Shown piece after piece: positions 1 through 64,000 of a stretch of DNA of 64,000 nt; the stretch's first letter is position 1, and each line of letters opens with the position of its first letter. The DNA comes from Acinetobacter baumannii (GTDB lineage: Bacteria > Pseudomonadota > Gammaproteobacteria > Pseudomonadales > Moraxellaceae). Location of the stretch: the NCBI RefSeq assembly GCF_009759685.1, contig NZ_CP046654.1:3916849-3980848 (forward strand). The letters run 5' to 3'. The notes under the pieces were generated by a model. It saw nothing but the letters and a program-made list of their open reading frames with translations. It did no database searches and had not been told where the DNA came from. The translations under genes were made by a program, and so were the position numbers.

Positions 1-176
1 ACCGCTTGTGTAGTTGCTAAATTGCCTGCTGTTTGCAAGGCAATAAACCGCTCTCCCGTTACTCCAAAAGTATGCAGTTTACGGAACACAGAAATATGAT
101 CGACCCCGGCATTGGTTCGAGTATCACTTATAAACACCAACCCCTGTTCCAATCTCAGCGCACAACAATAGGTCAT
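1..176 (-). CDS. Anbu proteasome-type protease (partial, C-terminus beyond window)
   Basis: Only the first 58 codons are present. The translation begins MTYCCALRLEQGLVFISD and continues with TRTNAGVDHISVFRKL and ERFIALQTAGNLATTQA, which I recognise as the N-terminus of Anbu, the ancestral beta-subunit-like Ntn hydrolase. The Thr right after Met is the expected catalytic N-terminal residue once Met is removed. The start at 176 is preceded on the minus strand by AGAGAAC and lies 16 bases after the transglutaminase-like stop, so it is the last visible gene of the ATP-grasp / alpha-E / transglutaminase operon, the classic Anbu neighbourhood. Its natural substrate is not known to me. Confidence 0.85.
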   Translation of the reverse strand, partial: MTYCCALRLEQGLVFISDTRTNAGVDHISVFRKLHTFGVTGERFIALQTAGNLATTQA

Positions 177-192
177 TTCGTTCTCTTTACAT

Positions 193-972
193 TCAACAAG
201 CCAGCACTTGAACCACAGACATCATATTTTCAGTACCACCTTTTTCTCGCACTCCCCTAATGGGCGCAACATCGAGATAGTCCCGACCAACAGCAAGATA
301 AATATGATGCTTTGGTGTAAACAATTGATTGCTCACATCAAAACAATACCACTGATTATCTAAAAATACCTCCGCCCAAGCGTGACTGGCAAGGTGTGGA
401 GAATTTTGATCAAATAGATAACCAGAGACATAACGTGCTGGTAATTGTAACGCACGGCACATAGCGATTAAAACATGTGCATGATCTTGACACACCCCCT
501 GACCTGCCTGAAAGGCTTGCGTAGCCGTTGTATGAACAGATGTACTATCCGGTTGATATGGCATCTTTTGCAGAATATTTTCACTGAGCAAAGCAATATG
601 TTGTCGGTCTTTGACAGTTACAATTCTCTGGGCAAAATCCAACATTTCAGCATCATATTTAGTGGCCTCTGTACTTTGGAGAAATAGATTTATTGGTATA
701 GATACATCTACTCCTCCTATTTCTGTATTTAGAAGCTCTACAATGCCTTGTGCCATAAAAGTAAGGTGCTGATACTCATAACGCTGGCTAGCCGTTATCC
801 AAATATTATTAAAAATATCTCTTTTGAGCGTCTTGTCACCAGGTACACTGATTGCCCAATTAATAACATGTTGATGCAGCGATGTTTGAGGCATCATCTT
901 GATATACTGAATACTGTTTTTAGCAGTTTCAGTATAGTTATAATGCGTTTGATGATTAACCATCAATTTCAT
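193..972 (-). CDS. Transglutaminase-like cysteine peptidase family protein (Anbu operon)
   Basis: 259 residues. It has an N-terminal beta-rich region of the type found in bacterial transglutaminase-like proteins, then the catalytic core. Cys lies in GVCQDHAH (about residue 160), His in SHAWAEVF (about 196) and Asp in CFDVSNQ (about 213). There is no signal peptide, so it is probably cytoplasmic. The start is 2 bases after the alpha-E stop and has GAGG at good spacing. Such genes sit with alpha-E, circularly permuted ATP-grasp and Anbu genes in many proteobacteria. Joint action on a peptide-like compound is an inference from context only. Confidence 0.85.
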   Translation of the reverse strand: MKLMVNHQTHYNYTETAKNSIQYIKMMPQTSLHQHVINWAISVPGDKTLKRDIFNNIWITASQRYEYQHLTFMAQGIVELLNTEIGGVDVSIPINLFLQSTEATKYDAEMLDFAQRIVTVKDRQHIALLSENILQKMPYQPDSTSVHTTATQAFQAGQGVCQDHAHVLIAMCRALQLPARYVSGYLFDQNSPHLASHAWAEVFLDNQWYCFDVSNQLFTPKHHIYLAVGRDYLDVAPIRGVREKGGTENMMSVVQVLAC

Positions 973-974
973 AA

Positions 975-1571
975 TTATGCCTCGAACATATATTCCAACT
1001 GCTGGGTAAAATTATAATAAGCTTCCCAATTTGGATGATCTTTTAATAATTGCCATGGTTGAGTTAATTTATTCCACCCTAAGTCATTCAGCTGTTGAAG
1101 TAATTGTTCTAACTCCTGCAAGAGCTGTGTAAGGTCTTGCTGAAAACGTAGTTGTATATCAAATAATTCTATCTTTTGTCCTAAATGCAGAAATAACGCT
1201 ATATCTTCATGTTCAGCATCAAGTATTTGATTACATTTCGCTAAAGCCTGCTTTAATGAGTCAGGATGAGCTTGAACTCCCTTAATCGCATGATTTAATT
1301 CTGCATAGGCATTTGAAGATAATATTCCTCTTAACTCTTGAATATTATCTTTGGCAATAGCGAACTGATTCAGTAACGAATATGTTTGTTTCGTATCCAA
1401 CATATAGCAATTCAGTAATTCTGCTTGATCAATGACTAGCCCAAATGCTGCTGCAAATTGGGCTGCTTTAGCATCATCTGTAAATGGCAAATGTGATACA
1501 GCAAATTGAATTCGCATTAAATAACGACCCAACCAATAAATGTGGTGCGCACTCGAATTGAGTAAAACCAT
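975..1571 (-). CDS. Alpha-E domain protein
   Basis: The opening MVLLNSSAHHIYWLGRYLMR matches the alpha-E pattern (usually LS-N-W-GRY-R). The rest is strongly helical with many Leu, Gln and Ala. I chose the start at 1571 because it has AGAGGAAA about 7 bases upstream and fits the domain start; an upstream ATG at 1616 would overlap the ATP-grasp gene by 23 bases. At 198 residues it is shorter than the roughly 300 residues common in the family. Function is unknown. The fixed company of ATP-grasp, transglutaminase and Anbu genes suggests a shared pathway. Confidence 0.75.
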   Translation of the reverse strand: MVLLNSSAHHIYWLGRYLMRIQFAVSHLPFTDDAKAAQFAAAFGLVIDQAELLNCYMLDTKQTYSLLNQFAIAKDNIQELRGILSSNAYAELNHAIKGVQAHPDSLKQALAKCNQILDAEHEDIALFLHLGQKIELFDIQLRFQQDLTQLLQELEQLLQQLNDLGWNKLTQPWQLLKDHPNWEAYYNFTQQLEYMFEA

Positions 1572-1593
1572 AAATTTCCTCTTTAACCAACCA

Positions 1594-3144
1594 TTAAGAA
1601 TGTAGCGTTTCAACAACCCATGTATCTTTAATACCTCCTCCTTGTGAGGAGTTAACGACTAAAGAACCTGCCTGCATGGCTACTCGTGTTAAACCTCCGG
1701 GCACAATTTCGGTCCGATAAGGAGAACTGAGTACAAACGGGCGTAGGTCGATGTGGCGCTCAGCCACTCCTGCTGTAGTTAAAGTCGGTGCAACCGATAA
1801 AGCCAATGTTGGCTGGGCAATATATTCATGCGGCGTAGCAATCAGTTTTTGTCTAAATTCATCAATTTCACATGAGCTTGCTTTAGGACCAATTAACATG
1901 CCATATCCACCCGATCCTTGAGCTTCTTTAATGACCAATTGATCTAAATGAGCCAGTACATAGTCCAGATGTTCTTTCTCACGGCACTGATAAGTAGGTA
2001 CATTCTTTAAAATGGGTGTTTCACCTAAATAATATTGGATCATCTGATCAACATATGGATAAATCGATTTATCGTCAGCTACTCCAGTGCCAGGTGCATT
2101 GGCAATCACTACGTTTTTCTGTAAATAAGCAGACATTAAACCTGCCACACCTAAAGCACTATCAGGTCTAAATGCAAGTGGATCTAAAAAATCATCATCT
2201 AAACGGCGATAAATCACATCAACCTTTTGACGGCCGCGAATCGTTTTTACAAATACTTGATCATTTTCTACAAATAAATCTCGATTGGTAACCAGTGGCA
2301 CATCCATTTCACGTGCTAAAAAAGCGTGTTCATAATAAGCACTGTTAAAACGTCCTGGCGTTAAGACCACAATAAAAGGCTGATCAACCTCGGAGTTTTC
2401 TTGAAGTATTTCTTTTAATAAGCTTGGGTAGTGTTCAATACCTTGCAGATTGTTAGCAGCACAGAGCTCAGGCATGAGTTGCTGACTAATATTCCTACAT
2501 TCAATCATATAAGATACGCCAGATGGTGTTCTTAAATTATCTTCAAGTACAAAAAACTCGCCTTCACTGTCACGAATAATATCTATTCCGCTAATTTGAG
2601 AATAAATTTTGCCTTTGAGCGTGTGTTTAAGCATATGGGGCTGAAAAGCCTCATGACAAATAATCTGACTTTCCGGAATTAATTGCTCTTTTAAAATATG
2701 TTGCCCATGATAGATGTCATCTAAAAAATAATTGAGCGCTTTAACTCGCTGTGCGCAGCCAGCTGCGATTTTTTCCCACTGTTTTTTTTCAATAACCCTT
2801 GGGATGAGATCAAAAGGTATCGTTCTCTCCACTCCTTCTTTATCGCCGTATACGTTAAATGTAATGCCGTGATAGAGAAAATGTTGCTTAGCTTCCGCAT
2901 TTAATTGTTTCAACTCATCCAAAGTACGAATGCTCAGCCATTGTTCAATTTTTTTAGAGGCCACACCGTTAGACGTTGCATCATCTAACATCTCATTAAA
3001 AAACTGCGATTTTAGTTGTTCAAATAGGTTCGACTGTACGGAAAGATTTTCTATAAACGAAGTTTGGTTAAGTAATGCGTTGGTCGCCTGTTCCTGTAAA
3101 AAATAATCAATATCGGCTTGTAGGTCTTTCTCTTGTTCTGACAT
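1594..3144 (-). CDS. Circularly permuted type-2 ATP-grasp protein
   Basis: 516 residues, first gene of the Anbu operon. Recognisable features include FNVYGDKEG near residue 97, RTIPFDLIPRVI after it, YLDDIYHG-like NYFLDDIYHG around 138, VLEDNLRTPSGVSYMIE around 200, and IKEAQGSGGYGMLIGP around 405, the glycine-rich ATP-binding segment. The family is thought to form amide or peptide bonds with ATP, but no product is established. There is no signal peptide. It is transcribed away from the WYL regulator, with 225 bases between the two starts. Confidence 0.85.
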   Translation of the reverse strand: MSEQEKDLQADIDYFLQEQATNALLNQTSFIENLSVQSNLFEQLKSQFFNEMLDDATSNGVASKKIEQWLSIRTLDELKQLNAEAKQHFLYHGITFNVYGDKEGVERTIPFDLIPRVIEKKQWEKIAAGCAQRVKALNYFLDDIYHGQHILKEQLIPESQIICHEAFQPHMLKHTLKGKIYSQISGIDIIRDSEGEFFVLEDNLRTPSGVSYMIECRNISQQLMPELCAANNLQGIEHYPSLLKEILQENSEVDQPFIVVLTPGRFNSAYYEHAFLAREMDVPLVTNRDLFVENDQVFVKTIRGRQKVDVIYRRLDDDFLDPLAFRPDSALGVAGLMSAYLQKNVVIANAPGTGVADDKSIYPYVDQMIQYYLGETPILKNVPTYQCREKEHLDYVLAHLDQLVIKEAQGSGGYGMLIGPKASSCEIDEFRQKLIATPHEYIAQPTLALSVAPTLTTAGVAERHIDLRPFVLSSPYRTEIVPGGLTRVAMQAGSLVVNSSQGGGIKDTWVVETLHS

Positions 3145-3331
3145 AGCAACCTCGTCTTATCATTTATCTATATTTCATTTTTAAATAAGCAATTTCAGTG
3201 CCACTTATATATCTATAATGCTTATTGAGTATCATTGTTATAACTTTCTTCTAAATTTTAGCATTGATTGTAAAAGCTGCTATAAACCGAATCTGACAAA
3301 CTTGCTAAATCTGTAAAGTTTTTTTATTGTG

Positions 3332-3357
3332 TTGACACCAAAGCAATTGGATATAGA
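3332..3357 (+). promoter_or_regulatory. Possible promoter for the WYL regulator
   Basis: TTGACA at 3332-3337 is followed by TATAGA at 3352-3357 (spacing 14) or TAGATG at 3354-3359 (spacing 16). Both spacings are short of the ideal 17 and the resulting leader would be about 5-10 bases. It lies in the spacer shared with the divergent Anbu operon, where a regulator could act on both genes. Confidence 0.3.
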
Positions 3358-3369
3358 TGTATTACGCTT

Positions 3370-4377
3370 ATGTCTGTAACAGAAAAAGAAACTTCAAATA
3401 GTTTATATCGCCAATGGCAGATTCTATCTCGCCTTCCTACCGGTAAATGGATCGGAACTCGAGAATTGCAAGAAATGCTTGAGCGTGAAGGTATTGAAAT
3501 CAGTTTAAGGACAATTCAGCGTGATTTAAACCAAATTGCTCAGCGTTTTCCAATTGAAAGTAATAAAGCTGTACCTCAAGGCTGGCGTTGGCAATCAGAT
3601 GCACCAATTCAAAGCTTACCGCATATGACAAGCTCTCAAGCTGTAACTTTTATGATGGTTGAGGAACATCTCAAACATTTACTTCCACCCAGTCTACTTG
3701 ATGAGATGGGGCCTTGGTTTGATTTAGCAAAACGTAGTCTGTCTACACAAAATAATGTGAGACAGTGGATTAATCGTGTCCGTATTGTGCCAGCAAGCCA
3801 ACCTCTTATTCCACCTGTAGTGGACCGTGCTGCTCAGCAGGCAATTTATGAAGGTCTACTACAAGACAAACAGATTGAGTGCGTCTATCGGGCCCGTGTA
3901 AATCAAGGCGAAGATAAAACTTATATTTTAAATCCTCTTGCTTTGGTCCAAAAAGGTGCTGTGATTTACTTAATTTGTACTCGCCATGATAAAACTGAAG
4001 TACAAACATTTGCCTTGCACCGATTCAAATCTGCTAAAGTTTTAGAAAGTCGGGCTTTACACCCTGTCAATTTCGATATTGACCATTATATTGACTCAGG
4101 AGCTTTAGGTTTCAGAGTAGATTACAACCAACCCACTGAATCTATTCAGCTTACTTTAACCATGACCGAGCAAACTGCTAAAACTTTTTATGAAAGTCAG
4201 TTAAGTAAAGATCAGACCATTACCCCAATTGAAGAAAATATTGTCGAAGTTACGGCGACCGTTCCATTTACATCCCAACTCGTATGGTGGTTACGGAGTT
4301 TTGGTAAAAAACTGCTTCATATTGAGCCAGTTCAAGTACACAATGCTGTGCGAGAAATTGAGCCTGATAGCAAATAA
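3370..4377 (+). CDS. WYL-domain transcriptional regulator with N-terminal winged HTH
   Basis: 335 residues. The N-terminal 70 residues form a DeoR-like winged helix (RQWQILSRLPTGKW, then SLRTIQRDLNQIAQRF). The WYL domain lies around residues 155-235 (ECVYRARVNQGEDKTYILNP, then AVIYLICTRHDKTEVQTFAL), followed by a WCX-like C-terminal region. WYL regulators usually sense nucleic-acid or nucleotide ligands. It is divergent from the Anbu operon, so it is a candidate regulator of that operon, but no operator was proven. Confidence 0.8.
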   Translation: MSVTEKETSNSLYRQWQILSRLPTGKWIGTRELQEMLEREGIEISLRTIQRDLNQIAQRFPIESNKAVPQGWRWQSDAPIQSLPHMTSSQAVTFMMVEEHLKHLLPPSLLDEMGPWFDLAKRSLSTQNNVRQWINRVRIVPASQPLIPPVVDRAAQQAIYEGLLQDKQIECVYRARVNQGEDKTYILNPLALVQKGAVIYLICTRHDKTEVQTFALHRFKSAKVLESRALHPVNFDIDHYIDSGALGFRVDYNQPTESIQLTLTMTEQTAKTFYESQLSKDQTITPIEENIVEVTATVPFTSQLVWWLRSFGKKLLHIEPVQVHNAVREIEPDSK

Positions 4378-4391
4378 TCAATAGATATAAA

Positions 4392-4415
4392 AAAGAGAAC
4401 CATATGGTTCTCTTT
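4392..4415 (+). terminator. Terminator after the WYL gene
   Basis: A perfect 24-base palindrome, AAAGAGAACCAT followed by ATGGTTCTCTTT, starts 14 bases after the stop codon. The T-run is short. The rest of the spacer up to 4762 is AT-rich and I see nothing else in it apart from the mnmG terminator. Confidence 0.6.
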
Positions 4416-4718
4416 AGATTTTGAATTGTAATTTTCTTAATTTTATATTGTTCTTATATTTTTACTTGTTTTCAGATCAATGTGTTTACCCCCACCAAAA
4501 CTGATCTGCTCTTTCTTTTGCGCTATTTTGAACATGAGCATTGGCATGCCATTTCATATCCATTGTAGCGAATTGATTTCATTGTCATGTTTAAAGCCCT
4601 CTTGTTTGAACGTGAATTTAATATAACTTTCGCTTTAAAACTTGTGAAATAAGAAAAAAAGGATGCAAAATCTTTTTTGATGCTTAGGAAAATTCCAGAT
4701 ATTTTTTGATCAGAAAAT

Positions 4719-4748
4719 AAAAAAGCCCAGTCTTAACCGGGCTTTTTT
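4719..4748 (-). terminator. mnmG: Rho-independent terminator of mnmG
   Basis: AAAAAAGCCC (4719-4728) and GGGCTTTTTT (4739-4748) form a 10-bp stem. It starts 14 bases past the mnmG stop when read on the minus strand. Confidence 0.8.
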
Positions 4749-4762
4749 ACACGCTTAAATAA

Positions 4763-6643
4763 TTAAGCCGTTTTTTTCGTCATATTATTTTTACGAATCG
4801 TGATCATTACAAGCTGAACAGCAGCTGGGGTAACACCAGGAATACGGCTCGCTTGAGCTAATGTTTCCGGGCGAACTGTTTTCAACTTCTGAGTAATTTC
4901 GCGAGATAAACCTGAAACGACGTCATAATCAAAATCAGCAGGAATTTTAGTTTCTTCAAGACGTTTTAATTGAGCCACATCTTCATGCTGACGGTTGATA
5001 TAACCTTCATATTTAACAGCAATTTCAATTTGCTCACCGACTTGCTGTGATACTTCAGAACCTGTAAGTTCCGCAATTTGGCCAAAATTAATATTAGGAC
5101 GTTTAAGCAAGTCAATCGCACTACATTCTTTACTTAAGTCAGCACCGGTCATTTCAACAAACTTTTTACCCATTGGGTTGTTAGGTGCCGCCCATAAATG
5201 TTGTAAACGAGATGTTTCGCGCTCAACTGCTTCCATTTTTTCGCAATAAGCCGCCCAACGAACATCATCAACCAAACCAAGCTCACGACCAATAGTTGTT
5301 AAACGTTGATCGGCATTATCTTCACGTAACATCAAACGATATTCCGCACGTGAAGTGAACATACGGTATGGCTCTTTCGTACCTAAAGTAATCAAGTCGT
5401 CAACCAATACACCCATATAAGCTTGGTCACGTTTAGGTGTCCATTCTTCTTGTTCCCATGCACGGCGTGCAGCATTCAAGCCTGCAAGTAAACCTTGGGC
5501 ACCCGCTTCTTCATAACCAGTAGTACCATTAATTTGCCCTGCAAAATACAAGCCGTTAATTGCTTTAGTTTCTAGAGTAAATTTCAAAGCTTGCGGGTTG
5601 AAATAGTCATATTCGATTGCATAACCCGGACGTAAGATATGGGCATTTTCCATACCGCGAATCGAGCGCACAAGTTCAAACTGAACATCAAATGGTAATG
5701 AAGTCGAAATACCATTTGGATAAAGCTCATGTGTATCAAGGCCTTCTGGCTCTAAGAATACCTGATGCGAGTCTTTATCAGAGAAACGATGAATCTTATC
5801 TTCAATTGAAGGACAGTAACGTGGACCTACCCCTTCAATAACACCGGTATACATTGGTGAACGGTCTAAGCCACCACGAATAATGTCATGAGTTTTTTCG
5901 TTAGTATGCGTGATATAGCAATTCACTTGTTCTGGGTGCATAGACACATCACCCATGAACGACATTACCGGAGACGGGAAGTCGCCTGGTTGTGGTGTCA
6001 TAACTGAAAAATCAACTGAACGTGCATCAATACGTGGAGGTGTACCTGTTTTTAAACGGCCTACCGGTAATTTCAATTCACGAAGACGCTGAGCAAGAGC
6101 AATAGAAGGAGGATCACCAGCACGACCGCCGCTTGATTTCTCTAAACCAACGTGAATAACACCGCCCAAGAATGTACCAGTAGTTAACACAACAGTTTTT
6201 GCATCAAAGCGGATACCCATTTGGGTCACAACACCCTTAACTGTATCGCCTTCAACAATCAGGTCATCAGCCGCTTGTTGGAAAATATCAAGATTTGCTT
6301 GATTTTCTAAGGTCTCACGAATCGCAGCTTTATAGCGAACACGGTCAGCCTGAGCACGCGTTGCACGTACTGCTGCACCTTTACGCGAGTTTAAAATACG
6401 GAATTGAATACCGCCTTTATCGGCAGCTAAAGCCATTGCACCGCCAAGCGCATCAATTTCACGAACTAAGTGCGACTTACCAATGCCACCAATTGCTGGG
6501 TTACAGCTCATCTGACCCAAAGTCTCAATGTTATGGGTCAAAAGCAAAGTCTGTCGTCCCATACGCGCAGCAGCAAGCGCCGCTTCCGTACCTGCGTGAC
6601 CGCCACCGATAACGATAACATCATAAACTTTAGGATAGTGCAT
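4763..6643 (-). CDS. mnmG: tRNA uridine-5-carboxymethylaminomethyl modification enzyme MnmG (GidA)
   Basis: 626 residues, the usual length. It has the FAD-binding motif [17 protein letters not shown] at the N-terminus, the conserved [20 protein letters not shown] (about 45-64), [11 protein letters not shown], and the C-terminal GidA-associated helical region ending in [20 protein letters not shown]. With MnmE it modifies U34 of certain tRNAs in the cytoplasm using FAD, methylene-THF and glycine or ammonium. It is a monocistronic minus-strand gene here, divergent from the small secreted-protein gene. Confidence 0.97.
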
Positions 6644-6875
6644 GAGTACAAAAACACCAGAAAAAAAAGACGGAACATTATAGCAAAATTATCTGCTTAT
6701 AGATGTACATAATTACAAAATTGTCGTGACATGATTTACGGTAAGCCACATGTTTTGACATTTTGTTTCATGAATTCAATACAAAGTGAATGTTTTTAAA
6801 ACTTTTTCATTTTAGAATAAAAAACGTACAGCACTTCTATGACTTTAAAATTAACGCAACTAGAAGGAACACAAA

Positions 6876-7106
6876 ATGAAAACGACCATGTTGAAAATCT
6901 TAACAGCATCTCTAATTTGTTTTTCAGGCGTCACTTTTACACACGCTGCTGACACGAGCAAAGCCGAAACTCAAAAACAAATTCGAGTGTGTGCAAAAAA
7001 ACAGCAAGGTGAATGGGTTTCTTACAATCACAACGGTGTAACCTTTAATGGTACTTGCCAGCCGAACGAAAATGGCAAATTACAATTCAAGGCCCCTGCT
7101 CCTTAA
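6876..7106 (+). CDS. Small secreted protein of unknown function
   Basis: 76 residues. The N-terminus MKTTMLKILTASLICFSGV, ending in THAA, is a clear Sec signal peptide, giving a mature protein of about 52 residues with two Cys (VCAKK and GTCQPN) that could form a disulfide in the periplasm. AGAAGGAA lies 7 bases before the ATG. A hairpin terminator follows. I do not recognise a family. It is flanked by mnmG and prmA but has its own spacer on both sides. Confidence 0.75.
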   Translation: MKTTMLKILTASLICFSGVTFTHAADTSKAETQKQIRVCAKKQQGEWVSYNHNGVTFNGTCQPNENGKLQFKAPAP

Positions 7107-7170
7107 TACAGTTTTGACTTAAGATATAGAGAAATCGTTTTATATTCTTCTATATCACATCATCATTTTT

Positions 7171-7208
7171 AAAAAGCGGTCCATTAAAGATGGGCCGTTT
7201 TCTTTTTT
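7171..7208 (+). terminator. Terminator after the small secreted-protein gene
   Basis: AAAAGCGGTCCA (from 7172) and TGGGCCGTTTT (7191-7201) form a stem with one bulged G and one G-T pair, followed by CTTTTTT. Confidence 0.7.
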
Positions 7209-7262
7209 AAACTACTCTAGTCAGCTACAATATGCCTTTAAATAAAATTTTAGGTCCTTTTC

Positions 7263-8168
7263 GTGAAGTGGTTACAAATACACATTACCGTTGATCAAGA
7301 ACAAGTTGAATTCACAGAAACACTTTTAATGTCTCTAGGTGCGGTAAGCGTAACTTTGGATGATGCCGAAGATCAGGCTTTACTGGAACCATTACCAGGT
7401 GAAACACCACTCTGGAACAAAGTCATTGTTACTGGTATTTACCAACAAGACGAACAAGACCCAATTGATGTTGATACTTTAGAAGCTTTCTTAAAAGCAC
7501 AACTTCCAGATGTGCCGATGCGTCATGAAGAACTTGAAGATCAAGTTTGGGAACGCGCATGGATGGATTATTATGAGCCAATTCAGATCGGGGAAAAATT
7601 CTGGATTGTTCCTGAATGGTTAGAGCCACCAGAAGCAGATGCTACAAATATTAAGCTTGACCCAGGCCTTGCTTTTGGTACAGGTAATCATGCAAGTACT
7701 TTCTTATGCTTACAATGGTTAGGTAAAACTGATGTTAAAGATAAGATCGTGATTGATTATGGTTGTGGCTCAGGCATTTTAGGTGTTGCAGCTTTATTAT
7801 TAGGCGCTAAGAAAGTCTATGCGACAGACATCGACCCACAAGCAGTTTTAGCAACTAAACAAAATGCAGAACTCAATGGTGTATTAGACCGTTTATATGT
7901 AGGTCTTCCTGAAGAGTTTGATCAAGAATTCAAACCTCAACAAGCAGATGTTTTAGTCGCAAATATTTTAGCGGGTCCTTTAATGGCACTTGCGCCAGAG
8001 TTCGCAAAATTACTTAAATCTGATGGTGATTTCGCACTTGCTGGTGTAATCGAAGAGCAAGTTGCTGATGTTTCAGGTGTTTATTCTGAATTTTTTGATA
8101 TATTAGATGTCGAAAAGCGCGAAGAAAACTGGTGCCGCATTTCAGGAAAACGTAAAACAACAAATTGA
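7263..8168 (+). CDS. prmA: Ribosomal protein L11 methyltransferase
   Basis: 301 residues starting at GTG. The N-terminal L11-binding domain ([20 protein letters not shown]) is followed by a SAM-dependent methyltransferase core. The core contains [19 protein letters not shown] (about 138-156), the SAM motif [20 protein letters not shown] (about 164-183), TDIDPQAV, and the NPPY-like motif replaced by VANILAGPL as is normal for PrmA. It trimethylates L11 using SAM in the cytoplasm. The zinc-ribbon gene follows after 13 bases, probably in one transcript. Confidence 0.95.
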
Positions 8169-8181
8169 GATGTTTTAACTC

Positions 8182-9024
8182 ATGAATGAAAAACAAACCC
8201 GCTGCCCTAAGTGTCTAACAGTTTATAAAGTTTCTCTTACTCAGTTAACTGTTGCTCAGGGTATGGTTTGTTGCCCTAAATGTAATTTAAATTTTAATGC
8301 TCTGACTAATTTAGTAAATGTTGAGCAGCCGGAAACGGTAAACTCATCTGCTTTAGCTCATGGCTCTATGCAAACACGATATATGACCCATTCTCATGTG
8401 TTAGATATCTTTGATCAAAAAGTTGAAAACTCTAATATTGATCTTTTGACTTATTTGAATAATTTAAATTACTTCCATAATGAACCTATTAATGCTCTTC
8501 CTAATCTTAATTTGGCTGAGCAAGCAACCTCTCCTGAACAAGATAACGGTAAAAAGCATAGCTGGTTGTACTATACGCTTTGGAGTTCTGCAAATCTGAT
8601 TCTGATTTTGGTTTTTACTTTTCAGATTCTTTGGTTTAACCCTAAACTCATGCAACAAAGCCCTGCGATTAGCCATGCATTTAATTATGTTTGTCAAATA
8701 TTGCATTGCAACAAGTCAGCTGAACAATATCAACTTCTTTATATAGAAAAGGTAAAGCTACGTAAAATTGGTACAGAGCATACTCAACTTTCAGGTGTTC
8801 TCATAAATCAGAATAATAAAAGTATTGAGTTGCCCAACCTAAAACTCAGCTTTGGCAAAGGAACCGATCAAGAAGAAATCATTTTTACCCCTCAACAATA
8901 CTTGGTCGAAAATTTACGTGGTATTCAACGTATTCCGACCAATACACCTTTTAGATTCCAAGTTGAGCTAAATAAAAGCAAAAAAAGCCTAGTAAATTAT
9001 CGATTAGAAATTGTCCACCCCTAA
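8182..9024 (+). CDS. Zinc-ribbon (MJ0042-type) DUF3426 membrane protein
   Basis: 280 residues. The N-terminus has a zinc ribbon of two CxxC pairs (CPKCLTVYKVS and CCPKCNLNF). A low-complexity linker and one membrane span (SSANLILILVFTFQILWF, about 138-155) follow, then a DUF3426 region with SGVLINQNNKSIELPNLKLSF that looks like a small beta-sandwich outside the membrane. The same gene type follows prmA in Pseudomonas. No function is known. It starts 13 bases after prmA and probably shares its transcript. Confidence 0.85.
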   Translation: MNEKQTRCPKCLTVYKVSLTQLTVAQGMVCCPKCNLNFNALTNLVNVEQPETVNSSALAHGSMQTRYMTHSHVLDIFDQKVENSNIDLLTYLNNLNYFHNEPINALPNLNLAEQATSPEQDNGKKHSWLYYTLWSSANLILILVFTFQILWFNPKLMQQSPAISHAFNYVCQILHCNKSAEQYQLLYIEKVKLRKIGTEHTQLSGVLINQNNKSIELPNLKLSFGKGTDQEEIIFTPQQYLVENLRGIQRIPTNTPFRFQVELNKSKKSLVNYRLEIVHP

Positions 9025-9068
9025 TTTGTAAAAAAAGTGAAAAAAAATTAAAAAAAAATGCAGTTAAT

Positions 9069-9099
9069 TTGCTCACTTTTTCCTAGACAATGGTATGAT
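9069..9099 (+). promoter_or_regulatory. fis: Possible fis promoter
   Basis: TTGCTC (9069-9074) and TATGAT (9094-9099) are separated by 19 bases, just downstream of the zinc-ribbon gene. If used, the fis leader would be close to 290 bases long. The -35 match and the spacing are weak. Confidence 0.35.
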
Positions 9100-9220
9100 A
9101 CGCGCCACGAAAGCTTTGACTCATATACTCCTCGCTCTCAATTCAAAAAATATACTGTTAAGCATGTGTGCTTTTCTACATTAAGCGCATAGCCTAACTT
9201 TTTTTGTTTTTGAGGGGGCT

Positions 9221-9333
9221 GTAACAAATATTTAATTATTGTTACGCTTATTTTTTACTCAATACGAAGAAATATGGCAAGCTAATTGTTCTTATGTTTT
9301 AGAGTCACTGTTTTAGGATCTAAAACAGGACTC
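9221..9333 (+). promoter_or_regulatory. fis: Structured leader upstream of fis
   Basis: The 375-base spacer 9025-9400 holds two inverted repeats. The first is GTAACAA (9221-9227) with TTGTTAC (9239-9245). The second is GAGTC-A-CTGTTTTAG (9302-9316), loop GAT, then CTAAAACAG-GACTC (9320-9333), a 14-bp stem with one bulged A. A real T-run is lacking after the second stem, so it may be a regulatory or processing hairpin rather than a terminator. No other gene is evident in the spacer. Confidence 0.5.
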
Positions 9334-9400
9334 CGTATTTTTAGACCACATTTATATACTACTTTACCCAAGCTAGTATTTGATTTTCGGATTAACTCGC

Positions 9401-9670
9401 ATGAATAGCAAATCTCCTATTTTTACTGCACAATCTGATGTTGCTCTTCGCATCCACGTGGATCGCGCAGTTCGCCATTATTTTGCACAATTGCAAGGTG
9501 AGCAACCATCTCAGGTATATGACATGGTGCTAGCAGAAATGGAGAAACCTCTTTTATCTGTAGTTCTAGAATATACTCGTGGTAACCAAACACGTGCCGC
9601 AGAAATTCTTGGACTCAACCGTGGCACTTTACGTAAAAAGTTAAAAGCTCACGGTTTAATGAGTGAATAA
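9401..9670 (+). CDS. fis: Fis family DNA-binding nucleoid protein
   Basis: 89 residues from the ATG at 9401; a TTG at 9380 would add seven residues not typical for Fis. The C-terminal half is the canonical Fis helix-turn-helix ([31 protein letters not shown]), which binds and bends DNA and also resembles the NtrC C-terminus. In Pseudomonas the gene is preceded by dusB; here dusB is absent and the zinc-ribbon gene stands upstream instead. It is followed by a strong terminator and then purH. Confidence 0.93.
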
Positions 9671-9676
9671 ATGATA

Positions 9677-9708
9677 AAATGCTCACGGCTTCGTGGGCAT
9701 TTTTTTTG
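9677..9708 (+). terminator. Terminator between fis and purH
   Basis: AAATGCTCACG, loop GCTT, CGTGGGCATTT, then a T-run to 9707. It starts 7 bases after the fis stop, so purH needs its own promoter or readthrough. Confidence 0.85.
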
Positions 9709-9759
9709 TGCTTCTAATTGGTTTTAATCCGTAGACTTGAAATTGTTGACTTGAACATC

Positions 9760-11334
9760 ATGACTATTAAACGTGCTTTGATTTCTGTATCAGACAAAAC
9801 AGGAATTGTCGAATTTGCTCAAAACCTTGCAGCTTTAGGGGTAGAATTATTATCTACAGGCGGCACATACAAGTTGCTTAAAGATAATAATATTGCTGTT
9901 GTTGAAGTATCTGAACATACCGGTTTCCCGGAAATGATGGATGGCCGTGTTAAAACACTACATCCAAAAATTCATGGCGGTATTTTGGCTCGTCGTGGTC
10001 TAGACGAAGCTGTTATGCAAGAACACAACATCGATCCAATCGATTTAGTTGTAGTTAACCTTTACCCATTTGCGGCTACAGTAGCTAAACCTAACTGTTC
10101 TCTTGCTGATGCTATCGAAAATATCGACATCGGTGGTCCAACAATGGTACGTGCTGCTGCTAAGAACCATGCATCTGTCGGTATTGTGGTAAATGCTTCA
10201 GATTACGATACAGTTATTAGCGAATTAAAAGCTTCTGGTTCACTTTCTTACGAAACACGCTTCGATTTAGCGGTTAAAGCATTTGAACATACAGCTCAAT
10301 ATGACGGCATGATTGCTTCTTACTTAGGCGCTCGCGTTGGTAAGGCCGAAGGTGAAGCAGATTTATTCCCTCGTACGTTCAATACCCAATTAAACAAAGC
10401 ACAAGATTTACGTTACGGCGAAAATCCACACCAATCTGCTGCTTTCTATGTTGAAGCAAATGCAAAAGAAGCTTCTGTTTCTACTGCAAAACAATTACAA
10501 GGCAAAGAATTGTCTTATAACAACATTGCTGATACTGATGCTGCCCTTGAGTGCGTGAAATCATTTGCAAAACCAGCTTGTGTCATCGTAAAACATGCTA
10601 ACCCTTGTGGTGTTGCCGTTTCTTTAGACGGTATTAAAGCTGCTTATGATTTAGCTTACGCAACAGATCCAGAATCTGCTTTCGGCGGTATTATTGCATT
10701 TAACCGTGAGTTAGATGTTGCTACTGCCCAAGCAATTGTAGACCGCCAATTCGTTGAAGTAATTATTGCTCCAAGTATTGCTGATGGTGTACTTGAAGTT
10801 ACTGGCGCGAAGAAAAATGTTCGTGTTTTAGTATGTGGTGAATTACCTGCAATTGATGCACGTGCTCTACAACTTGACTATAAACGCGTTAACGGCGGTT
10901 TACTTGTTCAAGACCAAGACTTGGGCATGATTACTAAAGATGATCTTAAAGTTGTGACTAAACGTGCACCAACTGAACAAGAAATTGATGATCTTATTTT
11001 TGCATGGAAAGTTGCGAAATACGTAAAATCAAACGCTATTGTTTATGCCAAAAACCGTCAAACTATTGGTGTAGGTGCAGGCCAAATGAGCCGTGTTAAC
11101 TCAGCACGTATCGCGGCAATTAAAGCTGAGCATGCTGGTCTGGTTGTTGAAGGCGCAGTTATGGCATCTGATGCATTCTTCCCGTTCCGTGACGGTATTG
11201 ATAATGCAGCGAAAGCTGGCATTAAATGCATTATTCAACCGGGTGGTTCTATGCGTGATGAAGAAGTTATTGCAGCTGCTGATGAAGCTGGCATTGCAAT
11301 GGTCTTCACTGGTATGCGCCATTTCCGCCACTAA
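9760..11334 (+). CDS. purH: Bifunctional AICAR formyltransferase / IMP cyclohydrolase
   Basis: 524 residues from the ATG at 9760 ([20 protein letters not shown]). The upstream in-frame ATG at 9718 falls next to the fis terminator and is unlikely. The N-terminal MGS-like IMP cyclohydrolase domain covers about residues 1-150 ([25 protein letters not shown]). The AICAR transformylase domain follows, with the conserved KHANPCG and [17 protein letters not shown] segments. It catalyses the last two steps of IMP synthesis. It precedes purD as in many gamma-proteobacteria. Confidence 0.97.
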
Positions 11335-11338
11335 TTTA

Positions 11339-11440
11339 AATTTAGTCCTCCCTAACCCTCCTTTTATTCAGGAGGGTTTTCCACAATAATGGAACTATCT
11401 CTCCACCTTGAGAAATAGAGGGGGATGAAAAAGGATTAAA
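11339..11440. repeat. Probable decayed interspersed palindromic repeat between purH and purD
   Basis: The spacer holds AGTCCTCCCTAACCCTCC then GGAGGGTTTTCC, with AACCCTCC (11354-11361) pairing to GGAGGGTT (11371-11378). A related arm, CTCTCCACCTTGAGAAATAG with GAGGGGGATG, follows at about 11399-11427. This CCTCCCTAACCCTCC pattern resembles palindromic repeats I recall as common in Acinetobacter spacers. Only one copy is in this window, so its repeat status is not shown here. The first hairpin could also end purH transcription. Confidence 0.4.
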
Positions 11441-11459
11441 GTTAAGGAACAAATTAAAA

Positions 11460-12746
11460 ATGAATATTTTAGTTTTAGGTAGTGGTGGTCGTGAGCATGC
11501 TTTAGCATGGAAAATCGCGCAAGATGCCAAAGTTACTCAAGTTTTCGTTGCGCCTGGTAACGCAGGAACTGCAACAGAACCAAAATGCGTTAACGTTCAG
11601 CTCGATATTTTAGACAACCCGGCAATTATTGCTTTTGCTAAAGAAAATAATGTTGAACTGATTGTTGTTGGCCCAGAAGCGCCATTAGTAAATGGTGTTG
11701 TTGATGCTGCGCGTGAAGCAGGCGTAAAAATTTGGGGACCTACTCAATATGCAGCACAGCTTGAAGGTTCAAAAGCATTTGCTAAGCACTTTTTAAAACG
11801 CCACAACATTCCAACAGCTTTTTATGAAGTATTTACGGAAGTTGATGCAGCAAAAGCTTATGTTGAAAAAAATGGTGCACCAATTGTAATTAAAGCTGAC
11901 GGTCTTGCGGCTGGTAAAGGTGTTATCGTTGCAATGACCAATGAAGAAGCTTTTGCAGCCATTGATGACATGCTTGCAGGCAACAAATTTGGTGATGCAG
12001 GCTCACGTGTTGTAATTGAACAGTTCCTTGCTGGTGAAGAAGCTTCTTTCATTTGTATGATTGACGGTAAAAACATTTTACCAATGGCAACTTCACAAGA
12101 TCACAAACGTATTTTTGAAGGTGACCAAGGTCCTAACACAGGTGGTATGGGTGCCTACTCTCCTGCTCCAGTTGTGACTCCAGACGTTTTTGAGCGTGTA
12201 ATGAATGAAATTATGCGCCCAACTGTTGATGGTATGGCTGCTGATGGACATGTTTATACTGGCTTCTTATATGCTGGTTTAATGATTGATGAACAAGGTC
12301 AACCACGCGTAATTGAGTTTAACTGCCGTTTCGGTGATCCGGAAACTCAACCTATCATGATGCGTTTGAAGTCATCTCTTGTTGATTTGGTTGAAGCAGG
12401 TATCGCAGGTAACTTACCAAGCGAAGCAGAATGGGATGAGCGTAAGTCAATCGGTATTGTACTTGCAGCAGAAGGTTACCCAGACAGCGTGCGTAAAGGT
12501 GACGTTATCTCAGGTATCGGTCAATCACCAGAAGATACTAAAATCTTCCATGCAGGCACTGCTACTCGTGAAGATGGGCATATCGTTACTTCTGGCGGAC
12601 GTGTACTTTGCGTGACTGCTCTAGGTGATAGCGTTCTTGAAGCACAAATCAATGCTTTAGAAGTATGTGGGCAAGTAACCTTCACAGGTATGCAATACCG
12701 CAGTGACATTGGTTACCGTGCTATTGCTCGTGAAAAAGCTGAATAA
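11460..12746 (+). CDS. purD: Phosphoribosylamine-glycine ligase
   Basis: 428 residues, the normal length. It has the N-terminal domain MNILVLGSGGREHALAWKI, the ATP-grasp core (APIVIKADGLAAGKGVIVA, VVIEQFLAGEEASFI), the segment DHKRIFEGDQGPNTGGMGAYSPAP, and EFNCRFGDPETQPIMMRL. It makes glycinamide ribonucleotide from phosphoribosylamine, glycine and ATP in the second step of purine synthesis. It follows purH after 125 bases and is closed by its own terminator. Confidence 0.97.
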   Translation: MNILVLGSGGREHALAWKIAQDAKVTQVFVAPGNAGTATEPKCVNVQLDILDNPAIIAFAKENNVELIVVGPEAPLVNGVVDAAREAGVKIWGPTQYAAQLEGSKAFAKHFLKRHNIPTAFYEVFTEVDAAKAYVEKNGAPIVIKADGLAAGKGVIVAMTNEEAFAAIDDMLAGNKFGDAGSRVVIEQFLAGEEASFICMIDGKNILPMATSQDHKRIFEGDQGPNTGGMGAYSPAPVVTPDVFERVMNEIMRPTVDGMAADGHVYTGFLYAGLMIDEQGQPRVIEFNCRFGDPETQPIMMRLKSSLVDLVEAGIAGNLPSEAEWDERKSIGIVLAAEGYPDSVRKGDVISGIGQSPEDTKIFHAGTATREDGHIVTSGGRVLCVTALGDSVLEAQINALEVCGQVTFTGMQYRSDIGYRAIAREKAE

Positions 12747-12759
12747 AAATTTAAATAGT

Positions 12760-12788
12760 AAAAAAGCTCTCTTATGAGGGCTTTTTTA
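12760..12788 (+). terminator. purD: purD terminator
   Basis: AAAAAAGCTCTC, loop TTAT, GAGGGCTTTTTT: a 12-bp stem with one G-T pair and a T-run. Confidence 0.85.
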
Positions 12789-12944
12789 TTTTGCTTATTC
12801 ACTTATCACAAATATTCATATTAATCTTAATTTTTATTCAATTCTGATTAATAAGATCGAAACATGTCCACTATATTGAATATGTTTTTATTGTTATGAT
12901 TGGTTAAACCGTTGGAACTTTCAACATCACCAATTTTCCCAGCT

Positions 12945-12974
12945 GAGAGCCAACCCGAATGGTTGAGATCTCTC
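12945..12974 (+). promoter_or_regulatory. metQ: Leader hairpin upstream of metQ
   Basis: GAGAG (12945-12949) plus CAACC (12951-12955) pair with GGTTG (12961-12965) plus CTCTC (12970-12974). This is a two-part stem with a C/AGAT internal loop, ending 6 bases before the AGGA ribosome-binding site at 12981. It could control translation. I do not see the conserved core of a SAM riboswitch class I know. Confidence 0.4.
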
Positions 12975-12994
12975 ATAATCAGGACTTTTTTTAC

Positions 12995-13861
12995 ATGAAA
13001 AAGCTGATCAGTCTTTTTTTAAGCGTGTCTGTAGTATTACTTGCAGCTTGCGGCAAACAGCAAAATGAACCACAAAATGGCAAAGACTCTGCTCAGTTAC
13101 AAACTGTAGTCATTGCTTCAACTGGTTCTGACGCTGATATTTGGCGCTATATTGCAACTTTACCGGAAACTAAAGCTGCCGGTCTTAAACTTGAGGTGAA
13201 AAACTTCACTGATTATGTTGCAATGAATACAGCTACTGCAAACAAAGAAGTTGACCTAAATGCATTCCAATCTTATGCCTACCTTGTTGCATTTAATGCT
13301 TCAAATAAAGATAAGATTGCTCCTGTTGCTACAACTTATCTTGAACCAATGGGTATTTACTCGAGTAAATACAAAAAAGTTGATGAGTTCCCTCAAGGTG
13401 CAAGCATTGCTATTCCTAATGATGCAGCGAACGAAGCTCGTGCATTGTTATTGTTACAAAGCGCAGGTCTAATCAAGCTTAAAGCTGACTTTGATCCAGC
13501 GAAAGGCACTCCAAGCGATATTACTGACAACAGCAAAAAAATTGACATTAAACCAATTCAAATGGCAACTGCTGTTCGTGTAAAAGACGAAGTTGATGCA
13601 ATTGTTTTAGGGAATACTTTAGCAATGGAAGGTGGTTTAAATGTGCTTAAAGATTCTATCTATTATGAGCCAGTTGACCAAAGTACAAAGCTGAATGTAA
13701 ATATTCTTGCAACTGCTGAATCACGTAAAGATGACCCTGTTCTTCAGAAAGTTGGTCAGCTTTACCACACTGAAGCTGTTAAAAAATACGTTGAACAACA
13801 CTTTGGTGGTACAAAAGTTGACGTGAATCAGCCAATCAGCTACCTCACGCAAGCTAAATAG
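12995..13861 (+). CDS. metQ: Methionine ABC transporter substrate-binding lipoprotein
   Basis: 288 residues from the ATG at 12995, which has AGGA upstream and opens a lipoprotein signal (MKKLISLFLSVSVVLLAAC, Cys at 19). The NlpA/MetQ family signs are VVIASTGSDADIWRYI, LEVKNFTDYVAMNTA, DLNAFQSYAYL and IAIPNDAANEARALLLLQSAGLI. It delivers D/L-methionine to MetNI from the outer face of the inner membrane. Here it comes first, before metN and metI, and a strong terminator follows it, which should give more MetQ than MetNI. A longer start at 12959 is unlikely. Confidence 0.92.
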   Translation: MKKLISLFLSVSVVLLAACGKQQNEPQNGKDSAQLQTVVIASTGSDADIWRYIATLPETKAAGLKLEVKNFTDYVAMNTATANKEVDLNAFQSYAYLVAFNASNKDKIAPVATTYLEPMGIYSSKYKKVDEFPQGASIAIPNDAANEARALLLLQSAGLIKLKADFDPAKGTPSDITDNSKKIDIKPIQMATAVRVKDEVDAIVLGNTLAMEGGLNVLKDSIYYEPVDQSTKLNVNILATAESRKDDPVLQKVGQLYHTEAVKKYVEQHFGGTKVDVNQPISYLTQAK

Positions 13862-13882
13862 TAATATAATAGCTGCAACGCG

Positions 13883-13912
13883 AAACAGGCAAAGACTCTT
13901 TGCCTGTTTTTT
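13883..13912 (+). terminator. Terminator between metQ and metN
   Basis: AAACAGGCAAAG, loop ACT, CTTTGCCTGTTT plus T-run: a perfect 12-bp stem. It should lower transcription into metNI. Confidence 0.88.
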
Positions 13913-13936
13913 CTTTTTAGCATAGTTTTTGACGAC

Positions 13937-14962
13937 ATGATTCAATTTAAAAACATTTCAAAGCACTATCAGCTTAAAGGCCAAACTATACGTGCACTGG
14001 ACCAAATTAATTTGGAAATTCCTGAAGGCAGTATTTTCGGCATTATTGGCTATAGTGGTGCAGGTAAAAGTACTTTAATCCGCCTGATTAACTTACTTGA
14101 ACGACCAAATGAAGGTCAGGTTATCATTAATCAAAAGGACTTCACTGCTTTGGATGCGCGTTCATTACGTCAGGAACGTGCAAATATTGGTATGATTTTC
14201 CAGCACTTCAATTTGCTTCAAACCAAAACAGTTGCTGAAAATATTGAAATGCCAATGCGTCTGCTAAATTACAGCAAAGCAGAACGTGAAAAGCGTTTAA
14301 ATGAGTTACTTGAATTCATTGATCTTAAGCATAAAAAAGATGCTTATCCGGATGAATTATCTGGCGGTCAGAAACAACGTGTTGGTATCGCTCGTGCTTT
14401 AGCCAACCACCCTAAAATTCTTTTGTGTGATGAGGCCACCTCTGCCCTCGACCCACAAACGACAAAGTCGGTTTTAGAATTATTAAAGAAAATTAACCAA
14501 GAGCAAAAAATCACAATCGTCATGGTAACTCATGAAATGGATGTGATTGAGACTGTATGTGACCATGTTGCTGTCATGGAAGCTGGTAAAGTGATTGAGC
14601 AAGGCTCAACCATTGATATCTTTAGTAATCCACAACATCCGACAACTAAAAACTTTATACAAACTGTTTTACATCAGCAGTTGCCTGTAAATATTTTAAA
14701 TCAACTGGAAAACCAGCATCATCACAGCATTTATTGCTTACAGTTCTTAGGGCGTTCAGCACAAGAGCCTGTGATTCAGTCGCTTATTAAACAATTTGAT
14801 ATTAGTTTAAATATCTTATTTGCCAATATGACTGAAATTAACGGCACCGTCATTGGTCAGATGTTTGTACAGCTTTTAGGTGATCCACAGTTGATTCGTC
14901 AGGCGATTGAGTTTTTAGAGAAAAATGAAGTGAGTGTAGTTCAATCAGGAGATCAAGTATGA
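13937..14962 (+). CDS. metN: Methionine ABC transporter ATP-binding protein
   Basis: 341 residues. Walker A is GYSGAGKST (about 38-46), the signature LSGGQKQRVGIARAL, Walker B ILLCDEATSALDP and the H-loop MVTHEMD. The C-terminal 95 residues form the NIL regulatory domain (CLQFLGRSAQEPVI, GTVIGQMFVQLLG), which in MetN binds methionine and gives trans-inhibition of uptake. It overlaps metI by 4 bases (ATGA), so translation is probably coupled. Confidence 0.95.
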   Translation: MIQFKNISKHYQLKGQTIRALDQINLEIPEGSIFGIIGYSGAGKSTLIRLINLLERPNEGQVIINQKDFTALDARSLRQERANIGMIFQHFNLLQTKTVAENIEMPMRLLNYSKAEREKRLNELLEFIDLKHKKDAYPDELSGGQKQRVGIARALANHPKILLCDEATSALDPQTTKSVLELLKKINQEQKITIVMVTHEMDVIETVCDHVAVMEAGKVIEQGSTIDIFSNPQHPTTKNFIQTVLHQQLPVNILNQLENQHHHSIYCLQFLGRSAQEPVIQSLIKQFDISLNILFANMTEINGTVIGQMFVQLLGDPQLIRQAIEFLEKNEVSVVQSGDQV

Positions 14963-15654
14963 GAGATTTAATCGTACAGTGGTTAACTGAACTTACTCAA
15001 CCTTTCTGGCACAGTTCTCTTTCAATTGACCAGTTTGTAACTGCGTTGCAAGAAACCTTCCATATGGTGTTCTTTGCGCTTTTATTTGGTGGTATTTGGG
15101 GCTTTATCCAAGGGATTATTCTACTTGTAACCCGCCCAGAAGGCATTTTGCCAAATAAATTCATTTATCATTTACTCAACCCAATTGTAAATGCTTTACG
15201 CTCTCTGCCATTTATTATTTTACTTATTGCAGTTATTCCACTGACCAAATTATTGGTAGGAACTTCAATTGGTACATGGGCAGCGATCGTTCCTTTAACA
15301 ATTTACGTTGGGCCATATATGGGACGTCTTATTGAGACTTCCCTGCTTGAAGTAAATGAAGGAATTATCGAATCTGCTCAAGCTATGGGTGCAACACCTT
15401 GGCAGATTATTTCGCGCTTTATCTTACCTGAAGCTCGTAGTTCGCTTATTTTGAACTTAACGACTGCTACGATTAGCCTTATTGGTGCAACCGCTATGGC
15501 TGGTGCAGTTGGTGCTGGTGGTATTGGTGACTTGGCAATTTCTTATGGCTATCAACGTTTTGATACAAGCGTCGTTATTTTAACGGTTATTGTATTATTA
15601 CTTTTGGTACAAATCGTTCAAATGCTAGGAAATTGGCTCGCAAAAATGCGCTAA
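14959..15654 (+). CDS. metI: Methionine ABC transporter permease
   Basis: 231 residues with about five membrane spans. The ABC permease loop carries EAQAMGATPWQIISRFILPEA-like SAQAMGATPWQII. RSLPFIILLIAVIPLTKLLVG and IGATAMAGAVGAGGIGDLAI are typical of MetI. It forms the membrane channel with MetN and receives methionine from MetQ. It starts within the metN stop and ends with a terminator. Confidence 0.95.
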   Translation: MRDLIVQWLTELTQPFWHSSLSIDQFVTALQETFHMVFFALLFGGIWGFIQGIILLVTRPEGILPNKFIYHLLNPIVNALRSLPFIILLIAVIPLTKLLVGTSIGTWAAIVPLTIYVGPYMGRLIETSLLEVNEGIIESAQAMGATPWQIISRFILPEARSSLILNLTTATISLIGATAMAGAVGAGGIGDLAISYGYQRFDTSVVILTVIVLLLLVQIVQMLGNWLAKMR

Positions 15655-15664
15655 TTGAACTCCT

Positions 15665-15694
15665 AAAAAAGCCCTCTTTTATGAGGGCTTTTTT
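15665..15694 (+). terminator. metNI terminator
   Basis: AAAAAAGCCCTC (15665-15676) and GAGGGCTTTTTT (15683-15694): a perfect 12-bp stem. Confidence 0.88.
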
Positions 15695-15811
15695 ATTTTA
15701 GAGAGTCTAATTTATAGGACATTTTATTAGACAGGTTACTCAAGGTAATTTCTGTTATTATCAAAATTAGCCCGTAGATACTGCTTTTGGATTTAGTTTC
15801 AGGATAAAAAA

Positions 15812-16543
15812 ATGCGTTATAGAATTCATTATATTGATGTGCAAAATGCCCTACAAAACTATATCTGGATTTTAGAAGATACTGAGACTCATGAAGCTGT
15901 TGCAGTTGATCCAACAGAGGCTGAGTTAGTCATCCACTTTTGCCAAGAACATCAATTAACTCTAAAACAGATTTGGCTTACCCATTGGCATAAAGACCAT
16001 ATCGGCGGTGTTGCTGATTTAACGGCTAACACGCCTATGGCGGTATATGGCCCAAGAGATGAACTAAGTAAAATCCCTGGCATTACTCATCCCTTACAAC
16101 ACGATGATCATCTAAAATTTAATGATTTAAAAGTAGAGATTATTGCAACACCAGGCCATACTTTAGGTCATATTGTATATTTTATTGAAGAGCTTAATGC
16201 CCTCTTTTGTGGAGATACCTTATTTGCAATGGGATGCGGGCGACTATTTGAAGGTACAGCAGAACAGATGTACCACTCACTAAATCGTCTTGCTGCACTA
16301 CCCACTGCAACAAAAGTGTATTGCACACATGAATATACACTTTCTAATGCGGAATTTGCCTTAAGTGTAGAACCTGAAAACCACGCACTGCAAGAACGTG
16401 CTGAACAAGTCCGCATGCTTCGTCAAGAAGGTAAAATTACCTTGCCAAGTAGTATTGAACTTGAACTAGCAACAAATCCCTTTTTACGTGCTGAAAGTGT
16501 AGATGAGTTCGCTCACTTACGTAGCTTAAAAGATAATTTTTAA
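15812..16543 (+). CDS. gloB: Hydroxyacylglutathione hydrolase (glyoxalase II)
   Basis: 243 residues of the metallo-beta-lactamase fold. The metal motif is THWHKDHIGG (about 52-61). IATPGHTLGHIVYF, FCGDTLFAMGCGRLFEGTAEQMY and CTHEYTLSNAEFA give the remaining ligands and the glutathione-binding residues. It hydrolyses S-lactoylglutathione to lactate and glutathione in methylglyoxal detoxification. It is monocistronic with its own terminator. Confidence 0.93.
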   Translation: MRYRIHYIDVQNALQNYIWILEDTETHEAVAVDPTEAELVIHFCQEHQLTLKQIWLTHWHKDHIGGVADLTANTPMAVYGPRDELSKIPGITHPLQHDDHLKFNDLKVEIIATPGHTLGHIVYFIEELNALFCGDTLFAMGCGRLFEGTAEQMYHSLNRLAALPTATKVYCTHEYTLSNAEFALSVEPENHALQERAEQVRMLRQEGKITLPSSIELELATNPFLRAESVDEFAHLRSLKDNF

Positions 16544-16561
16544 AATTATAAGCTTTCAACC

Positions 16562-16596
16562 AAGATACAGTTTAATTTTAAGAACTGTATCTTTTT
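16562..16596 (+). terminator. gloB: gloB terminator
   Basis: AAGATACAGTT (16562-16572) and AACTGTATCTT (16583-16593) plus T-run: an 11-bp stem. The remaining spacer to 16899 is very AT-rich and shows no gene. Confidence 0.8.
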
Positions 16597-16899
16597 GAAT
16601 AAAGCATGTTGCATGAAATTATTTTTTACATTTATTGATTTTAGATTAATTTAAATTGATTAAATTTCAACCTAATATCATTATTTTAAAATCTATATAA
16701 AAAACAAAAGCTTAAAATTTATAAGCATTCAGATTAATTACATAAAAACTTAATAAATTTATAAAATGAAGGATATTGTTTTATCTATTTTACTTTTTTT
16801 ACAAGATGCAAAATAAAACAAAGTTTTCCCCCTTTAAAAAATTCGAGTAAATCCCTATTAATAAATAAGGTGTAAGACACGGATAGAAGGAGTTCTCAC

Positions 16900-17103
16900 G
16901 TGAAAAAGGTTGTTAAAGCGAAAAATTTAATTGCGTTCCGTATTTGGTTAGAAAAATTAGGGTATTCGGTTAAAAACCTTGCTGATGGAAAAGGTTTTAC
17001 TTTCAGTTTTAAAAAAGAATATGGCTTAGTGACCTGTGATTTGGCAGGTAATGCTTTAGCAATGCAATTAGGTGAAGAGTTTGAGGATCACTTAAAAGCA
17101 TAA
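16900..17103 (+). CDS. Small conserved-looking protein of unknown function
   Basis: 67 residues, starting with GTG and preceded by an excellent ribosome-binding site (AGAAGGAG, spacing 7), which supports a real gene. The product is basic at the N-terminus (MKKVVKAKNLIAFRIWLEKL) and ends acidic. It has no signal peptide or clear membrane span. I do not recognise a family. It stands alone, with long AT-rich spacers before it and a long hairpin after it. Confidence 0.65.
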   Translation: MKKVVKAKNLIAFRIWLEKLGYSVKNLADGKGFTFSFKKEYGLVTCDLAGNALAMQLGEEFEDHLKA

Positions 17104-17270
17104 ACCCAGGCGAGTTTGTATACTATTTTTATAGTGTAGATAACTCAGAAGTTCTGCTTTTTAAAAAGTAGTTCTATACGAGAATTTACGAAATTTTTAT
17201 AGTGGCTTTCCTTAATAACTATTAATGAGTATATAGTTTTTAAATTATATTTTTTTGATCATTAAATAAT

Positions 17271-17322
17271 AAAACCTGTAGCACAGCACCTCTCCCGATT
17301 TGCCAGTTGCTACAGGTTTTTT
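17271..17322. terminator. Bidirectional terminator between the small gene and dctA
   Basis: AAAACCTGTAGCA (17271-17283) and TGCTACAGGTTTT (17308-17320) are perfect 13-bp arms around a 24-base loop, with T-runs in both directions. It serves two convergent genes. Confidence 0.85.
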
Positions 17323-17338
17323 ATTTCGAATTAAAAAA

Positions 17339-18637
17339 TTAATTCGTTTTCGATTTGCGTAAAGCTTTATCTAGAACGTCCTTGTCCAGAGCTTTGTCCC
17401 AACGGGCAACCACAATGGTTGCACATGCATTACCAATTAAATTGGTTAATGCACGACACTCCGACATAAAACGATCAATACCTAAAATAAGCGCCATACC
17501 TGCCACTGGTACAGCAGGTACTACCGATAAAGTAGCTGAGAGTGTAATAAAGCCTGCGCCCGTTACTCCTGCCGCACCTTTAGAACTCACCATTGCCACT
17601 AAAAGCAATGCAACCTGCTCACCAATTGATAAATCAACATTACATGCTTGTGCAATAAATAAAGCCGCCATAGTCATATAGATGTTAGTTCCATCAAGGT
17701 TAAATGAGTAACCTGTCGGAATGACAAGACCTACTACAGATTTTTCACAACCTGCTTTTTGCATTTTATCCATTAAAGATGGTAAAGCAGCTTCAGAAGA
17801 GCTTGTACCTAAAACTAACCAGAGTTCGTCTTTGATGTAACGAATTAAATCAATAATTGAAAAGCCATTGTAGCGTGCTACAGCCCCTAAAATGATTAAT
17901 ACGAACAGCACTGCCGTGATATAGAAAGTCATAATCAATAGTAATAAATTACCGATTGATTCGATTCCATACGCACCGATAGTAAATGCCATAGCACCAA
18001 AAGCTCCAATTGGTGCAAGTTTCATTAACATGCCAACCAAATAGAAAACCGGAGCCGTGAGGTTATTTAAAAAATCAGTAATTGGACGTGCACGGTCACC
18101 CAATGCAGCTAAGGAAATACCAAATAGGACTGCCACAAATAGAACCTGCAAAATTTCACCACCAGCAAGCGGACTCACTAATGTTTGCGGAATAATATTC
18201 ATGAAAAAGTCAGTGATATTTGTAGCATGAGCCTTTTCAACGTAACTATTTACTTTATCGTTGACTAAGGTTGCCGGGTCAATATTTAAGCCTTTACCAG
18301 GTTGAATGATATTAGCCACAATCATACCAACCACAAGCGCAAGGCTAGAGAAAGTAAGGAAATATAGCATTGCCTTACCTGTCACTCGCCCAACTCGACT
18401 CATGTTCGTCATGCTGGCAATACCGGTAACCACTGTCAAAAAGATTACGGGAGCAATAATCATTTTGACGATTTTGATGAATGCATCACCAAGCGGTTTT
18501 AAGCTCTCGCCAAGTTCTGGGTAAAAATGACCAATTAAAATGCCCAAAATAATTGCAAAGATGACCTGTACATACAAAATTTGATGAAACTTTTGTTTTT
18601 TCTGTACCGTTTCTTGGTCAAGGGTATTGAAATCCAT
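17339..18637 (-). CDS. dctA: C4-dicarboxylate:cation symporter DctA
   Basis: 432 residues of the DAACS family, with eight membrane segments and two re-entrant loops. Diagnostic stretches are [19 protein letters not shown] (serine-rich loop), [44 protein letters not shown] and [21 protein letters not shown]. These match DctA rather than GltP. It imports succinate, fumarate, malate and related acids with H+ or Na+. Substrate choice is inferred from family resemblance. Confidence 0.85.
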
Positions 18638-19065
18638 TATCTAAATACCTTTTCGATGGGGATAAAAAAATAAAATATAAAGCGTGCACCACAAGCTGCT
18701 TTAAATGAAGTGGAGCCATTGTAAAGAATAAAAAACACCCTGTGTCATAAATTTAAAAAATGTAAAATTTAAAAACCATGCATATTTTTGTATAGAAAAT
18801 ATTTATCTCAATAAGTTTCATAAAACTAAAAGTCTTTAAAAATTTACATAAATGCATGTTTATAAAATAATTTAATTAATTACATCATGCATTATCTATG
18901 TTTATTTTTGATTTTTAAATGAGCAGAACAGGTATTTTAAAAATAAATGATTAACTCATCCTCATATCAATCTTAAATTATGAGAATTTATTTTTTAAAT
19001 AATAAGAAAGATTGATATATATTTATTTAATAAAAACAAGGGACTAGTCTTTTTATAGATTTTAT
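18638..19065. other. 428-base AT-rich spacer, no gene seen
   Basis: It must hold the dctA promoter, since dctA starts at 18637 on the minus strand. I see no ORF, clear hairpin or repeat that can be supported. Confidence 0.5.
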
Positions 19066-19632
19066 CTACTTATTTTTTATAAAAAGACGGTTTAAAAGGT
19101 CATATACATACTCAAGACTAAGATCATGATTGGTAAATAAAATTCGAAATAACATAGGTGCGATTACTGCCTCGATGATTTCCTGATTAGGTATAGTAAG
19201 CTCATTACGTAATTTTGCCCTGTTTTGAATAATATCGAGCTGCTGGATAATTAAAGTCTCACATTTACGGGCATTAGAATCCGAGTTTGATGTATAGAGT
19301 ACATCTCGCAATAAGTCTTGCCCAACCTCTGAAGCATATTCTTCAAAATATTGCTCAACCCATGCTGTAATATCTTGTTGGAACGAACCTAAATCTTTGG
19401 GTTCCATGTCAGGTTTGAGTTCATTTAAAGCTACATCTGAAAATAATTGATTGATGTCACCCCATCGACGGTAAATGGTTGAAGGCGTAACTCCTGCCTG
19501 CGCTGCAATCATAGGAATAGTAATTTGGCTTTGCTCAAAATCTTTTTGTAGTTCTTTTACAGCTTGATGTACCGCAGTTTGTATTCTTTCGCTGCGTCCA
19601 CCAGGGCGTAATCCAGTAACAACTTTTGCCAT
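19066..19632 (-). CDS. TetR/AcrR family repressor
   Basis: 188 residues. The N-terminal helix-turn-helix reads IPMIAAQAGVTPSTIYRRWGDINQLFSDVAL (about 37-67). The C-terminal ligand domain has the EQYFEEYASEVGQDLLRDVLYTS pattern. It is divergent from an MFS transporter with 137 bases between the starts, the standard arrangement for a local repressor. Two very similar inverted repeats lie in that spacer. The inducer is unknown. Confidence 0.85.
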   Translation of the reverse strand: MAKVVTGLRPGGRSERIQTAVHQAVKELQKDFEQSQITIPMIAAQAGVTPSTIYRRWGDINQLFSDVALNELKPDMEPKDLGSFQQDITAWVEQYFEEYASEVGQDLLRDVLYTSNSDSNARKCETLIIQQLDIIQNRAKLRNELTIPNQEIIEAVIAPMLFRILFTNHDLSLEYVYDLLNRLFIKNK

Positions 19633-19691
19633 TTATAAACTCTGTAAAGGGATCAAAAAATTTATAAATATTTATAACTATATACAAAATA

Positions 19692-19755
19692 CACTAAAGC
19701 TAAGGATTTGCTTTAGTGGAAAAATAATGTATAAAAGCTAAATATTTGCTTTTAT
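19692..19755. promoter_or_regulatory. Two tandem similar palindromes, likely TetR operators
   Basis: Site 1 (19692-19718) is CACTAAAGC-TAAGGATTT-GCTTTAGTG. Site 2 (19731-19755) is ATAAAAGC-TAAATATTT-GCTTTTAT. Both share AAGCTAA-N2-ATTTGCTTT and their centres are 38 bases apart. They lie between the divergent tetR and MFS starts. Confidence 0.6.
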
Positions 19756-19769
19756 GTTATTCATCTTAT

Positions 19770-20972
19770 ATGAACAATTCAAGTTCAAAACGGTCAAGAG
19801 CTGTTTTTCAATTAGATGCGGCAAGTGCTTTGACACTTAATACCATCACGCTCATGACATTCATGGCCGCATCTAGTGCGCCGACACCACTCTACCGCCT
19901 ATACCAACAGCTTTGGCAATTTTCACCGGTTACATTGACTTTGATTTTTGCCACCTATGCTTTTACGCTGCTTGGCTCATTACTCATTATTGGTTCTTTG
20001 TCTGACTATATTGGACGCCGCCCAGTCATTATTGCAGCTATTTCTCTGCAAATTATTTCAATGAGCTTTTTCTTATTTGCTTCAGATGTTTCGATGTTAT
20101 TTATCGCCCGAGGCTTACAAGGAATCGCAACAGGGCTTGCTGTTTCAGCTATAGGCGCAGCAATTTTAGATTTTAGTAAGCTTCATGGCTCACTGATTAA
20201 TAGTATTGCACCAATGATAGGTATGGCTGTTGGGATTTTTCTGACTTGTTCTATTTTGCAATTCTCTGCCCACCCCTTACAGCTTGTTTTTGAGTTCTTA
20301 TGTTTTCTTCTTATTTGTGAACTCATTTTAAGTTTTCTTACTCCAGAGACCGCACAAAGAAGATCCGGTGCACTTGCTTCATTAAAACCCAATATGGCCA
20401 TTCCGCCACAGACAAAAAGCGCTTTATTGAGTATTAGCCCGATTAACATTGCACTTTGGATGGTCAGTGGTTTCTTCCTATCGCTTATGCCCTCTTTACT
20501 GGCAAAAATTTTCCACACGTCATCGGCATGGCTAAACGGGATTATGTTTATGGCGCTCGCCCTTTCCGGTGCGGTAGGTATATTAACGCTTAGGAAGTCG
20601 ACAAATTTCCGTATTTTATTAACCGGTACGCTATCGATTGCTATTGGTGCCATTGTCTTATTCATCGCCATTAATCTAACCAATGCTGTAGTTCTATTTT
20701 TAGGTTCTATTATTACTGGTGTTGGTTTTGGTACAGCATTTATGGGGGCTATTCGTAGTGTAATGCCATTGGCGCTTCCCGAAGAACGTGCGGGTCTTAT
20801 GGCTGCTTTTTTTGTTGAAAGCTATTTGGCTTTTAGTATTCCTGCAATTTTAGCTGGCTATTTTGTAGGTAAAATTGGGCTGATGAGTACGGCAAATAGT
20901 TATATTAGTTTTATTATCTTATTGTCACTGGTCGCCCTTCTAATGATTATTAAAAATTTTAAAAATAAATAA
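19770..20972 (+). CDS. MFS transporter (DHA1-like)
   Basis: 400 residues from the ATG at 19770; an ATG at 19746 falls inside the second palindrome and is less likely. There are twelve predicted membrane spans. The MFS motif between spans 2 and 3 reads GSLSDYIGRRPVII, and ARGLQGIATGLAVSAIGAAIL is span 4. A drug or metabolite efflux role is typical when a TetR gene is divergent, but the substrate is not visible. It ends at a bidirectional terminator. Confidence 0.85.
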   Translation: MNNSSSKRSRAVFQLDAASALTLNTITLMTFMAASSAPTPLYRLYQQLWQFSPVTLTLIFATYAFTLLGSLLIIGSLSDYIGRRPVIIAAISLQIISMSFFLFASDVSMLFIARGLQGIATGLAVSAIGAAILDFSKLHGSLINSIAPMIGMAVGIFLTCSILQFSAHPLQLVFEFLCFLLICELILSFLTPETAQRRSGALASLKPNMAIPPQTKSALLSISPINIALWMVSGFFLSLMPSLLAKIFHTSSAWLNGIMFMALALSGAVGILTLRKSTNFRILLTGTLSIAIGAIVLFIAINLTNAVVLFLGSIITGVGFGTAFMGAIRSVMPLALPEERAGLMAAFFVESYLAFSIPAILAGYFVGKIGLMSTANSYISFIILLSLVALLMIIKNFKNK

Positions 20973-20977
20973 GCCAT

Positions 20978-21007
20978 AAAAAATAGCCTCACTAGAGGCT
21001 ATTTTTT
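20978..21007. terminator. Bidirectional terminator (MFS / GNAT)
   Basis: AAAAAATAGCCTC, loop ACTA, GAGGCTATTTTTT: a perfect 13-bp stem between convergent genes. Confidence 0.88.
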
Positions 21008-21029
21008 AATAGATGCTCTTTAAGTTCTA

Positions 21030-21482
21030 TTAAAAAGTATCTGCTACATACATACGTACCATCTCGCCTTCCTCATCCTTTACCAACGTTAAAAACCGCC
21101 AACCACATTTTTCATAAAACTCGGTATGGTCTGTTATTAAATAAAGTGTTTGGATGCCCTGATTACTCAAGTCTTCACGTACAAAATCTAAAATCTGTTT
21201 TGCAATATTTTGGTTTCGATAGTTCTCTTCTACAAATAAAGCACATAAGTTTGGTGTTAAATCTTTACGCTCATGGAAGTCATTATCAATAACTCCTGCT
21301 CCAGCAATTAAATGCTTATCTTTATTTAAAACAATGTACCACTGTGGAATAGCATGCTTTTGATCAATGGAAATCTGAATACTCTCAAGATAGGCTTCCA
21401 CAGGGATTTGCCATTTTTCAGAAAACCACTGTGCAGCCATTTCTTTGTATTGAGGGTAATCAGATAACCGTAATATTTGCAT
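21030..21482 (-). CDS. GNAT family N-acetyltransferase
   Basis: 150 residues. The GNAT core is visible as LCALFVEENYRNQNIAKQILDFVREDL (about 77-103; the acetyl-CoA pyrophosphate loop is in RNQNIA). TLYLITDHTEFYEKCGWRFL is the usual tyrosine-containing C-terminal motif. It transfers acetyl from acetyl-CoA to an unknown amine. It is located between a bidirectional terminator and the sugar dehydrogenase gene, which ends 27 bases upstream, so the two may be co-transcribed. Confidence 0.85.
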   Translation of the reverse strand: MQILRLSDYPQYKEMAAQWFSEKWQIPVEAYLESIQISIDQKHAIPQWYIVLNKDKHLIAGAGVIDNDFHERKDLTPNLCALFVEENYRNQNIAKQILDFVREDLSNQGIQTLYLITDHTEFYEKCGWRFLTLVKDEEGEMVRMYVADTF

Positions 21483-21509
21483 AAAATAAACCTATTTTGC
21501 CCAACCTTT

Positions 21510-22877
21510 TTAAGGTTGAGTTACTGAACTACGAATGGATTGCTGGGTTGGACTCTCATAAGTTGTTTCAGCAACTGGTGAAACACGCCATATTGTATTA
21601 CCAACATCATCTGCGACTAATACTGCACCCGAAAAATCAATTGCTACCCCGACAGGACGCCCATACGCTTTGCCTTTTTCACTTAAAAACCCTGTCAAAA
21701 TATCTTGCGGTGGACCAGAGGGCTGACCACTTCTAAATGGCACAAAAATGACTTTATATCCACTATGTGGTTTACGGTTCCAAGAACCGTGCTGTCCAAT
21801 AAATGCTCCGCCTCTAAATTGTAGCATGAGTTCGGCTGTATAAAATGCAAGACCTAACGAAGCAGTGTGGTTACCTAGAGCATAGTCTGGTTTAATTGCA
21901 CGAGCCACCATGTCAGGATTTTGTGGTTTGACTCGTACATCTACGTGTTGACCATAGTAACTATAAGGCCAGCCATAAAAAGCGCCATCTTGTACCGACG
22001 TCATATAGTCGGGCACTAAATCACTACCAATTTCATCGCGCTCATTTACAACTGTCCAAAGTTTTCCACTTTGAGGCTGCCAAGCCATACCATTTGGATT
22101 ACGCAGTCCTGTTGCAAATGGACGTGACTGACCACTTGCAATATCAAACTCCATAATTTGTGCACGGCCTTTTTCTTGATCTAGACCATTTTCGGCCACA
22201 TTACTATTGGAGCCAACGGTAATGTAGAGCTTTGTACCTTCACGATTGGCAATAACATTTTTGGTCCAATGATGGTTTAGAGGCCCACCCGGTAAGTCCA
22301 ATACTTTAGTACCGGTTGAAGTAATATGTGTTTCCCCTTCTTGGTAAGGAAAACGCATGAGTGAATCCGTATTGGCAACGTATAAATGATTACCTACCAG
22401 TACCATACCAAACGGTGAGTTTAGGTTTTTAAGGAATACTGTTTTTTGGTCAGCTATACCATCGCCATTCGTATCACGGAGTAAACTAATTCGGTTTGCG
22501 CTTGGATGAGATGACCCTGCCCGTCTCATTACGAAGGTCATAATCTTGCCTTTAATCCCTTTGCTGTCTTCAGGTTTAGGCGGAGCATCCGTTTCAGCCA
22601 CCAGCACATCACCATTTGGTAACACATAAAGCCAACGTGGGTGCTCAAGTCCTTTAGCAAATGCTTTTACTTTTAAACCTTCCGCCGGAGTCGGCATCAC
22701 ACCACTTGGCCAACCTTGTGCCGGTGCTATATTTACGGTCGGAAATAAGCTTGTTTTCGGTTCAGGCAACTTTGGTTCCGGACCATAACTCTCGTTAATC
22801 GGATATTGAGAGGAAGAAGCACAGCCTGTAACTAAAACGGTAGTGCCCAAAATCGGCAGTAAAAAACGTGTAAGCAT
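21510..22877 (-). CDS. PQQ-dependent sugar dehydrogenase family lipoprotein (sorbosone dehydrogenase-like)
   Basis: 455 residues. The N-terminus [19 protein letters not shown] is a lipoprotein signal with Cys at 19, so the protein is probably membrane-anchored in the periplasm. The six-bladed propeller signs are [78 protein letters not shown] and [23 protein letters not shown]. Members oxidise sugars or aldehydes with PQQ. The substrate is not predictable here. The HHW and GSNSN segments are the expected PQQ and Ca2+ regions. Confidence 0.85.
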
Positions 22878-23227
22878 CTTTTATCTCCATTTATTATTTT
22901 TTCGCAATAAACACAGGGTAATGCTTTAGAAGAGAGACTTATAGTTGATTTATTTAACTGTACTGAGCATTACAGTCTATATTTTTAAAATTTTAATACA
23001 TAACTGGGTGTTTTCTAGAGGTTTAGCTTACCCTAATGCTTAGCTATAAATTAATACCTGACATTTAGTTTAATTACCAAAAGTATTTATGTTGGCTGAT
23101 AATACTTATTAGGTAATTTGGTCTATCGTGCCTATTTTTTAATTAAAAATTCCTTTACCCTGACTTACTTTAATTATTTTTAACTTTCACTGTAGCTCAG
23201 GTGCTCAATTAAGTTCATTTATTTCTT
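22878..23227. other. 350-base spacer between divergent genes
   Basis: It separates the sugar dehydrogenase and the DMT transporter starts and must hold both promoters. I see AT-rich sequence without a supportable ORF or strong hairpin. Confidence 0.4.
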
Positions 23228-24139
23228 ATGTCAAAAAATTTAGCAACCTTGATTGGTTTAAGTGCCATCCTAATGTGGGCCTCTATGGTAGGCTTTGTAA
23301 AACATATTACGACCGCAATCGGTCCAGATGTTGGCATTACGCTGATCTATTCCTTAAGTGCTTTACTCCTGCTCATTATTTTTAGGGTGCCAAATTTTAA
23401 ATTAATTTCTAAAAGATACTTAATTTTAGGGGCAATTTTATTTATTGCTTATGAGCTTTGCTTTTCGTTTGCACTTGCCTATTCAAAGACGGCGCAACAA
23501 GCGATTGAAGTAAGTATTGTGAACTACCTTTGGCCAAGCCTGACTGTTTTAGCTTTTGTTATTTTTAGAGAGTTAAAATTTAATGTGTTTATTATTTTAG
23601 GATTACTCATTTCAATTTCCGGTATCATTTTTATTCAGACCGGGAACGGAGATTTTAGTTTAGGTCGTGTTGTCGATAATTTTCATAGTAATCCTTTAAG
23701 TTATGTTTTGGCCTTTATAGGTGCCATTATTTGGGCTTTTTACTGTGTGTTGACCAAGAAAATGGGTAAAGGACAAAACCCTATTTCTATTTTCTTTCTT
23801 GGTGTTGCCATAACCTTATGGCTAAAATTGCTTTTTAGCGGTCAAGTGAGTTTGCCTTCACTCGATTTAAATACAATTTTATCTTTAATCGTTGCTTCTG
23901 CTGCAATTGGCCTCGGTTATGCAGCATGGAATATTGGCATTATTCATGGCAACATTACCATGCTGGTGGTTGCGTCTTACTTTACCCCAATCATTTCATC
24001 TTTACTTGCCATGCTGGTTTTACAGACAGAATTATCAATCAGCTTTTGGCAAGGTACAGCCATGGTCACGGCGGGTTCACTGATCTGCTGGCTTTCAACA
24101 AATTGGGCTGTGATACGTTCCTATTTCAGAATAAATTAA
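23228..24139 (+). CDS. EamA/DMT family exporter (YddG-like)
   Basis: 303 residues with ten predicted membrane spans and two EamA repeats. It begins ATLIGLSAILMWASMVGFVK, and LCFSFALAYSKTAQQAIEVSIVNYLWPSLTVL and YAAWNIGIIHGNITMLVVASYFTPIIS are characteristic of the YddG-type aromatic amino acid exporters. The exact substrate is inferred from family only. It converges on the racemase gene with 14 bases between the stops. Confidence 0.8.
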   Translation: MSKNLATLIGLSAILMWASMVGFVKHITTAIGPDVGITLIYSLSALLLLIIFRVPNFKLISKRYLILGAILFIAYELCFSFALAYSKTAQQAIEVSIVNYLWPSLTVLAFVIFRELKFNVFIILGLLISISGIIFIQTGNGDFSLGRVVDNFHSNPLSYVLAFIGAIIWAFYCVLTKKMGKGQNPISIFFLGVAITLWLKLLFSGQVSLPSLDLNTILSLIVASAAIGLGYAAWNIGIIHGNITMLVVASYFTPIISSLLAMLVLQTELSISFWQGTAMVTAGSLICWLSTNWAVIRSYFRIN

Positions 24140-24153
24140 AAGCTGATGAGTAT

Positions 24154-24882
24154 TTATACCGAACTAGCAGCAATAGAACGGGCTGCCGTTTTTTGCTCTA
24201 ATGCAAAATTTACAGCTTCTTTCGCATGAATGGTGGTGGTATCAAATAGAGGCACAGAAAATTTGATATCACCAATCAACATACAAATTTCGGTACACCC
24301 CAAAATAATGCCCTCGGCACCCTGCCCAATCAACTCTTCAACAATGGTCATATACTTGTTTTGCGAATCGGGGTTGATCACACCTAAACAAAGCTCGTCA
24401 TAGATAATGCTATGTACTATTTTCCGATTTGCATCATTTGGAATAATCACCTCAATACCACGATCTTGTAATCTGGCTTTATAAAAGTCTTGTTCCATGG
24501 TGAAAGCGGTTCCCAACAGTGCAACTTTTCGGATATTTTGACTTAAAATTTCTTTTGCTGTGGCATCAGCAATATGTATAAATGGAACCGTAATGGCATC
24601 TTCAATTTGAGGTGCTACCTTATGCATGGTATTAGTACAGACTAAAATACAGTCTGCCCCTGCTTTTTCTAAATTTTGTGCTTGCTCAGCTAAGTAGGCT
24701 CCAGCTTCTTGCCATAAACCTTTCGCTTGTAATGCTGCTATTTCTTCAAAATCGACACTATTTAGAATGATTTTGGCTGAATGTAGTTTCCCTAACTTGT
24801 TCTGAACCATTCTATTAATTTGTTGATAGTAAAGTGCTGTAGACTCCCAGCTCATGCCGCCTAATAAGCCGATTGTTTTCAT
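24154..24882 (-). CDS. Aspartate/glutamate racemase family protein
   Basis: 242 residues. The two catalytic Cys lie in ILVCTNTMHKV (about 84) and IILGCTEICML (about 195), each in the expected context for a PLP-independent Asp/Glu racemase. The start MKTIGLLGGMSWESTALYYQ is typical of the YgeA-like subgroup. It interconverts L- and D-amino acids in the cytoplasm. The specific amino acid is uncertain, and YgeA relatives favour homoserine or glutamate-type substrates. Confidence 0.88.
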   Translation of the reverse strand: MKTIGLLGGMSWESTALYYQQINRMVQNKLGKLHSAKIILNSVDFEEIAALQAKGLWQEAGAYLAEQAQNLEKAGADCILVCTNTMHKVAPQIEDAITVPFIHIADATAKEILSQNIRKVALLGTAFTMEQDFYKARLQDRGIEVIIPNDANRKIVHSIIYDELCLGVINPDSQNKYMTIVEELIGQGAEGIILGCTEICMLIGDIKFSVPLFDTTTIHAKEAVNFALEQKTAARSIAASSV

Positions 24883-25019
24883 TATTGAATCCTTCTATTT
24901 ATGCAAAACTTATCTATATCTCTTATGGGTAAAGCGCAGCTAGAATAAAATTGCTTTCTTTATTGAATTATTATTCATCTTATAAGCTATAATTTTTTAA
25001 ACTATTTAATAAGAACTCT

Positions 25020-25526
25020 ATGTTAGAAACAGAACGTTTAATTTTACGGCCATTCCTTGAAGAAAACTTACCTATTATGTTGGAGATGTTTCAAGACAAA
25101 GATTTTATGGCTTTTTCACCTCATGGTGCCTTATCAACTGAGGCAGCAACTGATCGTTTTTTAGAAATTTTGGAGCACTATAAAAATCATAATTTTGGCA
25201 AGATGGCTATCGTTTTAAAAGATACCCATAAAATTATTGGTTATTGTGGTTTTGAAACTTGTGAGGTTGATAGCAAGACAGAAGCTAAACTAGGTTTTAG
25301 ACTTATTAAAACTGAGCGAAATAAAGGTTATATTGTTGAAGCTTCACTTAAGTTACTAGAAGACATGCAAAGTCGAAACTTTAAGCATGTGATCGCTTTT
25401 TCAGAAAAAGATAATTTACCTGCCCACAACCTATTAAATAAACTTGGTTTTGAAAAAACAAATTCATCTAGTTACATGAATATGGATGTTATCTTTTTCA
25501 AAAAAGACCTGTCATTTCTTCGATAA
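25020..25526 (+). CDS. GNAT family N-acetyltransferase (RimJ-like)
   Basis: 168 residues. It begins MLETERLILRPFLEEN, the usual start of RimJ/RimL-type acetyltransferases. The acetyl-CoA region reads AKLGFRLIKTERNKGYIVEASLKLLEDM (about 90-117), and VIAFSEKDNLPAHNLLNKLGFEK is the canonical C-terminal motif. The target is unknown. It is divergent from the racemase gene. Confidence 0.87.
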   Translation: MLETERLILRPFLEENLPIMLEMFQDKDFMAFSPHGALSTEAATDRFLEILEHYKNHNFGKMAIVLKDTHKIIGYCGFETCEVDSKTEAKLGFRLIKTERNKGYIVEASLKLLEDMQSRNFKHVIAFSEKDNLPAHNLLNKLGFEKTNSSSYMNMDVIFFKKDLSFLR

Positions 25527-25680
25527 AAATAACGTATTACCTTAAAAAACTTTAAGTGAATGAAGATCTATTGGTTTCAAGAAAACCACTATTAAACCCA
25601 AATCATAAAACATAAGAATTCACGCAAAATTCACGACCAGCTCTTTAATTTAATCTTATAAAGTTGGCTCGGATATAGAC

Positions 25681-26253
25681 ATGAAAATTATAACTACAGC
25701 CCTAGGGCTGATTACCTTGGCAGGTTTAACGGCGTGTAAAAGTGTGCCTAGCTACTCAGGTGACTATGGCAAAGCTGAACAAAAAATTACTGGTATAGAA
25801 TTAGATGACCAACAGGCGCTAGATGTGGGCAATCGTTTTGTCGCTGCATTTAATACGCTCGGTACTCCTTCTTTTGTTAATAATGCTAGCAATCTTTACG
25901 CTGATCAGCTCTATATCAACGATACACTCTCGCAGTTCTCTCAAAAGAAAGATCTGATTAAGCATTTTGAAGGCATGAATGCCCGAGTGAATAATGTCAC
26001 GGTAAAACTCATTAGTGCAACTCATCACCAAGATACAGCCTACATTCATTGGTACATGACCTATGACTTTAAAATGCTAGGTCGTTCAAAAACGATGGCT
26101 TCTTATGGAATTAGTCAAATTAAGATTAATGACCAACAAAAAATTATTTTCCAGCAAGATTATTGGGATCCAGCGAATGGCCTCTACCGTTCTTTACCCA
26201 TATTTGGAGGAGTATATAAATGGATATTGCCGTTCAAAAAAGTCGAATCTTGA
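25681..26253 (+). CDS. NTF2-like (SnoaL) lipoprotein
   Basis: 190 residues. The signal MKIITTALGLITLAGLTAC has a lipobox with Cys at 19. The mature part has the NTF2/SnoaL-like pattern (ALDVGNRFVAAFNTLGTPSF, then FSQKKDLIKHFEGMNARVNNVTVKLISATHHQDTAYIHWYMTYDFKML, then KIIFQQDYWDPANGLY). NTF2-like genes accompany cyclopropane-synthase-like lipid clusters in other proteobacteria. Its stop overlaps the next gene by 34 bases, and it leads an operon ending in the response regulator. Confidence 0.75.
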   Translation: MKIITTALGLITLAGLTACKSVPSYSGDYGKAEQKITGIELDDQQALDVGNRFVAAFNTLGTPSFVNNASNLYADQLYINDTLSQFSQKKDLIKHFEGMNARVNNVTVKLISATHHQDTAYIHWYMTYDFKMLGRSKTMASYGISQIKINDQQKIIFQQDYWDPANGLYRSLPIFGGVYKWILPFKKVES

Positions 26254-26714
26254 TATTTCTAGGAATCTTAATCGTATCTCAAGCCAATGCGGCTGAATTG
26301 AAAAAATGCAGTTCAGCACCTTTAATGGTTACGAGTAAAAAGGTGGGAAATGTCAGTTACTTTGCTGAAGATTGCCAAAAAAATTGGCAAAGCCAAAGCA
26401 TCAAAATGGACTTTAGCTATAACCGCGATATTCCCGAATGGGCATTTAAACGCGCAGCCACGCACTTTTTGAAGAAAAATGTTAGCGGCTTTGATGCTAA
26501 ATCTCCGCTTAATCATATTAATGAACTATATAGGCCAATTAAGAGTGGAGATCTTTATAGTCTCTATTATCAACATGAAAATCAAAAACTAGAACTGAAA
26601 TTAAACCAGAAGCTACTCGGTTCTTTGAACAATCCGAATGCAAATCAATATTTTAAAATCTGGTTTGGTAGTGAACCGTTTAATGCTAAATTAAAACAAC
26701 AATTATTAAATTAA
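26220..26714 (+). CDS. Chalcone isomerase-like secreted protein
   Basis: 164 residues. GGAGGAG at 26206-26212, 7 bases before the ATG, fixes the start, although it lies inside the end of the lipoprotein gene in another frame. A signal peptide (ILIFLGILIVSQANAAE) precedes a mature domain with VSYFAEDCQKNWQSQSIKMDFSYNRDI and the ending YFKIWFGSEPFNAKLKQQLL. That ending resembles the Chalcone_3-type domain found beside CFA-like genes. This family call is by eye and moderate. Enzymatic activity is doubtful in such relatives. Confidence 0.6.
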   Translation: MDIAVQKSRILIFLGILIVSQANAAELKKCSSAPLMVTSKKVGNVSYFAEDCQKNWQSQSIKMDFSYNRDIPEWAFKRAATHFLKKNVSGFDAKSPLNHINELYRPIKSGDLYSLYYQHENQKLELKLNQKLLGSLNNPNANQYFKIWFGSEPFNAKLKQQLLN

Positions 26715-26731
26715 TGGCTTAATAAAATCTC

Positions 26732-27427
26732 ATGGGTAATCACTTTATCCTCATGGTTGAGGACCATTTTGAACTTGCAGCAACGGTCTGCGAATTTCTT
26801 GAAGTGCATGGTTATGTTGTCGATCATGCACGTAATTTAGAGGCTGCACGGACTTTTCTCAAATCTCAGCATTATCATCTTTTGTTGCTAGATATAAATT
26901 TGCCCGATGGCTCGGGTTATGACCTATGCAACTGGCTACGCACCGAACAAGGCGTTGATATTCCTGTTCTTATGCTCACAGCAAGAGATACTTTAGATGA
27001 CAAACTTAAAGGTTTTACCGCTGGAACAGATGATTATTTGGTAAAACCTTTTGATTTTAATGAACTAGTGATGCGGATTCGTGCATTAATAAAAAGAGCA
27101 GCTGGCGAAGTCACTCACCATAAAATTCAAATTCACGACTTAATTCTTGATAGCGCAACTCAAACCGTGGTTCGTGCTGGAAATAATATCGAGTTACCCC
27201 CTATTCAATTCAAACTATTAAAAATTTTGATGCGCCAGTCTCCAAAAGTGGTGACCAAGCAAGAACTGATGATGGAATTATGGGGCGACGAAGAGCCTGA
27301 AAGTGATGCGTTACGCAGTCATATCTATAACTTAAGAAAAATGGTTGATAAACCTTTTGACCCAAAGCTATTACATACAGTGGCAGGTGTCGGTTTAAAA
27401 ATTGCTTTGGAAGATTCCGCGACTTAA
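26732..27427 (+). CDS. OmpR-family response regulator (lipid-island two-component system)
   Basis: 231 residues. The receiver domain has the acidic pocket VEDH, the phospho-acceptor Asp in LLLLDINLPDG (about 53), Thr in LMLTARD and Lys in YLVKPF. The C-terminal winged helix includes LPPIQFKLLKILMRQSPKVVTKQELMMELWGD and HIYNLRKMVDKPF. It follows the secreted-protein gene after 17 bases. Its stop codon interlocks with that of the histidine kinase on the other strand (TTAA at 27424-27427). The kinase is the likely partner because no other kinase gene is near. Confidence 0.88.
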   Translation: MGNHFILMVEDHFELAATVCEFLEVHGYVVDHARNLEAARTFLKSQHYHLLLLDINLPDGSGYDLCNWLRTEQGVDIPVLMLTARDTLDDKLKGFTAGTDDYLVKPFDFNELVMRIRALIKRAAGEVTHHKIQIHDLILDSATQTVVRAGNNIELPPIQFKLLKILMRQSPKVVTKQELMMELWGDEEPESDALRSHIYNLRKMVDKPFDPKLLHTVAGVGLKIALEDSAT

Positions 27428-28752
27428 CTTAAATAGACCACAACAATTAAGCCTGTGGTTGGCTCCAAATCGAGTTCAGGATGAGTGGTTAAATAATATT
27501 GTCGATCAAACAGCTCCACTCTCCATCCTAGTTGTTTGCAAAGCTTTTGTACCAATTGCAAACCAATGCCATGACCTTTAGCCTTTAAGGAAAGTTGCGA
27601 ATCGCTGAGCTCTTGCACTTTCACATCGTTAGGTAAAGAAATTCCAATTCCATTATCAGCAATAATCAGGCTGTTTTTTTGTTGAATAATGTCGATTTGT
27701 GAGCCTTGAGAATAGTTCAGCGCATTACGTAAAATATTACCTAAAACCATTTGAGTCATAGAAGGATATAACCAACGCGGCTGTTCAGAAACATCAGGTT
27801 GAATATTAATCTGTATCCCTTTACCCGCGCTCACCGCTTCTAAACTTTCAACAAGATCTTTTACCGTTTTGGATAATAAATTTTTCTCAGATGGCAAGCT
27901 TTTTACCGTATTCCGAGCAATCGCCAGTAAGGTATCGACGAGCAACTGCATATCTTCAATTGTGTTATGAAGACGGACTAAAGATTTATCGTCTCCGAAT
28001 TTCGCCTGACACAGTTGTACATTACCTTTCAAAATGGTGAGTGGAGTGCGTAACTCATGGCTCACATCTCCAGTAAATTCTCTTTCACGTCGAATAAAAT
28101 CACTTAAAACCTGATGATATTTTTCTAAAGCTTGTTTGAGATATTCGGCTTCCATATTGCCATTGGTATTAATATCTCTAAAAGGAGATGCCTGAGTGTC
28201 TTGATGTGCCCAATCAATATTTTCTAAAGCATTTGCTAAACGCGTAATTGGGGAAAAATAGCGTCTTGCTCTTCGGTTTGACCACCACAAAAAACTATAT
28301 AGAACAGATAAGCTGAACATGAGTGGAGCAAGACCAAATAACCAGATCAGCTTATTAACATTGCTTTCGCCAAATACCAATAGAACATGTTGACCATTAC
28401 GCTCACCATAGACCGTCATTCGTTCTTTACCATCAACGAATACTCGGTGCACGCCACTTTCTAAATGCATGCCCCGAAAAGGTTGAGGCGCGACCTGTGT
28501 ATTCCACCGATATCCATATAAATTTTTAGTATCTGGTAAATCAGCATTTGGGTTACGTTCTATACGTAACCAGTAATGCTCCATTTCCTGTTCTAAAGCG
28601 GTTTTAAGTAAAGAACCCTTAATCACCCAAGCACTACAAGCCAACCCGACCACGATCGATAATGCAATCAGACCAATTTGCAACCAGTAATATCGATTGA
28701 ACATTTGGGCTAATGGATGACTCGTTTTGCCATCATGTCGAGTTCTTATCAT
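27424..28752 (-). CDS. Sensor histidine kinase (lipid-island two-component system)
   Basis: 442 residues. Two membrane spans flank a periplasmic domain of about 90 residues (IGLIALSIVVGLACSAWVI, about 25-43; LIWLFGLAPLMFSLSVLYSFL, about 134-154). The H-box is FTGDVSHELRTPLTILKGNV (about 228-247). The ATPase boxes are LGNILRNALNY, IADNGIGIS and GHGIGLQLVQKL. It starts 32 bases after the second CFA-like gene on the same strand, so it is probably the last gene of the lipid operon. Its partner regulator is convergent, an unusual layout. Confidence 0.88.
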   Translation of the reverse strand: MIRTRHDGKTSHPLAQMFNRYYWLQIGLIALSIVVGLACSAWVIKGSLLKTALEQEMEHYWLRIERNPNADLPDTKNLYGYRWNTQVAPQPFRGMHLESGVHRVFVDGKERMTVYGERNGQHVLLVFGESNVNKLIWLFGLAPLMFSLSVLYSFLWWSNRRARRYFSPITRLANALENIDWAHQDTQASPFRDINTNGNMEAEYLKQALEKYHQVLSDFIRREREFTGDVSHELRTPLTILKGNVQLCQAKFGDDKSLVRLHNTIEDMQLLVDTLLAIARNTVKSLPSEKNLLSKTVKDLVESLEAVSAGKGIQINIQPDVSEQPRWLYPSMTQMVLGNILRNALNYSQGSQIDIIQQKNSLIIADNGIGISLPNDVKVQELSDSQLSLKAKGHGIGLQLVQKLCKQLGWRVELFDRQYYLTTHPELDLEPTTGLIVVVYLS

Positions 28753-28784
28753 ATCTTTATCGTCGGGATAGGCTATAGAAATTA

Positions 28785-29831
28785 CTATGATCGCTTTTTA
28801 AATAAAAAGTGACCAATGACCCATTCTTGTCCTTGCTCAAAACCGAATAGCTCAGCACAAGCCATGAAGAAAATACGCCAGCGTTGCCACCAAATATTGG
28901 CATCTTTTCCATAGATTTTTTTAAACAGTGGTTTCAGTTCGACTTCTTGGTTATCCATATTCTCAAGCCAAGCATTTGCCGTTCTCATATAGTGCTCACC
29001 CGACCATTGCCACTGTTGGGTCAACTCTAAATGCTCTTGAAAATGCAAAAAAGTCGAAGTCGAAGGCATTAAACCACCAGTAAAGAAATACTTGGACATC
29101 CAATCATAATCTGATTTCACTTCAAAAGGATAATGTAAAAAGCGATGGCAAAAAATATGACACCAAAGTAAGCCGTCTGCCTTTAACCAGCCCTGAATTT
29201 TTTCAAAAAGAAGTTGGTAATTACGAACATGTTCAAACATTTCGACCGATACAACACGATCAAACTTGTCTTGGTCCAAGTCGAGTACATTCACATCACA
29301 GGTAAGCACTTCAACATTGGTTAAACCTCTCAATTCTGCTTGCCGAAGAATATGCTTTTTCTGCGTTGCAGAATTTGAAACAGCAGTAATCTGTGAGCGT
29401 GGATAGTTTTCTGCCATCCACAAAGTTAAAGAACCCCAGCCACAGCCTAACTCTAAAATCTGTTGACCGTTTTTAAGTTGTGCTCTTTCACAATAAATCT
29501 GAAGAGCCAACTCTTCTGCCTGATCTAAAGTTGTCGTTTTAGTCGGGAAATAGCACGCACTATATTTGAGTCTTTTTCCAAGCACCGCCTGAAAAAACTC
29601 GGTCGGCAATTCATAGTGCTGCTCATTTGCCTTATCCGTTTCAACCGCGATTTCGCTCTTCTTCAGCATATTAAGCACATCCATGTAGCGATGCGCCCCT
29701 TGTTCAGGGTCATAACGGCCTTCTTGGATTAAGCGCTTTTTACTTAAAGCTCGAATTGCAGCTCGAATTGCATGATCTGGAATCACACCACTTTCAACAA
29801 TTTTCAAAGACTGATGAACAATAAAATCCAT
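28785..29831 (-). CDS. CFA-synthase-like SAM methyltransferase (second copy)
   Basis: 348 residues. The SAM motif is ILELGCGWGSLTLWMAENYP (about 120-139), preceded by YSACYFPTKTTTLDQAEELALQIYCERAQL and followed by VVSVEMFEHVRNYQLLF. This matches the cyclopropane-fatty-acid synthase fold, but the N-terminal lipid-binding domain is short compared with the 399-residue copy in the same operon. It may methylate a different lipid site. The DUF1295 gene ends 8 bases upstream. Confidence 0.8.
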   Translation of the reverse strand: MDFIVHQSLKIVESGVIPDHAIRAAIRALSKKRLIQEGRYDPEQGAHRYMDVLNMLKKSEIAVETDKANEQHYELPTEFFQAVLGKRLKYSACYFPTKTTTLDQAEELALQIYCERAQLKNGQQILELGCGWGSLTLWMAENYPRSQITAVSNSATQKKHILRQAELRGLTNVEVLTCDVNVLDLDQDKFDRVVSVEMFEHVRNYQLLFEKIQGWLKADGLLWCHIFCHRFLHYPFEVKSDYDWMSKYFFTGGLMPSTSTFLHFQEHLELTQQWQWSGEHYMRTANAWLENMDNQEVELKPLFKKIYGKDANIWWQRWRIFFMACAELFGFEQGQEWVIGHFLFKKRS

Positions 29832-29839
29832 ATACGCAC

Positions 29840-30619
29840 CTATTTTTTTGGTTTTCGCGGAATAAACATTGATGTTTTTTGTTGATAATCAAGATAATTT
29901 TGACCGCGACTTTTAATTGCTTGTTTTTCACTAAATGGAATACCCGTGACGTAATATAAAAATAGCCACATCAGTAACGGATAAATCCACAATACATATT
30001 GGCCTGCCGCTAAACCAATAATTGGATAGGCAAACCAGTGTAACCATTCAAAAAAATAATTGGGGTGACGTGAATAACGCCATAAACCCTGATCCATCGT
30101 TTTGCCATGATGATCTGGATTTAATTTAAATCGGTATAACTGCTGATCAGCGAGCTGCTCTCCCATGAAAGCAATTGCCATGATGACAGCAGCAATTACT
30201 AAAGCGACTTTATATCCACTACTCCATTCAGTTGCCTCTACATTGAGTAGCGTCCACATCGGTAAAAAGAACAAAAGCACTAAAAGTGTTTGAAAGATAA
30301 AAAAGAATAAAAAGCCAATATGCTGAAACTTACCCATCGCTTTACGCATGCTCGCGTAACGGCCATCTTCTTTTTGTTCAGATTGATAACGTCTTAACAG
30401 GTGCCAAAATAATCTTAAAAACCATAAGCCGCTAAAAATACCGATAAAAAGACGCACTTCAACTGGGGCAACTGAAATGAGTAAAGAAGACACGATAATG
30501 TTTACTGCCAGACAGAAACTCCATGCAGCATCTACAATTCCAGCTCTGCCATTTAGAGTGGCAAGTAGCCAGCTCAGCAACATGATCATTAAATCTAGAA
30601 TCAGTAAATTCCAAAACAT
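29840..30619 (-). CDS. DUF1295 membrane protein (steroid 5-alpha-reductase-like)
   Basis: 259 residues with about six membrane spans. The diagnostic C-terminal motif is GLWRYSRHPNYFFEWLHWFAYPIIGL (about 178-203), where the family shows RHPNYF. TLNGRAGIVDAAWSFCLAVN is the usual N-terminal start. Members resemble NAD(P)H-dependent double-bond reductases of sterols or fatty chains. Its position between two CFA-like methyltransferases suggests reduction or further change of a methylated lipid. This is inference from context. Confidence 0.8.
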   Translation of the reverse strand: MFWNLLILDLMIMLLSWLLATLNGRAGIVDAAWSFCLAVNIIVSSLLISVAPVEVRLFIGIFSGLWFLRLFWHLLRRYQSEQKEDGRYASMRKAMGKFQHIGFLFFFIFQTLLVLLFFLPMWTLLNVEATEWSSGYKVALVIAAVIMAIAFMGEQLADQQLYRFKLNPDHHGKTMDQGLWRYSRHPNYFFEWLHWFAYPIIGLAAGQYVLWIYPLLMWLFLYYVTGIPFSEKQAIKSRGQNYLDYQQKTSMFIPRKPKK

Positions 30620-30648
30620 GAGCAGTCTCCTTACTTGAGCTGTTTGAT

Positions 30649-31848
30649 TTAGTAACTGGTACTTTCAAACAACAAGTGAACATTGCTTATCACGCCTTCT
30701 TTAAAACCACCTTCGCAATAACATAAATAAAAATCCCACATGCGAATGAAGTTTTCATCAAAACCTAGAGCCAATACTTGTTCCCGCGCTGCTAAAAACC
30801 GCGCTCGCCAGTGATGAAGTGTGTGCGCATAACTTAAACCAATATCATTTAAATGCTTTAACCTTAAACCACTCTCAGAGGCGGTTTGAGTCAACACACT
30901 CACGCTAGGGATAAAACTACCTGGGAAAATATAGCGCTTAATATAATCAACTGTATTTAATGCTTTTTTATATCGGAAATCTTCAATAATAATGGCTTGA
31001 ATAAATGCCAAGCCTTTCGGTTTTAAGAGTGCTTTACATTGATCAAAGTATGTCGATAAATATTGCGCACCAACTGCCTCAACCATTTCAATTGAAACCA
31101 GCTTATCGAACTTGCCTTCGAGCAAACGGTAGTCTTCAAGTTGCACATCAATTCGATGCGCCAAGCCAGCTTCATTTACACGAGTAACGGCTTCATCATA
31201 TTGAGCTTGTGAAATGGTAATGGTGGTTACTCTACAGCCATAATGTTGAGCTGCATAAATGGCAAAACCACCCCATCCACTTCCAATTTCAACTAAATGA
31301 TCTAGTGGTTTTAAATCTAACTTTTTACAAATGATCTCTTTTTTTAAATCAGATGCTTCTTCGAGAGTCATGTTTTCATTTTCAAAAACGGCGCTCGAAT
31401 ACATTAAAGATGGATCTAAAAATAATTTAAAAAAGTCGTTGCTTAAGTCGTAGTGCTCGGCAATATTTTTACGGCTACCACTTATAGAGTTCTTTCGATT
31501 TTGATACCACGCTTTAAGAAAAAACTGGCTCGCTTGAGCAATAACATTCTGGTTGATTTGGTCCAATACAGCTCGATTACGTGCCAAGATCTGAATCAAC
31601 TCGACAAGGTGCTCGCTGCTCCAGTCACCACGGATGTAGCCTTCTGCTGCTCCCAAAACACCATTTTTTAAAATGAGATCCATCAATAAAGGATTGTGAA
31701 CTTCAATCACAGCATGTAAGTCTGAAACTTCACCGACCGTCCCATTCCACGCGCCCTGAAAAGTGATCTGTCCATGACGTAGTTTGAGAAGACTCTTGAG
31801 CAATAACGGCAGTGAGTCATCTTCACCATAAAGAAATGTTTTTATCAT
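30649..31848 (-). CDS. Cyclopropane-fatty-acyl-phospholipid synthase family protein
   Basis: 399 residues. The N-terminal lipid-binding domain (about 1-110) precedes SGSRKNIAEHYDLSNDFFKLFLDPSLMYSSAVFE, the SAM-binding VEIGSGWGGFAIYAAQHYG, FDKLVSIEMVEAVGAQY, and the C-terminal FYLCYCEGGFKEG. All are standard CFA-family elements. The enzyme adds a methyl or methylene to unsaturated phospholipid chains at the membrane. Its start overlaps the DUF1365 stop by 4 bases. Relatives include UfaM-type methyltransferases of furan fatty acid synthesis, so the product may not be a cyclopropane. Confidence 0.85.
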   Translation of the reverse strand: MIKTFLYGEDDSLPLLLKSLLKLRHGQITFQGAWNGTVGEVSDLHAVIEVHNPLLMDLILKNGVLGAAEGYIRGDWSSEHLVELIQILARNRAVLDQINQNVIAQASQFFLKAWYQNRKNSISGSRKNIAEHYDLSNDFFKLFLDPSLMYSSAVFENENMTLEEASDLKKEIICKKLDLKPLDHLVEIGSGWGGFAIYAAQHYGCRVTTITISQAQYDEAVTRVNEAGLAHRIDVQLEDYRLLEGKFDKLVSIEMVEAVGAQYLSTYFDQCKALLKPKGLAFIQAIIIEDFRYKKALNTVDYIKRYIFPGSFIPSVSVLTQTASESGLRLKHLNDIGLSYAHTLHHWRARFLAAREQVLALGFDENFIRMWDFYLCYCEGGFKEGVISNVHLLFESTSY

Positions 31849-32636
31849 GTCTTATCTACCTTGATCTTTTTAGGATGACGATAAAATGGAACTTTTTTTC
31901 GCCACAACTTAAATGCCTCTAAATATATTGAAAACAACATTTTAAAAGGCGCTAGGCTGTTTATAAGAGCATATCGATATTGCTGTGAAGGAAATGTGAT
32001 GGGCACAAGCTCAAAACGCATAGTGGCATCAAAGACTTGTTTCTGCTCTTCAAAAAGTTGCATGTGAATGACATTCTGCTGATCTGAAAAACTAAATCGC
32101 CAACGGTAAGTCAACTGCATGGGCATGAATGGCGAAACATGAAATGATTTTTCAAAGTTAAAATCGAAACTTTGGTAATCACCTACCTGACCTTGTTGTT
32201 TTATACAGTCGTGTGTATAGACTTCTCGTTCATTCCACGGAGTATTGGTGATTTCACTAAGAATAAAGAGCGGTTTTCCGGCTTTATTTAAAACAAAATA
32301 AAATACGACCGAATTAAACCGAAAGCCCAAACAACGAGGCAAAGCCAACACTCTGATTTGCCAGTCTGGCCGAAGGTGTAAGTGATTATTTTGCAGTATC
32401 GCTTTCTCTACTCTATCCCTTATAGAACCGTGATACATGTTTAAAAAATCATTTTTAGATAGTTTTAATACATTCCAGTGATCCGTCGACCAGAGTGAAC
32501 AATCGTTTGTGATATCAACTAATTGATCTGGATCGAACCATAAATAATTTAAGGTCGATGTAAACTCATGCGGTTTAGGGCTATAACGCCGATGACGAAT
32601 AAGCGCAGGAGCGATAGCAAGTTTATTTAATAACAT
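31845..32636 (-). CDS. DUF1365 protein
   Basis: 263 residues. It has the typical start ALIRHRRYSPKPHEFTSTLNYLWFDPDQL, the central LLPRCLGFRFNSVVFYFVLN-like ALPRCLGFRFNSVVFYFVLN, and FHVSPFMPMQLTYRWRFSF. There is no signal peptide. The family has no fixed biochemical role but is nearly always found between an FAD-dependent oxidoreductase and a CFA-like gene, as here. It overlaps the CFA-like gene by 4 bases, implying translational coupling. Confidence 0.88.
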   Translation of the reverse strand: MLLNKLAIAPALIRHRRYSPKPHEFTSTLNYLWFDPDQLVDITNDCSLWSTDHWNVLKLSKNDFLNMYHGSIRDRVEKAILQNNHLHLRPDWQIRVLALPRCLGFRFNSVVFYFVLNKAGKPLFILSEITNTPWNEREVYTHDCIKQQGQVGDYQSFDFNFEKSFHVSPFMPMQLTYRWRFSFSDQQNVIHMQLFEEQKQVFDATMRFELVPITFPSQQYRYALINSLAPFKMLFSIYLEAFKLWRKKVPFYRHPKKIKVDKT

Positions 32637-32657
32637 TTGATAGCTCCTTATTTATTC

Positions 32658-33920
32658 TTATAACGCTAAGAGTTGCTCAACAACACGTGCCGCACTGCGG
32701 GCGCCGTCTTCATGAAAGCCCCAGCCCCAATATGCTCCACAAAATGAAGTCCGATTTTGCCCATTAATTTCGTGCCAACGAGATTGAGCTTGAATCGCTT
32801 TTGCATCAAATACGGGATGCCGGTATTGCCGCTCAACCAAGATGTCTTCGGCTTTGATTTTCATATTCGGATTTAAAGTAGAAAAAATTTGCGTAGCGCA
32901 GGATAAATTCTGCAAATTGTTCATCCAGTAGGTAAAACCATAATGTATGTCGGCCTCATCGTTTTGGACTTGAGATTTTGGTGTTACATGTACATGCCAG
33001 CTTGCCCACTGCAAACGGCTTTTAGGCATAATTGAAAGATCACGATGAACGACCATTCGATTATCTTGATAACCAAATTGGCTTAATATTTCTTGTTCAA
33101 GCTCTGACGCATCTTTAATTAAACTTAGGCTATCGTCAGCATGGCTTGCAAAAATCACCCAGTCATATTGCTCTTGCCCTTCAACGGTTTCGATTAAAAC
33201 TGTTTCTGGTGAACGGCTCACAGCTTTTACTTCTGCAAATTTCCACTCAATGGGTGGGCATTTCTTTTGAATAGCACGAATATAGCTTGCTGAACCGTGT
33301 TTAACCGTTTGCCATTGCGGCCGCTCTTTTAACTGCAACATGCGGTGATGCTGAAAAAAGCTCACGACAAATCGATATGGAATTTGGCCTACCTGCTCAA
33401 CGGGTGCCGACCATAAGGCACCGCACATCGGATAAAGATGTTCATAACGAAACTCATGACTATATTTGTGAAGGTCCAAATACTCTTCAATCGATAAATT
33501 AGGATCGATATCCGCCACATCTATATCTTTATTGTCATCATAAAAACGCAGCAAATCTGAGAGCATTTGCAGAAATTTTCGGTTTAAAAAGTTCTGCGGA
33601 CGGGCAAAGAGCGACCATTTTTTTGAAGGGTTATATTGTAGTCCACTGACCAGATTATTCACCGAAAAACTCATATCGCTGCTTTGAGTTTCTACGCCTA
33701 ATTTTTTAAGCATGTCAGTAAATAACGGATAGTTATAGTCGTTAAACACAATAAAACCACTATCTACCGCGACTTTAGTGCCTTCTATCTCTAGCTCGTG
33801 AGTGTCAGTATGACCGCCAAAATAGTTATTTTTTTCATACACAGTGACTTGATGTTGTTCTGACAATCTCCAAGCTGCGTAAAGTCCAGATATACCTGAA
33901 CCAATAATGGCAATTTTCAT
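32658..33920 (-). CDS. FAD-dependent amine-oxidase-like oxidoreductase
   Basis: 420 residues. The N-terminal FAD motif is IAIIGSGISGLYAAWRLSEQH, followed by YEKNNYFGGHTDTHELEIEG and DSGFIVFNDYNYPLF. The C-terminal FAD segment is FCGAYWGWGFHEDGARSAARVVEQL. This is the conserved oxidoreductase paired with DUF1365 and CFA-like genes. In furan fatty acid clusters an oxidoreductase acts on the methylated chain, but this protein's own reaction is not shown. It overlaps the desaturase by 4 bases. Confidence 0.85.
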   Translation of the reverse strand: MKIAIIGSGISGLYAAWRLSEQHQVTVYEKNNYFGGHTDTHELEIEGTKVAVDSGFIVFNDYNYPLFTDMLKKLGVETQSSDMSFSVNNLVSGLQYNPSKKWSLFARPQNFLNRKFLQMLSDLLRFYDDNKDIDVADIDPNLSIEEYLDLHKYSHEFRYEHLYPMCGALWSAPVEQVGQIPYRFVVSFFQHHRMLQLKERPQWQTVKHGSASYIRAIQKKCPPIEWKFAEVKAVSRSPETVLIETVEGQEQYDWVIFASHADDSLSLIKDASELEQEILSQFGYQDNRMVVHRDLSIMPKSRLQWASWHVHVTPKSQVQNDEADIHYGFTYWMNNLQNLSCATQIFSTLNPNMKIKAEDILVERQYRHPVFDAKAIQAQSRWHEINGQNRTSFCGAYWGWGFHEDGARSAARVVEQLLAL

Positions 33921-34888
33921 AACACTTCACCGTTTTCAATTTTTTCTATCGATAGGTTTTTAATCTTTTTATATTGATAAACCTTGTCTGGTACGGGCTT
34001 TAGGCCCCACACTAAACCAAATAAAGACATCAGCTTGAGCACATAAAAAGTGATATCTATCTGCCACCAATAAAAACCTTGACGCACACTGCCTGCGTAA
34101 AAGTGATGATTGTTATGCCATCCTTCACCCAAGGTAATTAAAGAAAGTAGGAAGTTATTACGGCTATCATCTGGGGTGTTAAACTCACGTGAACCATAAC
34201 GATGAGCGAGTGAATTAATACACAAGGTTGCATGTGTTAATAGAACAGTGGAAATCACAAATCCCCACACTAAAAGCTGTAAACCATTGGTGCCCAACTC
34301 AGGGAAATGTTGTGCAAGCCATGAACCTAATCCATAAATTGCTAAGGCCGTCAAAATCACAATAGGCAAACTAAATCGGTCTAGCCAAATCAGCTCTGGA
34401 TATTTCAACCAGTCTTTAATGACTTTTTTTCGAGTAGCAAAATTTTGCTCATTTAAAAACCAGCCTACATGCGAATACCAAAAGCCTGCTTTTGCTGAAT
34501 GCGGGTCCTGATCGGTGTCGGTAAAGTGATGGTGATAACGGTGATGGGCTGCCCACCATAAAGGTCCGCGCTGCGCACTCATGGTTCCGATCAGTACAAA
34601 AATGAATTGAACAATACGTGATGTCTGAAAAGTTTTATGCGAAAGATAGCGGTGGAAAAAAGCAGTAATTGCAAACATGCGAAGAAAATAAAACCCCAGC
34701 ATGAAGATCACAGCAAACCAAGATACGCCCACCCAAAATGCAGCTAAACAAGCGATATGTAATAAAATAAAAGGAATAATTCTTAACCATTGAATTTTCT
34801 TTTCAATGACATATTCGCTAGAAGCACCCACTTGCGCATTTTCTGAATCTGACCAGCTATCGATCCAGCGCAGAAAAAATTTAGACAT
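33917..34888 (-). CDS. Membrane acyl-CoA / fatty acid desaturase
   Basis: 323 residues with about four membrane spans and the three histidine boxes of the di-iron desaturases: HRYLSH (about 79), HHRYHHHF (about 113) and EGWHNNHHFY (about 254). The order and spacing fit stearoyl-CoA desaturase-like delta-9 enzymes. It would supply the double bond that CFA-like methyltransferases need. It is the first gene of the minus-strand lipid operon. The spacer at 34889-35007 should carry the promoter. Confidence 0.88.
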   Translation of the reverse strand: MSKFFLRWIDSWSDSENAQVGASSEYVIEKKIQWLRIIPFILLHIACLAAFWVGVSWFAVIFMLGFYFLRMFAITAFFHRYLSHKTFQTSRIVQFIFVLIGTMSAQRGPLWWAAHHRYHHHFTDTDQDPHSAKAGFWYSHVGWFLNEQNFATRKKVIKDWLKYPELIWLDRFSLPIVILTALAIYGLGSWLAQHFPELGTNGLQLLVWGFVISTVLLTHATLCINSLAHRYGSREFNTPDDSRNNFLLSLITLGEGWHNNHHFYAGSVRQGFYWWQIDITFYVLKLMSLFGLVWGLKPVPDKVYQYKKIKNLSIEKIENGEVL

Positions 34889-35007
34889 TGATTCTTCCTG
34901 ATCTAAAGCATTTCTTTTGGTTCTAATTTAGAAAATGCGCAATGAATTTTATGTGAAGTTCACTCGGTTACGAGATAAATATAAGCATCTACGCAACCAG
35001 AATTTCA

Positions 35008-35571
35008 CTATTTAGATTGTGTTGTTTTAACGAGTTTAGAAACGTCGTAGCCATAGCTTTTCGCGGTTTGCAGATAAGATTGATATGTCGCCTCATCAAG
35101 TTGAGGGCTACGAGAAAGAATCCATAAATATTTATGGCTTGGACCACCCACTAAAGCGACCTGATAATTTGGGTCAACTCTTAAAACCCAGTAATCGCCT
35201 TTTGTAAAAGGAATCCATCTAAGACCAGAAGGTAAAAAGCTCACCTTCAATTTACTGTTGCCTTCATTTTGCGGATAAGCAACTCCTTCAGATGAGATCA
35301 TTTCGCCTTTTTTTGTCGTACAGCTATTTAAAACACCAACGGTTTTGTCCGCGTTAATAGAATAGTTTGCAGTTGTATTTGCTACACAATTACGCTGAAA
35401 AAACATCGGTAAATGCGCAATTTCATACCACTTACCTGCGTATTTATTAATATCAATAGAATCAACAGCGACAGGTTTAGTATTGGTGTCTGCAAAGGTG
35501 CTCAAAGGAAGCATTAAACTGACCGCTGCAAGGCTACTGCTGATGACAAGTGATTTAAATAATAATTTCAT
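35008..35571 (-). CDS. Lipocalin (Blc-like, periplasmic)
   Basis: 187 residues. A cleavable signal peptide (SLVISSSLAAVSLMLPLSTFADT) lacks a lipobox Cys, unlike E. coli Blc. The lipocalin motif 1 is DINKYAGKWYEIAHLPMFFQRNCVANTTANYS. LKVSFLPSGLRWIPFTKGDYWVLRVDPNYQVALVGGPSHKYLWILSRSP carries motif 2. It probably binds lipids in the periplasm. It sits just upstream of the lipid operon on the same strand and could shuttle products, which is inference. Confidence 0.88.
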   Translation of the reverse strand: MKLLFKSLVISSSLAAVSLMLPLSTFADTNTKPVAVDSIDINKYAGKWYEIAHLPMFFQRNCVANTTANYSINADKTVGVLNSCTTKKGEMISSEGVAYPQNEGNSKLKVSFLPSGLRWIPFTKGDYWVLRVDPNYQVALVGGPSHKYLWILSRSPQLDEATYQSYLQTAKSYGYDVSKLVKTTQSK

Positions 35572-35667
35572 GATTGCCCTCTTCTGTTTATTTCATACGT
35601 TTAAACATACGTCAGAGGGCTGTGAACAAAGTGTGAATTTTAAAAATTAAGCAACATTAATAAGGAT

Positions 35668-37071
35668 TTAATTGTATTTCTTTAGTGCATCTGCAACTGG
35701 AAAATCAAGCTCAAAGCACACACCCTCAACCGTGTTATAAACTCGATAGCGGCCATGATGTAGATCCAGAATTGAAGCAACAATCGACAAACCTAATCCA
35801 CCTGTTTGATTCTCATCACTTCGACTTGCGTGGCATTGGTAAAATCTTTCAAAAAGATGCTCAAGTTGATGTTCAGCAATTGAAATACCACCCGTGACCA
35901 CAGTCAGACTCACCCATTGCTTATGCTCAATCATCTTATGTTTTGTTGCGATATAAATAGTTCGCTTGTCACCACCGTGAACCAACGCATTTAAAATCAG
36001 GTTATAAACGGCTCTTTGAAAAAGCTCAGGATCTGCAAATAACGTTTGAGCTTCTAAGTTAAAACTAAAATGACAGTCTTGTTCCTCGGCCTGATATTCA
36101 AAAATCTGGCATAACCTATCCATAACATCTTGGAGGTTTATTTCTTGTTTATTTACAAGCACCATTTTCTGATCGGCTCTTGCCAAGAAAAGCATGCTAT
36201 CAATCATGCGTTTTAATCTGTGATAATCATCTAAATGAGAAACCAGTAAATCTTCATATTGTTCAACCGAACGTTCACCAGTTAAAGCAATCTCAGTTTG
36301 CCCAATCAGATTATTTAAAGGTGTGCGGAACTCATGTGCGATATCTTCAGAAAAACGGTTGAGCTGCGTATAGCCCTTTTCAATACGCTCAAGCATGTGG
36401 TTTATATCTTTTGAAAGCAGATCAACTTCTAAAGGTGAATTTGGGAGGTTTAACCGTTTTTGTAGCTGATTTACGTTAATAGAATGAGTTTGCTTGCGAA
36501 GCTGTTGTAGCGACTTTAAACCTAAATGACACACTAAAATGCAAAGCACAAAGATCGCAAACACGCCCCCGACCACATAGATCAAGAGACTTTCTTGAAA
36601 AGGTAAAAGAATATTAATGCGTTCCGACCATTGTTTACCTGCAATGAGCAGATAAGGTTCGTTATTAATTTTTATGGTTTTCCACGCAATTCTCGTTGGA
36701 TATGAGTTGTTAGCTAAATCTTGAAATTGAAGACTGTCGCGCTGTGCAAGCGGAGGTAGTTGAATGTGAAGCGGATTGATATTAATTAAAGTTTTGTCTT
36801 TATGAATAAAAAGAAATAAGTTGTCTTGATTGCCAAGCATGTTTTGATACAGCTTAGGCCGCGCAATGATTTGCTCTACATTTTCGCTATCTTGCAGCAA
36901 AATTTCCAAACGGTTAATTCTGTCTGCTAAAGCTTTATCTTGCTGCTTTAACAAAATCTGGTTAATACCCAAATAGGTCATAAAGCCGACTGAACATAAA
37001 ATTAAGGCAGAACAAAGCGTGACCAGTAATGTAATACGGACTTCAAGAGAACGCACAAATTTAAAGTTCAT
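35668..37071 (-). CDS. Sensor histidine kinase, CusS/HprS-like
   Basis: 467 residues. Two membrane spans (ITLLVTLCSALILCSVGFMTYLGI, about 13-36; LLIYVVGGVFAIFVLCILVCHLGL, about 172-195) flank a periplasmic sensor domain. A HAMP linker and the H-box FSEDIAHEFRTPLNNLIGQTEIAL (about 239-262) follow, with ATPase boxes LILNALVHGG and GGLGLSIVASILDLH. Together with the regulator it resembles the heavy-metal/redox kinases CusS and HprS (YedV). It overlaps the regulator by 4 bases. The signal is unknown. Confidence 0.88.
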   Translation of the reverse strand: MNFKFVRSLEVRITLLVTLCSALILCSVGFMTYLGINQILLKQQDKALADRINRLEILLQDSENVEQIIARPKLYQNMLGNQDNLFLFIHKDKTLININPLHIQLPPLAQRDSLQFQDLANNSYPTRIAWKTIKINNEPYLLIAGKQWSERINILLPFQESLLIYVVGGVFAIFVLCILVCHLGLKSLQQLRKQTHSINVNQLQKRLNLPNSPLEVDLLSKDINHMLERIEKGYTQLNRFSEDIAHEFRTPLNNLIGQTEIALTGERSVEQYEDLLVSHLDDYHRLKRMIDSMLFLARADQKMVLVNKQEINLQDVMDRLCQIFEYQAEEQDCHFSFNLEAQTLFADPELFQRAVYNLILNALVHGGDKRTIYIATKHKMIEHKQWVSLTVVTGGISIAEHQLEHLFERFYQCHASRSDENQTGGLGLSIVASILDLHHGRYRVYNTVEGVCFELDFPVADALKKYN

Positions 37072-37739
37072 AAACTAACCGAAATTTTATAGCCCAAGCC
37101 ACGTATGGTATGAATAAGTTTTAATTCATATCCCTCATCAATTTTGCTTCGTAAACGGCGTACTGCGACGTCAATAAAGTTGGTATCGGTGTCAAAGTTA
37201 ATATTCCAAACTTCGGAACCAATTTGTCTGCGCGTCACAATTTGCTCTTTGTTGAGCAACAAATAACGCAACAAATTAAATTCGGTTTTACTCAGCTCAA
37301 TTAAGTTGCCACTACGCCATACTTTATGACCAACCATATCCATTTTTAGATCACTAATAGACAACTCATTTTCTTGCAGGTATTGCTGTCGTCTTAACAG
37401 ACTTTTAATGCGTGCCAATAGTTCAATATAGGAAAAGGGTTTAGCCAAGTAATCATCTGCTCCCAACTCCAAACCTTTCACTCTATCCATCACCTGATCT
37501 TTCGCCGTTAAAAAAATCACCGGAATTTTTGAAAACTGGCGTAGGACTTGTAATACGCTCCAGCCGTCTATGTCTGGCAGCATGACATCAAGAATAAGCA
37601 AGTCATATTGATCTCTCTTTAGCATTTCCAAACCTTGCAGCCCTAAGTGAACACACTCCGCTTGATATCCAGACTCTTTTAATCCTTTGACCAAATAAGT
37701 GGCGATCTTCATCTCGTCTTCAATAATAAGGATACGCAT
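37068..37739 (-). CDS. OmpR-family response regulator, CusR/HprR-like
   Basis: 223 residues from the ATG at 37739 (MRILIIEDEMKIATYLVKGL), the standard opening of this family; an ATG at 37754 would add five residues. The phospho-acceptor Asp is in LLILDVMLPDIDGW (about 51). IFLTAKDQVMDRVKGLELGADDYLAKPF and the winged helix ELSKTEFNLLRYLLLNKEQIVTRRQIGSEVWN complete it. It is divergent from the GlcG/HbpS and hydroxyisourate hydrolase genes, as E. coli hprR is from hiuH. A matching DNA box lies between them. Confidence 0.87.
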   Translation of the reverse strand: MRILIIEDEMKIATYLVKGLKESGYQAECVHLGLQGLEMLKRDQYDLLILDVMLPDIDGWSVLQVLRQFSKIPVIFLTAKDQVMDRVKGLELGADDYLAKPFSYIELLARIKSLLRRQQYLQENELSISDLKMDMVGHKVWRSGNLIELSKTEFNLLRYLLLNKEQIVTRRQIGSEVWNINFDTDTNFIDVAVRRLRSKIDEGYELKLIHTIRGLGYKISVSL

Positions 37740-37761
37740 TTTGTAGAGACTCATTTGAAAG

Positions 37762-37777
37762 ATGACAACTTTGTAAT
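37762..37777. promoter_or_regulatory. CusR/HprR-type operator box
   Basis: ATGACAA-CT-TTGTAAT. The E. coli CusR box is ATGACAA-N2-TTGTCAT and the HprR box is ATTACAA-N2-TTGTAAT; this is a hybrid with the right spacing. A further TTGTCAT half-site is at 37782-37788. It lies in the 104-base spacer between the divergent regulator and hbpS-like gene. Confidence 0.65.
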
Positions 37778-37843
37778 GTGATTGTCATGCTTGAAATTAA
37801 GCAATTTGTTTAAGATTTTCAAAGCGACATAGAGGCAATCATC

Positions 37844-38332
37844 ATGAAAAAATTGAACTGGCTGATGTTAGCAGCCATGCTATTCGGTAGTAGTACTTTT
37901 GCACAGCCCCCTGCTTTGAATCAAGTTTATTCGTTAGATCTTCAAACTGCCCACCTGCTAGCCGACAGTGCAAAAGAGGCATGCAAAAAATTAAATCAAA
38001 ACATTGCGGTTGTTGTTGTAGATCGCGGTGGTAATCCATTAACTGCCGAACGGCATGAGTTGGTGGGCCCGCATAACTTAATGGCTGCCGAGAAAAAAGC
38101 CTATACCGCGTTATCTACCAAAACATCGACCTTAGTTTTAAGCCAAAATAGTAACCAAAACCCCGATGCAAAAAATTTAACTACCGTAGCAAATTTACTT
38201 TTGTTAGGCGGTGGCGTACCTGTCCGTTTTGAGAACCAAGTGATCGGAGCCATTGGGGTTGCAGGTGCTGGCGGCGCACAAAATGACAATCAATGCGCAA
38301 GCAAAGCCATTGAAACCGTTTTTCGTTCATAA
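37844..38332 (+). CDS. GlcG/HbpS family heme-binding-like secreted protein
   Basis: 162 residues with a signal peptide (MKKLNWLMLAAMLFGSSTFAQ). The mature GlcG/HbpS fold is shown by CKKLNQNIAVVVVDRGGNPLTAERHELVGPHNLMAAEKKAYTALS and GGGVPVRFENQVIGAIGVAGAGGAQNDNQCASKAIE. In Streptomyces, HbpS binds heme and modulates the SenS kinase. Its place next to a redox-type two-component system suggests a periplasmic sensing or heme role. The next gene starts 10 bases later and its ribosome-binding site overlaps this stop. Confidence 0.82.
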   Translation: MKKLNWLMLAAMLFGSSTFAQPPALNQVYSLDLQTAHLLADSAKEACKKLNQNIAVVVVDRGGNPLTAERHELVGPHNLMAAEKKAYTALSTKTSTLVLSQNSNQNPDAKNLTTVANLLLLGGGVPVRFENQVIGAIGVAGAGGAQNDNQCASKAIETVFRS

Positions 38333-38342
38333 GGAGTTCATC

Positions 38343-38744
38343 ATGACTAAATCATTTATTGCTTTATCTTCATTATTTATAGCTTCAGCTACATTTGCAC
38401 AAACTAATCCACTAAGTGTTCATGTGTTAAACCTAGAGACGGGTTTGCCCTCTTCTCAGGTTGAAGTGGTTTTAGAAAAAAATACCAATAACCAGTGGGT
38501 TAAACTCAACCAGCAAGTGACCGATTCAAATGGTCGTATTACTGCGCTCTATCCAGAAAATAAAAAACTAGAGCAAGGAGTTTATAAAGTTACCTTTAAA
38601 ACTGAAGACTGGTTTAAGAAGAACAAACAACAAACTTTTTTTGCCGAGGTTCCAGTAATTTTTAAAGTCGATGGAAGCGTAAATCACTACCATATTCCGT
38701 TACTACTTAGCCCTTACGGTTATTCAACCTATAGAGGCAACTAA
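38343..38744 (+). CDS. hiuH: Periplasmic 5-hydroxyisourate hydrolase (transthyretin-like)
   Basis: 133 residues from the ATG at 38343, 10 bases after the upstream stop with AAGGAG overlapping that stop. A signal peptide (SFIALSSLFIASATFAQ) precedes the mature start NPLSVHVLNLETGLPSSQVEVVLE, the usual HIUase opening with His in VHVL. The C-terminus SPYGYSTYRGN carries the diagnostic YSTYRG motif. It hydrolyses 5-hydroxyisourate from urate. In E. coli hiuH is controlled by HprR, which fits the arrangement here. Confidence 0.88.
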   Translation: MTKSFIALSSLFIASATFAQTNPLSVHVLNLETGLPSSQVEVVLEKNTNNQWVKLNQQVTDSNGRITALYPENKKLEQGVYKVTFKTEDWFKKNKQQTFFAEVPVIFKVDGSVNHYHIPLLLSPYGYSTYRGN

Positions 38745-38750
38745 AATAAA

Positions 38751-38784
38751 AACCCCCTTTATCTGTTGTACAAATAAAGGGGTT
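38751..38784 (-). terminator. Terminator for pqiC (may also end hiuH)
   Basis: AACCCCCTTTAT (38751-38762) and ATAAAGGGGTT (38774-38784) form an 11-bp stem with one bulged C. On the minus strand it is followed by TTTTTATTTT, so it mainly serves pqiC. Confidence 0.7.
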
Positions 38785-38802
38785 GATTAAAAACGATGCG
38801 TT

Positions 38803-39510
38803 TTACGAACAGACACCATTGCTAATAATCGATTTTTTATTTGAATCTAGCGCCACAATTGAAGAAGAGATGGTATTAATAATTTGGCTCATCGCTTCAT
38901 TTGAAGCACCTACAATTGCTTCCATTTTTTTAGCTTTTTGATCAATCGGCTGTTTAAACGCAATTCTACAATTGAGCTGCGCTCCTCTATTCGAGATTAC
39001 TTTAGGATTCGTTGACTCTAGTTGCGTAGGCGGTATTTGGCGCTTCACTACCCAAGATACGGCAACGTTGATATTGCTATTATCTACAATATCAAAATGA
39101 GAAAAGTCAGTAGAAACTCGATATAGAGGCTGATTGTTTCCAGAAAGCCCACTGCTATAACTGTCAATTGCTCCAAGTTTTTGTTGCAAACCAGCCGATA
39201 AGGTATCGCGTAGCTGTGTACCCAAAGTCGATGTCCAGCGCTCATTATCAAGTACAGTCGACTTACCATTACTGTCTTGTAGCACCAGTGGCGCACGGTC
39301 TAAGCGATCTGGAATCCCGACCGGCAAGACCTCAATCACCTGCACAGTCGAGTTCGAGACCGGAGTCACTTTAGGTGTAAGCGTATAATAGTTTGGTGTT
39401 GGTGAACTAGAACATGCTGTCATAGCTATGGCTGTCAAAAGCACTCCACTCCCAAGCAGCCATTTGGCTACTTTAGAGTGTTGCAATGATCGGTTCTTTT
39501 TATTTTTCAT
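38803..39510 (-). CDS. pqiC: PqiC-like outer-membrane lipoprotein
   Basis: 235 residues from the ATG at 39510, giving MKNKKNRSLQHSKVAKWLL and a lipobox Cys (LLTAIAMTAC). The ABC transport auxiliary (DUF330) domain shows SPTPNYYTLTPKVTP, VQVIEVLPVGIPDRLDRAPLVL, and YRVSTDFSHFDIVDNSNINVAVSWVV. PqiC is thought to bridge PqiB to the outer membrane. It overlaps pqiB by 11 bases. An upstream in-frame ATG at 39561 lies far inside pqiB and is unlikely. Confidence 0.85.
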   Translation of the reverse strand: MKNKKNRSLQHSKVAKWLLGSGVLLTAIAMTACSSSPTPNYYTLTPKVTPVSNSTVQVIEVLPVGIPDRLDRAPLVLQDSNGKSTVLDNERWTSTLGTQLRDTLSAGLQQKLGAIDSYSSGLSGNNQPLYRVSTDFSHFDIVDNSNINVAVSWVVKRQIPPTQLESTNPKVISNRGAQLNCRIAFKQPIDQKAKKMEAIVGASNEAMSQIINTISSSIVALDSNKKSIISNGVCS

Positions 39511-41167
39511 CGTTGGCCTCTGGTCTCTTACCACGAATAATAGATTCAGGATGTTGTTCAATATAGTCTGCCATTAACTGTAATGACGCAGCCGCACGAG
39601 TCATTTGTTGTAGTGCTTTACGTACGTCTTGTTGTAACGGCGCATCGCTCGACAAAATAGACTCGGAAGATCTTACAGTTTTACGAACATCGTCTAAGGT
39701 TGCTTGTAAACCAGGAGCAACTTTACCATCTAACTGTTTAACCAGCTTGTCGGTAGACTCAATGGCTGTATTCATATTCTTAAGCGTTTTGCGAACATCC
39801 TGCCCAATTTCGACTAGTGGGAATTTTGTTAATTTATCAGCAATTTGGGAAACCTGTGCCTGTAAACCACTTAACTCTGTTGCAGTAGTTGGAATTACTA
39901 CACGGCCATCATTCAAGATTTGTAGAGTGGCAGGTTTTGCTTTAGAGAACTTATCTAAAGCAATATAGTTTTGACCCGTTAAGAGGTTGCCGGTTCTCAT
40001 TTGGGCACGCCATCCATGCTCAACAAAATCTTTGAAAATGTCGCTGTTTGGATTGAGTGCTTGACCATTTTCAACGCGTGAAGGATAAATCACTGCCTCA
40101 ACACGCATGCGAATCTGCTTATAGTTGTTATAAAACTCTGCATTAATTGATTTAATACTACCAATTTCAATTCCCATGAAGTCGATTGGCGCACCCACAG
40201 CCAAACCACGTAATGAGTGATCAAAGTACATAATCACGCCACGCGGTAGACCATCCGGCTCTTTTAATGCTTCAGCTTTTGAGTCCCAAAGATTAAAACG
40301 GCTCTTGTTAGCAGCGACAGTCGCATTTGAGTTTTCAGGGAAACCAAACGCAATACCACCAGCAACAATACTTGCAAGCGATTGAGTATCTAAGTTAAAG
40401 CCTGAAGCATTTAACGTCACATCAATACCACTTGCCTGCCAGAAACGTGTGTCAGTCGTTACAAATTTATCGTACGGCGCACGAATAAACGTCTGAAGTT
40501 CTACACTTTTACCGTCATCAGATAGCTTATAAGCTGTAATTTGTCCTACGTTAATTCTTCGGTAATAAATTGGCGAACCAATATCTAAAGATCCCAAATC
40601 ATCGGCTTTCAAGAAAAACTCTTTGCCCGGCACATCGGACGTAATCACTGGCGGTATTTCCAGACCTGTGAATTCAAGTTTTTTCTCGGGTGATTTCCCG
40701 CCATCCACTTCAATATATGAACCCGATAATAAAGTATCGATGCCTGAAACCCCACTTGTCCCAATCCGTGGACGCACTACCCAGAACCGTGAATCTTGAG
40801 CGGCGAAATTGCTTGCATCCTTACGTAAATCAATGCGCGCAATAATGTGAGATCGGTCTTCTGCAAGATCGATTTGCCGTACCACCCCAATGTCTACCTG
40901 CTTATAGCGTACTGTTGTTTTACCTGCGACTAAACCTTCGGCGGTACGAAAAGATACTTCAATGGTTGGTCCATTAGAAAGTAATGCTTTCACCGCCAAA
41001 GAAAGCGCAATCAGCAGCGCAATAAGTGGAATAATCCAGATTAGTAGAGGCTTCCACCGATTTTTCTTTTCTTGGGGTTCTGGTAAATCATTCATGTTTT
41101 CCAGTTCAACATCTGTTTCATGATGATCTGAGGTCTCACTGGTTGTTTTGTTTTCAGACATACTCAT
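39500..41167 (-). CDS. pqiB: Intermembrane transport protein PqiB (MCE domains)
   Basis: 555 residues if the ATG at 41167 is used (MSMSENKTTSE); an ATG at 41200 would overlap the preceding gene by 26 bases. One N-terminal membrane span (PLLIWIIPLIALLIALSLAVKALL) is followed by three MCE domains (starting near NGPTIEVSFRTAEGLVAGKTTVRYK, VPGKEFFLKADDLGSLDIGSPIYYR and LPRGVIMYFDHSLRGLAVGAPIDFMG) and a long helical tail. PqiB forms a periplasm-spanning tube for lipid transport. Confidence 0.9.
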   Translation of the reverse strand: MSMSENKTTSETSDHHETDVELENMNDLPEPQEKKNRWKPLLIWIIPLIALLIALSLAVKALLSNGPTIEVSFRTAEGLVAGKTTVRYKQVDIGVVRQIDLAEDRSHIIARIDLRKDASNFAAQDSRFWVVRPRIGTSGVSGIDTLLSGSYIEVDGGKSPEKKLEFTGLEIPPVITSDVPGKEFFLKADDLGSLDIGSPIYYRRINVGQITAYKLSDDGKSVELQTFIRAPYDKFVTTDTRFWQASGIDVTLNASGFNLDTQSLASIVAGGIAFGFPENSNATVAANKSRFNLWDSKAEALKEPDGLPRGVIMYFDHSLRGLAVGAPIDFMGIEIGSIKSINAEFYNNYKQIRMRVEAVIYPSRVENGQALNPNSDIFKDFVEHGWRAQMRTGNLLTGQNYIALDKFSKAKPATLQILNDGRVVIPTTATELSGLQAQVSQIADKLTKFPLVEIGQDVRKTLKNMNTAIESTDKLVKQLDGKVAPGLQATLDDVRKTVRSSESILSSDAPLQQDVRKALQQMTRAAASLQLMADYIEQHPESIIRGKRPEANDEK

Positions 41168-41174
41168 TGTTCTT

Positions 41175-41981
41175 TTATTGACTGGGATTAATGGAATCAT
41201 TATTCAAAGGCGAATGCTCTGCCTGAATAATTGTGTTTTTTTCCGAAGAAACACGGTTAGGTTTATTTGTATTTTGAGATGCATAAAAATTATCCCAAAT
41301 AATACGTGGGTCAAAACTTAAAGATGCAAACATGGTTAAAACCACAACCGCACCAAAAGCAATTGAACCCGGTCCCGCTAAAATAGTTGCAAGTGATTGA
41401 ATTTGAATAAGAGCGGTAAGTAAGGCTACCACAAACACATCAATCATGGACCAGCGCCCTACAAATTCAACAATGCGGTAGAGTTTAATGCATTGCTCCG
41501 GTGCAAACTTCCACGCCGCGGATGACTGTATATATACAACCAACAACAGGAAATACAAAATAAGAAGCTTTAGCATCGGAATAAAAATACTCGCCATAAA
41601 AATGACCACCGATACTAAATAGTCTCCACTTTGCCAAAAGTAAATGACCCCACTCATGATGGTATCTTGCTGACGGCCCAAAAGAGAGTCAGTTACCGTC
41701 ATAGGAAGGACATTTGCAGGAATATAGAGAATGGTCGCAGCTACCACTAAAGCGAAGGTACGATTTAAACTTCCCGGCTTACGCTCGTGCAAAACGCTAT
41801 GGCATCTAACACAGCGGAGAAATTGGTTTTTATGAGCATCAGTTTTATTTACTTTTGAAGAATTCAATAAGCCACAGCAATGACACAATATCAGTGAAAG
41901 ATCTTTGGCTCTTGGATATTGTTTTAAAATCATATTGGTATTTGTGATTTTTTCAGGAGTCACATTTTTTATTTTTGCCAT
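41175..41981 (-). CDS. pqiA: PqiA family protein (second half of a split PqiA)
   Basis: 268 residues. A zinc-ribbon CHCCG plus CVRCH (Cys pairs about 33-78) precedes four membrane spans. DSLLGRQQDTIMSGVIYFWQSGDYLVSVVIFMASIFIPMLKLLILYFLLL and VGRWSMIDVFVVALLTALIQIQSLATILAGPG are diagnostic for PqiA. E. coli PqiA carries two such units in one polypeptide of about 417 residues. Here they are encoded by separate overlapping genes, and this is the second. It passes lipids or electrons to PqiB by inference. Confidence 0.85.
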   Translation of the reverse strand: MAKIKNVTPEKITNTNMILKQYPRAKDLSLILCHCCGLLNSSKVNKTDAHKNQFLRCVRCHSVLHERKPGSLNRTFALVVAATILYIPANVLPMTVTDSLLGRQQDTIMSGVIYFWQSGDYLVSVVIFMASIFIPMLKLLILYFLLLVVYIQSSAAWKFAPEQCIKLYRIVEFVGRWSMIDVFVVALLTALIQIQSLATILAGPGSIAFGAVVVLTMFASLSFDPRIIWDNFYASQNTNKPNRVSSEKNTIIQAEHSPLNNDSINPSQ

Positions 41982-42586
41982 GGCTGTGACCTATCAATTT
42001 CATTCCATATATCACTCACCTTTACGGAAGTAATATAAACCATTAATAGGCTCAAGACCGCAAATGCCCATAGAGCAATTTCCGGAATAACAAGAACCAT
42101 GCCCATTAATTTTACAAGCGTGACCAGAATTCCAATCAGGAACACCTCAACCATTCCCCACACTCTCATAAAATAAAGTGTTCGCAAGGCACCGACTAAA
42201 AATTGGGGGCGTTTCTTTAATATACTGACCGTACCGAGTACATAGCCCAGCAATAACAAATACGTAAGTGGCACAATGAATGTAGTAATTAAAATAAGAA
42301 CACCGACAAATGCCCGATCGTAATGAAACATTACCCACACGGCGCCCAGTAAAGTGGTTTCGGATATGTTGCCTTGCAGTTCAATTTTGACAATGGGAAA
42401 GCTATTGGCAATAACAAATACAATGAGGGCCGTTAAAATTAGAGCTAACAATGTAGTAAAAGGCTTGGTATGCCGATAAAGCTCTGCACCACAGCAGACA
42501 CAATAAGCTCTTTTTCCGTAAGCAAGCGGGACTCTACGATAGACGGTATCGCACTCCTCACATCCTGCTAATTCTTTAAGCTTCAT
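41969..42586 (-). CDS. pqiA: PqiA family protein (first half of a split PqiA)
   Basis: 205 residues. A zinc-ribbon CEECDTVYRR plus CVCCGAELYR at the N-terminus is followed by four membrane spans. NSFPIVKIELQGNISETTLLGAVWVMFHYDRAFVGVLILITTFIVPLTYLLLLGYVL and VWGMVEVFLIGILVTLVKLMGMV match PqiA. It overlaps the next pqiA gene by 13 bases, so translation is coupled. It is the first gene of the pqi operon. The upstream spacer is 232 bases to the DMT transporter terminator region. Confidence 0.85.
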   Translation of the reverse strand: MKLKELAGCEECDTVYRRVPLAYGKRAYCVCCGAELYRHTKPFTTLLALILTALIVFVIANSFPIVKIELQGNISETTLLGAVWVMFHYDRAFVGVLILITTFIVPLTYLLLLGYVLGTVSILKKRPQFLVGALRTLYFMRVWGMVEVFLIGILVTLVKLMGMVLVIPEIALWAFAVLSLLMVYITSVKVSDIWNEIDRSQPWQK

Positions 42587-42750
42587 AGTTATACTCTAAG
42601 ATTTATCGTTTTACTCTGCTAATAATTGCTTACTATAACGCTTGCCTAAAATAGTATTTATAAGCAATGTGCCAAACTAATCTCATTTCTTCAAGAAAAA
42701 ATTAGTGGCTGTATCAATGAATTATTTTATTAAATAAAAGAAAAAGAACT

Positions 42751-42778
42751 AAAAGCCCCTTTTCTCAAAGGAGCTTTT
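42751..42778 (-). terminator. Terminator of the DMT transporter gene
   Basis: AAAAGCCCCTTT, loop TCTC, AAAGGAGCTTTT: a stem with one mismatch, lying past the stop of the minus-strand gene at 42819. Confidence 0.65.
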
Positions 42779-42818
42779 AACACGTTTAAAATTAAATGGA
42801 TATTATATTTGAATAAAA

Positions 42819-43721
42819 TTAGGCGCTCTTCAACGCAAAAATATTCCAATGCAACTTCACACCCAATACGCCTAATAAAATTAAACCTGCACCTAAAACT
42901 TGAGTACTCGTCAACACATGATCAAAGAAGAAATAATCAATCACTATGGTCGATATTGGATAAATAAAAGATAAGATCGCAATATTATTTAAAGGTATTT
43001 TCTTAATCGCCGAATACATTAAATAGTAGAGAAATGCAGTATGCAAAACTCCCAATCCGACCACAAACAGCCATTGTTGACCGATCGGCGGGTTTTCAAA
43101 AACCGACATAAATGGAGTCATGGCAATGGCCCCGCTCAGGGTTTGTATAAATACAATTAATAACGGCGGGGTATTACTTAATTTTTTAGTGATTAATACC
43201 GATATTGAATAAAGTGTTGTAGCAATAAGAACCAGTCCCAAACCGACTAACTCATTAGAGTTCACCGAAGCATTGCCTAAGCCTATAATCACGATTAGCC
43301 CTATAAAAGCAACGATGGTCCATAGCACATCATTTTTATTGAGCTTTTCGTGAAAGACCAAAGCCCCTAAAAATAAAATGACAAACGGATTCACGTGATA
43401 AACAATCGTCGCTAAAGAAATAGAAGTTTTAGGAAAAGCGGCAAACAGTAGAACCCAGTTAAAAATAATTAGAAGGCCCGAAGTCACCATTAAAAACAGT
43501 TCTTTTTTACCGAAGTATACTTTTTTAAAATGACCATAGTAGTAACAAATCGGTATTAAACACAATGCTGAAATAAGGCAACGGAAAAATACAATATTAA
43601 CGGGTGATTGACCTGACTTAATCACAAATAGACCAATACTCCCTGAAAGCAGCATGGCTACGACCATTTCAAGCGTGCCGACTTTTCTTTTTAAATGATG
43701 ATCATCCACGAATTTCTCCAA
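42819..43721 (-). CDS. EamA/DMT family transporter
   Basis: 300 residues with ten predicted membrane spans and two EamA repeats (about 15-145 and 160-290). It begins RKVGTLEMVVAMLLSGSIGLFVIKSGQSPVNIVFFRCLISALCLIPICYY, and SFIYPISTIVIDYFFFDHVLTSTQVLGAGLILLGVLG is near the end. Substrate unknown; export of metabolites or drugs is common. A TetR gene lies upstream on the same strand with a 222-base gap. Confidence 0.82.
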   Translation of the reverse strand: MEKFVDDHHLKRKVGTLEMVVAMLLSGSIGLFVIKSGQSPVNIVFFRCLISALCLIPICYYYGHFKKVYFGKKELFLMVTSGLLIIFNWVLLFAAFPKTSISLATIVYHVNPFVILFLGALVFHEKLNKNDVLWTIVAFIGLIVIIGLGNASVNSNELVGLGLVLIATTLYSISVLITKKLSNTPPLLIVFIQTLSGAIAMTPFMSVFENPPIGQQWLFVVGLGVLHTAFLYYLMYSAIKKIPLNNIAILSFIYPISTIVIDYFFFDHVLTSTQVLGAGLILLGVLGVKLHWNIFALKSA

Positions 43722-43943
43722 AAATTTATATTGTTAAGTCTTCATCTATTTTTATTTCAGATTTTATAAACTCACTCTTTCTTAGTATTTGGTGAGTTTT
43801 TAGTCTAAATAACTTGTCCTTTTTAAAATCTAGAACAATAAAATAAAAGATTAATCATGTTAATTTTTAATTAAGAAATCATTATTTCAAAATAAAAAGA
43901 TAGTTAATTCATTCTAAAATACTAATTCTTTAGCTCAATAAAT

Positions 43944-44498
43944 TTAGTTAACCCTCACTAAAAAGTAATCTAACAACTTGGTTTGTTCTTCAACGCTATC
44001 TGAAGTCAAAAGTCCTAAAATTGCCCCATCTATCATAAATATAAAAATTTCCGCTTCGGCATATGAAACGGCTTTTTTAGTTTCCATAAGCAGGCAGAAA
44101 ATTTCATTTTTAATCCATCGTCTATAGCGTATTGCCGTTTGGTAAGCTATAGGATAACTCGTTTTAATTTCAAAAATTGCTTTAAACAACAGATAATAAG
44201 CGCTCTTTAAATTGGCATGTAAGAGATAGATTTGCCTGAGTTTATGAGCGAAAGTTGAATAGTGAGTCGTTTCTATCTCCACTCTTACTTTTTCCATTAA
44301 TGTGTCTTTTTGAAGTAAGAGGCACATTTCAATCAGACGTTCTTTTGAATGAAAGTAGTTATAAAAAGTAGCTTTGGAAATTTTAGTTTCACTAATAATT
44401 CGGTCTACCCCAACCTTATGAAACCCGTATTGTTTAAATAAATCCGATGCTATGTAGAGCACGTGTAATGCTCTAAATGAAGTGCCTAAATTTTTCAT
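43944..44498 (-). CDS. TetR/AcrR family regulator
   Basis: 184 residues. The helix-turn-helix region is ASDLFKQYGFHKVGVDRIISETKISKATFYNYFHSKERLIEMCLLL (about 17-62), typical TetR. The C-terminal domain has RRWIKNEIFCLLMETKKAVSYAEAEIFIFMIDGAILGLL. It is on the same strand as the DMT transporter downstream and could regulate it. No clear operator is visible. A structured spacer lies upstream. Confidence 0.83.
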   Translation of the reverse strand: MKNLGTSFRALHVLYIASDLFKQYGFHKVGVDRIISETKISKATFYNYFHSKERLIEMCLLLQKDTLMEKVRVEIETTHYSTFAHKLRQIYLLHANLKSAYYLLFKAIFEIKTSYPIAYQTAIRYRRWIKNEIFCLLMETKKAVSYAEAEIFIFMIDGAILGLLTSDSVEEQTKLLDYFLVRVN

Positions 44499-44805
44499 GT
44501 ATACCGCTTAAAATAATTTTTTGTTGTATGTAAAAAGAGATAAAAATGCCGTCACTCTTAAAATGAGTGCTAAATACAGGCATGCGAAAACCGCACAAAA
44601 TGGTGTGCTCGCCTATCTCGGGTTTATTGTTGCTATGATTTTGAGTCGTAACGATGCTTAAGGCGTAGAAAACCTACGGTCTATTGAGCCGTTTTAATGA
44701 CTGTTTAGGCGGTATAAATAGAGAGAATTTGGCAAAGGCCAATAAATAAGAAATAGTACGCATGTGCGGACTCCTTTTGATTTAAAAGAGTCTTACCAAT
44801 TACTG

Positions 44806-45033
44806 TCAAATAATGGTGGCAAGACTAGAAGGGTTGACAGACTGGTACAAAAGGAAACCAGCGCACGCAAGCGTGCCCCTCCTAGCCTCACCATAAAGGC
44901 GTGACTTAGGAGTACGCACAAAACGAAATAAAACGTTGTTGTGCGCCTTTTGTACCAGCTCTGTCAAAAGCTGACTGGCAATGTAGGCCAGCAGGCAAAG
45001 GATAGTGCTCTGCCCTATTACAGTCAAGCACAC
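44806..45033 (-). CDS. Candidate Ash / Icd-like protein (P4-phage type)
   Basis: 75 residues. The C-terminal half (RFVRTPKSRLYGEARRGTL, then ACAGFLLYQSVNPSSLATII) resembles the conserved tail of P4-type Ash/Icd-like proteins, which typically contain a GALARAGFL-VPVNP-like stretch. This is recognition from memory and not secure. A large inverted repeat lies inside the coding region, so the pattern of conservation may reflect RNA structure instead. No ribosome-binding site stands out and no phage gene is near. Confidence 0.4.
   Translation of the reverse strand: MCLTVIGQSTILCLLAYIASQLLTELVQKAHNNVLFRFVRTPKSRLYGEARRGTLACAGFLLYQSVNPSSLATII
44834..44967. ncRNA. Cloverleaf-like structured element
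   Basis: Outer arms TTGACAG-A-CTGGTACAAAAGG (44834-44854) and CCTTTTGTACCAG-CT-CTGTCAA (44946-44967) make a 7+13 bp stem. Inside are three hairpins: GCACG/CGTGC (44863-44876), CTCCTA/TAGGAG (44879-44912), and CGCACAA-AACG/CGTT-G-TTGTGCG (44915-44945). The four-way arrangement is reminiscent of a structured RNA or a DNA hairpin. Its strand is uncertain and expression is unproven. Confidence 0.4.
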
Positions 45034-45225
45034 AAAATGACATTTGTTTTAAATTAGATCATTAAAAACTAAGGATAAATAATTAAAATTTATTGTTCAT
45101 TTGGGTTTATAAATTATTTATATAAAACGTAGTATATATACCTAATAAAAGTTTATTGTTTACTTTAACTTGAGTATGAATCATATATTTTGATAACAAT
45201 TTAATTCATTTATACAAGGATAATT

Positions 45226-45735
45226 ATGACTTTAAATACAGTAATGCTCTCTACTCAAAGGCTTACCCTAAAACCATTTACCGCAAATGATGCAGATGAA
45301 ACCTATAACTGTATTACCCCTACGCTCACACGCTATATGGCTTGGGATCCTCAACCAAGGCATGAATTCGATCAAACTTGGAGTAATTGGCTAAAGAATT
45401 TTGCTCTTGGCAATGAAATTATTTTTGTTATTAGAGAGACATCTTCTCAAGTATTTATAGGTCTTGTAGGACTACACCGTATGCAAACAAGTAACCCAGA
45501 GTTAGGCATATGGATACGCGAAGATTACCACTATCATGGCTATGGTAGAGAAGCTGTAACAGCAGTAGCAAAATGGGCAATTGACTTTGTTAAGCCGGAC
45601 TTTTTTGTTTATCCCGTCGCAGAAGAAAACTACCCAAGTCGCAAAATTGCTGAATCTTTAGGGGGCAAAGTAGTTTCAAAGTTTACTGGCCCCAAATACG
45701 AACTTGTAACCTATGAGATTCCTGTTAGCTTTTAA
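45226..45735 (+). CDS. GNAT family N-acetyltransferase
   Basis: 169 residues, RimJ/RimL-like: MLSTQRLTLKPFTANDADETYN at the start, GIWIREDYHYHGYGREAVTAVAKWAID (about 98-124) as the acetyl-CoA loop, and VAEENYPSRKIAESLGGKV at the end. The substrate is unknown. AAGGA lies a few bases upstream of the ATG at 45226. It is the first gene of a short plus-strand run (GNAT, HD, NUDIX), each with its own spacer. Confidence 0.85.
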   Translation: MTLNTVMLSTQRLTLKPFTANDADETYNCITPTLTRYMAWDPQPRHEFDQTWSNWLKNFALGNEIIFVIRETSSQVFIGLVGLHRMQTSNPELGIWIREDYHYHGYGREAVTAVAKWAIDFVKPDFFVYPVAEENYPSRKIAESLGGKVVSKFTGPKYELVTYEIPVSF

Positions 45736-45847
45736 TTCTATAAAAACCATATTAATCAAATGGCTATCGGCTTCATAAAAGATACAACTTGCAAAATAGC
45801 TGCTATGACAATATTTTAGAGTAATTACTCTAAAATGAGATCTAATA

Positions 45848-46606
45848 ATGAAAAATATAAGAATTGGTTCATATCAATGGATGCAAGCTACAAATGGTCA
45901 GCTCAGCTTCAAAGAAAAAATTAAATTAATTCAAAAAATTATGATGCCTAGCATCCTGAATTCTATAAAGATAAATTATTATCGATTTCAAACTGGTAAC
46001 GATTTTGATATAGGGCAAATTGTAATACCAGATACTCAAATGATTAAAATCGCACTTGAGGAATTAGAATCAAAAGCAAGTATATCTATTTACAATCATT
46101 CATGGCGAACATACTTCTGGGGAGCCGCCCTAGGTCATTTACAAAACCGGCAGTTTGACCCTGAGTCACTCTTATTAGCTTCACTTTTTCATGATATTGG
46201 TCTAACTGAGCAACATATGCATAGTAAAGGCTGTCAATGTTTTACATATGAAAGCGCTAAACAATTTGAGCAAAAGGCGAAAGAATATAACTTTGATGAC
46301 AAGAAAAGCGAAGTGATTAAAGATGCTATATGTCTACACATGAATGGATATATAGAGGATTCTGATCCATCTGAGATTATTCTATTACAGCAAGGTGCTT
46401 CTTGTGATGTAATTAGTGACAACCAATATAAGCTCCCCTTATCTTTTAGAAATGAAATTTTAGAAAAATATCCTAGAAATCAATTTAATAAAGAATTTAT
46501 TAAACTTATTAATTTAGAGAGAAAAAAAGTTCCGAGTTCGCGAACAGGCTTATTATATGACCTTGGATTACCCCTCATGATTAAATCAAATTTATATAAT
46601 GAATAA
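45848..46606 (+). CDS. HD-domain protein
   Basis: 252 residues. The HD metal-binding signature is HSWRTYFWGAALGHL (about 86-100) and LLLASLFHDIGLTEQHMH (about 110-127), where His-Asp are in FHDIG. A third His is in DAICLHMNGYIE. The arrangement resembles cyanamide-hydratase-like or other small HD hydrolases. Whether it acts on a nucleotide or other phosphate ester is unclear. No signal peptide. Confidence 0.75.
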   Translation: MKNIRIGSYQWMQATNGQLSFKEKIKLIQKIMMPSILNSIKINYYRFQTGNDFDIGQIVIPDTQMIKIALEELESKASISIYNHSWRTYFWGAALGHLQNRQFDPESLLLASLFHDIGLTEQHMHSKGCQCFTYESAKQFEQKAKEYNFDDKKSEVIKDAICLHMNGYIEDSDPSEIILLQQGASCDVISDNQYKLPLSFRNEILEKYPRNQFNKEFIKLINLERKKVPSSRTGLLYDLGLPLMIKSNLYNE

Positions 46607-46741
46607 GTTTAATTAAACATATTAGTCATAAAACAACTTTTCTATCATGACGAGAAATTTCAATTAACAACTGTTTTATATTCCTTAGCATGAGTATGCC
46701 TTAATATATGCAAAAGATATAAATTAAAGGCACCCGCTCTA

Positions 46742-47362
46742 ATGAATGATTCAGTTAAGTGGCTAGAAATTCTAAATAAAATTACTGGTATTGCTCAAAC
46801 AGGTTTACATTACTCAAAAGATGTTTATGACAAAGAACGTTATGAGCAGCTTTTAGGGCATATTGAACATCTATTAGAACTAAAAGAAATTAATACAGAA
46901 AATTTTATTAATAATGTTCTGCAAGATGTGGGTTATGCGACTCCCAAACTAGATGTTAGAGCAGTTGTGTTTAAAGAAAATAAATTGTTATTAGCAAAAG
47001 AAATTGGCGATGGACGCTGGTCTGTTCCCGGTGGTTGGGCTGATGTAGGCTACTCAGCATCGGAAAATGCAGAAAAAGAAGTTTTAGAAGAGACAGGATT
47101 GCGGGTTAAAGCCATTAAATTATTAGCTTTAACTGATAGAACCAAGCACCCTCATCCTCCAATGTTTTTACATGTGTATAAGGCATTTTTCTGGTGTGAA
47201 ATTATTGATGGCGAGCTTACCCCAAGTATTGAAACACCAGAAGTTGGCTTCTTTAGTAGAGATGAATTACCCCCGATTTCTACAGCACGTGTAACTGAAG
47301 AACAGATTCAACAATTTTTTGATTATTTAGAGTCAATCCCTGAAGCAACGAAGTTTGATTAA
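46742..47362 (+). CDS. NUDIX hydrolase with N-terminal helical domain
   Basis: 206 residues. The first 60 residues form the NUDIX-hydrolase N-terminal helical domain (WLEILNKITGIAQTGLHYSKDVYDKERYEQLL). The Nudix box is PGGWADVGYSASENAEKEVLEETGL (about 98-122, in two overlapping parts of the standard pattern). It has Y for the first E and K for R, substitutions that are usual in this subfamily. It probably hydrolyses a nucleoside diphosphate derivative such as ADP-ribose. Confidence 0.82.
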   Translation: MNDSVKWLEILNKITGIAQTGLHYSKDVYDKERYEQLLGHIEHLLELKEINTENFINNVLQDVGYATPKLDVRAVVFKENKLLLAKEIGDGRWSVPGGWADVGYSASENAEKEVLEETGLRVKAIKLLALTDRTKHPHPPMFLHVYKAFFWCEIIDGELTPSIETPEVGFFSRDELPPISTARVTEEQIQQFFDYLESIPEATKFD

Positions 47363-47753
47363 TAAAAACCTGATATAAGGCAAGCTCAGTTTTTGTATAT
47401 GAAAAGTAAAAAAAACTTGGTCTTTTAAACTCAAAAAATAGCGCTTAACTTTTATGCTAATCTTATGTCTTTTATCAATTTTTATATAATTTTCTTACCC
47501 CATGATTCAGTTTTACCACTAAGTAAACTTATGTAACTTTATCCATACAATTTCTCCACAATTTAAAACTCTAACATAAACAAATAATTAGTTCTCTTTT
47601 GCTATCTTGTTGATCATTAAGAGAACACCTCTTAATTCCCTTTTCTTGAGTAACTTATCGTTATTCTGTCTCTTTATTCTGCAATTTTTTAATTCAGTAT
47701 TTAAAACCGTATATTTTCACTTTAAATACTGAGATTCAATTCTTAGGCTAGAT
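47363..47753 (+). other. 391-base AT-rich spacer upstream of proP
   Basis: No ORF or convincing hairpin is seen. It should carry the proP promoter, and osmotic control of that promoter would be expected, but no element can be singled out. Confidence 0.4.
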
Positions 47754-49241
47754 ATGCGCACATCTGAAAAACAAGTAAAACCTATTGAGATTGATGATAT
47801 CAATATCATCGAGAACGAAAAAACCAAAAAAGCGATTACTGCAGCTGCATTAGGTAATGCAATTGAATGGTTTGATTTCGGCGTTTATGGTTATGTGGCA
47901 TACGTTCTCGGTAAAGTATTTTTCCCAGATGCTTCACCAAGTGTGCAAATGATTGCCGCGCTTGCTACATTTTCAGTACCTTTTATTTTCCGTCCATTAG
48001 GTGGTCTTTTCTTTGGACATTTAGGTGACAAATACGGACGTCAAAAAGTTCTGGCCATTACTGTCATTATTATGTCCATCAGTACCTTTGGTATTGGCCT
48101 TATTCCATCTTATGAAACAATCGGTTTATGGGCACCTATTCTTTTACTCATCGTAAAAATTGTACAAGGCTTCTCCATTGGTGGTGAATACTCAGGTGCT
48201 GCGATTTTTGTAGCTGAATATTCTCCGGACCGAAAACGTGGCTTTATGGGAAGCTGGCTTGATTTTGGATCGATAGCTGGCTTTGTACTTGGGGCTGCAA
48301 CTGTCGCCTTGATCACACACGCCGTGGGTGAGACACGCTTTGCCGAGTGGGGTTGGCGTATTCCCTTCTTTCTCGCTCTACCACTGGGCATAATCGGTTT
48401 ATATTTACGAAACCGCCTTGAAGAAACCCCTGTATATCAACAGCATTCAGAGCAACAAGCACAAAAAAGCAAACCTCAAAAATTTAGTTTCAAAGAAATT
48501 TTTGTTAAACATAAGCGTAGTTTATTGGTGTGCATTGGTCTAGTAATCAGCACTAACGTTACTTACTACATGTTGCTAACTTATTTACCAAGCTATTTTT
48601 CGCATAACTTAGGCTATTCAGAAGCACATGGTGCACTTATTATTATTGCGGTTATGGTTGGCATGTTATTTGTACAACCTGTGATTGGTTATTTGAGTGA
48701 TAAGTTCGGACGTCGCCCATTTATTTTTATTGGAAGCTTTTCTCTTATTTTCTTGTCCTATCCTGCCTTCGTATTACTTAACTCTGGGGTAAATTATCAA
48801 ATTTTTATAGGCTTACTTATTCTTGCTTTATCTCTCAATATGTCTATCGGAGTGATGGCATCAACTTTACCGGCCCTATTTCCAACTGAAATCCGTTATA
48901 GCGCTTTAGGTATTGCCTTTAATTTCTCAGTAGTTATCGCTGGTTTAACCCCAACTCTTACCGCAACGCTAGTTGAAACTACCCATAATCTGATGGTTCC
49001 AGCCTATTACTTGATGATTTGCGGGGTGGTAGGTATTGCTACTGCAATGTATTTAAAGGAAACAGCCAATAAGCCTTTAATTGGGGGCGTGCCTATTGCT
49101 CACAATATAGAGGAAGCACAAGAGTTACTTGAAGAGTTTCATGAAACTATTGAACAGAAAATTGAAAATATTGATCAGAAAATTCAGGAGCTTCAACAAA
49201 AACGTCAAAAACTTGCAGATAAACACCCTGATATAGCATGA
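47754..49241 (+). CDS. proP: ProP-like osmolyte:H+ symporter
   Basis: 495 residues, twelve membrane spans, MFS family. Diagnostic segments are NAIEWFDFGVYGYVAYVLGKVFFP, RPLGGLFFGHLGDKYGRQKVLA and GFSIGGEYSGAAIFVAEYSPDRKRGFMGSWLDFGS. The C-terminal tail contains a heptad-rich coiled coil (IEQKIENIDQKIQELQQKRQKL, about 465-486), the feature that marks osmosensory ProP. It imports proline, glycine betaine or ectoine under high osmolarity. Substrate set is inferred from the family. Confidence 0.85.
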   Translation: MRTSEKQVKPIEIDDINIIENEKTKKAITAAALGNAIEWFDFGVYGYVAYVLGKVFFPDASPSVQMIAALATFSVPFIFRPLGGLFFGHLGDKYGRQKVLAITVIIMSISTFGIGLIPSYETIGLWAPILLLIVKIVQGFSIGGEYSGAAIFVAEYSPDRKRGFMGSWLDFGSIAGFVLGAATVALITHAVGETRFAEWGWRIPFFLALPLGIIGLYLRNRLEETPVYQQHSEQQAQKSKPQKFSFKEIFVKHKRSLLVCIGLVISTNVTYYMLLTYLPSYFSHNLGYSEAHGALIIIAVMVGMLFVQPVIGYLSDKFGRRPFIFIGSFSLIFLSYPAFVLLNSGVNYQIFIGLLILALSLNMSIGVMASTLPALFPTEIRYSALGIAFNFSVVIAGLTPTLTATLVETTHNLMVPAYYLMICGVVGIATAMYLKETANKPLIGGVPIAHNIEEAQELLEEFHETIEQKIENIDQKIQELQQKRQKLADKHPDIA

Positions 49242-49260
49242 GTGAAGCAACGTTTTTCAT

Positions 49261-49290
49261 AAGAGTAGCGACTTAAATGTCGCTATTCTT
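49261..49290 (+). terminator. proP: proP terminator
   Basis: AAGAGTAGCGAC, loop TTAAAT, GTCGCTATTCTT. The rest of 49291-49667 is AT-rich, with small inverted repeats AAGCCAATTC/GAATTAGCTT (49373-49397) and CCATCA/TGATGG near 49575-49592, and no gene. Confidence 0.75.
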
Positions 49291-49667
49291 TTAATATATT
49301 TTTCATTCAATTTGATAGTAAAAAAGAATTAACTTAGTAAATCTATTATTAGGAATAATATTTAATAAATAAAAAAGCCAATTCTTTCGAATTAGCTTAA
49401 TTACAGCAGACCAGCTTTAGTTGAAAATTGCTTCTTGGTTTTATTGTTCGCAACAATCTTCATTCGTTTTTGTTATAGGTCTAACTTAGCTTTCCATTGT
49501 GACAATTCAATTAAAAAAACGCCTCAGCCTACCCCAAAACAAACTTAATACATATATAAGTTATTTTAGAGAACTCCATCACAATTTTGATGGGTGCTTA
49601 TGATAAACAGCTACACAGCAAAAGGTTTAAATCTATTATGCTTGAGTTATCTAATTGTTAAGTATGT

Positions 49668-49904
49668 ATGATGGAACAGCAAACTTTATTACAAGAACTG
49701 AACTCACTCATTGAATACTATTCAAAAAGAACCGATTGCCCGCCTAGTCGAATACGCATCGGCTATAGAGCTTATGCAAAACTCATGCAGTGCCCGCCTT
49801 TTGCCGATGAAGTAATAAACTCGGCGCTCGATCCAAATAAGCGGAAATATAAAAAGATAAAAATTAAAATTACCAAAGATGATGATCAGTTAGAAATTGA
49901 ATAG
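49668..49904 (+). CDS. Small protein of unknown function
   Basis: 78 residues. Soluble and charged, with a lysine-rich C-terminus (PNKRKYKKIKIKITKDDDQL). The opening reads MMEQQTLLQELNSLIEYYSK and then PSRIRIGYRAYAKLMQCPPFAD, which resembles a small fold with no known motif. No signal peptide or membrane span. It stands alone, convergent to csuE with a shared terminator. I do not recognise the family. Confidence 0.65.
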   Translation: MMEQQTLLQELNSLIEYYSKRTDCPPSRIRIGYRAYAKLMQCPPFADEVINSALDPNKRKYKKIKIKITKDDDQLEIE

Positions 49905-49914
49905 TTTGGTTAAA

Positions 49915-49944
49915 GATAAAAGCCCATGAACTGAGCTTTTTATC
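49915..49944. terminator. Bidirectional terminator (small gene / csu operon)
   Basis: GATAAAAGC (49915-49923) and GCTTTTTATC (49935-49944) form a 9-bp stem, with one extra T on the right arm, between convergent genes, so it probably also ends the csu transcript. Confidence 0.7.
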
Positions 49945-49962
49945 TCCTATATAAAACAGCTT

Positions 49963-50982
49963 TTAAAACTCGACTTGTACCGTGACCGTATCTTGATAAG
50001 TTCCCGCTGGTATCGTGTCTGCGTTTTCATCCACAATTTTTGTAGTAAACACATAGTTCTGCTGAGTTACCCCGTTATGTACCCCCGGGTTAATTGTTGC
50101 ATTTAAACTCGACCAACGCTCGTTACCGCTTCCCCATCGGTCATTCGATGAATTCTTGAAAATATCGTATTTTAAAAATGTATTTCCCGTTTGTGACTTC
50201 ATGGCTCGCTGGTTGCCATTTTGCGGGGAAAGTCCATTATTTAAACTGACATAATATGGTGTATTTACAGAGCAACGTATTCCCATAGAAGACTGAACAG
50301 GTTCAAGCTTGGAAGCAAACGCCGCCGTACCAAAGTTTACGTCTTGAGCTAAAATTCGGCAGTCTGGAAGTACGGTAATTGAGAGTGAACCAAGCGAGTC
50401 TGCCCCACTTCCCCAGTTAAAACCAATACCCAATGCACCGCGTCTAAACCCAGGACTCTCAAAGAACACCCCGATTCCCACAATCGCGACTGCGGGCACA
50501 GAATAGAACCATTTTACTTTTAACGGTGAGTCGGCTTGATAAACACCCGGCGATACACTTTGTCCAGCCGGAAGCCGTATGTAGAAAGGTAAATTGCCAT
50601 CAGGCCCGCTAAAAAGATTGACCAGCGTAAAGCTACTCATGTCTTTTTCTTGGCCTAGACTAATGATTTCATTGTTACTGTCTAGAATAATGGCGTTAAG
50701 TTTTTCTCCGGTCTGAGCATTGGTAAATGAATTTGACATTTGCTCAACCCGATATTTTAGGTAGGTCATGTTTGCTAAAGCCAAGCTAAAACCCGTACAC
50801 GACAAACCCGAATTAAATTGTGATGAGTTTTCACCATTTTCCATTAAGTAAATAGACGGGACCGAAATAGAAGATGTACCTGAAGCGCTCACGCTACATG
50901 CAGCATGAGCCATATTTCCCGTCAACATCAGTCCAGAGAACATGCATAAATGTCTGAGTAATTTTTTTGTTTTTATATTCAT
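49963..50982 (-). CDS. csuE: Csu pilus tip adhesin CsuE
   Basis: 339 residues from the ATG at 50982, which overlaps the csuD stop by 4 bases. A signal peptide (LLRHLCMFSGLMLTGNMAHA) precedes two SCPU domains. The first, ending around residue 180, starts with AACSVSASGTSSISVPSIYL. The second starts near CRILAQDVNFGTAAF and ends AGTYQDTVTVQVEF, a donor-strand-like motif. CsuE is the archaic chaperone-usher pilus tip adhesin used for attachment to abiotic surfaces. It is the last gene of the operon. Confidence 0.95.
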   Translation of the reverse strand: MNIKTKKLLRHLCMFSGLMLTGNMAHAACSVSASGTSSISVPSIYLMENGENSSQFNSGLSCTGFSLALANMTYLKYRVEQMSNSFTNAQTGEKLNAIILDSNNEIISLGQEKDMSSFTLVNLFSGPDGNLPFYIRLPAGQSVSPGVYQADSPLKVKWFYSVPAVAIVGIGVFFESPGFRRGALGIGFNWGSGADSLGSLSITVLPDCRILAQDVNFGTAAFASKLEPVQSSMGIRCSVNTPYYVSLNNGLSPQNGNQRAMKSQTGNTFLKYDIFKNSSNDRWGSGNERWSSLNATINPGVHNGVTQQNYVFTTKIVDENADTIPAGTYQDTVTVQVEF

Positions 50983-53477
50983 GGCAAAGATACCTCGTGA
51001 CAAGTAACAGGTTTAACCACCACAATCTGCTGCTTGGCTTGTTCTACATCTACAGAAAAATCTGCTTTACAAATACTTTGGTCCGAACGCTGAACCGTTA
51101 CGGTGTTATTCGGTTTTAAATTTTCTAAATAGACAATGCCATCCATTCCCACATAAGAAGACTCTTGATCAGCTCTATGTACTACAGCCCCTACCGGCAC
51201 AGGTTTGCCATCTGCCTGAGTCAAATAGACATTTGCGGAAATAGACTGATGAACTGGGAACTTAATCACAACACCCGAGCCACGTTTAGCAGCAATACGT
51301 TGTTCAACTTGCGTGATAGTGAAGTTTGAAGGTAAATCGATTGGGTCGACGCTGTATTTACCCGAATAGTAAGGCGTCACCGATGGCACAAAAATATGGC
51401 CTTTTTTATTACTGCGGCCAATTAAACTGTTTTCGTATCTGACCAGAACATCAGGCACTTGGTTTGTATCAATCAATGCAAAAGATTCACCTAATCGGTT
51501 TGAAGCAAATAAATCACCTGCCATATAAATTAGGGAACCGGATAGGCCAAACCAGTAGTTATAGTCATGGTTTCCAGACAGACCAAAGTCAGTATTAATA
51601 TAACTGTTGCGATAATTGACACGTGCCTGATTTAAATCTTCACTATTTTCATTAAAGCGTCGGGTTAAATCGACACCAAAACCACCTTCAGACGGAACAG
51701 AGCGGTTGAAGTTAACGTAGCCAGTATCGCCCTGCTTATTAAACGCATAACCTGAGTTAACAGTCGCGTTTCGCTGAAACAACGGTATCGAAAGCTGAAA
51801 TGCAGCACTCCATTCTTTTTCGATGAAATCACGGTTGGCACTTAATGAAACAGTCACACCATTCATATAAGTCGGTAAAACAGGCGCCCAAGACAAATTT
51901 AAGAAGCGATTTTTAAAGTCATTTGCCTTGGTATTGATATAACCGACGCCAAAAGTTCCAGAGTTTTTGGTCGCAAAATAAGTATTGGCCGTTAAGCTTT
52001 TATTGCTATTTACTGAAATTAAATTGCTATATTGCAGCCGTGAAAGGTCGGTATATTCATCATCACGTTGGTTATGGTTAATGCTAAAACCAAACCGATT
52101 ACGGTTATAGCTGTATCCAACTGTATATTGGTTACCTTCCAAGTCTTTCGTTCGATCTTCAGACATAGATTTGTCGGCTTTACTTTGGGTAAAAGAGGCA
52201 CTCAGCACACCTAAATTTGCAAGCTTGAGTACAGACCCAGCACCCAATAACTGTAAATCTGAAGAAAGCTCGGTGCGTCCTTCTACAGTCAGCCAGTCAT
52301 TTACCCCATAACGGGCATCGGCTGCACTTGCAAATTTTCCATAAGAAAAATTCTTAAGTCCGTAGTCTTCTCGAATTTTTCCTAAAGACAATGAGTAATC
52401 AAATAAGCCAGGCTTGAGCAAAGTATTAGAAATATAAAATGGGACCGATGTTGTGACTTGACGCCCGACTGCATCAGTCGTAACCACAACGGCTTCCCCT
52501 TTACCGTTAATAAAAGGAACATTATTTAAAATAAACGGTCCGGACTGTACTTCTGTTGAGCTAGTTTTTTGCCCATTAATAATTAAGTCGACTGTACTTG
52601 GCAACGCGGCTTGCCCAATAAATTGTGGCAATGGATAGGTAATTAAATCCGGTCGGGTTGAATAGTTTCTCTGTACCTGAAAACCACCTAGTCGAACAGA
52701 ACTTCCCCACGTCGTTTTACTACCGGTAATAATGTCACCCAGTAAAAAAGATGTAGCATTCTTTTGGTTATCAAACTGCCAAGATGTGTCATAACGACGA
52801 TAGCCGTCATTATCTACAGACTCGGCGTTACCTTCATTTTTGTATTGGTTTTTGACATAGACACCAGAGTTTTTAATGACCCCTAACGGAGAGAAAAAAC
52901 GCTGCTCAGTAAATAAACTACTGGTTGAACCGCCTTGATAGGGTCTATATGTATAAAAATCATAGTTATTGAGCAGCCCTATACCAGACTGAGCGACTTC
53001 CGGCTTATACCATGAGTCTTTACCCAAAACTTGAGTGGGCATCCAAGCGGGCGGAAAATTGAGCTTAAAGTATTGGTTCGAAGATTGATATTCATAGCTT
53101 ACATCTTTTAATTTATCTAAAGATATCCAATCACTCGCATCACCACTAAACCCCAAGGTCAAAACATCTTGATTCGATAAAGATGTGTCAGTGTTTGTTA
53201 ATAACTCTTGAGGGATGTTAATTTCTAATTCATCAATCAGCTTCTTTTTTTGTATGAAGTACTCATCATTTTTCACAATCACTGGCACAACTTGCTGGAC
53301 CGAATATTGGTTCACAACCAAATCGAGATACAGTTTAAAAAGTTGATTAATTTCATTAATGTCTCTTGGTGGTGGAGGCAAATCGCCTGCAAACACAGTA
53401 TTTGGAATATTTAAACATCCACCCGACAATAAAATCAGCAAAATACTTTTGCATAAATTATTATGCCGAAGGATCAT
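50979..53477 (-). CDS. csuD: Csu usher CsuD
   Basis: 832 residues with a signal peptide (SILLILLSGGCLNIPNTVFAG). It is an outer-membrane usher of the archaic type, with a beta-barrel containing SYNRNRFGFSINHNQRDDEYTD-like repeats and a plug or N-terminal domain. The C-terminal region contains LVRYENSLIGRSNKKGHIFVPSVTPYYSGKYSVDP. It secretes and assembles pilins delivered by CsuC. It overlaps csuC by 4 bases (ATGA) and csuE by 4 bases, a tightly coupled operon. Confidence 0.95.
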   Translation of the reverse strand: MILRHNNLCKSILLILLSGGCLNIPNTVFAGDLPPPPRDINEINQLFKLYLDLVVNQYSVQQVVPVIVKNDEYFIQKKKLIDELEINIPQELLTNTDTSLSNQDVLTLGFSGDASDWISLDKLKDVSYEYQSSNQYFKLNFPPAWMPTQVLGKDSWYKPEVAQSGIGLLNNYDFYTYRPYQGGSTSSLFTEQRFFSPLGVIKNSGVYVKNQYKNEGNAESVDNDGYRRYDTSWQFDNQKNATSFLLGDIITGSKTTWGSSVRLGGFQVQRNYSTRPDLITYPLPQFIGQAALPSTVDLIINGQKTSSTEVQSGPFILNNVPFINGKGEAVVVTTDAVGRQVTTSVPFYISNTLLKPGLFDYSLSLGKIREDYGLKNFSYGKFASAADARYGVNDWLTVEGRTELSSDLQLLGAGSVLKLANLGVLSASFTQSKADKSMSEDRTKDLEGNQYTVGYSYNRNRFGFSINHNQRDDEYTDLSRLQYSNLISVNSNKSLTANTYFATKNSGTFGVGYINTKANDFKNRFLNLSWAPVLPTYMNGVTVSLSANRDFIEKEWSAAFQLSIPLFQRNATVNSGYAFNKQGDTGYVNFNRSVPSEGGFGVDLTRRFNENSEDLNQARVNYRNSYINTDFGLSGNHDYNYWFGLSGSLIYMAGDLFASNRLGESFALIDTNQVPDVLVRYENSLIGRSNKKGHIFVPSVTPYYSGKYSVDPIDLPSNFTITQVEQRIAAKRGSGVVIKFPVHQSISANVYLTQADGKPVPVGAVVHRADQESSYVGMDGIVYLENLKPNNTVTVQRSDQSICKADFSVDVEQAKQQIVVVKPVTCHEVSLP

Positions 53478-54295
53478 GATGGATCCTCCATTTTGGTGAT
53501 TTCGATCAATTCTTGTTTAATACCAGAACTGTCCACACCATAAATTTTAGATGTTTTTGCCAACTCATGTGCCGTTGACTGATCAATAGCAAACTTTACA
53601 GTGCTATTTGATAAAACATAGCCAAAAGCAGCCTTTCCTAAAGAGATATCATTACCTGTTTTTGAAGTTTTCAGTGCCGAAAGACGCGCAAACTTCTGAC
53701 CATTATTTTTAAGATATAGCTCAGACTGGCCTTGTTGATTATTGCGAACTGACCACTGTAAAACCGGTTTTGCTAAAGCATTTTTTGCATTAAGTTTTTG
53801 ACTTTCTTCGGTTAATCCACTGCCAATTCCTTTCCCATAAGCAAACAATGGAATTGAGTAACGCATTTGGAAACTTACTTTAGAAGCATCTTGCTCGTTG
53901 CCATCAGAAAGTCGGATCGGCAACTCATCTACAATCAGACGATATGACTGCTCTTTGCCATCCGGCAAATTGACGCTTTTGGTTAAGCGAAGCATATGCT
54001 TCTCGCCTGCTTTAATTTTAGCTACAGGCGGGCTTGGTATAATTTCTGATTGCTCACTATAGTTATCTTTTAAGCCATCTTGATTCCATTTAAATACCCG
54101 AATTTGCACCATCGCATCGGTCTTACCCGTATTTTGAAGCCAAACCGCAGTTGCCTTTTCATTGGCTTCAATTTTTGGATAAATCGGCCAAATTAGAAAA
54201 GTTGCTTGTGCCATCACAGGTGTAACAAGTGATAATGTACTTGCAAATAAAAAAGATTTTAAAATGCCATTTTTAATAAATGCAGAATTGTTCAT
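53474..54295 (-). CDS. csuC: Csu periplasmic chaperone CsuC
   Basis: 273 residues from the ATG at 54295, 5 bases after the csuB stop; the upstream ATG at 54307 is possible. A signal peptide (LFASTLSLVTPVMAQ) precedes a two-domain immunoglobulin-like PapD-type chaperone. TFLIWPIYPKIEANEKATAVWLQNTGKTDAMVQIRVFKW is the first domain's G1/F1 region and MLRLTKSVNLPDGKEQSYRLIVDELPI is the conserved region before the second. It carries Csu subunits to CsuD. Confidence 0.93.
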   Translation of the reverse strand: MNNSAFIKNGILKSFLFASTLSLVTPVMAQATFLIWPIYPKIEANEKATAVWLQNTGKTDAMVQIRVFKWNQDGLKDNYSEQSEIIPSPPVAKIKAGEKHMLRLTKSVNLPDGKEQSYRLIVDELPIRLSDGNEQDASKVSFQMRYSIPLFAYGKGIGSGLTEESQKLNAKNALAKPVLQWSVRNNQQGQSELYLKNNGQKFARLSALKTSKTGNDISLGKAAFGYVLSNSTVKFAIDQSTAHELAKTSKIYGVDSSGIKQELIEITKMEDPS

Positions 54296-54300
54296 ACAAA

Positions 54301-54819
54301 TCACCATGTAATCATTATTGAAACAGTATCTTTATAAATTCCGGCCGTATGGGGTTCATTATTATTTTCTAAATCAACGACACCATATATTTCAAAATTT
54401 GCCAGACGGTTTGTAGGTGTTGTAGCAGGCAATAAATATTTATTACCTACAATATATTCATTGGATAAACTACTAGAGTTATATAGCTTGTAAGATAAAT
54501 AATTAGTGGACGAACCATTCTTCATACGTCTTGTATTATTTTGAAGGTTTTCACCACCATCTATAGAAACACTTACAGGTAAACTTTCCGTACAACGGAT
54601 ATTCCAAGAACCTTTGCTATTAATAATATTAGTCACTACTTTATTTTTTGATAAAGCAGAGTATTTACCAAAATCCATGTTTTGCTCAATATTATCTATT
54701 GAACAGCCATTTTCAATTTTAGCTTGTACTTTAAAACTTGAATTGAGCTGAGGATCTGCTGCATATATAAATTGACTAACAGATAGCAAAAATATTGCTT
54801 TAAAATATAAGTATTTCAT
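54301..54819 (-). CDS. csuB: Csu minor pilin CsuB
   Basis: 172 residues. A signal peptide (FKAIFLLSVSQFIYAAD) is followed by one SCPU domain with IENGCSIDNIEQNMDFGKY near the start, GSWNIRCTESLPVSVSIDGG in the middle and TAGIYKDTVSIMITW at the end. It is a minor Csu subunit in the tip region of the pilus or an adaptor, between CsuA and the tip. It is spaced 5 bases from both neighbours. Confidence 0.93.
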   Translation of the reverse strand: MKYLYFKAIFLLSVSQFIYAADPQLNSSFKVQAKIENGCSIDNIEQNMDFGKYSALSKNKVVTNIINSKGSWNIRCTESLPVSVSIDGGENLQNNTRRMKNGSSTNYLSYKLYNSSSLSNEYIVGNKYLLPATTPTNRLANFEIYGVVDLENNNEPHTAGIYKDTVSIMITW

Positions 54820-54824
54820 TTTTC

Positions 54825-55373
54825 TTAAAACTCAATCGTAATTGGTACTATATCTTTATATTCACCCTTAGATATACGACTACCATCATGGGTTGCTTGA
54901 CCAAAAATATCGATATTCTTTTTATTATTCATATCATTAAGAATAAAAGCTTCATTTGCTTTAATGACTTGTTTATTTAAACCATAGAGCAAGTTATAAG
55001 CAATAAAATCTCTACCATTACTTAAAGCATGATAATAATTTTGTGAAAATGAAGCTGGAATATTACTATCATTATTTCCTGCTCCAAATATTATTTTTAC
55101 AGTTGAAATACCAGCACACTCGATCTGAAAACCTGAATTACCATTATTAACTAAACTAGCTTCTAAAACCCCTTTAAAAGCTGTGGTAGCTTCACCAAAA
55201 TCTATAGTTCCAAAATTTAAATTTGTTGCATTATTTTCTACAACATTATTATTAACAGAACAAGAAGGCAATAATTCAATTTGACTAGTTAATTTAGCTC
55301 CGATTTCACCCGCATTTACTAAAGAAATTAAAAAATAAGAAATTATAAATGCTGAACCACGATTGAATATCAT
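54825..55373 (-). CDS. csuA: Csu minor pilin CsuA
   Basis: 182 residues from the ATG at 55373 (MIFNRGSAFIISYFLISLVNAG, a signal peptide); an ATG at 55403 is possible. The SCPU domain has LLPSCSVNNNVVENNATNLNFGTIDFGE near the start and ISKGEYKDIVPITIEF at the end. It is a minor subunit with homology to the main pilin. It follows csuA/B after 74 bases, the only gap of any size in the operon. Confidence 0.92.
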   Translation of the reverse strand: MIFNRGSAFIISYFLISLVNAGEIGAKLTSQIELLPSCSVNNNVVENNATNLNFGTIDFGEATTAFKGVLEASLVNNGNSGFQIECAGISTVKIIFGAGNNDSNIPASFSQNYYHALSNGRDFIAYNLLYGLNKQVIKANEAFILNDMNNKKNIDIFGQATHDGSRISKGEYKDIVPITIEF

Positions 55374-55447
55374 CTTCCCTCCATTTAAAACAGGTCTACT
55401 CATATTTGAGCAAACCTGCTACTCAATTAATTATTTCTTTTTTATAT

Positions 55448-55990
55448 TTAGAAATTTACAGTGACTAATAGAGTATCTTTATAATCGCCTTGTGCTTTTG
55501 GTGTACCTGTGTTTGGAGCAATTGCACCGAAAATTGGTACGGCAGTAGCTTGGCCACTTACTGTAGTGAACTGTTGTGGTTGGTTTACAACATAAAGGTT
55601 TGTACGTGCAGCATCACGATAAACGTTATATGCAACTACATCAGCAGAAGCAGTATTTTTTAAAGTGCGGTCTGTACGTTCACCACCGTCAATTGCGACT
55701 GTAAAATCAACAGGATCTGTTCCGTCACAAGTCACAGAAATATTGCCACCTGTTGCTGCTGAAGCAACTTCAGCTGTTAATACGTTGTTCCAAGTACCGG
55801 AAGTTTTACCAAAATTTAAAGTACCAAACTTGTTCATATTTCCTTCAGTTTGACTACCACCTACAGTACAGCCTGTTGAGATATTTAATTTAACGTCAAC
55901 CTGACCAGTAACAGCTGCTTGAGTATTTACCGCATAACCAGCAACTATTAATGCTGCAAGAAGTGATTTCTGAATGTTTTTCATATTCAT
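55448..55990 (-). CDS. csuA/B: Csu major pilin CsuA/B
   Basis: 180 residues. A signal peptide (QKSLLAALIVAGYAVNTQA) precedes one SCPU domain: STGCTVGGSQTEGNMNKFGTLNFGKT near the start, NISVTCDGTDPVDFTVAIDGG in the middle and AQGDYKDTLLVTVNF at the end. This is the main building block of the Csu pilus rod. It is the first gene of the operon, so 55991-56510 must hold the operon's control region. Confidence 0.95.
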   Translation of the reverse strand: MNMKNIQKSLLAALIVAGYAVNTQAAVTGQVDVKLNISTGCTVGGSQTEGNMNKFGTLNFGKTSGTWNNVLTAEVASAATGGNISVTCDGTDPVDFTVAIDGGERTDRTLKNTASADVVAYNVYRDAARTNLYVVNQPQQFTTVSGQATAVPIFGAIAPNTGTPKAQGDYKDTLLVTVNF

Positions 55991-56510
55991 AACCTACATA
56001 TATAATGATTAGATTTGTAGAACAAAATGAATCAAACTCGACAAATAAAATATGGCTAATCTGTTTTATATATAAAACAAACTACCTTTTACTATTGTGT
56101 GATTCTCTTCACAATTTAATAACAATTATTTAACTTGTATACATATATTACAAAAAGACTATGTTGAGTTATTTAAAATCAATTTTTTTAATCTTACAAA
56201 AACTCCCAATTAAATACCCACCCCTACTTTATTAAAATGGCTAAAAATTAGAAAAAGAAATTATCTTTTTAACGATCATACTTTTTAAATAATTATTCAA
56301 ATACAATTATTTATACACACAACAAAAACAAGTATTATTTGTTTTTATTAAAATAGGTAACATGACCTATTTTAACCCTACCTAAAGAAATAAAAATAAG
56401 TCATTTGACCCATTTTTTAACCATTAATTAGGTCGAATGACCTAGATTAAAAAAATATAGGTCGTTCGACCTAATTTTAGTTTAATAGAATTTAAATATT
56501 TTATTTATAT
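55991..56510 (-). promoter_or_regulatory. csuA/B: csu control region with a four-site palindrome array
   Basis: Four 16-base sites match TAGGTC-N4-GACCTA. A, 56354-56369, TAGGTAACATGACCTA. B, 56397-56412, TAAGTCATTTGACCCA. C, 56429-56444, TAGGTCGAATGACCTA. D, 56458-56473, TAGGTCGTTCGACCTA. Centre-to-centre distances are 43, 32 and 29 bases, close to whole helical turns. They are likely operators of the neighbouring TetR regulator, by inference. The part nearest csuA/B (55991-56350) is AT-rich, with the promoter not pinned down. Confidence 0.65.
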
Positions 56511-57611
56511 TAGGACTTACGCATTGACGGATTCAAAAAAGTATTAAAATACTTTATAAAGTATCTGTGATCAGACGAATTAAACATGCTTCTACAGCAA
56601 CTTGTACATTACCCATTTATATGGGCTTTCTCATGACAGAACCGAACTCTATTAGCTGCACACAACTTGCCGAGACTTATAATATCTCGCATGATAGTGT
56701 AAATCGCTTTCTAGAGCGTGAAGACTACACACCGCACGACCTATATCAAGAATCAATTCAACATATTGATAATAATAAACTTATAGTCAGTATTGATGAT
56801 ACTGTTTTAGATAAACCATATAGTCAACATATGGACTTGGTTAGCTATTTTTGGTCAGGCAAACACCACCGATCCGTCAAGGGTATTAATCTCATTACCT
56901 TGTATGCGACAGATCAAAATGGTCAAAATATTCCAATTAATTTCCGAATTTATGACAAATCTGAAAGTAAAACCAAGAATGATTACTTTATGGATATGTT
57001 AAGTGAAGTACTCAGTTGGGGTGCAAAGATTCAATTTATTACAGGTGATAGTTGGTATTCATCGACTGGAAATCTAAAAACCATAAGAAAATATGGTATT
57101 CGATTTATGTTTGGTATCGACTGTAACCGTAAGGTTTCCCCAGAAAAAGGACAATGGTTTCAACTGCGTTTATTGCCAGATTTCCATCAGGGTCAAGTGG
57201 TCTGGCTCAAAGATTTTGGCTTTGTACAATTATTTAAGACTCAGTTAAAAGAACAGCAGAGGTTTTATATTGTGCATCAAGATGAAGATGATTTATTGTC
57301 CTTTGAGGGTTTTCATGAATTACATTCAAGTCATTGGAAAATAGAGCAATATCACCGGGTGATTAAACAGGTTTGTCATATTGAAAAGTTTCAAGTAAGA
57401 CGATCTAAACTGATTTTGAATCATATTTTTTCAGCCTTGATGGCCTACGTTGAGATACAAAAGAACCAGTTTGAGCGGATCTTTGAAAATGTATATCGTT
57501 GGCAGAAGAAATTATTTAGACCAGTTATCAAAAACTTCATTGATGACTTTATTCTCGATAAAAATCATCTGCTACCACAGAGAATCTATAAATAATAGTG
57601 CGTAAGTCCTA
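56511..57611 (+). mobile_element. Insertion sequence, IS701 family, ISAba11
   Basis: 13-bp terminal inverted repeats TAGGACTTACGCA (56511-56523) and TGCGTAAGTCCTA (57599-57611) are perfect. A 5-base target duplication TATAT flanks it (56506-56510 and 57612-57616). Length is 1101 bp, equal to the length I recall for ISAba11. It carries one transposase gene. It lies between the operator array and the TetR gene, so it has cut that regulator's upstream sequence away from the csu control region. Confidence 0.92.
56567..57595 (+). CDS. IS701-family transposase (ISAba11)
   Basis: 342 residues, starting at GTG 56567. The DDE triad is visible as Asp in VSIDDTVLDKPYS (about 76), Asp in FITGDSWYSSTGN (about 160) and Glu in SHWKIEQYHRVIKQ (about 259). 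The N-terminus PNSISCTQLAETYNISHDSVNRFLERED is a helix-turn-helix. It is intact and the only ORF of the element, so the IS should be able to transpose. Confidence 0.93.
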   Translation: MIRRIKHASTATCTLPIYMGFLMTEPNSISCTQLAETYNISHDSVNRFLEREDYTPHDLYQESIQHIDNNKLIVSIDDTVLDKPYSQHMDLVSYFWSGKHHRSVKGINLITLYATDQNGQNIPINFRIYDKSESKTKNDYFMDMLSEVLSWGAKIQFITGDSWYSSTGNLKTIRKYGIRFMFGIDCNRKVSPEKGQWFQLRLLPDFHQGQVVWLKDFGFVQLFKTQLKEQQRFYIVHQDEDDLLSFEGFHELHSSHWKIEQYHRVIKQVCHIEKFQVRRSKLILNHIFSALMAYVEIQKNQFERIFENVYRWQKKLFRPVIKNFIDDFILDKNHLLPQRIYK

Positions 57612-57673
57612 TATATTTTTTTAATTTCATGGTTTAGAATGCCTTTTTTTAAATAGTACTTACAGGCTGGATA

Positions 57674-58311
57674 ATGATCAAAATTGATACCTTTGATACT
57701 ATGCAAATAAAGAAGTCCTTTACCACTCTAAAAGGGCAAGAAAGAATAAAGCAGATCTTAAGAAATGCTGAAATAGTTTTTCTTACTAAAGGTTATTCCG
57801 GATTTAGTATGAGAGGAGTTGCAACTCAATCAAATATTAGTTTAAGTACTTTGCAACATTATTTTCAAAATAAAGATATTTTATTAAAAGCTTTACTTAA
57901 TAAATTAATTTGTGACTATATACAGCGTATTGAAATTTTAATTAATTTGAATGCAAATGAACCACCTTTAATTCGGTTTATGAATATTATCACTAATATA
58001 ATTTATGAAATAGAGCAACCGATCATCACAAATGCATTTAAAGAGTTTTTCTCTATTTCAGATCATTTACCCTATGTATATGAAGCTTTGTCAATCATAC
58101 AAAAGTATAATCTCGAACTTATCTATAAAATCATCCTCCCATTCATAATAAAATATCTTCAGAAGAATATAAAGAAAGAGCGATTATTATAATCACTCAA
58201 CTTAATGGATATTTAGTTCAACATTCGAACAAAAATACAGATGAAAGTTATAAAGAATTTTTAAGAAGTATACTGTTAAAAAATATATTAAGATTAGTCA
58301 GTGAACCATAA
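57674..58311 (+). pseudogene. TetR family regulator next to csu, frameshifted near the C-terminus
   Basis: The first frame gives 172 residues: a TetR N-terminal helix-turn-helix (AEIVFLTKGYSGFSMRGVATQSNISLSTLQHYFQNKDILLKALL, about 36-79) and the ligand domain up to about 150. The original frame seems to continue in another register as ISSEEYKERAIIIITQLNG, then YLVQHSNKNTDESYKEFLRSILLKN, ending at 58311. The span is 638 bases, one short of 213 codons, so one base is missing, likely near 58130-58165. It may be a true lesion or a sequence error. Confidence 0.75.
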
Positions 58312-58379
58312 ATTTTAAAACATAGGAGCCAGTTCTCCTATGTTTTTAATATATGGTGGTGTTGTACTCAATTATTATA

Positions 58380-58580
58380 TTACTGAGCGAAAGCTTTAAT
58401 TTCACTTCGAATCAAAATATGTCGAGATGGAAAGTAAAAGCGATAAGCCAATTCGTAAGAGTCAAATAGAGCTAACTGAGATTGATGAGTTGCCCAATAA
58501 TAAGCTGTCATTCCCTTTTCTTTCCTCACATTTAAATAGTAAGGAACAGCAAAGTTGTTCGAAACAATCATAAAACTCAT
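58380..58580 (-). CDS. Small protein of unknown function beside fadR-like gene
   Basis: 66 residues: aromatic and mixed, with MSFMIVSNNFAVPYYLNVR at the start and ELAYRFYFPSRHILIRSE near the end. No signal peptide, membrane span or known motif. It starts 18 bases after the GntR gene's stop on the same strand, so it may be co-transcribed. It falls in the stretch where sequence quality looks doubtful, which limits confidence. Confidence 0.5.
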   Translation of the reverse strand: MSFMIVSNNFAVPYYLNVRKEKGMTAYYWATHQSQLALFDSYELAYRFYFPSRHILIRSEIKAFAQ

Positions 58581-58598
58581 AGTATTTGATCTAGCTAT

Positions 58599-59297
58599 TC
58601 AGTGATTTTGGACAAAGTCAGCTTTAATTGAATCTAACGAACGTAATATGGGCGCCAACATAGACTCCGCAATTCGCATGGCTTCTGACTCAGACTTGTG
58701 TTGAATAGCTTGAACAAGTTCACTATGTATTTGCTGGTTTGGGTCAGGTAAATTTTTATTAGTCACTAGCTCTAAGGTGTATTGATAGCTTGAGTTTAAG
58801 AAATACTCATAAGTTGCCTGTAAAGCTTTATTATGAGTCGCCTTGGCAATTGCCAAATGTAGTTTCTTATCACTTAACATAAAGTTAGCAACATCTTGTT
58901 GATTTGTTGCTGCTCTATGTTCTAAACACGCTATAACATCGCGCATATCTTCAGGCGTGCAATGTCTAGCAGCTAATTTAGCAATTTCGATTTCTAATAA
59001 ACATCTTACTTCTACGTGTTCATATAAATCAGAATGATGAATTGAATTAATCACAATCGAAAAGTCATTCTTCGTACGTACAAAAGTACCCAGCCCCTGT
59101 TTGACTTCTAAAACACCTAAATATTCTAAAATTTTAATTGCTTCACGAATGGTGTTTCGACCCACACCCAAACCTTGAACAAGCTCAGGTTCAGTCGGAA
59201 TTTTCTCATCTACTTTCCAAATGTCATTTTTAATATTCTGACGTATGACATGAATCACTTCATCGACCAGAGATCTTTTTTGAATTTGCTCAATCAT
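58599..59297 (-). CDS. GntR-family (FCD-type) transcriptional regulator
   Basis: 232 residues. The winged helix N-terminus is RSLVDEVIHVIRQNIKNDIWKVDEKIPTEPELVQGLGVGRNTIREAIKILEYLGVLEVKQGLGTFV (about 9-74). The FCD ligand domain follows, with VRCLLEIEIAKLAARHC, a metal-binding DKKLHLAIAKATHN and a closing IHSELVQAIQHKSESEAMRIAESML. This is the FadR/LldR-like subgroup. It is divergent from the DUF815 gene with about 95 bases between. Target genes unknown. It is intact in spite of its damaged neighbours. Confidence 0.87.
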   Translation of the reverse strand: MIEQIQKRSLVDEVIHVIRQNIKNDIWKVDEKIPTEPELVQGLGVGRNTIREAIKILEYLGVLEVKQGLGTFVRTKNDFSIVINSIHHSDLYEHVEVRCLLEIEIAKLAARHCTPEDMRDVIACLEHRAATNQQDVANFMLSDKKLHLAIAKATHNKALQATYEYFLNSSYQYTLELVTNKNLPDPNQQIHSELVQAIQHKSESEAMRIAESMLAPILRSLDSIKADFVQNH

Positions 59298-59392
59298 TAA
59301 AATTGGTACTAGTAAGCTTAAACATACGGTGATACTATCATCCTATGTTTAATTGTTCAATTTCTCTTTCATGCATTTTAAAGGTTGAGCTC

Positions 59393-60294
59393 ATGGAATT
59401 AAGTCAGACAATTTCAAATCTTATTTTTGAAATTCAAAAGCTTACTCAAGCAGTCGAAAAAATTTCTAAAACCCAAGAAATTTCTGTAGATGTCTTAGAT
59501 GAGGCGATTGCCTTTAGATGGGAAGAGAAAATAATAAAGGTTCGCTCGTCGCGATCCGTAAACCTCAACTCATTTCTTTTAATCATCTGTGCAATATCGA
59601 CAGCCAACTCACCAAAGTAAAACTAAATACTGAAGCCTTTGCAAAAGGCTTGTTAGCAAATAATGTACTCATGACAGGCTCACGTGGTACAGGCAAGTCG
59701 TCTATTGTAAAAGCCTGTTTAAATGAATATCACCACTTAGGCCTTCGAGTGATTGAACTTGAGAAAAAGTATTTAGAAGATTTGCCTAAGATTATTAACT
59801 TACTACAAGACCGTACTGAGCGTTTTATCATCTTTTGTGATGACTTGGCCTTTGAAGCCGGTGACTCAAGTTACGCAACTTTAAAAACTGTATTAGATGG
59901 TTCACTGGCCTCTAGTTCAGACAATACACTCATTTATGCAACATCAAATCGAAAGCATATGGTGGCCGAATACAATAAAGATAATACCGAGTTAAATGTC
60001 GGGGAAAATGGCGAATTACGCCCTGGCGACAGCATTGAACAAAAGATTTCTTTAGCAGACAGATTTGGTTTACAAATTAATTTCTATGGCTTTAGCCAAC
60101 AAGAGTATTTAAAAACTGTTCAATACTGGCTAAATGAATACAAATGGCAACAACGGGAAACTTGGGAAACGATTCAGTTAAAAGCTATTCAATATGCAAC
60201 TCAGCAAGGCAACCGCTCAGGAAGAATTGCCAATCAATTTGCCAAAATGATTGTGGGTCAAGAAATGCTAAGTGCAGCAGATTTAACGGTTTAA
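59393..60294 (+). pseudogene. DUF815 ATPase, one frameshift
   Basis: Two overlapping frames make one protein of about 300 residues. The first gives MELSQTISNLIFEIQKLTQ to AIAFRW; the second gives RENNKGSLVAIRKPQLISFNH onward with Walker A GSRGTGKSSIV and FIIFCDDLAFEAGDSSYATLKTVLDGSL. The frames join near 59525, and one extra A (TGGGAAAGAGAA) would restore W-E-R-E-N-N-K. The 902-base span plus one gives 301 codons. Family function is unknown (AAA-type). I think this is a sequencing error rather than decay. Confidence 0.7.
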
Positions 60295-60318
60295 ATTGTT
60301 GGCTATAAAATGCCCCAT

Positions 60319-60344
60319 AAAAAAAGCCCTTACGGGCTTTTTTT
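60319..60344. terminator. Bidirectional terminator (DUF815 gene / gltS)
   Basis: AAAAAAAGCCC (60319-60329), loop TTAC, GGGCTTTTTTT (60334-60344): a perfect 11-bp stem between convergent genes. Confidence 0.85.
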
Positions 60345-60346
60345 AA

Positions 60347-61558
60347 TTAAGCAATAAATTTCAACATAAGCTGAATCACAGTTGCATTAATCAAGTCGAC
60401 AAAGAATGCACCACAAAGCGGAACAATTAAGAATGCTTTATGCGATGGGCCATACATATTGGTAATCGCCTGCATATTTGCAACGGCGGTTGGTGTAGCC
60501 CCCATACCGAAACCACAGTGACCTGCTGCCAATACTGCCGCATCGTAATTTTTCCCCATTACACGGAAAGTCACAAATGCTGCATATAAAGCCATAGTCA
60601 GTGTTTGAGCACCTAAAATAACCACAAGTGGACCTGCTAAGTCAGCAAGTTGCCAAAGCTTTAATGAAAGCAATGCCATTGCTAAATAAAGAGATAAAGA
60701 CGCATTACCAAAAACGTCAATCGCGCGGTCAAAAATATCAACCTTCAACACGCTTTCTAAAATATTTCTTAAGATTACACCGCCACCAAGTGCCCAAACG
60801 AAAGTTGGTAACTCAAACCAAGTTCCTTACTGAAGCCAGTCATAAATTCAGCAAATGCTAAACATGCTGCAAACATACCAAGCGTAGTAATTGCATTGTC
60901 GGCAGTAATTAAACGAACTTGATGCGGGTTTTCAAACGGTGCAAGATCATCTGAATTTTGTTCAACATGCGTGTCACGCTGCTGAATCTCAGCATTGGTT
61001 TTTGCTTGAGCAAGGCTATAACGATTAATGAGCAATTTGGCTAAAGGACACCAATGACACCACCAATAATCAAGCCAAACGTAGCACTTGCCATACCTAA
61101 CGCTAAAGCACCTGAATACCATGCTGGCTTTCTAGAATTTCACCCCAAGCACCTGCTGTACCATGACCACGGTTAAAGTAATTGAACCTGCAATCAAACC
61201 AATAAGTGGGTCTAGACCCAATAGGTTGCAAGGCTCATACCGACAGCATTTTGAACAACAATAAATGAGGCTACACAAATTAAGAAGATGACTAAAGCAG
61301 TACCACCCCTTTAAGCTTCATAAAATTGGCACTTAAACCAATTAAGCAAAGAACACGAGCATAAAGCTGGTTGTAATTCACTGCTAAAAAACAATACTGT
61401 ATCCCCAGAAAGTGTGGACAAGTAAAGAAACTACCGCAGCGACCAAACCACTGGCTACCGGTTCAGGGATATTATAACGTTTTAAAAAATCAATCCGATT
61501 GACAAGAAAGCGACCCACAATAGAACGATGACCGCCGAAATTAGTGTATAAAAACCAT
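60347..61558 (-). pseudogene. gltS: Sodium/glutamate symporter GltS, many one-base deletions
   Basis: Reading across frames gives VIVLWV near the N-terminus, ENLIQNAVGMSLATLLGLDPLIGL-like SFIVVQNAVGMSLA, RGHGTAGAWGEILES, GMASATFGLIIGGVIG, PLAKLLINRYSLAQ, EFMTGFSKELG, LPTFVWALGGGVILRNILE, and GNASLSLYLAMALLSLKLW to the stop. The last frame (60347-60751) is intact. Frameshifts near 60819, 61049, 61111 and 61170 each need one more base, some in a G run, and more occur toward the N-terminus. Restored length is about 407 residues. GltS takes up glutamate with Na+. Confidence 0.8.
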
Positions 61559-61925
61559 TAAAAACAAATTCCTATATACTACTTTCTGATTACATTCCTA
61601 ACGGATTGTAAAATAATTATATTTTATTTTTTAATATGTAAAAAAAACACAAATAAACTTTACAAATTACCCTACCAATAATTTTACTATCTTAAGAATA
61701 GCTTAAATTTTTAAATATTTTATACAAAATCATGCCCTATAATTTAATTTATCAATCATTTCAAAATCTTATGTAAGAAATCATTAATTAGTATAACTTC
61801 ACTTTGATCTCTTAAGCAGAAAATCCTGTCTTTTAGGTCACTGAACTCATCTTTTATTCCCTTTAATATCCGCAAAAGACCAGCTCGTATTTGCTCTGGC
61901 AACATCTTTATAGGTTTTATATTCA
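61559..61925. other. 367-base spacer, no gene seen
   Basis: AT-rich sequence between divergent gltS and the PHA-synthase-like gene. No ORF or strong hairpin can be supported. Base errors are likely here too, so small genes could be hidden. Confidence 0.35.
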
Positions 61926-63060
61926 ATGAGTTTATTGCTTAAAGTTCGACAGAATGTTCCACAGGTACAGTCGATTAAAACATCTTAAAAAGCGTGCTGG
62001 TCAGAAAATACCTCACATGCTCTCCAAGCATCAGATCTGTTTTTTAGAGGATCGGAAATTGCCCTGTCAGGAAAAACACCTTTTGATGTAATTTATAAGC
62101 ATGAATTATAAGCCTTCGCCATTATAGAAATGAGACAGAAGCATCAGCAAACACCGTGTGCCGTTAGTGATTGTTCCGCCTTTAGCTGTGAACATGCTTA
62201 TTTACGATTTTTTCCTACCCGCAGCCTGATACGCTATTTTTAGATCAGGCTTCGAGGTTTATTTAATAGACTGGGGTGTACCTACTCGCAATCAAGCCAA
62301 TACAATTTGGCACCTATGTAAAAGTCTTTATGCCTGAAATGTTAAAGCAAGTCGATACATAGTGGACAACACAGCTTCATTACATGGCTGGAGTTTAGGT
62401 GGCGCCCTTTCACTTTGCTATACCGCATTATTTAAAGATAAAGATATTAAGAATCTGATGATTCTTGCTTCCCCGATCGACACACATAAAGCAGGTTATA
62501 TGGGTAAGCTCTATGGAAGTCTGACTAAACCTGCACAGTGGGTCCGTAAGCATACGCCTTTTCGTATTCGCCAACATGTACCAAGTGAAGTGTTTCATAT
62601 CCATGGATGGCAAAACACACTCGGTTTTAAATTAACGGACCCCATTGGCAATTTAAAAACCTATTGGCAACTTCTTAAAAATCTGGATAACCGAGAATTT
62701 ATTGTCGACCACGCTACCTCTAGTTCATTTATCGACAATATGCTGGCCTATCCGGGTGGCGTTATGCGCGACATTATTTTACGTTTCTGGATTGATAATG
62801 AACTCTCAACAGGTGTAATCAAATTTGGGGAACTTACAGCTTATTTAAAAGATATTGATTGTTCAGTGTTGGCTGTAGGTGGAGATACAGACATTATTGT
62901 GACCGCCGATGCTGTTAAGCCTCTTATGGATTTAATTAGTAGCCAAGATAAAGCGTTCAAAACTGTACCCGGAGGCCATATGGGCGTAGTGTCTGGTAGC
63001 CAAGCTCCGACCTCTGTTTGGCCTGAAATGAGTAATTGGCTGGCTACACGTTCAGATTAA
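61926..63060 (+). pseudogene. PhaC-like alpha/beta hydrolase, first third frameshifted
   Basis: From MSLLLKVRQNVPQVQSIKT the reading continues across frames: LKKRAGQKIPHMLSKHQ, FFRGSEIALSGKTPFDVIYK, LRHYRNETEASANTVCR, LVIVPPLAVNMLIYD, FPTRSLIRYFLDQGFEVYLI, DWGVPTRNQAN. After 62362 the frame is intact: GWSLGGALSL (nucleophile Ser), VGGDTDIIV (Asp) and PGGHMGV (His). Canonical PHA synthases use Cys in this box, here it is Ser. Lesions near 61983, 62027, 62108, 62290-62305 and 62357 each need one base. Length after repair would be about 380 residues. Confidence 0.72.
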
Positions 63061-63079
63061 TCAATTCAAACGTTAATGA

Positions 63080-63112
63080 AAAACCAGCCTGTTAAACCTT
63101 AGGCTGGTTTTA
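63080..63112 (+). terminator. Terminator of the PhaC-like gene
   Basis: AAAACCAGCCT, loop GTTAAACCTT, AGGCTGGTTTT: a perfect 11-bp stem. Confidence 0.85.
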
Positions 63113-63217
63113 ATGCACACTAAATTTTTAAAGTTTTTGCACAAATCTTCTAGAACTAATTTTATCTCTTTTATACTGTTGCAGGGGCTAAAATTAAAAG
63201 TTTATAGGTCAGTGCTT

Positions 63218-64000
63218 ATGAGTAGTAACTGGGTGGATATTTCAAAAGATACCAATACGGGTATCGAAACAATCCGCGCTCATTTTACTGGCCATGCTTA
63301 TGATCCCCATTGGCATTCAAGTTATTTAATTGGTGTAACTGAATCTGGCATTCAACAATTTCATTGCCGTAAAAAGCAAATCAATAGTCATGCTGGGCAA
63401 GTCTTTATGCTTGAGCCAGAAGAAATTCATGATGGACATGCGCCTGCATCTGATGGTTTTACCTACCAAATGCTTTATCTACATCCAGAATGGTTAAAGC
63501 AACGCCTTCAAGGTTTGTTTCACAACAGCCCCGATCATTACGAACTAGTGATTGATGCGCCATTAAAATCCGATGATCAACTCGCAATCATTACTTCGCA
63601 AGCATTTCGACACTTACACTATAAAGAAATGAATATTGTGAAAGACAATAGTCTAGATGTGCTGATTCAATATATTGCCCAAGGTAAATGGTTAAAAAAA
63701 GCTTCTCAATCTTCTTGTATTCATGTACCCCAAGTCGCCCATCAAATCCGAGATATTCTGCATGATCATTTATTTGAAGATATTGGGTTAGAAGATATAT
63801 CACGTATGGTGGGACTAGACCGTTACCATATTCACCGTATTTTTAAATCCACTTTTCATTTAGCTCCTCATCAATATCTTATTCAACTTAGACTTACACG
63901 AGCACGTGATTTACTCGCTAGAAGTATTTCTCCAGCACAAGTTGCTTCTGACTTATGTTTTTCAGACCAAAGTCATTTAAGTCGTTGGTTTAAACGCTGT
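63218..64000 (+). CDS. AraC-family regulator (partial, runs off the window)
   Basis: The open frame from the ATG at 63218 continues to the window end (261 codons). An N-terminal AraC-type cupin domain is visible (GHAYDPHWHSSYLIGVTESGIQQFHCR, then GQVFMLEPEEIHDGHAP, about 26-75). The C-terminal pair of helix-turn-helices is SRMVGLDRYHIHRIFKSTFHLAPHQYLIQLRLTRARDLL and SPAQVASDLCFSDQSHLSRWFKR. The usual end should come within a few residues after the border. The target and inducer are unknown. Confidence 0.87.
   Translation, partial: MSSNWVDISKDTNTGIETIRAHFTGHAYDPHWHSSYLIGVTESGIQQFHCRKKQINSHAGQVFMLEPEEIHDGHAPASDGFTYQMLYLHPEWLKQRLQGLFHNSPDHYELVIDAPLKSDDQLAIITSQAFRHLHYKEMNIVKDNSLDVLIQYIAQGKWLKKASQSSCIHVPQVAHQIRDILHDHLFEDIGLEDISRMVGLDRYHIHRIFKSTFHLAPHQYLIQLRLTRARDLLARSISPAQVASDLCFSDQSHLSRWFKRC

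Follow-up and report, generated by a model that had tools for sequence, protein, structure and literature searches.

The window analysed here is a stretch of 64,000 nucleotides of Acinetobacter baumannii DNA (contig NZ_CP046654.1), and it harbors an island of ten genes in two opposing rows which a sequence-only reading had described as devoted to lipid modification. By profile searches of the proteins of the window we could confirm the ten genes at the positions and in the families first given (CMAS twice, DUF1295, DUF1365, FAD/NAD_binding_8, FA_desaturase, HisKA/HATPase, Response_reg/Trans_reg_C and Chalcone_3), as well as the short intergenic gaps and the overlaps of 4 nt between ufaD and the desaturase gene and between ufaM and ufaO. 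Together with a flanking lipocalin gene and three copies of a tandem box, the following features are found:

25619–25634, plus strand: tandem box TTCACGCAAAATTCAC ahead of the NTF2-like gene, where the response regulator is predicted to bind
25681–26253, plus strand: NTF2/SnoaL-like lipoprotein (SnoaL_2 at 25.4 bits, just below the Pfam cut-off of 27; lipobox LTAC)
26220–26714, plus strand: secreted chalcone-isomerase-like protein (Chalcone_3, 40.5 bits), a possible lipid binder
26732–27427, plus strand: OmpR/PhoB-type response regulator (family match; position conserved in all 40 sampled loci)
27424–28752, minus strand: membrane sensor histidine kinase (family match; convergent with the regulator)
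28785–29831, minus strand: FufM-type S-adenosylmethionine methylase, predicted second furan-ring methylation (42% to the HaA2 homologue; motif EMFEH)
29840–30619, minus strand: DUF1295 membrane protein of the SRD5A/ICMT superfamily (profile matches; usual fufM neighbor)
30649–31848, minus strand: UfaM-type fatty acyl methylase of the CMAS family (UfaM clade; motif EMVEAV)
31845–32636, minus strand: UfaO-type DUF1365 protein, the furan-forming oxygenase in Rhodobacter (198.9 bits)
32658–33920, minus strand: UfaD-type FAD oxidoreductase, which desaturates the methylated chain in Rhodobacter (family match; ufaO neighbor also in distant loci)
33917–34888, minus strand: fatty acid desaturase, leading gene of the enzyme row (family match)
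34942–34957, minus strand: tandem box TTCACATAAAATTCAT ahead of the desaturase gene
35008–35571, minus strand: lipocalin, Blc-like
35622–35637, minus strand: tandem box TTCACACTTTGTTCAC ahead of the lipocalin gene

When the same gene set was searched for in Acinetobacter, the ten matches were found linked, with their order and orientation kept, in all 40 other loci sampled amid varying flanks, which argues that the genes are grouped beyond chance. All ten genes appear intact, that is, matched over at least 85% of their length without a stop, in 34 of these loci; one gene is short or interrupted in each of L058, L070, L072, L077, L079 and L080, and in two of the 40 the response regulator gene is so affected. 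A kinase-based scan of named genomes yielded 53 loci, 51 of them with all ten genes and 46 complete by the 85% criterion as well; L166 is without an NTF2 match, and L168 starts at the edge of its record. The full set of ten is also seen in L156, the locus of the A. baylyi type strain (DSM 14961). A homologue of UfaO is present in 75 of 149 Acinetobacter species genomes. The lipocalin gene was overlooked at first reading and is likely an eleventh member of the island.

The reactions of UfaM, UfaD, UfaO and FufM were established in two alpha-proteobacteria (Lemke 2020, PMC7380195), and homologues of all four enzymes of this Rhodobacter sphaeroides/Rhodopseudomonas palustris furan pathway are found in the Acinetobacter island. 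In a tree built without an experimentally characterised UfaM, the first CFA-like protein falls into the UfaM clade with a support of 100/99. Of the rows of this clade, 17 had been picked for their proximity to ufaO and ufaD; the three picked blind proved to lie near both genes as well. The motif S[IV]EMxEAV is present in 19 of the 20 rows of the clade, whereas all nine other rows have S[VI]GM[FL]EHV. The homologues of UfaD (FAD) and UfaO (DUF1365) are linked to ufaM and were likened to the R. sphaeroides proteins by family and linkage. Among the enzymes, UfaO shows the lowest conservation in the majority of the sampled loci, and ufaD and ufaO lie within the fetched stretch in only 28 of the 46 fufM loci outside Acinetobacter. 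The desaturase of the island is one of six FA_desaturase matches in the genome.

As both CMAS proteins match Cfa models and structures, the island could be thought to produce cyclopropane or simple methyl-branched phospholipids, with UfaD and UfaO homologues that form no furan. In addition, any cyclopropane synthesis would have to come from the island, for the two proteins score 273 and 152 bits among the CMAS matches of the genome and the next only 41. A similar motif occurs in plant CFA-type enzymes that form cyclopropanes, so the residues of the UfaM clade are compatible with such a product too. Nevertheless, in an alignment with E. coli Cfa the canonical motifs YSCAY and GMFEHV are absent from the first CMAS protein and are replaced by YSSAV and EMVEAV. 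Plain cyclopropane chemistry appears less likely for this protein because EMVEAV stands in place of the GM[FL]EHV of the Cfa rows, and the protein belongs to a clade of ufaD/ufaO-linked genes. Furthermore, neither FufM nor DUF1365 is known to act in cyclopropane synthesis. We therefore regard this alternative as unlikely, and the best reading of the island's identity appears to be the furan fatty acid pathway described for UfaM, UfaD and UfaO (Lemke 2020); the unusual phospholipid of UfaM or furan type proposed in the sequence-only reading is thus supported by comparison.

The second CFA-like gene is best read as encoding a FufM-type methylase, which would predict dimethyl furan lipids. FufM from R. 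palustris methylates 9M5-FuFA in vitro (PMC7380195). Orthology was judged on the homologue P0125 of R. palustris HaA2, a stand-in for RPA0924 of strain CGA009; it matches the Acinetobacter protein at 42% over 342 residues with 295 bits (BLASTP), and both proteins fall into one clade (100/100) in a tree without the plant enzymes discussed below. In 398 genomes there is a score gap between FufM-type proteins with at least 256 bits and other matches with less than 125 bits. On the R. palustris match, the clade and the nearest structures we rejected the reading of this gene as a further cyclopropane synthase. These nearest solved structures are plant alkaloid N-methyltransferases, which share the FEH motif and score 276 bits (phmmer), nearly the level of the R. 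palustris homologue. One may thus ask whether the protein methylates an amine, for example, a lipid head group, like the plant coclaurine and pavine N-methyltransferases. We consider this very unlikely, as the protein joins the R. palustris homologue in a clade, albeit in a tree that leaves the plant enzymes outside, and as its gene lies in one row with ufaMDO.

The second CFA-like gene and DUF1295 had also been taken as extras which may define a new branch. This is not supported, as the former groups with FufM and the latter is the usual neighbor of fufM. By profile count DUF1295 adjoins fufM in 34 of 46 loci outside Acinetobacter and is missing beside it in 12, six of which are Bradyrhizobium-like loci (L117–L122) without a match to the true DUF1295 domain. 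In ufaD/ufaO stretches without fufM it is found in 0 of 11. DUF1295 is therefore not peculiar to the Acinetobacter island but usually accompanies fufM in the other Proteobacteria sampled. A search of an open-access library, judged mostly by title, brought up no report of the fufM–DUF1295 pairing. For R. palustris CGA009, deletion strains lacking RPA0923 or both RPA0923 and RPA0924 are listed (PMC7380195); RPA0923 is presumably DUF1295, for DUF1295 adjoins fufM in L128, probably a Rhodopseudomonas locus.

In R. palustris UfaM, UfaO and UfaD are consecutively numbered (RPA2569–2571) and fufM (RPA0924) lies apart (PMC7380195), whereas in Acinetobacter the four enzymes are encoded in one row with the desaturase, DUF1295 and the kinase. 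A closer likeness is seen in Stenotrophomonas maltophilia, where mutation of chrR raises the expression of smlt2375–smlt2367 165- to 697-fold (PMC11832516). Compared by annotation and order rather than by named protein sequences, this cluster comprises a desaturase, an FAD oxidoreductase, a cytosolic hypothetical protein, a CFA-like protein, two inner-membrane hypothetical proteins, a second CFA-like protein and a lipocalin in the order seen in Acinetobacter; it differs by two additional genes, one for a periplasmic and one for a membrane protein, and by its control through rpoEc-chrR-chrA (sigma-E/ChrR). The hypothetical proteins presumably include DUF1365 and DUF1295, because the loci L092–L094 show a like order. 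In the passages covered, the authors discuss CFA synthesis and not furans, and activation of their ChrR version altered the tolerance to superoxide and not to singlet oxygen. Likewise, a study on Chlamydomonas (PMC4067076) lists CFA1, CFA2/CPLD27 and DUF1365 and DUF1295 proteins among the SAK1-dependent singlet-oxygen genes, with CFA2 also termed coclaurine N-methyltransferase. Two CFA proteins, DUF1365 and DUF1295 are thus induced together there, but in a eukaryote and under a different regulator. For the Chlamydomonas CFA genes, furan fatty acids have already been brought up in a later review, which in the passages covered leaves DUF1295 and DUF1365 unmentioned (PMC8491031).

The R. sphaeroides furan genes are under sigma-E/ChrR (PMC7380195), an ECF11 system, whereas the Acinetobacter island has its own two-component genes. 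Regulator and kinase genes are convergent with a tail-to-tail overlap of 4 nt (27424–27427), each closing its own gene row. The OmpR-type system has the phospho-acceptor histidine, ATP-binding boxes, receiver and winged-helix domains, and in 11 aligned homologues H232, N343, D366 and the glycine-box residues of the kinase are invariant. The earlier suggestion that this system takes the place of ChrR gains support from comparison: with a chrR profile a chrR-like gene is found near the island in 0 of 94 Acinetobacter loci, as against 15 of the 42 fufM loci that lack two-component genes. A ChrR-type anti-sigma factor (HxxxCxxC and cupin) was found neither near the genes nor in the genome. The genome's only Cupin_7 protein was rejected as ChrR, being a double cupin of 235 aa without the HxxxCxxC zinc motif ∼870 kb away; members of the Cupin_7 family are also encoded in Acinetobacter genomes in which UfaO has no match (G007, G009, G035). 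A literature search by title for Acinetobacter CFA together with two-component or regulator returned no report on this island.

The box has the form TTCAC-N6-TTCA[C/T] and precedes the NTF2 unit, the desaturase operon and the flanking lipocalin gene. It is exact in 43 of 43 upstream regions orthologous to that of the NTF2 unit, where resampled sequence would lead one to expect 0.065 per set, and in 40 of 44 upstream regions of the desaturase operon, the other four having one mismatch. Ahead of an adjacent lipocalin gene it occurs in 22 of 23 Acinetobacter loci, and it precedes 0 of 10 lipocalin genes outside the genus. In the 36 loci outside Acinetobacter (L087–L122) the box is found in four of four with two-component genes and in one of 32 without (L103); in L104 it lies ∼45 bp ahead of the NTF2-like gene. 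The strict box TTCACNNNAAATTCAY has three matches in the genome, namely the two island promoters and one within a frame of 854 aa.

It could be argued that the lipid assignment is right but that the box belongs to another factor, the adjacent two-component system not being the regulator or sharing this role with global systems. In fact, binding of the regulator to the box is only predicted, and a loose form of the box matches 27 times in the genome, 24 of them outside the module, versus 19 for the reversed control, so that enrichment is not clear; three of 100 shuffles of the window also yield three loose matches. On the other hand, 20 of the 27 matches lie inside frames of at least 100 aa, and three of the remaining seven are the sites described here. 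The other four are L225, L227, L229, which precedes an M23 peptidase, and L232, which precedes a metallo-beta-lactamase-fold protein, the latter two without a clear lipid link; of the matches within frames, two (L231 and L233) also precede a start codon. As box and two-component genes also travel together, we find control by another factor rather improbable. The data suggest that the three box-bearing units form a dedicated two-component regulon, with the lipocalin likely its third unit, while four to six other promoter-like matches remain in the genome.

Thus, we suggest with a probability of about 0.72 that the island encodes a dimethyl furan fatty acid pathway under a dedicated two-component system. 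Such fatty acids are protective membrane lipids which react with reactive oxygen. The minus-strand row (34888–27424), presumably one transcript like the opposing row, would build them on existing membrane phospholipids: the desaturase may supply or reshape cis-monounsaturated chains, UfaM would methylate the double bond with S-adenosylmethionine, UfaD would introduce a second double bond, UfaO would close the furan ring using O2 and FufM would attach the second ring methyl, with DUF1295 serving this dimethyl branch in some way. If oleate (delta-9) is the predominant 18:1 acid in Acinetobacter, the ring would be expected to lie closer to the carboxyl end than that of 9M5 and 9D5, by two carbons. 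The kinase and the regulator at the ends of the opposing rows would act on the tandem box before the NTF2–CHI–RR unit, the enzymes and the lipocalin, in the place held by ChrR/sigma-E elsewhere, and the signal may be an oxidant or an oxidised lipid. A search by title brought up no Acinetobacter paper on furan fatty acids, and a search for fatty acid profiles of the genus yielded none either.

Regulated dimethyl furan membrane lipids would give a testable reason for the presence of the island in half of the Acinetobacter species sampled, and the published Stenotrophomonas stress operon could be re-read as furan synthesis. In addition, DUF1295 would become a likely FufM partner among bacteria, perhaps also among algae, and the apparent natural swap between ChrR/sigma-E and a two-component system in control of a single set of enzymes would allow asking which signal furan lipids answer.

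DUF1295 shows likeness to steroid reductases as well as to membrane methyltransferases. Of the SRD5A NADPH-site pattern (D...L..., PNY..E...W), D158, N187 and W195 are invariant and E191 nearly so. Among structures, 7c83 (SRD5A) and 8xku (AtTam46) are tied at 2.9e-5, and ICMT 4a2n follows at 2e-4; a single-sequence search finds only 4a2n (1e-6), and ICMT and MddA models match too. Steroid 5-alpha reductases reduce a C=C bond beside a ketone. Because part of DUF1295 resembles these enzymes and because it tracks fufM and not ufaD/ufaO, it might be an NADPH-dependent membrane enone reductase repairing spent furan lipids, a long shot which is weakened by the other end of the protein being equally or more like S-adenosylmethionine-dependent membrane methyltransferases. 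On trapping singlet oxygen or peroxide the dimethyl furan ring would open to an ene-dione, whose C=C bond would be reduced to give a 1,4-diketone, and loss of water would re-close the furan. If so, the lipid would act as an oxidant trap that can be recharged, the kinase would sense the oxidant or the oxidised lipid, and the lipocalin, NTF2-like and chalcone-isomerase-like proteins would handle the lipid at the envelope.

The ten genes between window positions 25681 and 34888 form a unit which is organized in two rows:

27424–34888, minus strand: desaturase, FAD oxidoreductase (UfaD-type), DUF1365 protein (UfaO-type), CFA-like protein (UfaM-type), DUF1295 protein, second CFA-like protein (FufM-type), histidine kinase
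25681–27427, plus strand: NTF2-like lipoprotein, chalcone-isomerase-like secreted protein, response regulator

The 3' ends of the regulator and kinase genes overlap by 4 nt, and thus each gene is the last of its own row. A UfaO homologue is carried by 75 of 149 Acinetobacter species genomes. In all 40 Acinetobacter loci fetched from 40 of these 75 genomes the ten genes are kept in order and orientation when a match over at least 30% of each gene is counted; by a stricter criterion (at least 85% of the gene, no stop) all ten are found in 34 of the 40. The neighbours of the island vary between these 40 loci, except among the nearest relatives. A kinase scan of named genomes yielded 53 loci, every one from Acinetobacter (including A. 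pittii, A. calcoaceticus, A. nosocomialis, A. baylyi, A. lwoffii, and A. haemolyticus), with the ten genes in 51 and, by the stricter rule, in 46; this sample overlaps with the 40 loci. In Acinetobacter the gene set of the sequence-only reading thus recurs, and in the same order. Both the gene names and the kinase scan assign the window to Acinetobacter; the best named-record kinase match is from A. pittii (99%) in a scan that may omit records very close to the window.

Some copies deviate. Six loci (L058, L070, L072, L077, L079, L080) have one short or interrupted island gene each (chalcone-like, NTF2-like, regulator, or DUF1295), and a UfaO homologue at G003:C6:1141679-1142449 contains a stop; these defects are possibly due to decay or assembly errors. 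The sole A. baumannii-titled record among the 53 kinase loci (L184, ACIN00150) shows a kinase identity of only 76%, and the identity is 92–99% for A. pittii, A. nosocomialis, A. seifertii, and A. calcoaceticus. A wrong species label is possible for this record, as is the absence of the island from A. baumannii proper.

In the furan fatty acid pathway cis-vaccenate is methylated by UfaM, the product is desaturated by UfaD, UfaO closes the ring using O2, and FufM adds the second ring methyl (Lemke et al. 2020, PMC7380195). The first CFA-like protein belongs to a clade of 20 rows (support 100/99), 17 of which were picked for adjacency to ufaO/ufaD; the three entered as "other" proved to adjoin both genes as well. 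It reads EMVEAV where nine Cfa rows, each from a fetched stretch of only ∼2.5 kb that is too short to show the gene neighbours, read GM[FL]EHV. The genes ufaM-ufaO-ufaD occur without fufM or DUF1295 in L208 and L211 (another genus of the same family; the ufaD match of L211 is split into two pieces) and in L209 and L210 (another gamma-proteobacterial family).

The second CFA-like protein and a protein of R. palustris HaA2, a homologue used here in place of RPA0924, share 42% identity over 342 residues and form one clade (100/100). FufM-type matches of at least 256 bits are present in 33 of 398 genomes of the phylum, the own included, and the next-best match is below 125 bits. An amine substrate has to be considered, as the closest solved structures are plant alkaloid N-methyltransferases with 276 bits, close to the 295 bits which the R. 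palustris protein reaches in a different program. Similarity alone therefore does not discriminate between furan and amine, and it is the gene row which carries most of the argument and suggests a furan substrate. The protein (28785–29831) is a full-length relative of the plant coclaurine/pavine N-methyltransferases (PDB 6gkv, 5kn4), and a published paper pairs FufM with Arabidopsis AT4G33110; plant alkaloid N-methylation may derive from a furan-lipid methylase. In six Bradyrhizobium-like loci (L117–L122) FufM-like proteins are encoded in a stretch without DUF1295 or ufaMDO. In the two inspected, L117 and L118, EMFEH is replaced by EMFER and ETFEQ, which suggests an altered function.

DUF1295 accompanies fufM. 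Outside Acinetobacter it adjoins fufM in 34 of 46 fufM loci, the exceptions being L091, L108–L112 (one family), and the six Bradyrhizobium-like loci, and it is found in none of the 11 fetched ufaD/ufaO stretches without fufM (L136–L142, L208–L211). In nine loci (L090, L103, L105, L106, L115, L126–L129) the pair lies in a stretch without ufaMDO. The Chlamydomonas singlet-oxygen genes requiring SAK1 include CFA1, CFA2 (also named coclaurine N-methyltransferase), a DUF1365, and a DUF1295 protein (PMC4067076). Profile searches place a bacterial steroid 5-alpha-reductase (7c83) and AtTam46 (8xku) level at 2.9e-5, followed by the isoprenylcysteine methyltransferase 4a2n at 2e-4; the single-sequence search returns 4a2n only (1e-6), and the ICMT and MddA models match weakly. 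Both a SAM-dependent and an NADPH-dependent enzyme are possible. As FufM is sufficient in vitro for the dimethyl product (PMC7380195), DUF1295 is not required at that step. That it is a reductase recycling opened furans, an idea drawn from superfamily and neighbourhood, appears very improbable.

The sequence-only reading had the two-component system take the place of ChrR control, and in agreement with this a profile search detected no chrR-like gene in the fetched stretches of 94 Acinetobacter loci, nor in the four non-Acinetobacter loci with two-component genes. Of the 42 fufM loci that lack two-component genes, 15 have a chrR-like gene in the stretch, and nine of these 15 served to train the profile. 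Such a gene is also present in six of seven ufaD/ufaO-only stretches of one family (L136–L142) and in one of four others (L210 among L208–L211). Three loci (L092–L094) have the enzyme order of the island with chrR close by, and in L094 the frame beside chrR was read by eye as an ECF sigma factor. They resemble the S. maltophilia cluster smlt2375–smlt2367, for which the published study (PMC11832516) gives a 165- to 697-fold, sigma-Ec-dependent increase in a chrR mutant and which its authors treat as a CFA-based lipid change. In the same study, sigma activation raises tolerance to superoxide and not to singlet oxygen, which weakens the singlet-oxygen reading for that variant. The own genome (3,990,388 bases, two contigs) encodes a protein with two Cupin_7 domains (G000:C1:3072671-3073297), which lacks the zinc motif of ChrR; Cupin_7 proteins are found in Acinetobacter genomes both with and without the island.

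A common upstream element, TTCAC-N6-TTCA[C/T], an 11-bp direct repeat, was found in the upstream regions of the window, the 40 Acinetobacter loci, and L087–L089. It precedes the NTF2-like gene in 43 of 43 cases and the desaturase exactly in 40 of 44, with one mismatch in the other four; resampled sequences predict 0.065 and 0.045 matches per set. As the rows were aligned on the best match, the perfect columns are partly built in, but the exact match in nearly all is not. Three negative distances to the NTF2-like gene result from a start codon picked further upstream. Of 23 Acinetobacter loci with an adjacent lipocalin gene, 22 have the box upstream of this gene as well, and it is absent from all ten lipocalin genes examined outside the genus. 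Among non-Acinetobacter loci it is present in 4/4 with two-component genes but in 1/32 without. A loose pattern matches the own genome 27 times against 19 for the reversed pattern (20 within frames of at least 100 aa, three island sites, four elsewhere), and the window three times against 0.45 expected, which 3 of 100 shuffles reach. It is therefore conservation, and not the number of matches, that supports the box.

On the best reading of these sequences, the two-component system would sense an oxidant or damaged lipid and switch on three units making and handling dimethyl furan phospholipids. From general background, the desaturase may supply chains with a double bond placed unlike that of vaccenate, which would lead to ring-position isomers. 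A second two-component system (window 35668–37754) lies past the lipocalin gene in the nearest relatives and is relocated or inverted in more distant ones.
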